In this document: one piece after another, positions 1-37,860 of the stretch
Layout: every line of letters begins with the position of its first letter
Position numbering within the stretch: the stretch's first letter is position 1
IMG/VR virus record: IMGVR_UViG_3300000313_000003
Coordinates: 1-37,860 of that record
DNA from: a virus
Direction: 5' to 3' (one strand)
Length of the DNA stretch: 37,860 nt
Made by a program: the position numbers and the translations under genes
The notes under the pieces: generated by a model
What the model was told of the DNA's origin: nothing
The model's input: only the letters and a program-made list of their open reading frames with translations
The model's database searches: none

Positions 1-101
1 GATCCTGCACCTGAAGTGGTTATACCACCAGCTCCTAAAATATTTAGATTATTCAAGGCCGGAGTTGCGACACCAGCATTAGTAGTATAAGTAGTTGCAA
101 T
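1..101. repeat. Terminal direct repeat, left copy (circular overlap)
   Basis: These 101 bases are identical to positions 37760-37860, the very end of the window. The reading frame of a fibre gene continues cleanly when the two copies are merged, which means the linear window is a circular or circularly permuted molecule opened at an arbitrary point. An exact overlap of 101 bases is more like an assembler k-mer overlap than a biological terminal repeat; that last point is inference. Confidence 0.93.
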
Positions 102-860
102 AGTACCGCCAGCATTAATGGTAATAGTATTGCCGGCACCAAGCGTGGTGATACCATTGGCGCCAGTAACCGTAATGGCATTGGCAGCCGCTACGGCAGA
201 ACCTATATCTTCATTAAATGTTAATGGAACAGAGGCAGCAGCATTGATTGTTACTGTAGAGCCAGCACCTACTGTGGCTATTCCTGTACCACCTAAAATG
301 TTAAGATTATTTAGAGCTGGTGTGGCAACTCCGACATTTTCTGTATAAGTTGTGGCAATATCTGCATTTGCATTAATAGTAATAGTGTTGCCGGCACCTG
401 AAGTATTGATGCCTGTTCCACCATTTATATTAAGAATATTCGCTACAGCAGTTGCTGTGCCTACATCTTCACTATAAACTATAGCAACTGAATTCCCTAC
501 CGTGAAAGTAAGTAGATTAAGTGCAGGATTTGATAGGATACTAATTCCCAACCCTTGCGTCAGTTTAATATTTCCTGCGCCATCTGGGAAAACGACTGTA
601 TTTGCTGTATCGGAAAGGCTTTGGAGATTACCAGGAGATCCTGACATTCGTGTCCAAAGAGCATTACCACCTGTTAATGGGTTGTGTACATTTAAAGCAG
701 CAAGCTTCCACCATTCATTATTAATCTTATTGAGCCATTCATCGCCAAGATTATAATTTTTATCATCAGTAAAAGTAGGATCGCGAGTAGCTATGACTCT
801 ACGGATAGCAGTATCGGCATTAAGAGGATAGTTCTTTACTGAGTTAGTGAAAGAGGTCAT
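1..860 (-). CDS. Tail fibre protein with C1q-like tip, N-terminal part (continues across the join to 37276)
   Basis: Start ATG at 860. The frame runs to position 1 and, after merging the 101-base terminal repeat, continues to the stop TAA at 37276, giving 447 residues. The N-terminal 80 residues (MTSFTNSVKNYPLNADTAIR...) form an attachment-type module that ends in LWTRMSG; a comparable module starts the fibre encoded at 4646. The middle is a beta-rich repeat stretch with recurring blocks such as VATPALNNLNILG and GAGSTVTI, about every 40-50 residues, typical of trimeric fibre shafts. The C-terminal 130 residues resemble a C1q/TNF-like jelly-roll. Expected role: host-receptor binding at the tail. 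The family call rests on composition and repeats; receptor is unknown. Confidence 0.85.
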   Translation of the reverse strand, partial: MTSFTNSVKNYPLNADTAIRRVIATRDPTFTDDKNYNLGDEWLNKINNEWWKLAALNVHNPLTGGNALWTRMSGSPGNLQSLSDTANTVVFPDGAGNIKLTQGLGISILSNPALNLLTFTVGNSVAIVYSEDVGTATAVANILNINGGTGINTSGAGNTITINANADIATTYTENVGVATPALNNLNILGGTGIATVGAGSTVTINAAASVPLTFNEDIGSAVAAANAITVTGANGITTLGAGNTITINAGGTIATTYTTNAGVATPALNNLNILGAGGITTSGAG

Positions 861-869
861 CGTTTTTCC

Positions 870-1490
870 TTAACAGATTAAATGGCCAGAAAAACAAGTA
901 TTTAAATCAGCTCCGCCACGTAATGATGTCGTCTTAGCCCCACCATCTGCATGAAATTCAATGATACATGTATCACCTGCTGTCATATCAAAAATTCCAG
1001 ACATATTTCCACCTATATCGGCATTTACCCCAAAAAAACCGATAACGTTATTTCTCGTAGGAAGATTGAATGCTAATTGCTTTCTGCTCGTACACTTAAT
1101 AAATGCATACATCGCAGTAGTTGTTGTAACACCGACATTTACATTAAAATTGCAATTGAAGAAATATCTTCCAGTAACTGGAGCAGTGAAGGTGCCTGTT
1201 CCTGCTGTATAATTACTTGCTTGATCGAAAACAACAGTATTGAAAAGTACAGTATATGCTGTTCCATCGCCTGAAATATTTGTTAAATCAGCACTAGCAT
1301 AAGCTAAGAAACATGGTTGAGCACTATTAGTCATCACATTTGTAGAACTTATCTTAGCCGTCGTACTTGTTACAAGACTTGTTCCATCATATTTTACTAT
1401 GCCTGTGCTCGTAGAAAAAGAGGTGGTATTGGAGCCACCTTTTGAAAGCTCTATAGGAATATTGGAATTTATTGCGTTGTTTGTAACGAT
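870..1490 (-). CDS. Short fibre/tip protein with C1q-like domain, apparent ATC start
   Basis: The obvious ATG at 1337 is internal: the frame stays open upstream to a strong AGGAGG at 1496-1501. The first residues after it (VTNNAINSN) line up codon for codon with the start of the next gene upstream, ATANAINAN, and the aligned initiation codon at 1488-1490 is ATC instead of ATG, 5 nt after the AGGAGG. This gives about 206 residues. The C-terminal 150 residues (GTGTFTAPVTGRYFFNCNFN) are C1q-like and resemble the tip of the fibre that ends at 37276. Likely a receptor-binding tip or accessory fibre. The start codon could also be the ATT at 1491-1493, the ATG at 1337, or reflect a point mutation. 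Confidence 0.75.
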   Translation of the reverse strand: MVTNNAINSNIPIELSKGGSNTTSFSTSTGIVKYDGTSLVTSTTAKISSTNVMTNSAQPCFLAYASADLTNISGDGTAYTVLFNTVVFDQASNYTAGTGTFTAPVTGRYFFNCNFNVNVGVTTTTAMYAFIKCTSRKQLAFNLPTRNNVIGFFGVNADIGGNMSGIFDMTAGDTCIIEFHADGGAKTTSLRGGADLNTCFSGHLIC

Positions 1491-1509
1491 AATTACCTCC
1501 TATTATGTA

Positions 1510-1561
1510 ATTTCATATGACATGAAATACATAATATTTGTCCGTTATTTAAATATGTCAA
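1510..1561 (-). promoter_or_regulatory. Possible promoter and leader hairpin for the 870-1490 gene
   Basis: On the minus strand there is TTGACA (1561-1556) and TATTAT (1536-1531), separated by 19 bases, longer than the usual 17. Between this -10 and the AGGAGG lies a 7-bp hairpin, ATTTCAT-GTCAT-ATGAAAT (1510-1528). Box quality is good but the spacing is suboptimal. Confidence 0.35.
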
Positions 1562-1564
1562 ATA

Positions 1565-2161
1565 TTAAGAAACAGTTATGTTTCCAACGCTATATAAAAC
1601 GTTCCAAGTAGCGTTTGCTGTGACACAAACCATATACACAGTATCACGAGTATTAGTCGATGCAAGAAATCCTGTAACACCTAAGGTCGTTGCTGATGTC
1701 CCAAAAAATATTTGGCTTCCAGCATTTGGTTGCGCGATTTTCCAGCCAGTTGCGTTATTCATTCCAGTAATTGCAACTACATCACCTACGCTTGATACCG
1801 CTGGCAATGTCATAGTTAAGAGGCCTGCTTTATTAGCAATGATCCCTTGACCTACGGTTGCTGATGCATCTACAGTGACAGTCGACCAAATTACGCCTGT
1901 GGTACCTGCTATGGTGATAGTGCCTGCACCGTTTGTAACACTAATACCGGAACCTGGAGTAATAGTTGTCGCAACAGGGCTAACACCTGTACTTCCAATA
2001 ACGATTTGACCATTAGTGAGTGGTCCTAATGATGTAATACCATTAGAGGCAGCTCCTACTAAAGGCGAAAATTGCGTAAGAGTGATACCACTAAATGTTC
2101 CTGCACCATCGTACTTTTGTATACCTGTGCTATTTGCATTGATTGCGTTGGCTGTAGCCAT
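1565..2161 (-). CDS. Fibre-associated structural protein, paralogue of the 2174-2767 product
   Basis: 198 residues, ATG at 2161 preceded by GAGGAAATATT. The N-terminus (MATANAINANSTGIQKYDG) is shared with the gene at 870-1490. The rest is a beta-rich segment with LGPLTNGQIVIGSTG and GAGTITIAGTTGVIW, followed by a C-terminal domain ending RDTVYMVCVTANATWNVL. The same blocks in the same order occur in the 2174-2767 product (LGPLTNGQLLIGNTG; GDTVRMVCVIANLRWVVV), so the two are tandem paralogues. No Cys-rich or catalytic motif is visible. I infer a small trimeric fibre or baseplate decoration; not verified. Confidence 0.8.
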   Translation of the reverse strand: MATANAINANSTGIQKYDGAGTFSGITLTQFSPLVGAASNGITSLGPLTNGQIVIGSTGVSPVATTITPGSGISVTNGAGTITIAGTTGVIWSTVTVDASATVGQGIIANKAGLLTMTLPAVSSVGDVVAITGMNNATGWKIAQPNAGSQIFFGTSATTLGVTGFLASTNTRDTVYMVCVTANATWNVLYSVGNITVS

Positions 2162-2173
2162 AATATTTCCTCA

Positions 2174-2767
2174 TTAATTAACAGTTAAATTTCCCATTTC
2201 GGATACTACAACCCAACGAAGGTTTGCTATCACGCATACCATTCTTACAGTATCGCCTTGTGCAGTTGATGCTAAACTTCCTCCAGCACCTAATGTACTG
2301 AGATTATTTGCTATTCTGATTCTTTGACCGGCACCTTGAGTAATTGTAAAACTAGCAGATCCATCTAAGGTAATTTCAATGATATTTCCTACAGCGGAAA
2401 CAGGAGGCAACAAAAGAGCAAGTGCTCCTCCACCTGAGCAAATATAACCATTATTTACGGCAAGAGTTTGAGAAGCAACGATAGGAGTCCAGGCAGTTCC
2501 TATTGCATTCGCTATAGTAATAGAGCCGGCAGCATTGGATATGCTGATACCAACTCCTGCTGTTATAGTCGCTGGAGTGGGATCATTTCCTGTATTTCCA
2601 ATTAAGAGTTGACCATTAGTCAATGGTCCTAAGAAATGAAAAGGGGCTGCACCTTCAGCTACAGGAAGCGTATGAGCGGTGGGACTGGCAACACCTGTTC
2701 CACCATGAGGCGGTGTTACTGGATCGCCAATGTCCCCTATAATTGAGATGATTCCACCTTGACTCAT
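2174..2767 (-). CDS. Fibre-associated structural protein
   Basis: 197 residues, ATG at 2767 with GGAG upstream; it overlaps the stop of the 2764-3099 gene by four bases (ATGA), indicating translational coupling. The N-terminus is glycine/proline-rich (GDPVTPPHGGTGVASPTAHT), typical of flexible linkers in tail fibres. A repeated beta-strand region and a C-terminal domain with MVCVIANLRWVVVSEMGNLTVN-type sequence match its downstream paralogue. Likely part of the tail tip or fibre complex; exact role unknown. Confidence 0.8.
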   Translation of the reverse strand: MSQGGIISIIGDIGDPVTPPHGGTGVASPTAHTLPVAEGAAPFHFLGPLTNGQLLIGNTGNDPTPATITAGVGISISNAAGSITIANAIGTAWTPIVASQTLAVNNGYICSGGGALALLLPPVSAVGNIIEITLDGSASFTITQGAGQRIRIANNLSTLGAGGSLASTAQGDTVRMVCVIANLRWVVVSEMGNLTVN

Positions 2768-3099
2768 ATGTTAGCTCCATATAAGACAACGAGATAAACA
2801 AGACCTACTCCTGCTGCTCCCTTCACATAGAATTGCGTACCTTGAGGCAGAAATAGATCGTCTGCATTCAAAGATTTATTTGATTCTACGTCGTATAAGA
2901 TGAACGATCCTGGAGGAATAATATCTTCATCTGTAACTCCATCTAATGAAATAGTGAGTAACTGATTAGAGTTATTTACTATTTTAAATATATATGTTCT
3001 ATTGGCTAATGGTAGTCCAAAAGGTACATATGTCCCTGCAAGAGTAGCTGTATTTACAGATCGTAATGCTTCATATCTGAGCTTTGTAGTGATTACCAT
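2764..3099 (-). CDS. Small beta-rich virion protein, unknown function
   Basis: 111 residues, ATG at 3099 preceded by AAGGAG. Sequence is beta-strand-like throughout with an alternating hydrophobic pattern (TYIFKIVNNSNQLLTISLDG) and a central IIPPGSFILYDVES segment, reminiscent of small fibre-hinge or collar proteins in other phages. No catalytic or membrane feature. Placed between a large fibre gene and two small fibre paralogues, with ATGA overlap downstream, so it probably joins the same structure. I do not recognise the family. Confidence 0.75.
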   Translation of the reverse strand: MVITTKLRYEALRSVNTATLAGTYVPFGLPLANRTYIFKIVNNSNQLLTISLDGVTDEDIIPPGSFILYDVESNKSLNADDLFLPQGTQFYVKGAAGVGLVYLVVLYGANI

Positions 3100-3107
3100 A
3101 AGGCTCC

Positions 3108-4646
3108 TTAGCTCATTATCCAGAAGTTTACAACAATGTTTGCAGCAGTAGATGCAGCACCAGCATTAAATATTCTGAATGCAATAGATGTAGCCGCTAC
3201 ATTCGTATATTCTACAATTTGCAATGCCGAGTTTACAGTTGAGCAAGATACCGTTGCTAATACTACGGAACCTGCTGCTACCATAGAGTTGGTTACAGTG
3301 AGTGTTCCATAAGCACCATTGGCAATTACATCCGTAAATGTTGCAGATCCAATACGGCAATTTGCAACGATTGGAGAAGCACCAGCTCCTGGAGCGACAG
3401 GTGTCGTTAAGATACCGCCTGCTAAAAGTTGTAGAGCATCAGTGGTTGCAGCAGTTGTTTGAATAGTTAAACCAACGCCTGTTCCTGCTGATGTATTAAC
3501 AGCAAGACCAGTTCCAGCACCACCTGCTAATGTAATTGCACTAGGTGCTGCAATCGTCAATGCGCCAGTTTGGCTCCCAATGTTGATTGCATGAGCCGCA
3601 GCTCCTGTTCCAAGATTAATTACACCAGCTCGAGTTGCGCCAGTTGCTAGTACATTCAATGTTTGAGTACCAGCAGAGCCTGCTCCTGTTAAAATATTTA
3701 CTGTAGAATTTGCGCCTGATGCACCATTGGAAATATTTACTATTTGAGCAGTTGTATTTATACCGTTGGCGATTTGAACTAAGGATCCATTAATCCCTTC
3801 TGCAATGTTAACTGTAGTAGCACCAGTTCCAGAACCTATGGCTATGATATTTCCAGCAGTCGATGATCCTAAAGTAATAAGACCTGATTGTCCTGTACCG
3901 CCAATTGTGATCGTTCCGCCAACTGTAGCTGCACCGATTGCATATGTTGAACCAGCAACACCATTAAGTGAAAAATTACCAGTACCAACTTTTAGAACTA
4001 TAGCTGCTGCGAGAGTACTTGATCCAATATCCACTACATGAGCTGCTGCTGAATCGCCGATATGAATAGTACGAGCTACTGTGCCTACGCCTATAGAAAT
4101 GGCGTTGGCTGCGTTATCTGTTCCTATGCCTACAGTACCGCCGTTTATAGTGGATGCGCCCGTTATTGCGGCACCACCTGCGGTTACAGTTAATCCTGTA
4201 GCAGCGGTGATAGTTGTGCCCGAAGAAAAGGAAGTTCCTGAATGCATCGTTGTAGTTGATGCTACTGATCCTGGAGCTAGAAAAGCTGCCGGAATTGTAA
4301 ATGTTATCGTACTTCCTGCGCCAGTTGTTGTGATTTGTCCGCCTGTTCCTGCAAGAGTAATATTTCCTGCGAACGGAGCAATTGCACCGCCTCCATCACC
4401 TGTCAGAGTATTTAGTGGTCCACCATTTGTACCAAGAAGAACCCATGTTGCTGCGCCTGATGCAACTTGGGTAAGCATATAAGATATAGCTGTTATTTTA
4501 TTGTCCCATACTTGTCCTAATGGATAGCCAGTATCATTGGCTGTAGGAGCTCTTTTTGAAATAATTGGAGATGGATAGAATTTTGTAAAATTAGGCTGCG
4601 GCGACCCTGAAAGTGTCTGAGCCTGTGGTCTGAGCTTTTGCGCCAT
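3108..4646 (-). CDS. Large tail fibre protein with IxIG repeat shaft
   Basis: 512 residues; ATG at 4646 with GAGG six bases upstream. The first ~80 residues (MAQKLRPQAQTLSGSPQPNF to ATWVLLGTNGG) form a head module that resembles the start of the fibre encoded at 860. Residues ~90-420 are Gly/Ala/Thr/Ile-rich with many short repeats of the INIG / ITIG / ISIG type every 10-20 residues, a pattern of beta-helical or beta-prism fibre shafts. The last ~95 residues form a distinct C-terminal domain ending AANIVVNFWIMS. First gene of the fibre cassette, preceded by a 267-base gap that must hold its promoter. Likely the main host-recognition fibre. Confidence 0.85.
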   Translation of the reverse strand: MAQKLRPQAQTLSGSPQPNFTKFYPSPIISKRAPTANDTGYPLGQVWDNKITAISYMLTQVASGAATWVLLGTNGGPLNTLTGDGGGAIAPFAGNITLAGTGGQITTTGAGSTITFTIPAAFLAPGSVASTTTMHSGTSFSSGTTITAATGLTVTAGGAAITGASTINGGTVGIGTDNAANAISIGVGTVARTIHIGDSAAAHVVDIGSSTLAAAIVLKVGTGNFSLNGVAGSTYAIGAATVGGTITIGGTGQSGLITLGSSTAGNIIAIGSGTGATTVNIAEGINGSLVQIANGINTTAQIVNISNGASGANSTVNILTGAGSAGTQTLNVLATGATRAGVINLGTGAAAHAINIGSQTGALTIAAPSAITLAGGAGTGLAVNTSAGTGVGLTIQTTAATTDALQLLAGGILTTPVAPGAGASPIVANCRIGSATFTDVIANGAYGTLTVTNSMVAAGSVVLATVSCSTVNSALQIVEYTNVAATSIAFRIFNAGAASTAANIVVNFWIMS

Positions 4647-4703
4647 ATAACCTCACGCCGTCTTGTTAAAGAATTTAATTTACATTAACAGGTGGGGTTA
4701 TGG

Positions 4704-4868
4704 ATGTCAAAATATAAATTTAAGTTGTCATATCATGCACAAGAAATAGAAGTTTTGTGTGCATATTTTTATTTCGTACACAGAAAATCATCTAATTTGT
4801 GCATATTGTCGTCGAATTGCGCCAAGATTGCGCGGCGTAATCAAATTCAAATAATCTTAACATCTTGA
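4704..4868 (+). CDS. Possible 54-residue protein, doubtful
   Basis: Opens at ATG 4704 after a GGTGGGG purine stretch and closes at TGA 4868. It is basic and lacks any motif I recognise. It lies in the divergent gap between the leftward fibre operon and a rightward small-gene cluster, which also contains imperfect repeats of TGTGCATATT (around 4757 and 4797). It may be noise in a regulatory gap. Confidence 0.25.
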   Translation: MSKYKFKLSYHAQEIEVLCAYFYFVHRKSSNLCILSSNCAKIARRNQIQIILTS

Positions 4869-4913
4869 TGATTAATGGTTTTTGAAGTAGACTTTGGGAA
4901 AAAGGAGGATATT

Positions 4914-5162
4914 ATGAATATTGATTGGAGTGCAATTTTTACTGGAGTTGGTGTTGTCATTACAATATTTTTAAGCTTTTGGAAATTAAGTGCTAAACTT
5001 TCTATGCTACAAACTTCTATGGAAAGTATAGATTTTCGACTCGGCAATGTAGAAAAAGATGTAAATGATCTTAAAATACGTGTGGGTTCTATTGAAACTA
5101 GAGTTACAGTTATGGAGACAATTCTCTCGATGATGGGTGCTCCATTGAAAGAGAAGAAATAG
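4914..5162 (+). CDS. Small membrane-anchored coiled-coil protein
   Basis: ATG 4914 is preferred over an upstream ATG at 4875 because a strong AAAGGAGG lies just before it. 82 residues: one N-terminal membrane segment (AIFTGVGVVITIFLSFW, ~5-22), then a long amphipathic helix with heptad-like spacing (FRLGNVEKDVNDLKIRVGSI). This layout matches the protein at 27474 and is common among small phage proteins called holin-like or hemolysin-XhlA-like. Lysis or membrane role is inference only. Forms a short rightward cluster with 5165-5299. Confidence 0.75.
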   Translation: MNIDWSAIFTGVGVVITIFLSFWKLSAKLSMLQTSMESIDFRLGNVEKDVNDLKIRVGSIETRVTVMETILSMMGAPLKEKK

Positions 5163-5164
5163 AA

Positions 5165-5299
5165 ATGAATATCTTCTTCATGGTAGGAATTTTTTTATTC
5201 GTAATGTTTGCTATATATACGCTTAAAGAAGAGAGAAATGAAATTAATGATTTTAGAGAGCGAGTTGCAAGATTAGAAATTTTAATACAGAGGAAATAA
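5165..5299 (+). CDS. 44-residue membrane protein with charged tail
   Basis: Starts at ATG 5165, two bases after the stop of the previous gene. Residues 2-18 are a hydrophobic membrane segment (NIFFMVGIFLFVMFAIY), followed by a charged helix (KEERNEINDFRERVARLEIL). Topology and size resemble small i-spanins or holin partners. Position right after another membrane/coiled-coil gene suggests a membrane pair, perhaps a lysis module. Function not established. Confidence 0.6.
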   Translation: MNIFFMVGIFLFVMFAIYTLKEERNEINDFRERVARLEILIQRK

Positions 5300-5300
5300 A

Positions 5301-5366
5301 ATGTTTAGTTTTTTTATGTGTATTATATGCTTTATCTTTTTATCTGCTTCTGGCGCTGATTCTTAA
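5301..5366 (+). CDS. Possible 21-residue hydrophobic peptide
   Basis: Begins one base after the previous stop (ATG 5301, with GAGG at 5289-5293) and reads MFSFFMCIICFIFLSASGAD. It looks like a signal peptide with nothing after it. It overlaps the 3' end of the convergent gene at 5332. Could be a tiny membrane peptide or chance. Confidence 0.25.
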   Translation: MFSFFMCIICFIFLSASGADS

Positions 5367-6780
5367 TATTTTTCTCATCTCTGATTTTAATTTCTTCATT
5401 GATTTTATCTATGATTTTCAATTCTTTAATAAAAGCTGAAGTATTTTCCTGAATTCCAGAAGCTATTGCTTTTGCATAATGCTTTTGAAGTTGTGGACTT
5501 TTTGCAGCACGTGCAAAAAACTCTCCTGCCTTTAATATCCCATAACCAGCAGCGGGATAAGCAACTCCTCCTGTATGATATAATCCATACATAAACGCAT
5601 AAGGAATGGCTTTCTTAAATTCTGTATTTAATGGAAGTTTATCTAATACTCGATCAACTTTGGTTTTCATAAGATTAGAAAATTTTTTACTAGCTTTTGT
5701 GGCAGCATAAGCTTCGTTTGCATTACGCATGTGTTTAAGATATGTTGGATTATGTTGCGTTCCATATAATTCAAGTGCATCATCGATAGATTTAGAAAAT
5801 GGCAAAAATTGATATTTATTTTTTTGAAGTAACGCAGGATCATCCATTAATTCATTTATATCTCTTTTTGCTTGATCCAAATTTTTTACTGAAATTCTTC
5901 CTCCAGAAATCTTATTCAAAAGTTCATCTATTGGTTTTAAAACAGCAGATTTTGATGGTGTTGAAACACCTTGCGTTAAAGTGGATTTAATAGAATTTAA
6001 TTCATTTTCTAATTGTGAAACATTGGTTATAGCATTAGCAGGAATAGCTTGTTGTGCTTGACCATATTGATTTTTATAATATGATTTTGCTGTATTTTCA
6101 CCTTTTAGAAGTCCGGAAAAAAACATTGTTCCTAATTTCCCATATTCTTGTTGTTTTTCAGAACCACCCAGCGCTTTTATAACTTCTTTTGCACCTTCGC
6201 CTGCTGTTCCTTGAACTATGGCACGACCAATTGATGTTGATCCTGTTAAAGGATTTACTAAAGAAGCAATAGTTTCTGTATATTCACCTCTTCGTTTTTG
6301 TCCTTCTGTTTTCGGTTCAGTTTTTCCACCAGAAATTTCTTTTGTAATTTCTCTAAATCGTTCCGTTTTAGGCAATTGTAGACCAATTGATGAATTCTCA
6401 TCATATTCGCCAAGATCAAATCCAGGTATTTTTCTTAAAACATTCCATAATAATTTATTGCCAAATTCCTGTATTTCTCCAGGACCTCCTAAAATAGTTT
6501 CAGCAGCTCTTGCCACATGCATAGGAATTTCTTCAGAAATTTGCCGAGGAAATGTTTTTTGTTCAGGAACCTCATATTGTTCCCAATTGTTTTCTTTTTT
6601 AAATGGCTGCGTTGCTGTTTGAAGCTGTCTTTGTAAAGGAGTTTCTTTTGTTATAGATTGTGGTGCTTCTTTCTTTAAAGAAGATTTGACATTCTTATTC
6701 ACACGATATTTTTCCCAATACTCATTATCCGAAGTTTGAGAATCCAATTGCTGAGAAGAAAGATCATTTTGTTGAATCAT
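5332..6780 (-). CDS. Putative internal virion / ejection protein
   Basis: 482 residues, mostly helical and highly charged. N-terminal 90 residues are low-complexity Q/K/E-rich with two WE(K/Q)Y(R/E)V motifs (WEKYRVNKNV ~22 and WEQYEVPEQ ~68), which look like short repeated docking peptides. The middle holds glycine-bearing hydrophobic patches; near residue 395 there is a possible membrane-active helix (AIPYAFMYGLYHTGGVAYPAAGY). Start ATG overlaps the stop of the upstream gene (TAATG). Last of three consecutive large genes at the distal end of the head-tail block, the place where P22-like and other podoviruses encode proteins ejected with DNA. Function inferred from position, size and composition. 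Confidence 0.75.
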   Translation of the reverse strand: MIQQNDLSSQQLDSQTSDNEYWEKYRVNKNVKSSLKKEAPQSITKETPLQRQLQTATQPFKKENNWEQYEVPEQKTFPRQISEEIPMHVARAAETILGGPGEIQEFGNKLLWNVLRKIPGFDLGEYDENSSIGLQLPKTERFREITKEISGGKTEPKTEGQKRRGEYTETIASLVNPLTGSTSIGRAIVQGTAGEGAKEVIKALGGSEKQQEYGKLGTMFFSGLLKGENTAKSYYKNQYGQAQQAIPANAITNVSQLENELNSIKSTLTQGVSTPSKSAVLKPIDELLNKISGGRISVKNLDQAKRDINELMDDPALLQKNKYQFLPFSKSIDDALELYGTQHNPTYLKHMRNANEAYAATKASKKFSNLMKTKVDRVLDKLPLNTEFKKAIPYAFMYGLYHTGGVAYPAAGYGILKAGEFFARAAKSPQLQKHYAKAIASGIQENTSAFIKELKIIDKINEEIKIRDEKNIKNQRQKQIKR

Positions 6781-8111
6781 TAGAATCCGAAGCCTCCTTC
6801 TTGAATTGCTTTTTGTGCTTCATTTATAGGGATTCTATATGTTTTACCATCTTTATAAAGAGTAATTTTTTCTCCTTGACTAAGATCACTCATTAAATCA
6901 TTAATTAAAGGTTCTACTTTGTCAAAAACAGAAATTTCAATATCTTTAGGAGTTTTTCCATTATTTTCTTTCATTGTTTCTTTATATGATTGATAATATG
7001 TATCATTCATTTCACCAATTTGTTCCATCATATCTAATATTTGCAACCTACCTTCATTAGAATTTAACAATGTAGGTATACGTTGCAAAAAAATACCAAA
7101 TTCACTAGCTAGAATTCTTGCTCCATAATCGCCAGTAATCCCTGAAGTAAAATCATATACTCTTTTTTGATACTCTTCACTATTTGGATTGTTTAATATA
7201 CCTAATGGCAACCCAACTTTATCTAATAATGCAACCATTGCTGGTTCAGGCAATGTTCCTGACTTTGCTAAACTTCTAAGATGTTGAATATTAACTTTAT
7301 TTTTTATATGCGCTTGATGAGTGGCAAATATTTTGTCTCTAAATTCTTTAGATTCTTTTCTATTCTCTGATTCAGTTTTTGCTTCAAATTTTCTATCAGC
7401 TTCTGTCTTTCTATCGGCACGAGTTAATTCAGCTTGTCTTGCTGCTGATGCTATTTTTTCATTCTGTGTCATAGTATTAGCAATACTGGGATCTACAATT
7501 GCAGCTGCTAATCGTTGTTGAGGATTTGACGTAATATTAGATGTTGGTGTTTCTTGTTGTATCTGTCGTTGCTGTATAAATTGCTGTGGATTTTGTTGTG
7601 GAAATTGCTGTTGTTGCAATTTTGCCGGCCCTTGCATGGGTTGATCACCCATTTGATTCATATTTTCTAATTGTTGTCCATAGAATGCACGATTCAATGC
7701 TTGATTTACAGGTGCTTGATATGGTTGATTTGGTTGACCACCAAGTTCAGGCAAAATATCTTGTAATAACTTTACTTTTGAACGAACTTTTTGCTCTTGT
7801 TTTCGTTGTTCTAAACTAGAAGAAAAAACAGCTTTTGCAATCTCAGGATTTTCATCACCAAATGCATCTTCTTGCAAACCCATTTGTCGAGCAATAGCAG
7901 AGTTGTATTTGCGATTTTCTTTACGTTGAAGCATCTTTTCAATGCCGTAGTTTAAGCCTTTCTCAAGCCCACCACCTAGACCTTTCCCCAATGTTTCTGC
8001 AAGAAAATCTGCCGATGATTGTCCTCTTTCTCGTGCTTGACGTGGCTGTGGAATATTATATCGAGGATTATAACCTTCACCGTGCATTTGTGGCATAAAT
8101 TGCATTGTCAT
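6780..8111 (-). CDS. Putative internal virion protein, Gln-rich
   Basis: 443 residues. Begins MTMQFMPQMHGEGYNPRY, then a glycine patch (LGKGLGGGLEKGLNYGIEKM, ~42-61), a Gln/Pro/Asn-rich stretch (~120-200, e.g. QQQQFPQQNPQQFIQQR), a charged helical segment (RADRKTEADRKFEAKTESEN) and a folded C-terminal ~180 residues. Poly-Q regions plus long helices are typical of proteins packed inside podovirus heads and ejected. A GAGG lies rather far (about 10 bases) upstream of ATG 8111; the second ATG two codons later is possible. Sits between two other candidate ejection genes. Confidence 0.75.
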   Translation of the reverse strand: MTMQFMPQMHGEGYNPRYNIPQPRQARERGQSSADFLAETLGKGLGGGLEKGLNYGIEKMLQRKENRKYNSAIARQMGLQEDAFGDENPEIAKAVFSSSLEQRKQEQKVRSKVKLLQDILPELGGQPNQPYQAPVNQALNRAFYGQQLENMNQMGDQPMQGPAKLQQQQFPQQNPQQFIQQRQIQQETPTSNITSNPQQRLAAAIVDPSIANTMTQNEKIASAARQAELTRADRKTEADRKFEAKTESENRKESKEFRDKIFATHQAHIKNKVNIQHLRSLAKSGTLPEPAMVALLDKVGLPLGILNNPNSEEYQKRVYDFTSGITGDYGARILASEFGIFLQRIPTLLNSNEGRLQILDMMEQIGEMNDTYYQSYKETMKENNGKTPKDIEISVFDKVEPLINDLMSDLSQGEKITLYKDGKTYRIPINEAQKAIQEGGFGF

Positions 8112-8117
8112 ATTTTA

Positions 8118-9113
8118 TTATCCTCTAAACGGAGTATACATACGTGGCACACCAAAGGTTGGCATTTCCATTCTAGAAGGCATTGTTGGCATTGGACCTC
8201 TTGCTGGAACACTTGCTCCTGGGGATCCTCCACCAAACCATTGTCCACTTCCAAGACCTTGACCTACACCAGTAGCTATTCCTTCGCCTAAGCCCCCTGT
8301 TGATTCAACACCCATCATATTTCCAATTCCTTGTCCAATTCCAGAACCTACTGCTGCACCTGCGGGACCTCCATAATATGCACCTGCTGCGGTAGCACCT
8401 GCATGCATTACTGGAGCTGCAAATTTTGCAAAAGCACTAGGTCCAACTGGATTAGGCTGTACTCTTTGACCAATTCCTCTTACTGGAGGAGCTGGAAGAG
8501 ATGGAGCTGGTATGCCTACTCTATTAAATGTAGGATGTAGAGCATAAGGAAGAAGATTCTGAGCTTGTTCAGATGGAGCTCCCGCATATTGAAGAGCTTG
8601 TCCTGGCATCTGTGCTCGATAGCCTTCATGAAGAGCTGCTAATCTTTCTTGAAGATCTGTAGCAGCACGAGCTGATAGATTTTCAAAGGCCGAAGTTCGA
8701 GATTCATCACCACCTGTTAGTCGTTCTCTCAATGCAGGCAATATATCTTCTCTGAATTGTCGTAAGTAGGGAGCATTAAATCTAGATTGCGCTTCAGGTG
8801 ATCTTGAAAGATAATCAGAAATAACATCTTGTCCCTGTTCAAATATAGGCTGTCCACCTACACCGCCACCATAATTTTGACGAAAGTTTTCACCAACTTC
8901 GCCAACTAATTGTCGCTGCTCAGGACGTAATGTTTCGAATTTTTTAAATTCAGGTTTTTGCTTTTTAAGCATATTGACATATTTATTATAGGCTCTTTTA
9001 TTTTGGCCGTATTGTTTGCCTATGTCTTTTTTACCTAATTTTTCTTCATGATATGCCTTCTTTCGAGCATTTTTCTTTTGTTTTGTCCGATGTAAGAAAG
9101 ACCAGAATCCCAT
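8118..9113 (-). CDS. Putative ejection protein with glycine-zipper segment
   Basis: 331 residues; ATG 9113 preceded by GAGGTG. The N-terminus is strongly basic (FLHRTKQKKNARKKAYHEEK), the middle is a charged helix, and residues ~235-290 carry alternating small residues (GATAAGAYYGGPAGAAVGSG, GIGQGIGNMMGV) in a glycine-zipper pattern typical of membrane-inserting phage ejection proteins. The C-terminus is Pro/Met-rich. Order after the nozzle-like and fibre-like genes supports a DNA-delivery role. The exact family is not recognised. Confidence 0.75.
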   Translation of the reverse strand: MGFWSFLHRTKQKKNARKKAYHEEKLGKKDIGKQYGQNKRAYNKYVNMLKKQKPEFKKFETLRPEQRQLVGEVGENFRQNYGGGVGGQPIFEQGQDVISDYLSRSPEAQSRFNAPYLRQFREDILPALRERLTGGDESRTSAFENLSARAATDLQERLAALHEGYRAQMPGQALQYAGAPSEQAQNLLPYALHPTFNRVGIPAPSLPAPPVRGIGQRVQPNPVGPSAFAKFAAPVMHAGATAAGAYYGGPAGAAVGSGIGQGIGNMMGVESTGGLGEGIATGVGQGLGSGQWFGGGSPGASVPARGPMPTMPSRMEMPTFGVPRMYTPFRG

Positions 9114-9163
9114 AATTCACCTCAATTTTCTCTAATCTAGCATTAAAGAAATTATTTCAATAG

Positions 9164-9655
9164 TTAAAATGATGTCTTCAAATACTCAAGAAAAATAAGT
9201 CCTGATGTGATGTTGGGTGCAGCTGCTCCATTGACAATGACAATATTTGGATCTACGATTTTAATGCTTATCTGAGTATTGACGGCAACTGCATCGGCAT
9301 AAGGAATCGATCTTTTATCCACTACATTCGTAATGCATGTTCCCCATATGCGAATATAATTCGTCACATTCGTCAATCCATGCAAAATATTGGTTGTAGC
9401 ACCGGCATTTGTGGCTGGCAATGCATACATCTTAATGAAAGAAAAGTTCTTGTTTTGCGCTTGTGTAAAAGAGCCATATTGTATTCCTGTTAAGAACTCA
9501 ACAGGCTCTATTATGCCAATGACTCTAATATTTACAGCTGATGATACTTCAATATCTCGTTGAGTGAGTACTGTCAGAAGCTCTGTCGGCTCTTGAGGAT
9601 ATACTTTGCTACTCGATAGATAGGGAGCTTGTGTATTGGCGGGTTGAAATGTCAT
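9164..9655 (-). CDS. Virion-associated beta-rich protein, unknown
   Basis: 163 residues, ATG 9655 overlapping the TGA of the upstream lipoprotein gene. The C-terminal half contains HGLTNVTNYIRIWGTCITN and a stretch ending ITSGLIFLEYLKTSF; it looks like an all-beta tail or fibre-attachment domain. No catalytic residues or membrane segments are visible. It follows the nozzle-like gene and precedes ejection-type genes, so a tail role is plausible. Family not recognised with confidence. Confidence 0.75.
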   Translation of the reverse strand: MTFQPANTQAPYLSSSKVYPQEPTELLTVLTQRDIEVSSAVNIRVIGIIEPVEFLTGIQYGSFTQAQNKNFSFIKMYALPATNAGATTNILHGLTNVTNYIRIWGTCITNVVDKRSIPYADAVAVNTQISIKIVDPNIVIVNGAAAPNITSGLIFLEYLKTSF

Positions 9656-9825
9656 GGTAACAATCCTGGCTTTATAGCTAAATCAGCCGTGGCTCCTTCT
9701 TCTTCATCTACAACATCTGTCGCTTCTCCATTTGTATGAACCATGGTTATGGAAAAATTACAGCCTTGACAGGTTAAAATAAGACAAATATAGAGACAAA
9801 ATAAATATAGTCGTAACCTTATCAT
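9652..9825 (-). CDS. 57-residue secreted peptide, probable lipoprotein (spanin-like candidate)
   Basis: ATG 9825 overlaps the stop of the 762-residue gene (ATGA), and its own TGA overlaps the next ATG, so it is tightly embedded in the operon. The N-terminus MIRLRLYLFCLYICLILTC is a positively charged hydrophobic signal sequence ending in Cys-rich TCQGC, an imperfect lipobox. The mature part is short and acidic (VVDEEEGATADLA). Size and type fit a small outer-membrane lipoprotein such as an o-spanin, but the lipobox is not canonical. A Gram-negative host would fit. Confidence 0.65.
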   Translation of the reverse strand: MIRLRLYLFCLYICLILTCQGCNFSITMVHTNGEATDVVDEEEGATADLAIKPGLLP

Positions 9826-12110
9826 TGTACAAGTCTCCCTGTTGGAGCAAGATACATAACCATTGCATGAAGAGTAAATTCAGAATCTGCAATAAGACCA
9901 TTCGCCATTTGAACATCGGATAGAGTCAACTGAAGTTGGAAATTTTGACAAATTTGGTTGATATAGAGTCTATGCCAGATCTTTTCCTGCTGAACATTAA
10001 AGGAAATACCAGGTTCTGGAGCTGTCGATACAATGTTATTGCCGATAATGCCTACATTATTGGGATCGTTTGGATCATTGACGATCTGGTTGTCGCTTTC
10101 ATCAATGAAACAGTTGACGGTGAATTCACCGGTTCCTGAGTTGTTACATAGAAAGTCTATATAGCATATACGACACTGCATGCCCTGTTCATAAAAGGGC
10201 GCAAAGACTTTTGTATATATATTCAATCGATTCATAGTGATGATCTGACCACCACCTAAATATGTTCCCGTAAGTTTCTGATAAGGGAAAATATTATTTA
10301 CTGCATCGTAGAACTGGATATTGAAGTTGTTGGCATCGATAACAACAACGCGATAGATGATGTTGTTAATGACATTCGCAGTCCCAATGATATTGAGAAT
10401 GGTTATAAATTGACCTGTGACAAAGTTATGATTTGGCACAGTAACCTGAGTATTGCCATTTCCATCAAGGGCTATGGCGGTAATAGATAACGAAGGGTCA
10501 TTGGCATCTTCATCGCTTAAGATCTCAACATATCCCTGTTGATTGCCAGCAATAACTTCTAATATAAGATCGGTTTGTGCCCCTGAATTCCACTGTAAAT
10601 TCCATGTATTCCATGTACGATATGGAATGGTTGCCCATGTCATATTGTTCGTTCTTTGCCAGTATCCATAACAGGTAAAGGAGTCGTTGAAAGTGGAAAA
10701 TGAATTATTTAAATAGTTGTAGACCAATACTTTATTAGGGAATTTTACAGGCGCAGACCTGGTATCACCCTCTTGAGAATATGCCCAATAAACAAGCTGC
10801 TGTTTAAAATCACGAATGCCATACACACGCTGAAAGCCAGAATTATCGCTATTAAAATTGAAAATATAATCTGGAATATTGAGATCAATTCTTTGAACAT
10901 TGACGCTATCATCTGTGATAATACCTTGATTGCTAAATGAGAAAACACCTTTATCAAAAGGAATATAGCTGAATGTAGAAAGAGAACCAAACTCTGAATT
11001 CACCTTTTGAAATTCAAAAGGCTTCGTCTCATTCTGGGTATAAACGATTCTCCATGAAGAGCGCTCAAACTTAACAACGAGGACGTCCTTTATGAAATAG
11101 GCAGTAATGATATTTTCGTCCGTAGCTGCATCAATGAAGCCACCCTGGCCTACTACATCGCTTAACCATGCATTTGCGCCTAGCGGGTCGCCATTTGCAG
11201 AAAATCGGCATCTTTGAGGATTCTGAGTAGATGCTGCAAGATTAGCGCCTTCATATGTATTAAAAGCAAGCAATCTGCCTTTATAGGGAAGTAAGATTCT
11301 GGCTTGCTGTAATTTATTTGGAATAGCATCAACATTTGGATTAAATGTCGTCCACGTTGTGCCATCATAATATCGTAATGGATCAGGAGCTCCAGTCTTA
11401 TTGAAATTCGTAGCCCAGAAAAGATCGCCATTAACATTTTTAAAATATGAATATGTCCAGAAAAGTTGTGAATCAGAGCCTTGCCATGTCGTTGGGGCAA
11501 TAGATGGTAATTCTCTAAACAGTCCTGTTCCAGGCACATAGTCATATGCATATTTGGTATCGAAGCCGATAGTCTGTTGTGTATTGGTCGTTGATAATAG
11601 AAATCTTGTGAAAAGACCCATACAGGGAAGTGAAGGAAAATAACTAAATGTAACTACTACATTTGTTGCACCGCCAAGGGCAGGAACAAAGTTTAGCTGA
11701 AGCGCGCCTGTGATATAATTTATTGTCCCACTATTTGTAGCTGGCAAGCCAGCAAGCGTTCCATTACCATTATCGGTAAATGTAACACCCCCTACTGTAA
11801 TAGCAAGCGTCCCTGCTCGAATTTCTGCATTTGGCTCAGTTGCTCGAACGTTAATGGCAGGATCGGCTAATATATCAGCGTTATTATATACAGCACCATT
11901 TGCTTGTGTGTTAAGCGTTATCATCGATAAATTTCGCTGAAGTCTCCCAAGAAGTTCATATCCCTTTCTTTTAGGAACTTTTCCCCTCCAATTATACGCA
12001 TCTTCTATAGAAGGGAACGCTTTATCAGGTGTAAGAAATGGCTCAAGATAGGTAAACAAGCCAGAATTTTCTTCATAATTTGATATGTAGAACGGCTGAA
12101 TTCCTGTCAT
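9822..12110 (-). CDS. Large tail protein, nozzle/tail-tube-like
   Basis: 762 residues, the largest structural protein. N-terminus (FTYLEPFLTPDKAFPSIEDA YNWRGKVPKRKGYELLGRL, ~19-57) matches a pattern often seen at the start of podovirus tubular tail proteins, where the segment before a KR(K/P)GY turn anchors the nozzle. The rest is beta-rich with WD-like aromatic repeats (FWATNF, YYDGTTW, YWAYSQEG, GYWQRTNN), fitting a propeller-like nozzle resembling T7 gp12/P22 gp10. Starts four bases inside the previous gene (ATGA). Likely closes the portal channel and carries fibres. Assignment by position and architecture. Confidence 0.7.
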   Translation of the reverse strand: MTGIQPFYISNYEENSGLFTYLEPFLTPDKAFPSIEDAYNWRGKVPKRKGYELLGRLQRNLSMITLNTQANGAVYNNADILADPAINVRATEPNAEIRAGTLAITVGGVTFTDNGNGTLAGLPATNSGTINYITGALQLNFVPALGGATNVVVTFSYFPSLPCMGLFTRFLLSTTNTQQTIGFDTKYAYDYVPGTGLFRELPSIAPTTWQGSDSQLFWTYSYFKNVNGDLFWATNFNKTGAPDPLRYYDGTTWTTFNPNVDAIPNKLQQARILLPYKGRLLAFNTYEGANLAASTQNPQRCRFSANGDPLGANAWLSDVVGQGGFIDAATDENIITAYFIKDVLVVKFERSSWRIVYTQNETKPFEFQKVNSEFGSLSTFSYIPFDKGVFSFSNQGIITDDSVNVQRIDLNIPDYIFNFNSDNSGFQRVYGIRDFKQQLVYWAYSQEGDTRSAPVKFPNKVLVYNYLNNSFSTFNDSFTCYGYWQRTNNMTWATIPYRTWNTWNLQWNSGAQTDLILEVIAGNQQGYVEILSDEDANDPSLSITAIALDGNGNTQVTVPNHNFVTGQFITILNIIGTANVINNIIYRVVVIDANNFNIQFYDAVNNIFPYQKLTGTYLGGGQIITMNRLNIYTKVFAPFYEQGMQCRICYIDFLCNNSGTGEFTVNCFIDESDNQIVNDPNDPNNVGIIGNNIVSTAPEPGISFNVQQEKIWHRLYINQICQNFQLQLTLSDVQMANGLIADSEFTLHAMVMYLAPTGRLVQ

Positions 12111-12742
12111 CTTAATATACCAAAAAATAGTACAGATACATCTTGAAGATCGGCTAATGCACCATTAAAAAACGTTTGAAGTTGACACTGATTTGAATTT
12201 GTATTTGAATATCTCCATGTTGATTTACAATGAGCGGCATCTTGATTTGTATCATTAGTCGAGACAAATACCGTGTAAGTCCCATCTACAAATTGTCTTG
12301 TAAAAGTGATTATATAAGCACCAACTCCTGTTCGTACTACACTTGTTATATTATATGGTGTTGTGGAAATCAATGCTGCTGTTATGCCATTAAATCTAAC
12401 ATATGAAGAAGCGGTTATTCCTCCTCCTGTCAATCGAAGTACATTTGTAGTTCCAGCAGTATTTTTCTCGTAATAATAGAGATCATTGAACCGCTGATTC
12501 ACCACCGCGTTAGTTGAAGTTTTTGTATATAATTGGGTAATGGGAAAAGCAAAAATAGGATCAGCTACTGCTTGGATAAATGCTACTTTTCTATGAAGAC
12601 CACGATTTGCAACAGTAGCATCATTCCAAGCTACATGATCGAAATTGAAAAGCGTATTTAGTTGTCCAAAGTTTGTTAAAAATTGGCCTTGAGAAGCGCT
12701 AGGTTGGTCGGTAGGCGCTGGAATATTTGGATTATATGTCAC
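12107..12742 (-). CDS. Tail-associated structural protein, unknown; GTG start
   Basis: 211 residues. The start is GTG at 12742 with AGGTGA close upstream; that SD lies in an 11-bp inverted repeat (12746-12789). N-terminus TYNPNIPAPTDQPSASQGQF followed by TNFGQLNTLFNFDHVAWND is a layout common in small phage structural proteins of unknown fold. The C-terminal half is beta-rich (GAYIITFTRQFVDGTYTVFV). Located between the adaptor and nozzle-like genes, separated from the former by an HNH gene. Likely part of the tail knob. Confidence 0.78.
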   Translation of the reverse strand: MTYNPNIPAPTDQPSASQGQFLTNFGQLNTLFNFDHVAWNDATVANRGLHRKVAFIQAVADPIFAFPITQLYTKTSTNAVVNQRFNDLYYYEKNTAGTTNVLRLTGGGITASSYVRFNGITAALISTTPYNITSVVRTGVGAYIITFTRQFVDGTYTVFVSTNDTNQDAAHCKSTWRYSNTNSNQCQLQTFFNGALADLQDVSVLFFGILR

Positions 12743-12745
12743 ATA

Positions 12746-12789
12746 TCACCTAAAATTTATATTTGATGTCAATATATTATTTTAGGTGA
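12746..12789 (-). promoter_or_regulatory. SD-sequestering hairpin in front of the GTG-start gene
   Basis: TCACCTAAAAT (12746-12756) and ATTTTAGGTGA (12779-12789) are perfect 11-bp inverted arms separated by 22 bases. In the minus-strand mRNA the 3' arm contains the AGGTGA that is the only Shine-Dalgarno site of the GTG start at 12742. The folded form would block initiation. It lies immediately downstream of the HNH endonuclease gene. Confidence 0.6.
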
Positions 12790-12807
12790 ATTTGGGGTAG
12801 GGAAATA

Positions 12808-13392
12808 TCAATTAAATTTTTTCAAAATTCTCTGAATATTTTTCACAGTACATCGATATTTTTCAGCAATATTATCTAATTTTTCTCCTCTATCTCTTAA
12901 ATTTTTTATATTTATATGTTCTAAAGGCAATATTTTATAAATTGGATTGTTTTTCATGCGTTTTTTTTCTTTTGCATCCCTCATATTTTCAGCATGAGTT
13001 CCTAAAAATAAATGATCGGGATTAACACAAAAACCATTATCACATTTATGACAAACTTCTAAACCATCTGGTATAAAAGAATTAAACAATTCCCAACTAT
13101 ATCTATGTGCTAACATTGGTCCAGTTTTAGTTTGTATTGTTCCATAACGTTTTGTAGATTTTTTAGCTTTCCAATTCCAACAATAATCGCTTTTAATTAC
13201 ATGTGAATAAAATCTACAATGTTGTGAACAAAAACGACCACCACCTTTTCGTTCAGAAAAATATATTTTCTTACAATATCTACAACGACTAGGTCTTTTT
13301 CTGATTATATTCCAACAAATTTTGCAAATTGTATTTTTTGGGTAGAAATCGTCTATATTTTTTTTAATATTACAAATTTTACATTCTTTCAT
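12808..13392 (-). CDS. HNH homing endonuclease, free-standing
   Basis: 194 residues; ATG 13392 with GAGG upstream. N-terminal ~70 residues hold zinc-knuckle pairs ([29 protein letters not shown]...CSQHC). The HNH core follows: [10 protein letters not shown], then [20 protein letters not shown] (~114-133) and [14 protein letters not shown], which is the HNH_3 signature. The last ~40 residues are a helix-turn-helix ([20 protein letters not shown]) that likely binds DNA. Low GC and Lys/Asn-rich codons mark it as a mobile gene placed between two structural genes. It is not inside an obvious intron, so it would home as a free-standing endonuclease. Confidence 0.92.
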
Positions 13393-13423
13393 GTTAACCT
13401 CGACTTTATATCAAAGTTAACAT
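13391..13423 (-). promoter_or_regulatory. Inverted repeat around the HNH gene start
   Basis: ATGTTAAC (13391-13398) and GTTAACAT (13416-13423) are perfect 8-bp arms with an inner small dyad (CTTTATATCAAAG). In the minus-strand mRNA the 3' arm reads GTTAACAT and covers the first bases of the ATG start codon at 13392. It may hold the endonuclease start in a hairpin. Confidence 0.45.
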
Positions 13424-13453
13424 AGAATGTAATTTGATTCCAAATAAAATAAT

Positions 13454-14557
13454 CTAGAAGCCACTGTAGAGGTTGCCAAAAGGAAATTGTGGAAAAGTTG
13501 ACTGTTCCGTATATATAGTTGCTGTTCTTTCACTCGTTTGTTGGACAATCGTTCTTCTATTAATAAGCTTAAGTTGTTCTTCTAGAAGTGGTCTGAATTT
13601 TGTCATATTCTCAAGATCACCTTGATCAGTGAAAAACTTATCAGCAGCACCATATGCTAATAACTGCCACCATTCCTTTATCTGAGGCTCTGTTACTACT
13701 TCACCTTGTGCAGGATCACTATTAAGAGGAATTGGATATTTGAAGGCTTCGAAGCTTACCGTGTATGCTTGATCAGGCACAGGATATAGAAGAATCTGAT
13801 CTTGATAAAAACAAGCAGACTGCGGCCGAGATGGTACATAAGGAATATATTGGACATTGATAGGAGTTCCAGCAGGAACGGGAATTGGAAAGCCAAATGT
13901 TGGGAATACTGTTGGATCGAAAATGGTAATTTGGCCAGTCAAATAATTTATGCTACCACGATTTGCCGGAGCATTGGGTGGTGTAGCTGGATCCAATGGA
14001 TCTATAAGATTACCCTGTCCATCATCTACTAAACTTGTACTCACACTTGAATTTCCTTGAGGAAATGATGCAGAGACAAGGACGTTCCAATTAATATATT
14101 GTGCCTGAGCAGGTGTCGCTGAATAGGCTCCCGGTGGGTTTGGTTTAAATCCTGGCATAATGGGAGTATTTATAAGATTTGTAGGTCCATAGGGTCCTGC
14201 TGTCCCATTTCCTATAAATACATTCTGCTGTAAAAAGTTCAATTGAGGATTGATGCGAAAGAAATTCTGCCTTGATTGCGTCATAAATGATTGATAGCCC
14301 CCGATAAATACCGGAGGCATATCAACTAGATATAAATTTCTAGGGAAATCATATACTGGAGTATTTGCAGTCGTCGTAAATTGCCAGTTTACTCGCAATG
14401 GCTCAAGCTTTAGATGCATTGTCATATCATAGACATAAAATGTATTGATATAGCGAATGATCTCTTGATCTGATATCTGATTTGCAGAAGGTCTAGCGAT
14501 AATACGCCTTACCTTAGTGATAATATCAGCAGCTGTAAACGGTAGTGGAGAAACCAT
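13454..14557 (-). CDS. Putative head-tail adaptor protein
   Basis: 367 residues, ATG 14557 preceded by GAGG. The helical N-terminus (FTAADIITKVRRIIARPSAN, then SDQEIIRYINTFYVYDM) is a common opening of podovirus connector/adaptor proteins that dock under the portal. A proline-rich, beta-rich middle follows, and a C-terminal helical segment (EPQIKEWWQLLAYGAADKFF, LEEQLKLINRRTIVQ) again fits the adaptor fold. Located after capsid-related genes and before the nozzle-like gene, the usual place for the adaptor. Function inferred from position and helical ends. Confidence 0.75.
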   Translation of the reverse strand: MVSPLPFTAADIITKVRRIIARPSANQISDQEIIRYINTFYVYDMTMHLKLEPLRVNWQFTTTANTPVYDFPRNLYLVDMPPVFIGGYQSFMTQSRQNFFRINPQLNFLQQNVFIGNGTAGPYGPTNLINTPIMPGFKPNPPGAYSATPAQAQYINWNVLVSASFPQGNSSVSTSLVDDGQGNLIDPLDPATPPNAPANRGSINYLTGQITIFDPTVFPTFGFPIPVPAGTPINVQYIPYVPSRPQSACFYQDQILLYPVPDQAYTVSFEAFKYPIPLNSDPAQGEVVTEPQIKEWWQLLAYGAADKFFTDQGDLENMTKFRPLLEEQLKLINRRTIVQQTSERTATIYTEQSTFPQFPFGNLYSGF

Positions 14558-14565
14558 AAAACCTC

Positions 14566-14586
14566 AATGTAAAGCGGCTTTACATT
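14566..14586. repeat. Dispersed palindrome, copy a
   Basis: Perfect 10-bp arms: AATGTAAAGC-G-GCTTTACATT. On the minus strand it contains the stop codon TAA of the 143-residue gene (14580-14582). Related copies are at 21042-21060, 24818-24830 and 36084-36098. Confidence 0.8.
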
Positions 14587-15011
14587 CCGCCAGCAAATTC
14601 CATCGATTGAAATCCAAAACGTTTTTTTCTTTTTGCTGTATTAAGTAGCGGCTTTCCTTCGCTATCAGTAATCCATGAATGAATGGCATAAGAACATGTT
14701 CCAACTTTACCGTTGATTGCAGTAGCTGCACCATCTAATCCATTCAAGTGTCTTGCAACATAAAGAGGCACTTCATATTCTTCGCCATCTTTCAAGACCA
14801 TATTGAAGAAATGGCCAGGAAATTTGCGTATCTGTAGTGGTAATGAACCGCCTGGAGTTTCAAAGTTTTGAAATATTCCTTTTACAGGTTTTAACTCTTC
14901 GGACATTAATTTTTCAAGTTTTTCTTTACCACTTTTTTTTCTATCTACAGTAGCTATAGGAACTTCAACCATAGGAACATAAGCAGGAGCTATAATTTCT
15001 TTTTTTGACAT
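14580..15011 (-). CDS. Conserved-type head-region protein, unknown function
   Basis: 143 residues, ATG 15011 with AGAGG. Charged N-terminal 40 residues (VDRKKSGKEKLEKLMSEELK) then a compact domain (KPVKGIFQNFETPGGSLPLQ, IRKFPGHFFNMVLKDGEEYE, VPLYVARHLN) that looks like an ordered small protein with no known catalytic motif. Genes with this sort of sequence commonly sit between capsid and adaptor genes in N4-gp56-capsid podoviruses; I recall the pattern but cannot name the family. A stable hairpin precedes it. Confidence 0.75.
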   Translation of the reverse strand: MSKKEIIAPAYVPMVEVPIATVDRKKSGKEKLEKLMSEELKPVKGIFQNFETPGGSLPLQIRKFPGHFFNMVLKDGEEYEVPLYVARHLNGLDGAATAINGKVGTCSYAIHSWITDSEGKPLLNTAKRKKRFGFQSMEFAGGM

Positions 15012-15029
15012 ATCTACCTCTGAAATGGA

Positions 15030-15047
15030 ACCCCTCCGAAGAGGGGT
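15030..15047 (-). terminator. UUCG-capped hairpin after the capsid/decoration genes
   Basis: In minus-strand RNA: ACCCCUC-UUCG-GAGGGGU, seven perfect pairs closed by the extra-stable C(UUCG)G loop, only 8 nt after the stop at 15055. It is followed by few U residues on this strand (the AT-rich side with ATTTT is on the other strand), so it may be a partial terminator or an mRNA 3'-end protecting structure rather than a full stop. Confidence 0.6.
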
Positions 15048-15054
15048 ATTTTAA

Positions 15055-16080
15055 TTACACAGTAAGGCCTTGTTTTGCTATCCACTGATATAGTTTCCCT
15101 GTCGTCTGAACAGTAGTTCCAATCTGGATACCTCTGAACGAGACGTTTAGGGTTCTATCATCAAGGACATTTCCAACAGGAAGAGCGAGTGTGTTCACTG
15201 CTGTTTCGCCAACTGGAACTACCTGAGCAAAGCCAATCCCACCAGCTGCAACAGCAGAAGTTGGGAAAGTAAATGCTGTAAAGGCAGAGCTATTGATATT
15301 TACATCGATAGTGTTGGTGAAACCAGATACATCAGCTTGGCCAATCGCTGTGACTGTTCCAAGAAGACCGTTCATCTGAGTAGTTCCCCACCCTGCTGGA
15401 ACAAGAATTCTCACAGCCTGTCCCACAGTAAGACCATGAGTTACAGACATTGTGATTCTTGCTTGAGCAGCGAGGCTGATATTTGTAATGTAGTGATATC
15501 TAGGAGAAAACATAGTTGGGAATGGAATGGCTCTATAGCTACCATTAGTAGCATTAGCACCAAAGCCACCAACTACACCACTCGTATCAAGGTTTTGCAA
15601 AGTAAAGCTAACGTTATTAACGATAGCACCTACTGTGAAAACCATAGATGCGATGTTTTCCATGCCAACTGTATTGATCAATCTAACAAGAGATACACCA
15701 GCAATAAGTCCTGCTGTATTACCCGTTAAAACGACAGCTGGAGCTGCTTGGCTGATAGTATTACCAGCAGCGGTCAAAGGGATCAATGGACCTGGGGTTC
15801 CATTATCGCTATCTGCTACAAAAGTAAAGCCATTAGTTAAAGTCATAGATGGTATCTGCAATGTTGCAGCACCATTTGTCTTTAACTGATAGATGGCAGA
15901 ACCTGCTGGCATAAGGGATGTCCCTTCTGCAACCATAACGTTTGTATTAGCAGCAGCAGAACCGATATCTGTGATATTGGTCATTTTAAACTCGGAATAC
16001 CCAGAAGGTAAAACGAGGTTAATTTGTGTACCTAAGGAGGTAAAAGAACCTGTAAGAACAGCATTAATTGGTGAACTCAT
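15055..16080 (-). CDS. Capsid decoration/accessory structural protein
   Basis: 341 residues using ATG 16080, which has AGGAGG seven bases upstream; a longer frame from 16125 would overlap the capsid gene and lacks an SD. The sequence (SSPINAVLTGSFTSLGTQIN, LVLPSGYSEFKMTNITDIG) is beta-rich with many Thr/Ala/Val and no membrane segment. Directly follows the capsid gene by 11 bases, a typical place for a head decoration or fibre protein. A YSEFKMTNIT motif and NISLAAQARITMSVTHGLTV are typical of all-beta virion proteins. Exact role unknown. Confidence 0.78.
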   Translation of the reverse strand: MSSPINAVLTGSFTSLGTQINLVLPSGYSEFKMTNITDIGSAAANTNVMVAEGTSLMPAGSAIYQLKTNGAATLQIPSMTLTNGFTFVADSDNGTPGPLIPLTAAGNTISQAAPAVVLTGNTAGLIAGVSLVRLINTVGMENIASMVFTVGAIVNNVSFTLQNLDTSGVVGGFGANATNGSYRAIPFPTMFSPRYHYITNISLAAQARITMSVTHGLTVGQAVRILVPAGWGTTQMNGLLGTVTAIGQADVSGFTNTIDVNINSSAFTAFTFPTSAVAAGGIGFAQVVPVGETAVNTLALPVGNVLDDRTLNVSFRGIQIGTTVQTTGKLYQWIAKQGLTV

Positions 16081-16091
16081 GTTTTTGCCTC

Positions 16092-16727
16092 CTATGCCAA
16101 TGTGCAGCGTAAATTGAAGACCCAAGTATCATTAAGAATTCTTGGTACTTCAGCCATTTTCCAGCCCACAGATGCGTTAAGAGCCAGTGGTCCATCATAT
16201 ATTGGTGGACGATAGATAAATTGGGCCGAATACCCATCTTGCTCGACTGCAGCGAAGGATTCGCGGCCACAGCAGAATATATTATAAACATCTGCACCTA
16301 AAAGAGATGCATTTGCGGTAAAACTACCAATACTAGAGAGCAAGAATCTAAGGTTCGCAACAGAACCCCATTCTGCATCTAGTGTGGACTGTTGATTTGG
16401 ATAATTCCACTTCTGTATAAAGTCCTGAACGTTGTCTACTTGTCCTATAAGGGCGGTATTGCCCAAAGCGAAGTACGCATCGCGCACCGGTGCGGTCGCA
16501 AAACGGTTTTCGCCTTGTACACCTGAAACGAAACTATAAGCATTATTGCTTCTGAGTGTCTTAATGACGACATCGATATCACTACGAGTGATTTCGGTTG
16601 GATTATCGCCATTTGCACCGCCTACGCAGTTTATGAATCCTGCGGTAGCTTGGAGCATGTTTCTCATGAGTTCGTCTTCTGTCTGACGAAGGCTCACGCC
16701 TAGTCTCTGAGTCGCTTCATTTAATAC
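16092..16727 (-). CDS. Major capsid protein, exon 3 (N4-gp56-like)
   Basis: The final and largest of three exons. Joined product (160 + 155 + 636 nt) is 316 residues, a normal length for this family. Exon 3 gives 211 residues: VLNEATQRLGVSLRQTEDEL and an aromatic/Asn-rich core (AYSFVSGVQGENRFATAPVR, NYPNQQSTLDAEWGSVANLR), ending FNLRCTLA. The family normally has a helix after DP(V)LNEA, and here DP ends exon 2 while VLNEA begins exon 3, which fixes the junction. Read alone from ATG 16730, exon 3 has no SD: its upstream region is the intron end, so it cannot be a separate gene. Capsid assembly follows the scaffold gene at 18478. Splicing is predicted, not tested. Confidence 0.88.
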   Translation of the reverse strand, partial: VLNEATQRLGVSLRQTEDELMRNMLQATAGFINCVGGANGDNPTEITRSDIDVVIKTLRSNNAYSFVSGVQGENRFATAPVRDAYFALGNTALIGQVDNVQDFIQKWNYPNQQSTLDAEWGSVANLRFLLSSIGSFTANASLLGADVYNIFCCGRESFAAVEQDGYSAQFIYRPPIYDGPLALNASVGWKMAEVPRILNDTWVFNLRCTLA

Positions 16728-17935
16728 CATTCTGTTACTTTTATGACCTTTTCAGGCGGGCCAACCTCTTCGGATCGGCCTCACGAGTTTCTTCTTAGCT
16801 ATTGCTCGTGGTCAGACTATCGCATCCTCTTTCGAGGCCATCTCATTTAGTCGTTCAGCGTGGATTGCTCCTTCGCCCTTGTCACCCTGCTTTTGGGCTT
16901 CCAAGTCAATTAGAGTTGGTTTAGAGACCCCATATTTGTTTAAACTTTTAATCGTTTGATAACATTGTTCTCTAAAAATAAGTTCTTCTTCAGGAATTCC
17001 GGCTTTGCAATATTTGGTATTTTGTGATTGTTCGCAAAAACCCAAAAGAATTTGTGCATTTTCTTTTTTTGAATGAAGGAACGGAATTACACGTTTTAAA
17101 AATTCCATACATTCATTTTTTGTATAAATACCAAATTGATAATGAAATCCGGCATTAGTTGATTTATTTTTAGGAATATATAACTTTCCTACATTGCAAT
17201 TTTCACGAAGATAATTTATGGCTCTTGTATCAGTCATTGATAAAGATATAACTGGTAAATATCTTGGATTTTTTACGTCAGTTCCCTTGTTTTGAACTTG
17301 TTTTTTCAAAGCAAATGAACCATCGGTATCCATTAAACCAGCCATATAGGACCAAAACAAAGTATCTTCAGACATTCCCTTAGCAAGAAATTGAGTTATT
17401 TTTTGATGACATTGTTTCCATTCATTAAATTGAATCATTTTTAGATAATCTCTTTCTCTATCTTCAATTATAGATAATGAAAGTATTTGACCTCTGACAA
17501 ATGGATTCTTTTCAATAAATTCTTTTAGAAACTGTGCTCTTTCTTTTTTTATTTGTAGAAATGGAATTATTTTTTCCAAAACTGGCAAAACATTTTTTTG
17601 ACTTCTCAATCTCCAACGTATAAGAGCATGTCCTTTCGAGCCATCCTTACAAATATGATGCTTATCTTTAAATAGAGTTCCACCAAATTTTTCTTTTAAA
17701 AGAAAAATGAAGGATCTCCAAGTATTGCATTGTAAAAGTGGAAAATATAAGGGAGCTGCTGGCGCAGGCAATTTGCCTATGCTGAAACTTCCATCTCCAT
17801 CCATTACGCCCGCTAAATAAGCCATAATCTCATCTTTTTTTTTCATATAATCTCCATTTTATTACATGGATAGATTACATGATTACAATGTTAGGTACAA
17901 GTTAAATATTATGCTACCAAACCATGTTGTAGGTT
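16728..17935 (-). ncRNA. Group I intron 2 in the capsid gene (1208 nt, contains LAGLIDADG ORF)
   Basis: It separates capsid exons 2 and 3. The ribozyme core is visible near the 3' end: GACUUGGAAGCCC with GGGUGACAAGG (P4/P6 region), GACUAAAU...AUAGUC (P7 pairing with guanosine site) and a terminal G after UAACAGAAUG. The same blocks occur in the 198-nt intron 1. Exon 2 ends in U, as required for the P1 U-G pair; an internal guide could not be paired cleanly to CAAGACCCU, so the 5' site could shift a few bases. A homing endonuclease lies inside and its last codons overlap the core. Confidence 0.85.
16812..17846 (-). CDS. LAGLIDADG homing endonuclease inside capsid intron 2
   Basis: 344 residues, ATG 17846 with GGAG upstream, all within the intron. 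Two LAGLIDADG motifs are clear: YLAGVMDGDGSF (~10-21) and YMAGLMDTDGSF (~167-178), each with the acidic residue that binds the catalytic metal, so it is a two-motif monomeric enzyme. It should cut an intronless copy of the capsid gene and so spread the intron. The C-terminal ~30 residues (LIDLEAQKQGDKGEGAIHAE, then RLNEMASKEDAIV) are translated from the ribozyme core, so coding and RNA structure share bases. Possibly also a maturase; not testable here. Confidence 0.95.
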   Translation of the reverse strand: MKKKDEIMAYLAGVMDGDGSFSIGKLPAPAAPLYFPLLQCNTWRSFIFLLKEKFGGTLFKDKHHICKDGSKGHALIRWRLRSQKNVLPVLEKIIPFLQIKKERAQFLKEFIEKNPFVRGQILSLSIIEDRERDYLKMIQFNEWKQCHQKITQFLAKGMSEDTLFWSYMAGLMDTDGSFALKKQVQNKGTDVKNPRYLPVISLSMTDTRAINYLRENCNVGKLYIPKNKSTNAGFHYQFGIYTKNECMEFLKRVIPFLHSKKENAQILLGFCEQSQNTKYCKAGIPEEELIFREQCYQTIKSLNKYGVSKPTLIDLEAQKQGDKGEGAIHAERLNEMASKEDAIV

Positions 17936-18090
17936 AGGGTCTTGGTTTTGAAGAGTTACTTGTTCGTTCAGTAGGATATACGTGCCATAAAAGTCCATTT
18001 GGGCATCTATGTTTATACTTGTAAGCTGCTGTGGAGGCGGTGTAATGCCGCTATTCCCTAGTGGTACAGTAGCTGTTGCTAATGGATTAT
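17936..18090 (-). CDS. Major capsid protein, exon 2
   Basis: 155 nt, 51 codons plus two bases that complete a Tyr codon begun in exon 1. Reads YNPLATATVPLGNSGITPPP, QQLTSINIDAQMDFYGTYIL and LNEQVTLQNQDP. The PP/TP loop followed by a QMDFYGTYI strand is the N4-gp56 family pattern (thr-pro rich loop before a Gln-Tyr-Gly strand). It has no start codon or SD of its own. Confidence 0.87.
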
Positions 18091-18288
18091 CGTTCTGTTA
18101 CTTTTATGACCCTTTTGGGCGGGGAGTCTTGTTATTCCTCCCTCTCTATGTTTCCATAGAGTTCGGACTATCGCATCTCTTTTTAGAGTCTCTAGATTTA
18201 GTCTCTCAGGCTGTATTTACACTTGCCCCTTGTCACCCCGTAGGGCTTCCAAGTCAATTACTAGAGATTTAAAGACGACATAATGTTT
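18091..18288 (-). ncRNA. Group I intron 1 in the capsid gene (198 nt, no ORF)
   Basis: The P1 helix is clear: exon GACGAU pairs with GUCGUC in the intron, with the required U-G pair at the 5' splice site. Core blocks follow: GACUUGGAAGCCC, GGGGUGACAAGG, GACUAAAU...AUAGUC (P7), and the intron ends in G (AACAGAACG). Joining gives RMRR-Y-NPLATAT, restoring one continuous capsid frame; the unspliced frame stops at once (CGA TAA). The 3' segment GGGTCATAAAAGTAACAG is nearly the same as in intron 2. At 198 nt it is a near-minimal group I intron. Confidence 0.9.
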
Positions 18289-18448
18289 ATCGTCTCATTC
18301 TCAAAGTTGTACCACCGTTCCTTGGCATGGCCTTAAGATCTGCTGGGATCTTGTGGATCATGTATGGAACAGGGACGCTCAAAAGTTTGAACGAAAAACT
18401 TTGTTGAATGGGCGCTGGTAACACAGCTGTTGTGGTAATTGCTCCCAT
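18289..18448 (-). CDS. Major capsid protein, exon 1
   Basis: Starts at ATG 18448 with AAGGA upstream (TTAAGGAAAAGTT). Encodes 53 codons plus one base: MGAITTTAVLPAPIQQSFSF, then KLLSVPVPYMIHKIPADLKA and MPRNGGTTLRMRR. The end, a glycine-bearing loop before basic residues (GGTTLRMRRY), is the family's N-arm motif that joins the first strand in exon 2. Follows the scaffold gene by 29 bases. Confidence 0.87.
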
Positions 18449-18477
18449 AACTTTTCCTTAAAGTTATCCCGAGCGCT

Positions 18478-19188
18478 CTACCCTCTCTTGATACTATCCT
18501 GCATTTCTTTCCACAGACTTGCTTTCAATTCTGGAGTTAATCCATTTTCAAAAGCGTGGGCATTGCCAATAGCTGATTGTTTGGCGACAGAATTGACAGA
18601 TAGAGGTTTTTGACTATTCTTTATTGCTTTCTCTTTGTCTAAAGAAGGCTTAGGTTTCGCCATTGTTCCCCCCATCATTAATATTTCGTCATATACAGCT
18701 ACTGCCTGTGCGTAAGGATCAGGAGTATTTTGAAAAGAATAAAACTTCTCAGGCTTTGATTTTTGAAGTTGTTTTAAACTTTCATCGGTGACCACATCAT
18801 CAAAATCTGGGAAACGCTGTTTAATTCGATCGCCTACTGTTGCTGCTTCTCTTTCTCGAAGAACTTCTTGTGCCGCTTCCTTTGCCATTTTCTTGGCAAG
18901 CTTTACGACATGAGCTTTTGTTGTGAGATCGTCATTGGCTAGCTTATCGGTCTCATCAACTTCTTCTTGTTTGGGAGAATATTGCTGTTGTATGCGAGCT
19001 ATATAATCATCGCGTTCACGAATTTGACGTTCTTGTTCTTGGATCACTCGACGAGTCTCCTGCCAGTTATATTCAGCATCTCTACGACGCTCTTCTTGCA
19101 CAGGAGCTTCTTGCACATTGTCTTGTTCAGTGGATTGAGCGACTTCCTGAGCTTCCTGCTCTACGCTCATAGTTTCTTCTTCAGACAT
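18478..19188 (-). CDS. Capsid scaffolding protein
   Basis: 236 residues, ATG 19188 with AAGGA. Highly acidic and helical: Glu/Gln-rich N-terminus (SVEQEAQEVAQSTEQDNVQE), long coiled-coil (RRVIQEQERQIRERDDYIAR) and a short C-terminal basic helix (SLWKEMQDSIKRG) of the type used to bind the capsid. Directly upstream of the capsid gene, between portal genes and capsid, as usual. Behind a good promoter (19290-19318). Scaffold identity is by composition, size and order. Confidence 0.85.
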   Translation of the reverse strand: MSEEETMSVEQEAQEVAQSTEQDNVQEAPVQEERRRDAEYNWQETRRVIQEQERQIRERDDYIARIQQQYSPKQEEVDETDKLANDDLTTKAHVVKLAKKMAKEAAQEVLREREAATVGDRIKQRFPDFDDVVTDESLKQLQKSKPEKFYSFQNTPDPYAQAVAVYDEILMMGGTMAKPKPSLDKEKAIKNSQKPLSVNSVAKQSAIGNAHAFENGLTPELKASLWKEMQDSIKRG

Positions 19189-19234
19189 GTGGTTCCTTTC
19201 TGGGATTGGCGAAATCCAGTACGCCGGCTGTAGC

Positions 19235-19276
19235 TTAAATTGATGCGACTGACGCGCGCTGACGATATCAATTTAA
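19235..19276 (-). promoter_or_regulatory. Structured leader in front of the scaffold-capsid operon
   Basis: TTAAATTGAT (19235-19244) and ATCAATTTAA (19267-19276) make a perfect 10-bp stem around a GC-rich inner region with two copies of CTGACG. It lies between the -10 box at 19290 and the SD of the scaffold gene, so it is transcribed as a 5' leader hairpin. Confidence 0.5.
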
Positions 19277-19289
19277 AACTTTGTTTTGA

Positions 19290-19318
19290 TATATAATAAA
19301 AGATTTACTTTATGTCAA
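19290..19318 (-). promoter_or_regulatory. Promoter for the scaffold-capsid operon
   Basis: On the minus strand: a perfect TTGACA (19318-19313), a 17-base spacer, and TATATA (19295-19290). Expected start of RNA near 19283, about 95 bases upstream of the scaffold ATG. Best sigma70-like match that I found in the window. Confidence 0.65.
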
Positions 19319-19412
19319 AAAAATATTTTTATTGATCTTAAAGATAGGATTAAGGAAATGTGACGGGAATCAAAAAATTGATGATAAAATAGCTAGGAAA
19401 ATTGGAGATTCT

Positions 19413-19808
19413 ATGAATAAACTTATCGCAATCTTAAGCATCAGCGTCGTCAGTATAGCAATACCTGGATGTGCCAAAGAACACCACAAAGCTAGACATA
19501 CATGTGATATGGAATCTAACTATTCCGAGATACATATAGCCTCCTTAGGAGCATTGGAAGATGTGATAGAAAATCTTGAGATAGCATTTCAAAAACTTGC
19601 AATGCATAGAGAAGATAAAGATGCTTTTTCAAAAGATCTAGATATTGCATCATATTGGATCGATTATGCCAAAAAAATTCTTTGGTATCCAGAATCTTCT
19701 ACTGCATATGGGCTGTATAAGAATCGCGATCAAGACGACCATGAGCAAAGTCCAGAATGGATGCTACCAAACCTGGATCATAGTCATTTCTATGACGAAG
19801 AACAATAG
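19413..19808 (+). CDS. Small lipoprotein, plus-strand insert
   Basis: 131 residues from ATG 19413 with GGAG upstream. MNKLIAILSISVVSIAIPGC is a signal peptide ending in the lipobox IPGC at residues 17-20, so Cys20 should be lipidated and the rest periplasmic. The mature part is acidic and His-rich (EHHKARHTCDMESN, YDEEQ). It lies in the opposite direction to the surrounding late genes and its last 110 bases overlap the 3' end of the convergent 19699-20205 gene. Typical of a moron such as a superinfection-exclusion lipoprotein; function is inference. Confidence 0.8.
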   Translation: MNKLIAILSISVVSIAIPGCAKEHHKARHTCDMESNYSEIHIASLGALEDVIENLEIAFQKLAMHREDKDAFSKDLDIASYWIDYAKKILWYPESSTAYGLYKNRDQDDHEQSPEWMLPNLDHSHFYDEEQ

Positions 19809-20205
19809 CACATTCCTGAGGAGATGGAAGAGTCCACAAAAGTTTACATATCCCCTTTTCAAAATCTAGCAAATAAAGACTCTTTGTTTTATTAGGATAG
19901 TCTTCCATCATCTGAGAAGCATGAGGTGCGGTTTGACGAGGAATAAACCAATTACGGACTACGTTTACTGCCCAATGTTCTTTTCCTGTGAGGATAAACA
20001 TATAAAAAGGCGAAGTGTATTTTTCGGCAGCTTCTTCTGCGTATTTATTGAAATCAGCTGTGAACTTCTCTGACTGAGCTTCAATAATGTCGCCAGCTGT
20101 TAGATCTGGTTGATCAAGACCCATCATATCGACAACTGCTTGTCCAACTCTTGCGCCTTTTGAGCCAAAACGATTGTATTTGTATCGTGTGTCAGTGGAA
20201 TCCAT
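19699..20205 (-). CDS. Late-operon protein, unknown
   Basis: 168 residues from ATG 20205 (a GTG at 20211 is an alternative). Compact mixed fold: RFGSKGARVGQAVVDMMGLD, then helices (EAQSEKFTADFNKYAEEAAE) and KEHWAVNVVRNWFIP with many aromatics. No catalytic signature that I can name. Lies in the leftward block between the small portal-side genes and the scaffold, so likely a head or assembly protein. Its 3' 110 bases are antisense to the lipoprotein gene. Confidence 0.75.
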   Translation of the reverse strand: MDSTDTRYKYNRFGSKGARVGQAVVDMMGLDQPDLTAGDIIEAQSEKFTADFNKYAEEAAEKYTSPFYMFILTGKEHWAVNVVRNWFIPRQTAPHASQMMEDYPNKTKSLYLLDFEKGICKLLWTLPSPQECAIVLRHRNDYDPGLVASILDFAHGRLDRDSYTAHMQ

Positions 20206-20288
20206 GTACACCTAAATTAAATTTTAAATTAGGTATACAATCCGAAGATGAAAGTGTCAAATTGAAATTTTATTTAACAGGAGTGTTT

Positions 20289-20603
20289 ATGTTTTTCGCA
20301 GCATTGCCAACCGATTATCAAGAACCATCTATTGTTGAATGTGTCTATTTCATAGATCAGAAAGATGAACTCATACATTGCTATAAAAAATTCATTTCGC
20401 CATTGGATAAAGCTATTTCAAATATTTATAATGAAATGTGTATTTCAGATAATGAAGAATGCTACAAAATATATGAAACTCTTCTTCAAGCTAAAAAAGA
20501 CCTCATATATGCTCTAGGGCTGGAAACTCTAAAATCAAGTGATTTAGATATTTATGTTAAAGATGTAAGTCAAAGTGATGAAGATGAAGATTATGGTTGG
20601 TAA
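20289..20603 (+). CDS. Small acidic protein, plus-strand insert
   Basis: 104 residues; AGGAG five bases before ATG 20289 decides this start against upstream options. Helical and acidic, ending in a D/E-rich tail (VSQSDEDEDYGW). Six Cys-free motifs cannot be assigned; no membrane segment. Ends exactly at 20603, with the convergent gene ending at 20604, so the two genes are packed tail to tail. Opposite strand to the late operon suggests an accessory gene. Confidence 0.65.
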   Translation: MFFAALPTDYQEPSIVECVYFIDQKDELIHCYKKFISPLDKAISNIYNEMCISDNEECYKIYETLLQAKKDLIYALGLETLKSSDLDIYVKDVSQSDEDEDYGW

Positions 20604-20921
20604 TCAACTTTGATTTCTTACAGCATTTTTCAACGTAGCGGCAATCTCTCCTGCTGGAATGACTTGCGCATCTTGAAGTGGATGTAGAACAAAAGCATCC
20701 ATATTTGTAGTGTCTATAGGAATAGAAAATCTCGTAGGATTGATGATTGTCGCTAAGAATGTCTGTTGATTCAATAAAGGCATCGAATTATAGGGAATGA
20801 ATAGGGTCACATATGATCCATCTAAAAAGCCATTATTGCCTAATGTAGTAACCACAGCTGGATTTGCATTGGTAATGTTTATGATGACACTACTATATGG
20901 CGTAAAAGTAGGAGCTGTCAC
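20604..20921 (-). CDS. Small structural-type protein, GTG start
   Basis: 105 residues. Start is GTG 20921, overlapping the TAG stop of the upstream gene (TAGTG). Beta-rich with SVIINITNANPAVVTTLGNN and GSYVTLFIPYNSMPLLNQQTF, then LDSVxP-like turns; composition fits a small virion protein. Part of the leftward small-gene string between portal and scaffold. Family unknown. Confidence 0.75.
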   Translation of the reverse strand: MTAPTFTPYSSVIINITNANPAVVTTLGNNGFLDGSYVTLFIPYNSMPLLNQQTFLATIINPTRFSIPIDTTNMDAFVLHPLQDAQVIPAGEIAATLKNAVRNQS

Positions 20922-21043
20922 TATTTCTTCTTTTTCTTTTTTTCTTTCTTCATCATAGATTGAAAGAGTTTCTTATCAGCTTCATAGTCTGCATGCTTAG
21001 TCGCTTTTTCAAGGACTTTCTTTGTCTGTTCTTTCTTCTTCAT
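20921..21043 (-). CDS. 40-residue lysine-rich protein
   Basis: ATG 21043 to TAG 20921. Very basic, ends in poly-Lys (MMKKEKKKKKK). Its start ATG lies in the 3' arm of the GTAAAGC palindrome. It overlaps the end of the 97-residue gene in another frame and the start of the 105-residue gene. A DNA/RNA-contacting peptide is possible; chance is also possible given low complexity. Confidence 0.5.
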   Translation of the reverse strand: MKKKEQTKKVLEKATKHADYEADKKLFQSMMKKEKKKKKK

Positions 21044-21302
21044 GTAAAGCCGCTTTACATTTATAGTTTTTATAAATTTCTATGCATTTTTCAAAAGATA
21101 TTAATGCATTGTCAGTACCTTTTAGTTCATATCTATGACCAAACATCTTATTCCAACTATTCGAGAAATCAGAGATAAGCTGGTTTGCATAATCTTTACC
21201 ACATATTTCACTCAAAAATTCATGCGGATCTATACCATTAAGTATAAGATTTTGTATGAGCTTTTCACGAGTTTTATTTTGTACTTGTTTTGCTATAATC
21301 AA
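21009..21302 (-). CDS. 97-residue protein, unknown
   Basis: TTG start at 21302 overlapping the TGA of the 42-residue gene. Mostly helical (KTREKLIQNLILNGIDPHEF, then ISFEKCIEIYKNYK). The C-terminal ~13 codons overlap the 40-residue gene, and the GTAAAGC palindrome lies near the end of its coding region. No domain recognised. Start codon is weak, no good SD. Confidence 0.55.
   Translation of the reverse strand: MIIAKQVQNKTREKLIQNLILNGIDPHEFLSEICGKDYANQLISDFSNSWNKMFGHRYELKGTDNALISFEKCIEIYKNYKCKAALHEEERTDKESP
21042..21060. repeat. Dispersed palindrome, copy b
   Basis: ATGTAAAGC-C-GCTTTACAT, perfect 9-bp arms. On the minus strand the start ATG of the 40-residue gene (21043) is the last part of the hairpin. 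Confidence 0.8.
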
Positions 21303-21427
21303 TGTTGTAAAAATGGGGTTTGAGGTGTCTTCTTTTGTTGTGATGCCTTCGGAACGACAACGCCTTTGGATCCTAAGACTTTTCTAGCTATTTTAGTAGC
21401 TTTTCCTTTTGGTCTTATCATTACCAT
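21299..21427 (-). CDS. 42-residue basic protein
   Basis: ATG 21427 overlaps by one base the stop of the 68-residue gene; stop TGA at 21299. Basic (RPKGKATKIARKVLGSKGVV). No motif that I can name. Belongs to a string of very short overlapping genes after the portal gene. Confidence 0.5.
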   Translation of the reverse strand: MVMIRPKGKATKIARKVLGSKGVVVPKASQQKKTPQTPFLQH

Positions 21428-21633
21428 TAGCGTTGATTCTCCTCAATATGAGTAATCGGTTCAAGATCATTGGTAAAAGAGTTTACTATGCCATCTCTAT
21501 ATTCATGCTTCTTGGAAAGAGTCATAAACATGGGATTAGATGGCATATTAGCAAAGTCATTTTTACCAAATACTGAACCTGGTTCATCTTGTTTAAAGCT
21601 ATAATTCGCGTCTTTGCATTTTTTCTTTTTCAT
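21427..21633 (-). CDS. 68-residue protein with ANMP motif
   Basis: ATG 21633. Contains FANMPSNPMFMTLSKK followed by FTNDLEPITHIEENQ. The neighbouring 78-residue gene has ANMPHETVMSSYPKNK and LNDTITNIDREIMQEEGQ, the same order, so the two are diverged paralogues. Small proteins of the ANMP-(x)-YPK-(x)-D-type are often found beside phage portal genes; function unknown. Confidence 0.7.
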   Translation of the reverse strand: MKKKKCKDANYSFKQDEPGSVFGKNDFANMPSNPMFMTLSKKHEYRDGIVNSFTNDLEPITHIEENQR

Positions 21634-21639
21634 ACAACC

Positions 21640-21876
21640 TTAGTGTTGGTTGGAAACATGCTTATGAACTTGGCCTTCTTCTTGCATAATCTCTCGATCG
21701 ATATTAGTAATCGTATCATTAAGATCTTTTGAATGGGCGCCTTTGTTCTTAGGATATGAGGACATTACAGTCTCATGAGGCATATTAGCATGTTGTCCAT
21801 GGCCCCAAGCTTTCCCTTCACGTTCTGAATATCCATGCTCATTCACTGAATGATGTTTTGCTTTCTTGTGTTTCAT
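21640..21876 (-). CDS. 78-residue protein with ANMP motif
   Basis: ATG 21876, AGTGTT upstream with weak SD. His/Lys-rich N-terminus (KHKKAKHHSVNEHG), then ANMPHETVMSSYPKNK and DLNDTITNIDREIMQEE. Closely spaced before the 68-residue paralogue and after the portal. Likely a small virion or packaging accessory protein. Confidence 0.75.
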   Translation of the reverse strand: MKHKKAKHHSVNEHGYSEREGKAWGHGQHANMPHETVMSSYPKNKGAHSKDLNDTITNIDREIMQEEGQVHKHVSNQH

Positions 21877-21940
21877 GAGAACACTCCTTTATAAGATTTT
21901 CTTTAAGATACAAAATCAAGGAATTATTTTAACTAAAAAT

Positions 21941-24058
21941 TTACTGATAATTCATCTGTGCAGGCTGCATTCGTCCAGGCTCTTGAATAGGAGGTTGCAT
22001 TTGTTGCATAGGTGCTTGTTGTGGCTGACTCATTTGCTGACTATTTTGCGTCGACCGTTTAGCGGCCGCCATTGCATCTGCTTCTTCAGCTTCTTGGATA
22101 ATTCTAATAAGTGCTACTGCACGCTCGAGTTGACCGAGATCCATATCCTGTATTTCTTTTGTTGCTCTAATCTTGTCCAATGTACCCATATCACGTTCAC
22201 GCTGCGCGGCGGCAATTCTTTCCACGGCAAGAGCGTTATTCTCAGCAATCCTTGAGGCTCTTTCATGACCGAGACCTTCATTTGCCATCGCCTTAGCCTT
22301 AAGATCTTCAATCTGAGCCTTGAGCACTTCCATCTGCACTTGAGATTGTTCTTCGCTTTGTTTTTGTGCCATTTCTTCTTCGGCCTGTATGGCTTCCATG
22401 AGTTCATCTTTATTCTGCAAAGTAGAGGATTCAATAAGCAATGATGTAGGAATAGGAAGTCCCATTTCTTTCATCTGGAGCAATTGTGCAAATTGAAACT
22501 GTTTTTGAGTAGAGGTATTTAGACCCTCTTCAACGATGGAATCATATTTTCCGAATGCTCGATTATAGAACTGTTCTGTTGGCTCATCACCCAGGATTCG
22601 CTGTACTTTTCCCGGTGTCCAATTGGCTTGGATAAGTTGGATCTGTAGATCTCCGAGCATCTTTTGACAGAAGTCAAGATTATCAAATAATGTCTGCAAT
22701 GTTGTAAGACCAGCTCCTTGACGAAGCATAGAAAGAATGCCGGCTTTATCGTCTTGTGCTGCACCTAATAGCTCTTCATTGACACCAGTCACTTCGCGAG
22801 TCATGTTCTTAAGCATATCAGCAAGTTGTACCATGGAAGGATCAACAGCGGGAGGTGCGACGATGCGAATATCAGCATTGGGATCATAGTTGTCTTTAAC
22901 TGGCATAGCTCTACCTTGACCAGACAAGAAGACATCTTTCGGGTTAACAGGAGCACCTTCTTTGTAAATCATACCAGAATTTATTTGAGACTCAAATATG
23001 TCAAGCATAGTAATAAGACGACGGTTGTACAAATACTGGGGATCACGCATTGCACGACAAACACCCTGTACTCGCCAAGGGAAATAAGGAACCTGAGGCT
23101 CGTAATAACCCCAGCAAGGGACAAAAGGATAGCGATCAATACCAAGAGGATTTTCTCCATGATAGAACACTCTTCCTTGAACTACGATTGCTAATTTAAC
23201 TGTAGGGATTTCTTGATTGAGTACAACCACCTGCGGATATAGCGATAGAAAATCTTGTAAATCTTCATCCTTTCCTCTCCACTCAGTAGTTTCGCCAGAT
23301 TCAATATCACATAGCATTTTTTGCTTGCGAGAGTCAAGGTACCAAAACTCATCATATATCAAAAGGTCTTGCATACCATAGTTATATGCTTCGGGCATAT
23401 ATTGAAATTTTCCATCGCGATTACCCCACCCACGCATGCCTTCTATCTCAGGTTCTCTACCGGGAAGGAGTGCTTTTGCTTGAGCTCTTGAGACGTATTT
23501 ACGAGTCCATAATGAATTACAATCAGATAGATCCATCCGCTTGAAAAAAGGGTCTATCAAATACGCTGAGTAGCCAAGATTATCGATACAGAAGTCACCA
23601 TTAACGGGGTCTGAACGGTAATCCATCCAAACGCCTAAAAGGTTCATACCACATGTTACGGCGCCTTCAAAAGCATCAGATATAGTCTCTAAGATATGGC
23701 CTTTCGTATTGGCATGGTAGAGAAGTTTCGTGAATTGATCTGCTGTTGCTTGATCAGCATTCTCTATAGGCGTGCAGATAGTAGATTTTCTATGTTGGCG
23801 TTGATATCCACATATCATATTGACGGTAGGTCTTATGATATTAAAGTTGAAAGATCGCTTTCTGAATGCTGGAAGATTTCCGTAGATGTCATTATAAAGA
23901 GTTTGATCTCCAATTTTAAATCTGTTATCAATGTCCGCTTCCGACCAAAAAGATTGATTAATCTGTATATATTTTGAGTAAACATAATCCATTAGCTTCA
24001 AAATATTATGGTCATTATCAACATAATATGCCTCGGAAAGCTGAGGAAACATGGTCAT
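21941..24058 (-). CDS. Portal protein, P22-like
   Basis: 705 residues, a normal length for P22-type portals. Typical order is visible: helical N-terminus, RPTVNMICGYQRQHRKSTIC wing region (~75), a long alpha/beta body with WGYYEPQVPYFPWRVQGVCR (~315), ring-forming helices with LEL-type segments (VQLADMLKNMTREVTGVNEE, GILSMLRQGAGLTT) and a long Gln/Glu/Ala-rich C-terminal helix (QKQSEEQSQVQMEVLKAQIE) ending in a Pro/Gln tail. The dodecamer sits at the head vertex and guides DNA packaging with the terminase. The C-terminal helical barrel is long, as in P22. Position after the terminase genes supports it. Confidence 0.92.
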   Translation of the reverse strand: MTMFPQLSEAYYVDNDHNILKLMDYVYSKYIQINQSFWSEADIDNRFKIGDQTLYNDIYGNLPAFRKRSFNFNIIRPTVNMICGYQRQHRKSTICTPIENADQATADQFTKLLYHANTKGHILETISDAFEGAVTCGMNLLGVWMDYRSDPVNGDFCIDNLGYSAYLIDPFFKRMDLSDCNSLWTRKYVSRAQAKALLPGREPEIEGMRGWGNRDGKFQYMPEAYNYGMQDLLIYDEFWYLDSRKQKMLCDIESGETTEWRGKDEDLQDFLSLYPQVVVLNQEIPTVKLAIVVQGRVFYHGENPLGIDRYPFVPCWGYYEPQVPYFPWRVQGVCRAMRDPQYLYNRRLITMLDIFESQINSGMIYKEGAPVNPKDVFLSGQGRAMPVKDNYDPNADIRIVAPPAVDPSMVQLADMLKNMTREVTGVNEELLGAAQDDKAGILSMLRQGAGLTTLQTLFDNLDFCQKMLGDLQIQLIQANWTPGKVQRILGDEPTEQFYNRAFGKYDSIVEEGLNTSTQKQFQFAQLLQMKEMGLPIPTSLLIESSTLQNKDELMEAIQAEEEMAQKQSEEQSQVQMEVLKAQIEDLKAKAMANEGLGHERASRIAENNALAVERIAAAQRERDMGTLDKIRATKEIQDMDLGQLERAVALIRIIQEAEEADAMAAAKRSTQNSQQMSQPQQAPMQQMQPPIQEPGRMQPAQMNYQ

Positions 24059-24175
24059 AAGAAGCCTATTGTAGAAGTAAAATTTTCTTTACAATAAAGG
24101 GTTGGCTATTTCTTTTCAAAAAAAGATTCTAATGAGAAAAACAAATGAATGATGAACTTCATTTATGTGAAAATA

Positions 24176-24820
24176 ATGATTATCGATTGCATTTCTGATT
24201 TACATGGTTATTTTCCTTTTCTTTTAGGAGGCGATTTACTCATTATTGCTGGCGATCTAACAGCATATGATAAAATCGAAGAATATCAAGAATTCATCAA
24301 ATGGCTTGCTCATCAAGAATATAAAAAGAAGGTTGTCATAGCGGGAAATCATGATCATAAACTTGAAGATTTCAAATTAGCCAAGTCATTATTTAGTTAC
24401 ATACCTCTCCAAAATACAGTCTATCTCATGGAATCTAGTACAGAATATGATGGATTGCATATTTGGGGTTCTCCTTTTACTAAACGATTCAAGGGTCAGA
24501 ATCATAAAGCCTCCGCTTTTACATCATCTAAAAAATATATGGATTGGGCAAGAATTCCAGATGATGTTGATATATTGATAACTCATGGTCCACCATATGC
24601 CATATATGATAGTGTCAATTATGAAATTGATGAGCCTCATGTTGGATGTAAACGACTACGCAAAAGAGTACTTGAAATAAATCCTAAATTGCATGTTTTT
24701 GGTCATATCCACGAATGTGGTGGAAAAATGATTGATCGCGGAATAACAAAATTCTGTAATGCTTCCATCGTCAATGAACGCTATCAAATGGTGAACAAAC
24801 CTGTAAGAATTGAGATATAA
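24176..24820 (+). CDS. Calcineurin-like metallophosphoesterase
   Basis: 214 residues from ATG 24176 (ATG 24149 gives nine more residues; neither start has a strong SD). Metal-binding motifs in order: DCISDLHG, GGDLLIIAGDLTAYD, GNHDH (~62), THGPP (~143) and GHIHECGG (~182), the full D-x-H / GDxxD / GNHD / GHxH set. Resembles MPPED-type phosphodiesterases. Plus-strand gene inserted between portal and terminase; likely an accessory enzyme for nucleotides or cyclic nucleotides. A palindrome copy lies at its stop codon. Confidence 0.9.
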   Translation: MIIDCISDLHGYFPFLLGGDLLIIAGDLTAYDKIEEYQEFIKWLAHQEYKKKVVIAGNHDHKLEDFKLAKSLFSYIPLQNTVYLMESSTEYDGLHIWGSPFTKRFKGQNHKASAFTSSKKYMDWARIPDDVDILITHGPPYAIYDSVNYEIDEPHVGCKRLRKRVLEINPKLHVFGHIHECGGKMIDRGITKFCNASIVNERYQMVNKPVRIEI

Positions 24821-24830
24821 AGTCGCTTTA
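24818..24830. repeat. Dispersed palindrome, copy d
   Basis: TAAAG-TCG-CTTTA, the shortest copy, starting at the TAA stop of the metallophosphoesterase gene. Confidence 0.6.
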
Positions 24831-24838
24831 CAAGTGAA

Positions 24839-24906
24839 AGCCCAAGCCGGATTCTTACCAGCATCGCTTGCTTAATCGGCAAGAGCTTTGATTAAGCTAT
24901 TGGGCT
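24839..24906 (-). ncRNA. tRNA-shaped cloverleaf after the terminase stop
   Basis: On the minus strand the 68 nt fold into AGCCCAA/TTGGGCT (7-bp acceptor), TA, GCTT-AATCA-AAGC (D arm), T, CTTGC-CGATTAA-GCAAG (5-bp stem, 7-nt loop), CGAT, GCTGG-TAAGAAT-CCGGC (T arm). Arms have exact tRNA lengths and order. Kept: T8, A14, A21, R37, G53, T54, R57, A58, Y60, C61. Lost: G18G19, T33, T55, C56, CCA end. Anticodon position would be ATT (Asn loop with two changed bases). It begins inside the terminase stop codon TAG. Either a decayed tRNA or a tRNA-like RNA. Confidence 0.6.
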
Positions 24907-26707
24907 AAAAGCTATACCTCATGTCGTCTGTATCTTGAAAGAAACGTGGAAGTTCAGGCTCAAGACCAAAAGCTTCTCGCTTGGTCTTTTCCCAATCGAT
25001 CTTATGATCATGCTTATTCCAGAAATGACTATATAGAGCGTACCGAAATGCGTCCAAACAGTTGTGGACAACAATTCCGTTGGCAATAAAACAATGAGTA
25101 CTAGGTACATTAAGACAGTAAACATCTTCTATACCAGCATATCTAATAGACTTTATTTTTATTCCAATAGGTTGTGCATGAGCAAGATCTAGAAACGACA
25201 ACATGCATTCGTCTCTTAGGACATTTTGTTGTGATCCAATATTCTGTTCGCTTGTCTTGGTAGAATTTTTGATCATTGAAGAATTGATATTGCATGTGAT
25301 TATTGTATCGGAAAGCATCAAATGCTGCAATTCTTTCCAACCATTAATTGTTAGGAATTTATGATTTTTAGTAGCTTTGATTGTGCTTCCATCTTCAAGT
25401 TCTATTTCAAATATCTCTGCATTAGTTTGTGTCTTTTTGGCATCCACATAATGAAGCTCTTTAAAAGATTGATCAAACGCATCATATGATAGGATTATTC
25501 CATGTGAAGGAATGTCTTTAATCTGTTGATATTTATCATTAACAAAAACTTTAGAGTCACCAGTGATGCAATGATCATGAGATTTTAGCGGCTTATCTTC
25601 CCCAAGTCTAACACTTCTAGAATCCCAGACATAGCCTTGAATCTCTCGAATGAGATTAGGACATGCCTTTGTTATCTTTATCGTTCCATTGCTCATGAAG
25701 TTAGATACTAGACGAATTCCGTCGAGCACTTCGTTCTCTGCATCGAAGAGGTTTTGCACACCTTGCTTTGATAGCTCGAGCTTGAAAGATGCCGCACTAG
25801 GGTCAACATAGATTGCTTTGATAGGCTTATTAGCTATGAACTTCTTGAAGTCATCAGCATATTCGGAGTCTGTCTTTTGCCGTTGCTTAATCTTGCTATC
25901 CCAATAGTATTCGGCTTCTACCCAACAATTGGGGAACCTACTTTTGTTTATACCAATAAGCACGAAGCTGCAAGGATTAGTAGTACCATAATCAACGCCA
26001 ACGATATACTGCTCAGCAGGATGAGAACAAAAATCCATAGTGTGTACATTAACGTCGAAAAAGTCATATATGGCGCCTTCAGCTTGTACCCAACAGCCTT
26101 CAATAAAACGTTTGTACCATATACCTTTATATTGACGCTTCAAATATTCTTTTTCTTCATGAGTAAGCTGCGGATTGTCTTCGAAGTTGAATTGCCAAGA
26201 AAGAGCGTCTGGATTGTTGTCTAGGAAGTCAGTCTTCAACCAATGATAGGGAGTATCAGGGTTTGTAGTTATGAATATGCGAGCTCCCTTCATAGCACAA
26301 CGTGATATGAGCATGCGAAATACAGATTCAGGAATGAGTGTTCCTTCATCGACATAAGCACCTTGAAATGTAGCTCCTCTAATCTTTGATTCAGAGCGCT
26401 CATCATCTGCACCTACTATGAATACCTGTTTACCAAAGATATCCATTTCACGTTTGCCAGCATACCATTTAGCCTCTGTGCCAAGGATGTCTGTCATAAG
26501 AGTGAGCAAGTTGCGACGGAAGGTATCATAGGTTCTTGCGATCATGCAATAGGAGCCATCAGGGCCGGTCATAAGCTCATATATCCAACGAACCATGGAT
26601 ACATAGGTTTTACCAGAACGAACTGCGCCTTCCCAGATATTGATTTTGGCATTCGATTCATGGAAGGAACGGTTTTGTTTAGGCGAGAGTGGATGGATAA
26701 GTTGCAA
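24905..26707 (-). CDS. terL: Large terminase subunit (ATPase and nuclease), interrupted by an intein
   Basis: 600-residue precursor, 430 after removal of the intein (residues 380-549). Start is TTG at 26707 with AGAGG six bases before it. Walker A GAVRSGKT (27-34), Walker B AYVDEG (D120, E121), a TTNPD coupling motif (~160), then the RNase H-like nuclease with GVDYGTTNP and YVDPSAASF acidic motifs. The last motif is HDHC|LDAFRY, with the intein placed at that Cys. Packages DNA into the head using ATP and cuts it. Next to small terminase and portal. Phage with P22-like portal and this terminase usually package by headful; inference. Confidence 0.95.
   Translation of the reverse strand: MQLIHPLSPKQNRSFHESNAKINIWEGAVRSGKTYVSMVRWIYELMTGPDGSYCMIARTYDTFRRNLLTLMTDILGTEAKWYAGKREMDIFGKQVFIVGADDERSESKIRGATFQGAYVDEGTLIPESVFRMLISRCAMKGARIFITTNPDTPYHWLKTDFLDNNPDALSWQFNFEDNPQLTHEEKEYLKRQYKGIWYKRFIEGCWVQAEGAIYDFFDVNVHTMDFCSHPAEQYIVGVDYGTTNPCSFVLIGINKSRFPNCWVEAEYYWDSKIKQRQKTDSEYADDFKKFIANKPIKAIYVDPSAASFKLELSKQGVQNLFDAENEVLDGIRLVSNFMSNGTIKITKACPNLIREIQGYVWDSRSVRLGEDKPLKSHDHCITGDSKVFVNDKYQQIKDIPSHGIILSYDAFDQSFKELHYVDAKKTQTNAEIFEIELEDGSTIKATKNHKFLTINGWKELQHLMLSDTIITCNINSSMIKNSTKTSEQNIGSQQNVLRDECMLSFLDLAHAQPIGIKIKSIRYAGIEDVYCLNVPSTHCFIANGIVVHNCLDAFRYALYSHFWNKHDHKIDWEKTKREAFGLEPELPRFFQDTDDMRYSF
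25061..25570 (-). other. Mini-intein in the large terminase (170 residues)
   Basis: Begins with CITGDSKVFV (block A, Cys1), has TKNHKFLT (block B, T-x-x-H) and ends with GIVVHN before Cys+1 (blocks F/G: CLNVPSTHCFIANGIVVHN). No LAGLIDADG or HNH segment lies between blocks, so it is a mini-intein. Cys1, His-Asn end and Cys+1 needed for class 1 protein splicing are all present. Insertion is between DH and CLDAFRY of the terminase nuclease. Confidence 0.93.
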
Positions 26708-26708
26708 A

Positions 26709-26933
26709 CTAAACCTCTAAGGTTGTATCGACCACGCCACTATATTCATCATAACAATCTTTGCAATACCTAAGTACGCCAGAGCAATGAACTATATGGT
26801 ATGAGCCTGATATTTGATGCAGCTCATCCCAGAAGGTGAAGGTTTCGTATTTGATAGTCTTATCTTGACAAATGCTACAGCATGGATGCTCGCAGAAGAA
26901 AGGCTGGACACCATTAGGTTTGTGGCTTGTCAT
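26709..26933 (-). CDS. Small Cys-rich protein between the terminase genes
   Basis: 74 residues, ATG 26933, overlapping the 3' end of the small terminase gene by 20 bases. Contains FFCEHPCCSICQDK and LRYCKDCYDEY, a Cys/His-rich pattern (eight cysteines or near) that suggests a zinc-binding fold. Its stop is two bases before the TTG of the large terminase, so the three genes are one operon. Function unknown. Confidence 0.75.
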   Translation of the reverse strand: MTSHKPNGVQPFFCEHPCCSICQDKTIKYETFTFWDELHQISGSYHIVHCSGVLRYCKDCYDEYSGVVDTTLEV

Positions 26934-27348
26934 TTTTAATTTTAAGATATGAAGTTACTAACGATTTGCAAATCTCTTTAGCACTTTCATCTTTTTCTTC
27001 CAAGTGCTCTTTATACCCATGGTTATTCACGAGACAGAACTTTGCAAAACCTGGATTATACTCAGCTCTCAAGCCATTTTCATATAAATCCATGTGCGTG
27101 TATTCTTTAACTAATTTTAATGCTGCCGCGAACTCGATTGATTTATCTGCAAATTCAGCTAATCTTTGAGGATGATATCCATGCTCTAAAGCAAATCGAT
27201 TAATGAATATTACTTTCCCGTCCTCATCGCGTTTCTTTGCCCATGCAAGAAGCTCTTGAGCTTCATTAATCATCCATTCTTTTGTGTACTTTTGTGGGGG
27301 TAATCCACTATTGCCCACAGCATTTTTGTTGCCTTTTGGACCTGCCAT
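26914..27348 (-). CDS. terS: Small terminase subunit / packaging protein
   Basis: 144 residues, ATG 27348 with GAGGAATT. N-terminal PKGNKNAVGNSG is typical of phage small-terminase-like proteins; a helix-turn-helix follows (RFALEHGYHPQRLAEFADKS), then a helical oligomerisation part (AALKLVKEYTHMDLYENGLR). It should recognise the phage DNA and load the large subunit. First gene of the leftward late block. Confidence 0.8.
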   Translation of the reverse strand: MAGPKGNKNAVGNSGLPPQKYTKEWMINEAQELLAWAKKRDEDGKVIFINRFALEHGYHPQRLAEFADKSIEFAAALKLVKEYTHMDLYENGLRAEYNPGFAKFCLVNNHGYKEHLEEKDESAKEICKSLVTSYLKIKNDKPQT

Positions 27349-27412
27349 AATTCCTCATTAAAATATTTTCTTGAAAATAAATAGGAGGCTTTTTGTTTGC
27401 AAGAGCTTTTTT

Positions 27413-27455
27413 ATTGCAATATATCCATACAATTGGATATAGTTGATATTGTAAT
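27413..27455. promoter_or_regulatory. Nested dyads in the divergent 27349-27473 gap
   Basis: Outer arms ATTGCAATAT (27413-27422) and ATATTGTAAT (27446-27455) match except one base; inner arms TATCCA (27422-27427) and TGGATA (27434-27439) are perfect. The gap separates the leftward packaging genes from the rightward 27474-29549 operon and must hold both promoters. Likely operator. Confidence 0.4.
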
Positions 27456-27473
27456 AACAATAAGGAGTCTATT

Positions 27474-27764
27474 ATGATCGAAGGAATTATCGCATGTCTA
27501 GCAATGCTAGGAGGATCATGTGCATTTATATATTATATATTCAGTTCAATGGAGAAGCGTCTAGAAACTTGGATGACTGGAAGGTTTGAAAAGTTCGAAG
27601 TTAAAATGGATATGTTCGAACTTAAGCTCAACCATCTTGAATCTACAGTTACTAAATTATCTAGTGATATGGACGTAGCTCGAGCAAGATCGGATAAACT
27701 ATGGGAAGTTTTGATGTCAATGACACTTGAAAAGCCAAGGGGAAAGAAGAATGACAAAGCCTAA
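27474..27764 (+). CDS. Membrane-anchored coiled-coil protein
   Basis: 96 residues, ATG 27474 with AAGGAG. One N-terminal membrane segment (IIACLAMLGGSCAFIYYIF, ~5-23), then a heptad-rich helix (VKMDMFELKLNHLESTVTKL, ~40-70) and a basic tail. Same layout as the 4914 protein. First gene of a rightward operon; overlaps the next gene. Function unknown. Confidence 0.8.
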   Translation: MIEGIIACLAMLGGSCAFIYYIFSSMEKRLETWMTGRFEKFEVKMDMFELKLNHLESTVTKLSSDMDVARARSDKLWEVLMSMTLEKPRGKKNDKA

Positions 27765-28101
27765 TACAATAATAAACAAAAGATCTAACTTAAGGAGAAA
27801 ACCTGTGTTAAAGGCTCAATATAAAAATAAAATTACTAGTAGTTCAATCGATCAAAAAGAGTGTCGTAGCATAATTGATAGTATTGCTAATCATATACAT
27901 TCATTATCGGTAGCATACGATCAAAGGCCTCCATTAATGTTACATCTTGCAATCGCTGCGATTTTCGAAATGGGTGTAAATAGCGCACCTGATTTCAAAT
28001 CTTTTATGGAGTTGTTTCTTGAATCTTTTACGGACTTAAGCGAAGACTATAGAGAAATGTTAAAAAATTTTGCGGATAAACACGGAGTTAACAATGACTA
28101 A
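27751..28101 (+). CDS. Protein of unknown function in the 27474-29549 operon
   Basis: 116 residues from ATG 27751 (GGGGAAAG upstream; an ATG at 27727 would lie inside the previous gene). Basic N-terminus (NKRSNLRRKPVLKAQYKNK), then a helical domain (CRSIIDSIANHIHSLSVAYD, DFKSFMELFLESFTDLSEDY). No named family. Overlaps the next gene by eight bases, so translationally coupled. Confidence 0.75.
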   Translation: MTKPNTIINKRSNLRRKPVLKAQYKNKITSSSIDQKECRSIIDSIANHIHSLSVAYDQRPPLMLHLAIAAIFEMGVNSAPDFKSFMELFLESFTDLSEDYREMLKNFADKHGVNND

Positions 28102-28324
28102 CTCTAATATTATTACTACAATCGGTAGTGATCCTATAATAAAAGTCACTGAAAAACCTAAGGAAATCGTAGTCAAAAAGCTTCAAAGCTCAAATATCTA
28201 TAGCAACCACTTAGTCTTGCCTAAATCTTGGCTTAACGCTCTTGGTATAGAAGAACAAGTGCGTTTAGAATTTTATGAAGATAGGATAGAGCTAAAAAAA
28301 GAAGAAATCTCACACAAATCTTAA
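28094..28324 (+). CDS. AbrB/MazE-like DNA-binding protein
   Basis: 76 residues from ATG 28094, preceded by GGAGTTAACA. The core VVKKLQSSNIYSNHLVLPKS WLNALGI...RLEFYEDRIELKK is a swapped-hairpin AbrB-type fold (LPKSW then EDRIEL strand). Such proteins are transcription regulators or antitoxins. No partner toxin is evident beside it, so I favour a regulator. It could act on the dyads at 27413-27455. Confidence 0.8.
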   Translation: MTNSNIITTIGSDPIIKVTEKPKEIVVKKLQSSNIYSNHLVLPKSWLNALGIEEQVRLEFYEDRIELKKEEISHKS

Positions 28325-28340
28325 TCTAATATTGATCATA

Positions 28341-28403
28341 AATTCATAGCATCTCCGGCCGCGTAACCTGACCGTTATGCGGCAAGAGAAATTTTATGAA
28401 TTA
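28341..28403 (+). ncRNA. Two-tier hairpin in the 28325-28422 gap
   Basis: Outer arms AATTCATA (28341-28348) and TATGAATT (28396-28403) are perfect 8-bp; inside is a GC-rich 10-bp stem, GCCGCGUAAC (28358-28367) and GUUAUGCGGC (28374-28383) with one G-U pair and loop CUGACC. No poly-U follows. Likely mRNA processing or regulatory structure in the rightward operon. Confidence 0.5.
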
Positions 28404-28422
28404 AAAATCTAATAGGAGTCCT

Positions 28423-29103
28423 ATGCAAGGTGCAACCAACAATATGCAAATAATAATGACTAATCCTACTGCTGAGGATATAGCATTGCGTGATAAAGAG
28501 AGAAATGAATTATCAAGAAAGCGCGATCTTGAGACTTTTATGGGTGGCATCAGCACTATTGAACACATCCAACGCGATACGTCATTGACTATCGATGAGA
28601 AAGTTAATGGAACACTCGATGTCTTGAAAAATACAGTCTGTATTGGTGGAAAGCATATGTATCAATGCGCTGAAGAACATATGGAACGTGATAGAGAAAT
28701 AACTGAAGTTAAACGCGGTCGTGTAGAAGATAAAGCAAGAATCGAATCTCTTGAAATCCAATCAAAAAATAATCAAGAATGGTTTGAGAAGACTCGAGAT
28801 CAGGCAATAATAATATCTACAGGAACAATCGCTCTTAGTGCAATGGGTGCAAGTATGGTTGCGCTAGAAGTTTCTACAGGTGGTGCTTTCAATATTGCCC
28901 CTATTGTTGCATTAGGAACTGCTGGTTTTATTATGGGTGGTATGGCTGCTTTTTCAGATCCAAAAGCTAGAGAGGAAAGTTGGAAAAATCATTACAAAGA
29001 AAAGTATTTGGTACAATTTCCAAACGCTACTCCTGAAGAACTCGAAAGGCATGCAACGCTTATGTATGAAGAAAAATGCAGACGTGATCAGCCTGTCGAT
29101 TAG
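28423..29103 (+). CDS. Membrane-hairpin protein, unknown
   Basis: 226 residues, ATG 28423 with AGGAGTCC. Charged helical N-terminal 125 residues (ERDREITEVKRGRVEDKARI), then two hydrophobic segments separated by a short turn (AIIISTGTIALSAMGASMVA and FNIAPIVALGTAGFIMGGMA), and a charged C-terminus (FPNATPEELERHATLMYEEK). Looks like a cytoplasmic head and tail joined by a membrane hairpin. Family not recognised. Confidence 0.75.
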   Translation: MQGATNNMQIIMTNPTAEDIALRDKERNELSRKRDLETFMGGISTIEHIQRDTSLTIDEKVNGTLDVLKNTVCIGGKHMYQCAEEHMERDREITEVKRGRVEDKARIESLEIQSKNNQEWFEKTRDQAIIISTGTIALSAMGASMVALEVSTGGAFNIAPIVALGTAGFIMGGMAAFSDPKAREESWKNHYKEKYLVQFPNATPEELERHATLMYEEKCRRDQPVD

Positions 29104-29168
29104 TCTTTATTTCCTATCACATGGAGAGAGTCATATCTCTCCATTAATGCAAAAATGAGGAATTCATA

Positions 29169-29549
29169 ATGAATATCGAAAACATATACTTTAAACTTCC
29201 GAGATACATAGATGTTTTAACACAAGATACGAGACAGCCTATTGATATGGTTCGAGTTGAACGCGATAGAGACTATATGGAAACGATGAGTCGAGCAATC
29301 GTATTTTTGAATGAATTTAGAGAATTTTGTGCGACTCATCAATCACGAACAAATGCGCAGCATAGAGAAATTGTCAGGTTATCTGTGGAAAGAGTGCGTG
29401 ATCAGGAACGAATAAAAGCATTAACAATGTTTGATAATATGCCCTATATGGAGGCTTTATCAAGATTGGTCTGTGAACTTATAAAGCTATTCAACCGTTT
29501 CATGAATGAAACCTTCAAGGGTAAGCCGTATTCGGTGTTGCCGGTTTAA
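29169..29549 (+). CDS. Helical protein, unknown
   Basis: 126 residues, ATG 29169 after GAGGAATTC. Long helical, Arg/Glu-rich (RDRDYMETMSRAIVFLNEFR, HREIVRLSVERVRDQERIK). Ends PYSVLPV. Last gene of its operon, directly followed by a strong terminator. No domain recognised. Confidence 0.75.
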   Translation: MNIENIYFKLPRYIDVLTQDTRQPIDMVRVERDRDYMETMSRAIVFLNEFREFCATHQSRTNAQHREIVRLSVERVRDQERIKALTMFDNMPYMEALSRLVCELIKLFNRFMNETFKGKPYSVLPV

Positions 29550-29551
29550 TC

Positions 29552-29572
29552 AAGCCCGTTCGCGGGCTTTTT
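29552..29572 (+). terminator. Rho-independent terminator of the 27474-29549 operon
   Basis: AAGCCCG-TTCG-CGGGCTT, seven perfect pairs, running straight into five T residues; three bases after the stop of the 29169 gene. Confidence 0.92.
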
Positions 29573-29672
29573 CAATCTTTCCATCTAAAGCTTTTTTCCT
29601 AGAATCTAAAATCTGGTCTGCATCCTATATTGCGAATGGCCTAAATTCGCATAGAAATGGGGCGCCATTCAA

Positions 29673-29876
29673 TCAAGTAATATCTATCTGTGCCATACCA
29701 TCAATAACGCAACTTATTTCAAGGAGAGCCTCTTTTGCTGCTTTTGGATTTTCGAAGTTAAAATAATCAAAATCATCAGGATATGTTGAATAACGAATAT
29801 ATAAAAGATTTGAACTAGTATAAATGTTTTTAACATTATCCAGATTGATAAGTTGATTCTTAATCTTAATCCACAT
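29673..29876 (-). CDS. 67-residue protein, unknown
   Basis: ATG 29876 with AGGTGG. MWIKIKNQLINLDNVKNIYT then a strand-rich middle (LLYIRYSTYPDDFDYFNFEN) and a helix (PKAAKEALLEISCVID). Resembles small YcxB/PH-like phage proteins in order of strands plus final helix; not certain. Last gene of the leftward early operon; its downstream gap carries an IR TGCGAAT/ATTCGCA (29630-29651) that may be a weak stop. Confidence 0.7.
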   Translation of the reverse strand: MWIKIKNQLINLDNVKNIYTSSNLLYIRYSTYPDDFDYFNFENPKAAKEALLEISCVIDGMAQIDIT

Positions 29877-29896
29877 AAGCCACCTACGTCTGATAT

Positions 29897-30799
29897 TTAT
29901 ATGAGCTTAATCTGCCATTTCTTATACATTTGATTTAGCTGTTGATCAAAGGTTTCTTCGCTATATCTTATCTCGACATGTTCTCTCTCATTAGCGAACT
30001 CAATGGAAGCTGCGCAAGCGTTGATCGTTCGGCCTTTTTGATAAGAGGTTGGCCTAGATTTAAACCAAACGTCTAGCCTTTGAGCTGTTTCTTTGTTTGT
30101 CTCTATATCGACTTTCTTGGATATTGGTTTTGAAGCTGCTCCGAACTTAAGCGCGTTGCGACACCATTGCCTTAACCTAGCAGGCCAATCTTTGATGATT
30201 TCGTTTTTGTTGGCGAAATGATCTTGCATCGCTTCTTTTTCCTCTGAGACGTTAAGCGTAGGAAAGCGTTTCTGTATGTCCTCTAGAATTTCTGGAGTAA
30301 TTTCTTTTGGTGATTTTTTTGGGAGCGAGGCTTTAGCCGGCGACTTTTCTTTGGATATACCTTTAGGTATATCTTTCTTTATCTCTGTATTATTATATGT
30401 ATTAATATGCTTGGTGTTTTCGCTAATGCAGCCTTGGTGTTTTTGCCAACCCTGCCTTGGTGTTTTCACCAAGTCTGCCTTGGTAAGAGTACGAAAGTTT
30501 TCTGGGCAACTCATTAAGTATCTATGTCTTCCGTCAGATTTCAGCCTTTTTACAAGACCTAATTTCTCAAGCTTTGTAATCATTTTGGCTATATTCGTTG
30601 GATGAATTCCACCTAGGAATTTCCCGAAATAGTCATTGCTTGCAAAACATCCTTTTTCTGCATGACTTAACGAATCAATTTCAACTAATAGGATTTTTTC
30701 AGACCATGAAAGATCAGTAGCGAGATAGATTTCTTTGGATATCCATATGCCTTTGAATTGTCTTTCATTGTTCTCTTGATTATCAATGTCTTGTGCCAT
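29897..30799 (-). CDS. Replication initiation protein, winged-helix (O-like)
   Basis: 300 residues, ATG 30799 with AAAGGAG. N-terminal winged helix: FKGIWISKEIYLATDLSWSE, then FASNDYFGKFLGGIHPTNIA and KLGLVKRLKS, the standard phage replication-initiator start. A Lys/Pro/Ser linker follows (~125-175), then a DnaD-like C-terminal domain with WPARLRQWCRNALKFG. The gene contains four 23-bp iterons (30408-30499), so it likely binds its own gene as the origin, as lambda O does. No helicase loader gene was found, so the C-terminal part may recruit the host helicase. Confidence 0.85.
   Translation of the reverse strand: MAQDIDNQENNERQFKGIWISKEIYLATDLSWSEKILLVEIDSLSHAEKGCFASNDYFGKFLGGIHPTNIAKMITKLEKLGLVKRLKSDGRHRYLMSCPENFRTLTKADLVKTPRQGWQKHQGCISENTKHINTYNNTEIKKDIPKGISKEKSPAKASLPKKSPKEITPEILEDIQKRFPTLNVSEEKEAMQDHFANKNEIIKDWPARLRQWCRNALKFGAASKPISKKVDIETNKETAQRLDVWFKSRPTSYQKGRTINACAASIEFANEREHVEIRYSEETFDQQLNQMYKKWQIKLI
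30408..30499. other. Candidate replication origin: four 23-bp iterons
   Basis: CTTGGTG(TTTT) begins at 30410, 30433 and 30456, and CTTGGTA at 30479: exact 23-bp spacing, not a multiple of three, so not a coding repeat. The third copy contains a full dyad CTTGGTG-TTTT-CACCAAG. Directly beside lies a very AT-rich stretch (30355-30407) with a TATACCT-TT-AGGTATA palindrome, a likely unwinding element. Confidence 0.72.
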
Positions 30800-30961
30800 A
30801 ATTCAGCTCCTTTTAAATTTGAAGCTTGATACTTGGGCACCTTGATCTTGGATTGAAATTTAGTCAACTTTTTCTTTGAGTTGGACTTAAATTCATAGGA
30901 TGGTAAAATTGAACCATCTGCAGATAAAGTTGATACCCTAAATATCAGCTCCTTTTGAATT

Positions 30962-30999
30962 AAGAGGTCAGTTTTCGTTACTGACCTCTTTCCTTTTTG
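30962..30999 (+). terminator. Strong hairpin with T-rich tail just before the zinc-ribbon gene
   Basis: AAGAGGTCAGT (30962-30972) and ACTGACCTCTT (30980-30990) are perfect 11-bp arms, followed by TTCCTTTTT on the plus strand. No gene is known upstream on this strand; only ~10 bases separate it from ATG 31010, so it may be an attenuator in the leader of that gene or a stop for antisense RNA. Confidence 0.55.
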
Positions 31000-31009
31000 T
31001 AGGTACTAT

Positions 31010-31240
31010 ATGCTTACAAGTCTAAAAAGTCCAATCCAATGTCATAAGTGCAAGCGTAACAGATTCGAGATAAGACCTATGGGTATCATTGTAGCTCATA
31101 GAGGTCAACCTATTCCTGTTGTTTCGGATGTATGGGTATGTACCCACTGTGAACGTTATGTTGCTTGTACTGAGCAGATGACACAGCTTCATGTGAAAGC
31201 TGCTGAAAAATACAAAGAACTCTTTCCTGAAAATACTTGA
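31010..31240 (+). CDS. Zinc-ribbon protein
   Basis: 76 residues, ATG 31010; SD is weak. Two CxxC pairs (CHKCKRNRFE and CTHCERYVAC) around a strand-rich middle (IIVAHRGQPIPVVSDVWVC) give a zinc-ribbon layout. C-terminal helix (QLHVKAAEKYKELFP). Single plus-strand gene amid the leftward early operon, between two terminator-like hairpins. Function unknown. Confidence 0.7.
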   Translation: MLTSLKSPIQCHKCKRNRFEIRPMGIIVAHRGQPIPVVSDVWVCTHCERYVACTEQMTQLHVKAAEKYKELFPENT

Positions 31241-31332
31241 TAAAGTATACAAAGTAAAAAGATTTGAGATGGGCAGGAATGTAGTACTCTCCAGGTCGAC
31301 AAACTTAACCATTCAAAATTTTTTCCATAAAT

Positions 31333-31366
31333 CCCTAAGAAAGCCAATCCTTTCCTAGGGGTTTTT
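31333..31366 (+). terminator. Terminator after the zinc-ribbon gene
   Basis: CCCTAAGAAAG (31333-31343) pairs with CTTTCCTAGGG (31350-31360) with one mismatch, loop CCAATC, then GTTTTT. Likely ends the 31010 transcript. Confidence 0.7.
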
Positions 31367-31377
31367 CATCTAACTTT

Positions 31378-31578
31378 TTATTCTCTAAATTTATCTTCAA
31401 AATGTTTTAGCACGCCAACGAATGTTTTCTTCATATTTTTATAATTCATCGATTTTACGTCCTTAATTTTTATATATTCATATAAGGCCTCTGCTGAGAT
31501 TTTTAGCATATCCAGCGTAATCTTATCCCTTGCAGAGATTCCATCGCTCTGTAGATTCTTTTCTGTATCGTTCTGCAT
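31378..31578 (-). CDS. Small helical protein downstream of the exonuclease
   Basis: 66 residues if ATG 31578, but that start lies inside the exonuclease gene with no SD; ATG 31509, or a non-ATG start just after the exonuclease stop, would give about 43. Helical (DMLKISAEALYEYIKIKDVK, VGVLKHFEDKFRE). Directly downstream of recombination genes. Family unknown. Confidence 0.55.
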   Translation of the reverse strand: MQNDTEKNLQSDGISARDKITLDMLKISAEALYEYIKIKDVKSMNYKNMKKTFVGVLKHFEDKFRE

Positions 31579-32389
31579 CTATAGCATTTTCCTTAAGTAA
31601 TGCTTCGTAATCAACTGATCCCTTGACTATTGAACGTTTAAGTCGATAGCCAGCTTCGCTATGTTCTTTGCCCTTGGCTAATTGATGTATCCTTTCCATG
31701 GCGCGATCTTTATCTTTTTTGGCACGCTTTTCTACTTCGTTAGCCATCATGTAGTACACACTTACATCTTGCCAGCTTCCTTCAAATAGCCTCTGTTCAT
31801 CAAAGTCTATATAAGCAGGAGGTGTTTTGTTAAGCATGTTCTCGTAGTAAAACTTTTCTTCAGCTTCCAAGATAAGATTTATATAGCTATCGTTTCTCTT
31901 GAATTCGACAATAGCCGTATCACCTTGGTAATTTCGTGAACCATAAAATATTTTGTCCAAGCCTATTACAGACATCTGATGTTGCAATTGAGGAACGTAC
32001 TTTGCAGGCACTCTTCCTTGTTTTGCAATCTCGTGATCGTCGCCATTTGCGAGCTTTATTTCTAAAGCTACATCGCCATCTATGGTTAACCCATCTAATG
32101 AAGCGATCTGCCAAGGCCGTTCTTCCGACTCACATACCTTTGGGAAAAAGATGCAGCCTAACCGTTGTTCAAAGATTTGACGTGCTGGCTCCTCTTGTTC
32201 GTGACCGTATCGCATCGACGACGTTACAGTTTTCTTTACGTCGAGTATCTTTTCGGCCCAAAGGGTATAAGGCGAATTATAAGGCGATTCGCCCAAGATA
32301 GCTGCCGCATCAGACGCTCCTATGCGAGAGCGTCTATATTCGAGCCATTCAGAGCTTCCTTGCTTAAGATTGATTGTTTTATATGTCAT
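31523..32389 (-). CDS. YqaJ-type (lambda Exo-like) recombination exonuclease
   Basis: 288 residues, ATG 32389 with AGAGG. Family blocks visible: QGSSEWLEYRRSRIGASDAA (with RxxxIGASD), SPYTLWAEK, SLDG, ALEIKLANG (the D...ExK nuclease core) and QLQHQMSVIGLDKIFY. Degrades one strand of dsDNA ends to make single strands for the annealing protein encoded just upstream, with which it overlaps four bases. Helps replication by recombination and concatemer formation. Confidence 0.93.
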   Translation of the reverse strand: MTYKTINLKQGSSEWLEYRRSRIGASDAAAILGESPYNSPYTLWAEKILDVKKTVTSSMRYGHEQEEPARQIFEQRLGCIFFPKVCESEERPWQIASLDGLTIDGDVALEIKLANGDDHEIAKQGRVPAKYVPQLQHQMSVIGLDKIFYGSRNYQGDTAIVEFKRNDSYINLILEAEEKFYYENMLNKTPPAYIDFDEQRLFEGSWQDVSVYYMMANEVEKRAKKDKDRAMERIHQLAKGKEHSEAGYRLKRSIVKGSVDYEALLKENAIDAERYRKESTERWNLCKG

Positions 32390-32991
32390 ATGGCGGCCTC
32401 TTTATTTTTATTAAATATTAGATCTACTTGAGCTTTTCCAGATTCATAGGGAATATCTTGCATGGATTCTACTTTGTAACGGTCAAGCCAAAAGGTTTCA
32501 TCGCCTTTTGTCTCTCTAAGAAGAACTCCAATTTGTTTATCGGATAATCTTTTTGAATTGTGCGTCACCTGTGTCACCTGCGTCACTTGAGCTATCTGTG
32601 TTCCTTCTTGTGCAGCATTAGCATCATCATCTTCGCCAGCTGTTACTCCTACCATTGAAGAAAGAGCATAACGTCGATAATAAGTTAATGCCGAACCTAA
32701 GTCTTGAGGTCTTACCGTTGATGCCATAGGAAATTCGGATTTTATCCATTGTCCCGATGTATGACCTAACGTTGTTACTAAATAAGTAATCCCATCTTTA
32801 TGATTCATACTCTGAATCACAGAAAGTCCTTGTTCACTCAAAGGGTGTCTACATGCTGCCCATATTGAATCAAGGTCGGCATATTCAGATTTGAAATGAG
32901 GATTTTTTTTATTTTTCTCAGCGGGTCTTATCTTCCCCTGAGCTTTCGAAAGCGCTGTCATAAGTTCGTTAATTTGTTCTGATTGGTACAT
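32386..32991 (-). CDS. ERF-family single-strand annealing protein
   Basis: 201 residues, ATG 32991 with AAAAGGAG. Core ERF motif YADLDSIWAACRHPLSEQGL (~37-56), IKSEFPMASTVRPQDLGSAL, TYYRRYALSSMVGVTAGEDD. A linker of QVTQVTQVT repeats (encoded by three 9-bp copies of GTCACCTGT/C) leads to a C-terminal segment that may bind the exonuclease or SSB. Anneals complementary single strands; paired with the YqaJ enzyme. Confidence 0.93.
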   Translation of the reverse strand: MYQSEQINELMTALSKAQGKIRPAEKNKKNPHFKSEYADLDSIWAACRHPLSEQGLSVIQSMNHKDGITYLVTTLGHTSGQWIKSEFPMASTVRPQDLGSALTYYRRYALSSMVGVTAGEDDDANAAQEGTQIAQVTQVTQVTHNSKRLSDKQIGVLLRETKGDETFWLDRYKVESMQDIPYESGKAQVDLIFNKNKEAAI

Positions 32992-33016
32992 GAGATTCTC
33001 CTTTTTAAAATTTACT

Positions 33017-33190
33017 TTAGTTATCTTGTTCTTTCATCGGGTAGAACTTTTCATAGAATTCAACATTCGTCTTTAGATATCGATTGTCAATTTTTAGCAC
33101 TAAGTTCTCATATCTCAAGTCCATAAGTTCTTGAAGCAACTTTTCTGTGTAAGCAAACTCGTCGAATGCTGTAGTATCAAGAGCGTTCAT
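33017..33190 (-). CDS. 57-residue protein, first of the leftward early operon
   Basis: ATG 33190 to TAA 33017, with GGTAGTTCAG upstream. Acidic helical peptide (MNALDTTAFDEFAYTEKLLQ, ELMDLRYENLVLKIDNRYLK). Its 3' end is 14 bases before the SD of the annealing protein. No motif known; possibly a small recombination or anti-host protein. Confidence 0.65.
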   Translation of the reverse strand: MNALDTTAFDEFAYTEKLLQELMDLRYENLVLKIDNRYLKTNVEFYEKFYPMKEQDN

Positions 33191-33222
33191 TCTGAACTAC
33201 CTTTAGTTTAAGTTTATGTTTT

Positions 33223-33251
33223 GCCTCATGCCTTACCGCATGGGGCTTTTT
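33223..33251. promoter_or_regulatory. Hairpin in the leftward leader
   Basis: GCCTCATGC (33223-33231) and GCATGGGGC (33238-33246) with one T-G, loop CTTACC, followed on the plus strand by TTTTT. On the plus strand it reads as a terminator guarding the control region; in leftward RNA it is a leader hairpin 35-55 bases after the start. Confidence 0.5.
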
Positions 33252-33270
33252 ATTTGTTGATATGTATGAA

Positions 33271-33299
33271 AATATAACATGCGATGTTATTTAATGCAA
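33271..33299 (-). promoter_or_regulatory. Leftward early promoter with operator 1 in its spacer
   Basis: TTGCAT (33299-33294), 17-base spacer and TATATT (33276-33271). The dyad ATAACAT-GCG-ATGTTAT (33274-33290) covers the spacer and -10 box, so a bound repressor would block this promoter. Confidence 0.6.
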
Positions 33300-33314
33300 T
33301 GAAAAAAATAGAAG

Positions 33315-33343
33315 TTGTGAAAAATTATGCGATTTAATAAGAT
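33315..33343 (+). promoter_or_regulatory. Rightward early promoter overlapping a second ATGCGAT site
   Basis: TTGTGA (33315-33320), 17-base spacer, TAAGAT (33338-33343). The spacer holds TTATGCGATTTAA with the same ATGCGAT core (33327-33333) as operator 1. Located 22 bases before the ATG of the Cro-like gene. Confidence 0.5.
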
Positions 33344-33364
33344 TGTCGTCTTTAGGAGGAACGT

Positions 33365-33571
33365 ATGAAACTTATGGATTATTTATATTCTAAGCATTTG
33401 TCAATCAGATCTTTTGCTATAGAAATTGGGATATCTCCCTCTCATTTGATCAATGTTGTTAATGGAAGAAATATTGTTAGCGATCGTATAGCCTATCTTG
33501 TGAAAGAAAAAACACAGGGTCAAGTTAGTAAGGAGGAAATACAGAAAAAGGAATCTAAACATGTTGTATGA
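33365..33571 (+). CDS. Cro/CI-like helix-turn-helix regulator
   Basis: 68 residues, ATG 33365 with a perfect AGGAGG. A full XRE-type HTH is visible: LSIRSFAIEIGISPSHLINV VNGRN (~14-38) followed by IAYLVKEKT. Too short for a protease-cleavable CI; resembles Cro. It should bind the dyads just upstream and decide between the leftward and rightward operons. No partner repressor is found in this window. Confidence 0.85.
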   Translation: MKLMDYLYSKHLSIRSFAIEIGISPSHLINVVNGRNIVSDRIAYLVKEKTQGQVSKEEIQKKESKHVV

Positions 33572-33728
33572 AATACGCATTCGATTACTCATGGGAAAAA
33601 AGATTACTCTCCCCTGGCTAAAAAAAAACTTTAAGTTAAATGAGCATGAAGCACAGAAAGTTCATGATATGATCTATGAAAAACTACCACAGAAAAAACT
33701 CATGTGGTCTATAGGGAATAGGAAATAA
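33561..33728 (+). CDS. 55-residue basic protein downstream of the Cro-like gene
   Basis: ATG 33561 overlaps the 3' end of the regulator gene by 11 bases. Reads MLYEIRIRLLMGKKITLPWL then KKNFKLNEHEAQKVHDMIYE, a short helical basic protein. The ILPWLKKNF...EAQKVHDMI pattern may be a small helix-turn-helix. Family unknown. Confidence 0.6.
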   Translation: MLYEIRIRLLMGKKITLPWLKKNFKLNEHEAQKVHDMIYEKLPQKKLMWSIGNRK

Positions 33729-33797
33729 GAAAATTTTTCAGATGCAATATAACAAAGATTTCGCTATTACATTCCCTACATCAATACAGGTGGGTGA

Positions 33798-34317
33798 ATT
33801 AAGTTATATTCTTATCAAGAAAATGTCCTTTTGGCGATTAAATCTAATCCTGTCAAATCTCAGTTGATCTCAATGCCTACTGGCACAGGGAAAACAATTA
33901 CATTTCTTGCTGCTGCAAAACAGGAAGAAAAAAATTGCCTTATTCTCGTTCATAGAAATGAACTTCTTGAGCAAACAAAAGATAAAGCAGTGCTTTTGGG
34001 ATTTATGGAGAGAAAAATATAAAAATTTTTATCTGTTTACTACGAAAGAACCTGATGAATTCGCACCTGCTGCAAATCTAAGAGAACTTGATTTTGTAAT
34101 GAAACATGATAATGGAATGAAACGTCATAGTCGTTGGTATCCTTCTGAAGAAGAACCAATAACAGCTTATCAAAAACAGTTTCTTGGTCCTGTTAAAATA
34201 AATGCTAGAAAAGCTGAATTCATGATTGAAGATTATGCTATAAGACAAGCAATTTATAAATATTTTCTTCCTAAGAAGTTGTCAAATACTATGGAAATAG
34301 ATTGGCAAAGAAAATAA
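33798..34317 (+). pseudogene. Broken superfamily 2 helicase remnant plus unknown C-terminal part
   Basis: One frame (33798-34022) begins right after TGA without an ATG and reads YQENVLLAIK, ISMPTGTGKTITFLAAAKQ (motif I) and ILVHRNELLEQTKDKA (motif Ia), then stops. No DEAH/DECH, SAT or motif VI follows. Another frame (33907-34317) continues with an unrelated-looking sequence (DEFAPAANLRELDFVMKHDN, PSEEEPITAYQKQFLGPVKI). A further short frame (33742-33867) starts MQYNKDFAITFPTSIQ. It looks like a helicase reduced to its start and joined to another gene. A working short protein from 33907 cannot be excluded. Confidence 0.6.
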
Positions 34318-34349
34318 TTTATTATATTCCTCCTTCCTGGAGGTATCTG

Positions 34350-34829
34350 ATGATACAATTAGAAGTTTTTGGAAATCCTGAGACGTGGACTGCCCCACGC
34401 ATATTTAATAAGCACCACTATGATCCCAAGGGAAAAGAAAAAGAAGCTACGCGTTGGCAAATTAGGGCTCAATATCGAGAAGAACTTATTCACGGACCTG
34501 TGATGTTAGACTTTATATTCTTCATGCCTATACCTAAAGCTACGAGCAAAATCAAGCGCAAGCAAATGATTAATGGAATCATCTTGCCAGATATACGACC
34601 AGATACTACCAATATGCAAAAGTTCTATGAGGATTGCCTCATGGGAATAGTTATAGATGATGATAAATTTGCGACAGATATACATTCGCGCAAGCGCTAT
34701 TCAGAAAATCCTCGAGTCCTTATAAGAGTGCTTTCTCTTGGAATGGAAGCGTTACAGAATATTGAGAGGTGTAGTGATATATGTCCAGCGAGGAAAAAAG
34801 GAGAGATATGTCAAATAAAATATCAGTAG
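34350..34829 (+). CDS. rusA: RusA-type Holliday junction resolvase
   Basis: 159 residues from ATG 34350, preceded by CCTGGAGGTATCTG; an ATG at 34302 lies inside the preceding frame and lacks an SD. RusA signature: PDIRPDTTNMQKFYEDCLMG and VIDDDKFATDIHSRKRY, including the aspartates that bind the metal and Lys of the active site. Resolves branched DNA before packaging, in line with the annealing/exonuclease pair. Confidence 0.92.
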   Translation: MIQLEVFGNPETWTAPRIFNKHHYDPKGKEKEATRWQIRAQYREELIHGPVMLDFIFFMPIPKATSKIKRKQMINGIILPDIRPDTTNMQKFYEDCLMGIVIDDDKFATDIHSRKRYSENPRVLIRVLSLGMEALQNIERCSDICPARKKGEICQIKYQ

Positions 34830-35011
34830 AAGAAATGCAAAATTTATTACTAGGAAATACTCCAAGAAATCGTTTTGTAATGGATCTTCAAGATTTATTC
34901 TTGTTAAGAGATAAAGTAGCAGCAGAACCTGAAGATGAACTATTTAGTCAAGCAGGTAGTGATTATGGTAAAAAATTTGTAGATTTTGTCAATAAATGGG
35001 TGCCTGAATGA
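34808..35011 (+). CDS. 67-residue acidic protein, unknown
   Basis: ATG 34808 chosen because AAAAGGAGAG lies just before it; a longer start at 34781 overlaps RusA. Helical acidic (SVEEMQNLLLGNTPRNRFVM, DLQDLFLLRDKVAAEPEDEL). Overlaps the next gene by four bases (ATGA). No family named. Confidence 0.7.
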   Translation: MSNKISVEEMQNLLLGNTPRNRFVMDLQDLFLLRDKVAAEPEDELFSQAGSDYGKKFVDFVNKWVPE

Positions 35012-35313
35012 GATTCACGAGCAAAATAATAGATGGAACTATATTTGTAGATATAGAACTTGAAAAAGAAGAACTTCGAGCAATTCGTGATTGTCTTGAA
35101 ATTGCTGATCAAGTAGAAGTTGGTAATGAGATTTTTAACATTGGCGTCAAAGTCGCTATGGAGGATTCTATGCCACTCGTGAAGGGAAAAAAAGCAAAGA
35201 CCAAGAAAGGCTTTTCTGAGAATGTGAAAAGAGAAATGGAAGCTGGCAAACCTCAGAAGCAGGCTGTTGCTATTGCTTATTCTGAAAAAAGAAGAGCAGG
35301 AAAGAAAAAATAA
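35008..35313 (+). CDS. Fusion of unknown N-terminal domain and a phage KGK-type C-terminal domain
   Basis: 101 residues. N-terminal 53 residues (FTSKIIDGTIFVDIELEKEE, LRAIRDCLEIADQVEVG) form an alpha/beta piece. The C-terminal 48 residues, MPLVKGKKAKTKKGFSENVK... then REMEAGKPQKQAVAIAYSEK, match a family of small phage proteins usually encoded alone. A second ATG at 35170 has its own GGAGG just before it and is in frame, so a short form is likely made too. Confidence 0.78.
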   Translation: MRFTSKIIDGTIFVDIELEKEELRAIRDCLEIADQVEVGNEIFNIGVKVAMEDSMPLVKGKKAKTKKGFSENVKREMEAGKPQKQAVAIAYSEKRRAGKKK

Positions 35314-35314
35314 A

Positions 35315-35572
35315 TTGAAAATTTCAGACACTAAACTGCCAATCGATGTTCAGCGTATTCTTACACAGTTCAAAGTTTTAGAAGTGGATGATCTTTCTAC
35401 AATGGATTGCAAAGAGATTTGTAAACATCCCAAATTTGGGATAATCAGAGCTATCCATCTTTACCAATTCATGAAAGAGAACAACATTAAGAATCCGACA
35501 TTGCATCCAATTTTGCATTTTGACGTTTTGCAAAGAGACACTCGAAGCAGTAAAGTTAAAAAACAAACTTGA
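35315..35572 (+). CDS. 85-residue protein, TTG start proposed
   Basis: Starting at TTG 35315 avoids a long overlap with the previous gene. Reads KISDTKLPIDVQRILTQFKV, LEVDDLSTMDCKEICKHPKF, GIIRAIHLYQFMKENNIKNP: a small helical protein. SD is weak (AGAAAAAATAA). Ends with a 93-base gap that contains no convincing signal. Function unknown. Confidence 0.6.
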   Translation: MKISDTKLPIDVQRILTQFKVLEVDDLSTMDCKEICKHPKFGIIRAIHLYQFMKENNIKNPTLHPILHFDVLQRDTRSSKVKKQT

Positions 35573-35665
35573 ATTATTTGATAGATTTTAAAATACTTTA
35601 CAATTAGTCCAAAAACTAACTGTTTTAAACAACATAAGCACTATTATCAGACTATTACTATACTT

Positions 35666-35857
35666 ATGAACAATGCACTTAAAGAAATCTTGCCTAAACT
35701 ACTAAATAATAAATTTAAATATTGCAGCAAATACGATTCTTATTACAGTAAAGAAAATGCTTGGATAGAAGAAGCGTGTGATGGTACAGATTGTTGGTAT
35801 GATTGCAAAAATCGTCCAGAGAAACATCTAGAAACTTGTGAATGTCTAAAGGATTAA
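35666..35857 (+). CDS. Cys-rich 63-residue protein
   Basis: ATG 35666 with no good SD. N-terminal helix (NNALKEILPKLLNNKF) then cysteines at CSKYD, EACDGTDCWYDC and ETCEC, six in all, suggesting a metal-binding or disulfide knot. Overlaps nothing but ends three bases before the next start. Function unknown. Confidence 0.65.
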   Translation: MNNALKEILPKLLNNKFKYCSKYDSYYSKENAWIEEACDGTDCWYDCKNRPEKHLETCECLKD

Positions 35858-35859
35858 CA

Positions 35860-36087
35860 ATGGGAAAGAAGTCAAAGATGAAAGAAATTACTACTACTCC
35901 AGTTCCAGCTCCAATTATTGTTCAACCCGAAATCCCCCAAGAAGCACAAACTCTCTATAAATGCGTTGAAGATTTCATCATCGATCTTGAAAAGGCTGTA
36001 GATGACGGAACAGATCTCACCATAAACTTAACAAATGTATTTATGATGTTCGCCCGAGAAATCCGAACTCTCAAACATATGAAGTAA
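35860..36087 (+). CDS. 75-residue protein, unknown
   Basis: ATG 35860 with AAAGGATTAAC upstream. Lys-rich start, Pro/Val-rich linker (TTTPVPAPIIVQPEIPQEAQ), then a helical end (LYKCVEDFIIDLEKAVDDGT, LTNVFMMFAREIRTLKHMK). Stop TAA lies in a GTAAAGCGGCTTTAC palindrome whose other arm abuts the ATG of the next gene. Family unknown. Confidence 0.7.
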   Translation: MGKKSKMKEITTTPVPAPIIVQPEIPQEAQTLYKCVEDFIIDLEKAVDDGTDLTINLTNVFMMFAREIRTLKHMK

Positions 36088-36098
36088 AGCGGCTTTAC
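36084..36098. repeat. Dispersed palindrome, copy c
   Basis: GTAAAGC-G-GCTTTAC. The TAA stop (36085-36087) of the preceding gene is in its 5' arm and the ATG of the following gene (36099) directly touches its 3' arm. Confidence 0.8.
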
Positions 36099-36290
36099 AT
36101 GGAATGGATAAAGATAAAAGATAGATTACCTTCAGTAGATGAATATGTTCTTACGTACGATATTTTTGGACGTTCTCAAGTTGATCGTATGGGTCATTTA
36201 AATCATAATAATGATTGGGAAACAAGAGCAGATGATGAAGGTGAAGTAGAATATTGGATGCCACTTCCTAAACCTCCTGAGGACATATGA
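36099..36290 (+). CDS. DUF551-type protein
   Basis: 63 residues, ATG 36099. Typical DUF551 pattern: EWIKIKDRLPSVDEYVLTYD at the start and EVEYWMPLPKPPEDI at the end (the W-x-PLP-x-PP hallmark). Small phage-encoded proteins of unknown function. Overlaps the next gene by four bases. Confidence 0.88.
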   Translation: MEWIKIKDRLPSVDEYVLTYDIFGRSQVDRMGHLNHNNDWETRADDEGEVEYWMPLPKPPEDI

Positions 36291-36688
36291 AAGGCGATGA
36301 CATAGTAGCTCGTTTTGATATCACTCATAGAATTAAACAAGCCGATCCTAAAGCCACTAAGCAAGAGTTTGCATATGTTGAGCCAAAAGAAAATCCGCAC
36401 TGCGGTTCATGTAACATGTATCTTATTCCTCATAAGTGCATTATTGTTTCCGGCAATATCGACCCTACTAACGGTTCATGCAATTATTGGTCTTATCGTC
36501 GTACGGCTCCTATAGAGGATTATGAATATGAAACAGAATATACAAAACAAGAAGCGGGCTACGTGGAATATCCGGATGGACCACGTTGCGGAGTATGCGA
36601 GTATTTTGAAGCTCCGAAGACTTGCCAAAAAGTCATTGGCGAAGTGGATGGAAAAAATGGATGCTGCAATAGATGGGAGAAACAATGA
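36287..36688 (+). CDS. Tandem HiPIP-like Cys-rich protein
   Basis: 133 residues, ATG 36287 with GAGGACAT. Two homologous units: CGSCNMYLIPHKC...GSCNYW (~38-68) and CGVCEYFEAPKTC...GCCNRW (~101-131), each preceded by an AYVE/GYVEYP lead-in. Each unit has C-x2-C-x8-C-x15ish-C and a G-x-C-x-x-W end, like high-potential iron-sulfur proteins that hold one [4Fe-4S]. Two clusters would be bound. A redox or sensing role is inference. Confidence 0.75.
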   Translation: MKGDDIVARFDITHRIKQADPKATKQEFAYVEPKENPHCGSCNMYLIPHKCIIVSGNIDPTNGSCNYWSYRRTAPIEDYEYETEYTKQEAGYVEYPDGPRCGVCEYFEAPKTCQKVIGEVDGKNGCCNRWEKQ

Positions 36689-36984
36689 AAATAGAAGCGA
36701 AAAACTTTAGATCTCATAAGTCAGGTGCTTTACAAGGTTATGTTGACCTTTTCTTGCCAGAACTTGGATGGACACTCAAAGGATGTGGTGTTTTTGCATC
36801 TTCTAGCCGTGAATGGATTACCTCACCTTCTAAGCAATATAAAGATGACAATGGTGAAACTAAATATTCACCCATTCTTGAAATGCCAAAAGATAAAAGA
36901 GAAGCCTTCAGTGATGAAGCTATGAAAGCATTGAAGAGGCTTGCTGATAAGCCTCCCATTCAAGAAGATGAATGTCCTTTTTAG
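36685..36984 (+). CDS. SpoVG-like / small DNA-related protein
   Basis: 99 residues, ATG 36685 with GGGAGAAACA. Reads MKIEAKNFRSHKSGALQGYV, DLFLPELGWTLKGCGVFASS, SREWITSPSKQYKDDNGETK: a beta-hairpin protein of the phage SpoVG-like type (strand-rich, WITSPS turn). Ends in PPIQEDECPF, an acidic tail as in single-strand DNA-binding proteins. Last gene of the rightward operon. Moderate certainty on family. Confidence 0.7.
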   Translation: MKIEAKNFRSHKSGALQGYVDLFLPELGWTLKGCGVFASSSREWITSPSKQYKDDNGETKYSPILEMPKDKREAFSDEAMKALKRLADKPPIQEDECPF

Positions 36985-37065
36985 AGCATGAAAGTTATAA
37001 AAAGAATAAGTAAAAAGAGAATAGCTATCTGATACCGCGTCGGAGGACACTTTCTCAAATCCATT

Positions 37066-37260
37066 TCATTCTCGTTGTCGTTTTGCATTCTCAATAATTT
37101 CTATTCTTTCTCTTTCTGCTTTCGCAGCTTTTTCCACTTCATCAAGAACTTGTCGTTCTGCTTGGAGGATCTCATCCTCTTCTCTGGATAAATAGGAACA
37201 AGATACAAATGTTCCTACGATAACAACTGTAATGAAAAGTCCAATGATCAACATACGCAT
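37066..37260 (-). CDS. 64-residue membrane/lipoprotein with coiled coil (lysis candidate)
   Basis: ATG 37260 lies 15 bases after the fibre stop. MRMLIIGLFITVVIVGTFVS then CSYL: a membrane segment ending in VSC, possibly a lipobox, followed by a charged helix (ERQVLDEVEKAAKAERERIE). Layout fits a spanin-type or membrane-anchored protein at the end of the late operon. No endolysin is nearby, so lysis role is unproven. Confidence 0.65.
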   Translation of the reverse strand: MRMLIIGLFITVVIVGTFVSCSYLSREEDEILQAERQVLDEVEKAAKAERERIEIIENAKRQRE

Positions 37261-37275
37261 GTTTACCTGCTTTAT

Positions 37276-37860
37276 TTAGCCAACCTTAACACATGTGAAT
37301 CTGTTAAATGTATTTGTATTTGACAAGTCCACAGTATTTCCGATACCACCTGTAAAAGCAATAGTCACAAATGCTGTATCACCTGCTGCCATATCAACTA
37401 AATAGGACATATGAGCAGACCAAAATGTTTGACCACCACTAGATGCAAAAGTTGTATTTGGGCTATATTGTGTACTTCTATAAGTACGAGCAGTTGTTAT
37501 AATACTAAATTGTGAATATACGCTAGCAGCTCCTGAAACATTTTGCATCAGACAGCCAGCAGATATTTGATATTTTCCAGTAACTCCTGCTGTAAATACG
37601 CCTGTCCCTGCATTGTAGCCGCCTGTAGTATCATAATTTACTGTTTCATAAATAATCTGATAGACAGCACCATTGCCCGTTACTCCCAATGCTCCTGGGG
37701 CATTTTCGGCTGAAAATCCAATAAATGTTGGAGCAGCTGGTGCTGTAATTGTAACAGTAGATCCTGCACCTGAAGTGGTTATACCACCAGCTCCTAAAAT
37801 ATTTAGATTATTCAAGGCCGGAGTTGCGACACCAGCATTAGTAGTATAAGTAGTTGCAAT
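37276..37860 (-). CDS. Tail fibre, C-terminal part (continues from 1-860)
   Basis: C-terminal ~180 residues of the 447-residue fibre that starts at 860 and runs over the join; stop TAA at 37276. The C1q-like tip follows the last shaft repeat: GFSAENAPGALGVTGNGAVY, FTAGVTGKYQISAGCLMQNV, then YLVDMAAGDTAFVTIAFTGG. The same tip type ends the 870-1490 protein. The 37760-37860 part duplicates 1-101. Confidence 0.85.
   Translation of the reverse strand: MATTYTTNAGVATPALNNLNILGAGGITTSGAGSTVTITAPAAPTFIGFSAENAPGALGVTGNGAVYQIIYETVNYDTTGGYNAGTGVFTAGVTGKYQISAGCLMQNVSGAASVYSQFSIITTARTYRSTQYSPNTTFASSGGQTFWSAHMSYLVDMAAGDTAFVTIAFTGGIGNTVDLSNTNTFNRFTCVKVG
37760..37860. repeat. Terminal direct repeat, right copy
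   Basis: Exact copy of bases 1-101; marks the circle closure. Merging gives a unique length of 37,759 bp. Confidence 0.93.

Follow-up and report, generated by a model that had tools for sequence, protein, structure and literature searches.

A phage N4-gp56 major capsid gene divided by two group I introns, and short insertions in related genes that may depend on a neighbouring intron

Results

Exons and protein of the capsid gene

The window analysed here, i.e. the whole stretch of 37,860 nucleotides of viral DNA (IMG/VR record IMGVR_UViG_3300000313_000003), carries on its minus strand a major capsid gene that is divided into three exons by two insertions (Table 1). The boundaries were determined by a splice alignment, in which the protein of an uninterrupted orthologue (L001; 315 aa, 88% identical) was aligned with the window, introns being permitted. 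In this alignment, T at the 5' splice site and G at the 3' splice site were obligatory. The insertions were found exactly at 18288-18091 and 17935-16728, and all exon and intron coordinates of the original prediction were reproduced to the base. Since the reference is an intronless orthologue, this check of the boundaries is not circular. The joined exons amount to 951 nt and encode, in frame, a single uninterrupted protein of 316 residues followed by a stop codon, with no internal stop, as had been predicted. It had also been stated that exon 1 would stop at once if left unspliced; its translation indeed gives RMRR and a stop codon. Empty intron sites were seen in dozens of uninterrupted orthologues, and 103 of the compared loci gave an uninterrupted reading.

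Table 1. Features of the major capsid gene and its insertions in the window.
Feature	Position	Strand	Remarks
Exon 1, major capsid gene	18289..18448	-	codons 1-53 and base 1 of codon 54; final base T; from splice alignment with the L001 protein and TIGR04387
Intron 1, predicted group I, 198 nt	18091..18288	-	after cds nt 160; ORF-free
P1 of intron 1	18271..18294	-	exon GACGAT (18294-18289) pairs with guide GTCGTC; P10 ATTAT pairs with 3' exon ATAAT
Exon 2	17936..18090	-	remainder of codon 54 through codon 105; final base T; from splice alignment
Intron 2, predicted group I, 1208 nt	16728..17935	-	after cds nt 315; boundaries from splice alignment
LAGLIDADG homing endonuclease ORF (putative), 344 aa	16812..17846	-	fills the P1 loop and overlaps the guide and the core down to P7
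P1 guide GGGGTC of intron 2	16926..16931	-	partner is the exon end GACCCT (17941-17936), ~1 kb away
Exon 3	16092..16727	-	codons 106-316 and stop

The joined protein was identified as an N4-gp56 major capsid protein, the type originally proposed, by TIGR04387 (NCBIfam), whose curated cutoff of 60 bits was passed with 138.3 bits over nearly the full length (residues 5-312). Pfam gave the protein no name, while NCBIfam did, and a search of PDB sequences with the capsid protein returned no relatives. Against PHROG 1357 (major head protein), exon 3 by itself scored 48 bits, and the joined protein scored 101 bits. The coverage by TIGR04387 and the gain with PHROG 1357 therefore indicate that the residues of exons 1 and 2 are part of the capsid protein; the alignment to the capsid family, which had been proposed as a check, thus bore out the prediction. 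The open reading frame available to a gene caller begins at ATG 16730, inside intron 2, and a gene caller would give exon 3 only, as anticipated.

Group I features of the two insertions

Both insertions had been taken for group I introns, and in both of them P1, the P3-P8 core, P7 and a final G were found. P1 has a U.G pair at the splice site in each case (GACGAU/GUCGUC in intron 1 and GACCCU/GGGGUC in intron 2), and the P7 pairing GACUA/UAGUC described for intron 1 is also present.

The core was analyzed with a covariance model, R1, which was built from 21 short introns at different sites of the capsid gene in relatives having one to five insertions in that gene. Intron 1 belongs to the training set, and intron 2 lies outside it. 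When these 21 sequences were folded by RNAalifold without constraints, P3, P4, P5, P6, P8, P9 and P9.1 emerged, and 29 of the 35 pairs showed changes on both sides. With P1 and the P7 pseudoknot added, 85.2% of the cells were paired, against 67.5% in shuffles, none of 500 of which reached this value. Pairing dropped to about 40-46% when the structure was slid along the alignment. P3 and P7 were paired in 98.6% and 100% of the cells, respectively, both with changes on both sides. R1 matched intron 1, a training sequence, with 209.8 bits (E 6e-53) and intron 2 with 179.4 bits (E 4e-45; core at 16720-16950). In the scan of the window with R1, the two introns were the only strong group I matches, the next match having an E of 0.07.

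The Rfam search proposed as a further check failed, in that RF00028 missed both introns in the window at the gathering score. Searched alone, intron 1 gave 27.5 bits against a gathering score of 50 (E 1.9e-5), with an alignment over the full length of the model; the RF00028 search reported no match to intron 2, even alone. The gathering score is a cutoff on scores rather than a feature of the structure, which was itself tested directly as described above. Judged from their sequences, the two insertions of the capsid gene are classed as group I introns.

We consider it very likely that an N4-gp56 capsid gene of a tailed phage is here interrupted by two group I introns, which are spliced to yield the 316-residue capsid protein. 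In the transcript, each intron would fold into the P3-P8 ribozyme core, and the end of the upstream exon would form P1 with the guide, leaving the U.G pair at the cut. Guanosine would then attack the 5' cut, and the freed exon would attack past the terminal G, so that the exons are joined. By established group I chemistry, self-splicing in the cell, the use of guanosine and activity of the endonuclease would be expected. Where an intron follows codon 105, this codon is CCT in all 26 genes, whereas 62 of the 145 genes lacking such an intron have CCT, a bias that is expected if U is needed at the cut.

There are other possible interpretations of these facts. Two stop-bearing insertions in an essential gene might mean that the capsid gene is a decayed pseudogene with insertions, in a genome that is defective or that has a second capsid gene. 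The joined exons, however, are in frame and match the capsid family end to end; the bounds of the insertions are exactly group I-like, P1 and the core covary, and the pattern is repeated in dozens of independent contigs. Decay of the gene is thus extremely improbable. It might also be supposed that the insertions are genuine remnants of group I introns, but that the capsid assembles from separate fragments or that the ribosome bypasses the gaps, since exon 3 by itself offers a long ORF that begins at its own ATG (16730). Against this, intron 1 cuts after the first base of codon 54, and a gap of 1208 nt greatly exceeds those of known ribosomal bypassing. In addition, the covarying P3 and P7 cores would be lost without selection for splicing. 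We therefore give this interpretation hardly any credence, and splicing of both introns is the reading adopted below.

Intron 2 as a composite intron

The ORF of intron 2 passed PF00961 (30.5 bits against a cutoff of 23.1) and matched PHROG 5046 with an E of 3.5e-20. Two LAGLIDADG motifs, YLAGVMDGDG and YMAGLMDTDG, were read from its sequence, and with the domain, the conserved acidic residues and two motifs, as in a monomer, the ORF has what characterizes the LAGLIDADG class. Its closest relatives (59%, 46% and 40%) are in introns placed at cds nt 315 in L174, L067 (a truncated contig) and L224. Enzymes of the LAGLIDADG family confer mobility by homing, and alleles without an intron at cds nt 315 presumably receive a copy of intron 2 through the action of its endonuclease.

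At cds nt 315, the guide of most other introns, GGGGTC or GGGATC, is no more than ~20 nt away from the splice site, as is that of the introns lacking an endonuclease gene. In intron 2, the guide is found ~1 kb downstream because the LAGLIDADG gene occupies the P1 loop. P3 of intron 2 contains, by eye, a single internal A.A mismatch. Since the frame of the endonuclease gene overlaps the core, translation may compete with splicing.

The long P1 loop, the distant guide, the mismatch in P3 and the endonuclease gene lying over the core could be taken to mean that only the 198-nt intron splices well, and that intron 2 splices poorly and is mainly a homing element or a brake on capsid output. On the other hand, R1 gives the core of intron 2 179 bits, many introns of relatives that carry an endonuclease gene use the same site, and the capsid is needed in bulk. 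Poor splicing of intron 2 is thus unlikely, though less so than the two interpretations discussed above, and splicing of both introns is preferred.

Introns in the capsid genes of relatives

Among 177 distinct complete capsid genes, 64 were interrupted, with up to five insertions per gene; since the relatives were selected for their resemblance to the window and through a pattern search, this fraction is not a population estimate. L145 and the truncated L067 and L104 were left out of the tally, and insertions placed by the aligner at L049 (nt 9), L053 and L196 were discarded as artefacts or frameshifts. Full introns were located at 22 positions of the capsid coding sequence, in addition to the short insertions at nt 267 described below, sites with a single example being less sure. 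To our knowledge, the capsid gene of this clade is among the densest targets of group I introns in phages.

The capsid gene at L265:4449-7739, in a Parachlamydia bin, is interrupted by five full introns of group I, at cds 41, 146, 435, 505 and 834, and that of L264, in a Methanomicrobiales bin, has three full introns. At L069:3550-4280, one more intron lies close to the capsid start, and an exon of 15 nt separates it from the next intron. Another gene, ~4.6 kb upstream of the capsid gene, also contains a group I intron that belongs to the same family (L068:162-397). At L235:2887-3241, an intron-like core lies directly upstream of the capsid start with no obvious exon around it, and is possibly a remnant.

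Mini-introns at cds nt 267

At nt 267 of the coding sequence, the relatives showed 26 distinct short insertions of 28-65 nt, hereafter mini-introns (e.g. L066:1116-1168, L172:3171-3198 and L156:1422-1451), each of which introduces a stop codon or a frame shift. Their guide consists of GCCGTA and one further base and pairs with YTACGGT, where the upstream exon ends, with U.G at the cut in 25 of 25 distinct rows; the outermost pair is absent in six mini-introns. The three bases before the guide form P10 with the first bases of the downstream exon (ACC/GGT, ACA/TGT, ACT/AGT, ACG/CGT or CAA/TTG). The mini-intron closes with a tail of 16-20 nt, which pairs with the last part of the short exon that follows; this pairing lies 7-11 nt before the 5' splice site of the next intron.

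With the pairs written out, 94.9% of the cells were paired, against 76.5% in shuffles, none of 500 of which reached this value; the registers for this count were placed by hand and the percentage therefore leans to the structure, so that more weight falls on the changes seen on both sides. P10 was 100% paired with changes on both sides at all three pairs, and the tail stem covaried at eight of nine pairs. In minimum-energy folds, P1 of the mini-intron, the tail stem and P1 of the next intron, adjacent to one another, were found in 25, 25 and 26 of the 26 cases, respectively. The terminal G is present; G was required by the aligner, yet codons 89 and 90 allow the boundary little freedom. A P3-P8 catalytic core of their own is absent from the mini-introns, which total 28-65 nt, and they are not classed as autonomous group I introns.

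In all 25 genes with a mini-intron, a full intron followed at nt 293, 315 or 317, while such an intron was present in 18 of 152 genes without one (Fisher 3.5e-19, uncorrected for relatedness). Full introns at 315 also occur without a mini-intron. For the mini-introns examined, R1 recognized a core in the intron that comes next, L090 being truncated and some matches being weak or split by an endonuclease gene. Mini-introns were also found at nt 246, 278 and 315 in distant relatives binned with Chlamydiota (L283, L284 and L285). Each of them combines a guide for P1 and P10 with a full intron that follows 54-86 nt further on. The tail stem is readily recognized in L285 and is weaker in L284, and in L283 its assignment is ambiguous between two helices.

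We lean toward the view that the mini-introns of the relatives are core-less and contain the guide half only, and that the core of the neighbouring intron splices the mini-intron as well as its own intron. The mini-intron would then be a natural, dependent group I intron without a core. Its tail would pair with the end of the short exon, flush with P1 of the complete group I intron that comes next; the 3' splice site of the mini-intron would lie in the loop of this bridging stem, and the neighbouring core would carry out two reactions. The rule of distance suggests that the core acts in cis. Removal of the mini-intron by a core acting in trans, or by some other, yet unknown route, is an alternative.

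Two further explanations were rejected. The T4 gene 60 bypass element is a gap of ~50 nt in a phage coding sequence. The mini-introns resemble it as short gaps in a coding sequence but differ in having no matching landing codon: none of the 26 ends in GGN, though a GGT codon precedes the gap. One mini-intron of a distant relative, moreover, splits a codon. Removal of the short exon together with the mini-intron was also discarded, as this exon retains capsid residues and its start pairs in P10. Splicing by the neighbouring core is our preferred explanation.

Other features of the window and the putative host

At residues 389-549, the ORF of the terminase large subunit (24905-26707, minus strand) contains an intein splicing domain of Pfam. 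The phage therefore appears to have an intein and two introns in its packaging and head genes. Five long ORFs (331-762 aa) located by the structural genes at 3108-12110, on the minus strand, had no Pfam matches.

By binning, capsid relatives were found in 8 of 234 Chlamydiota genomes (L263, L265 and L278-L291) and in 1 of 393 genomes of the phylum of the Methanomicrobiales bin. The contigs with relatives that were checked in these metagenome-assembled genomes (MAGs) were phage-sized and not integrated, and the link to a host therefore rests on binning. The co-binning in MAGs hints that the hosts are Chlamydiota.

Discussion

Introns in phage capsid genes are already known. Mycobacteriophage LittleE, like the window, has a group I-like intron and an endonuclease gene in its major capsid gene, the 5' cut being at a U and the last base of the intron being G; its splicing was demonstrated by RT-PCR and N-terminal sequencing (PMC3706429). 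In LittleE, however, there is one capsid intron and the endonuclease gene is antisense, whereas the window has two introns and its endonuclease gene is in the sense orientation in the P1 loop. According to a citation in the same paper, lactococcal phage Tuc2009 also has an intron in a capsid subunit gene (PMC3706429). The introns of the window thus add to the capsid-gene introns already known a new case from the N4-gp56 capsid family.

Intron-rich phage genomes are likewise known (PMC12363816). Jug phages and Bastillevirinae resemble the window in having many group I introns in essential genes, and their splicing is backed by metatranscriptomes or in vitro assays; the genes named there, however, are mainly those of DNA metabolism and terminase, while the capsid gene is the hotspot in the clade of the window (PMC12363816, PMC11878797). 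Twort orf142 is described as having three introns in one gene, with exon skipping (PMC10136302, PMC11878797). In Twort orf142 and Coxiella 23S rRNA, several group I introns lie in one gene and are separated by short exons (23 and 34 nt), a feature that resembles the clade of the window. Their introns, which show exon skipping, are nevertheless each described as group I and assigned to a named subgroup, whereas the mini-introns of the relatives have no core (PMC10136302). A core-less group I intron was not described in the literature searched, which covers few subscription papers.

The introns of the window fall below the Rfam threshold, and standard annotation loses a third of the capsid protein. 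A gene so heavily loaded with introns must, at the same time, be expressed in bulk. It would be notable if environmental chlamydiae had tailed phages, the link being one of binning. If the mini-introns are in fact spliced by the core of their neighbour, they would represent a natural step from self-splicing toward a separate catalyst, a step that is an open question for group I introns. The guide of the mini-intron, the bridge and the core can each be mutated separately.
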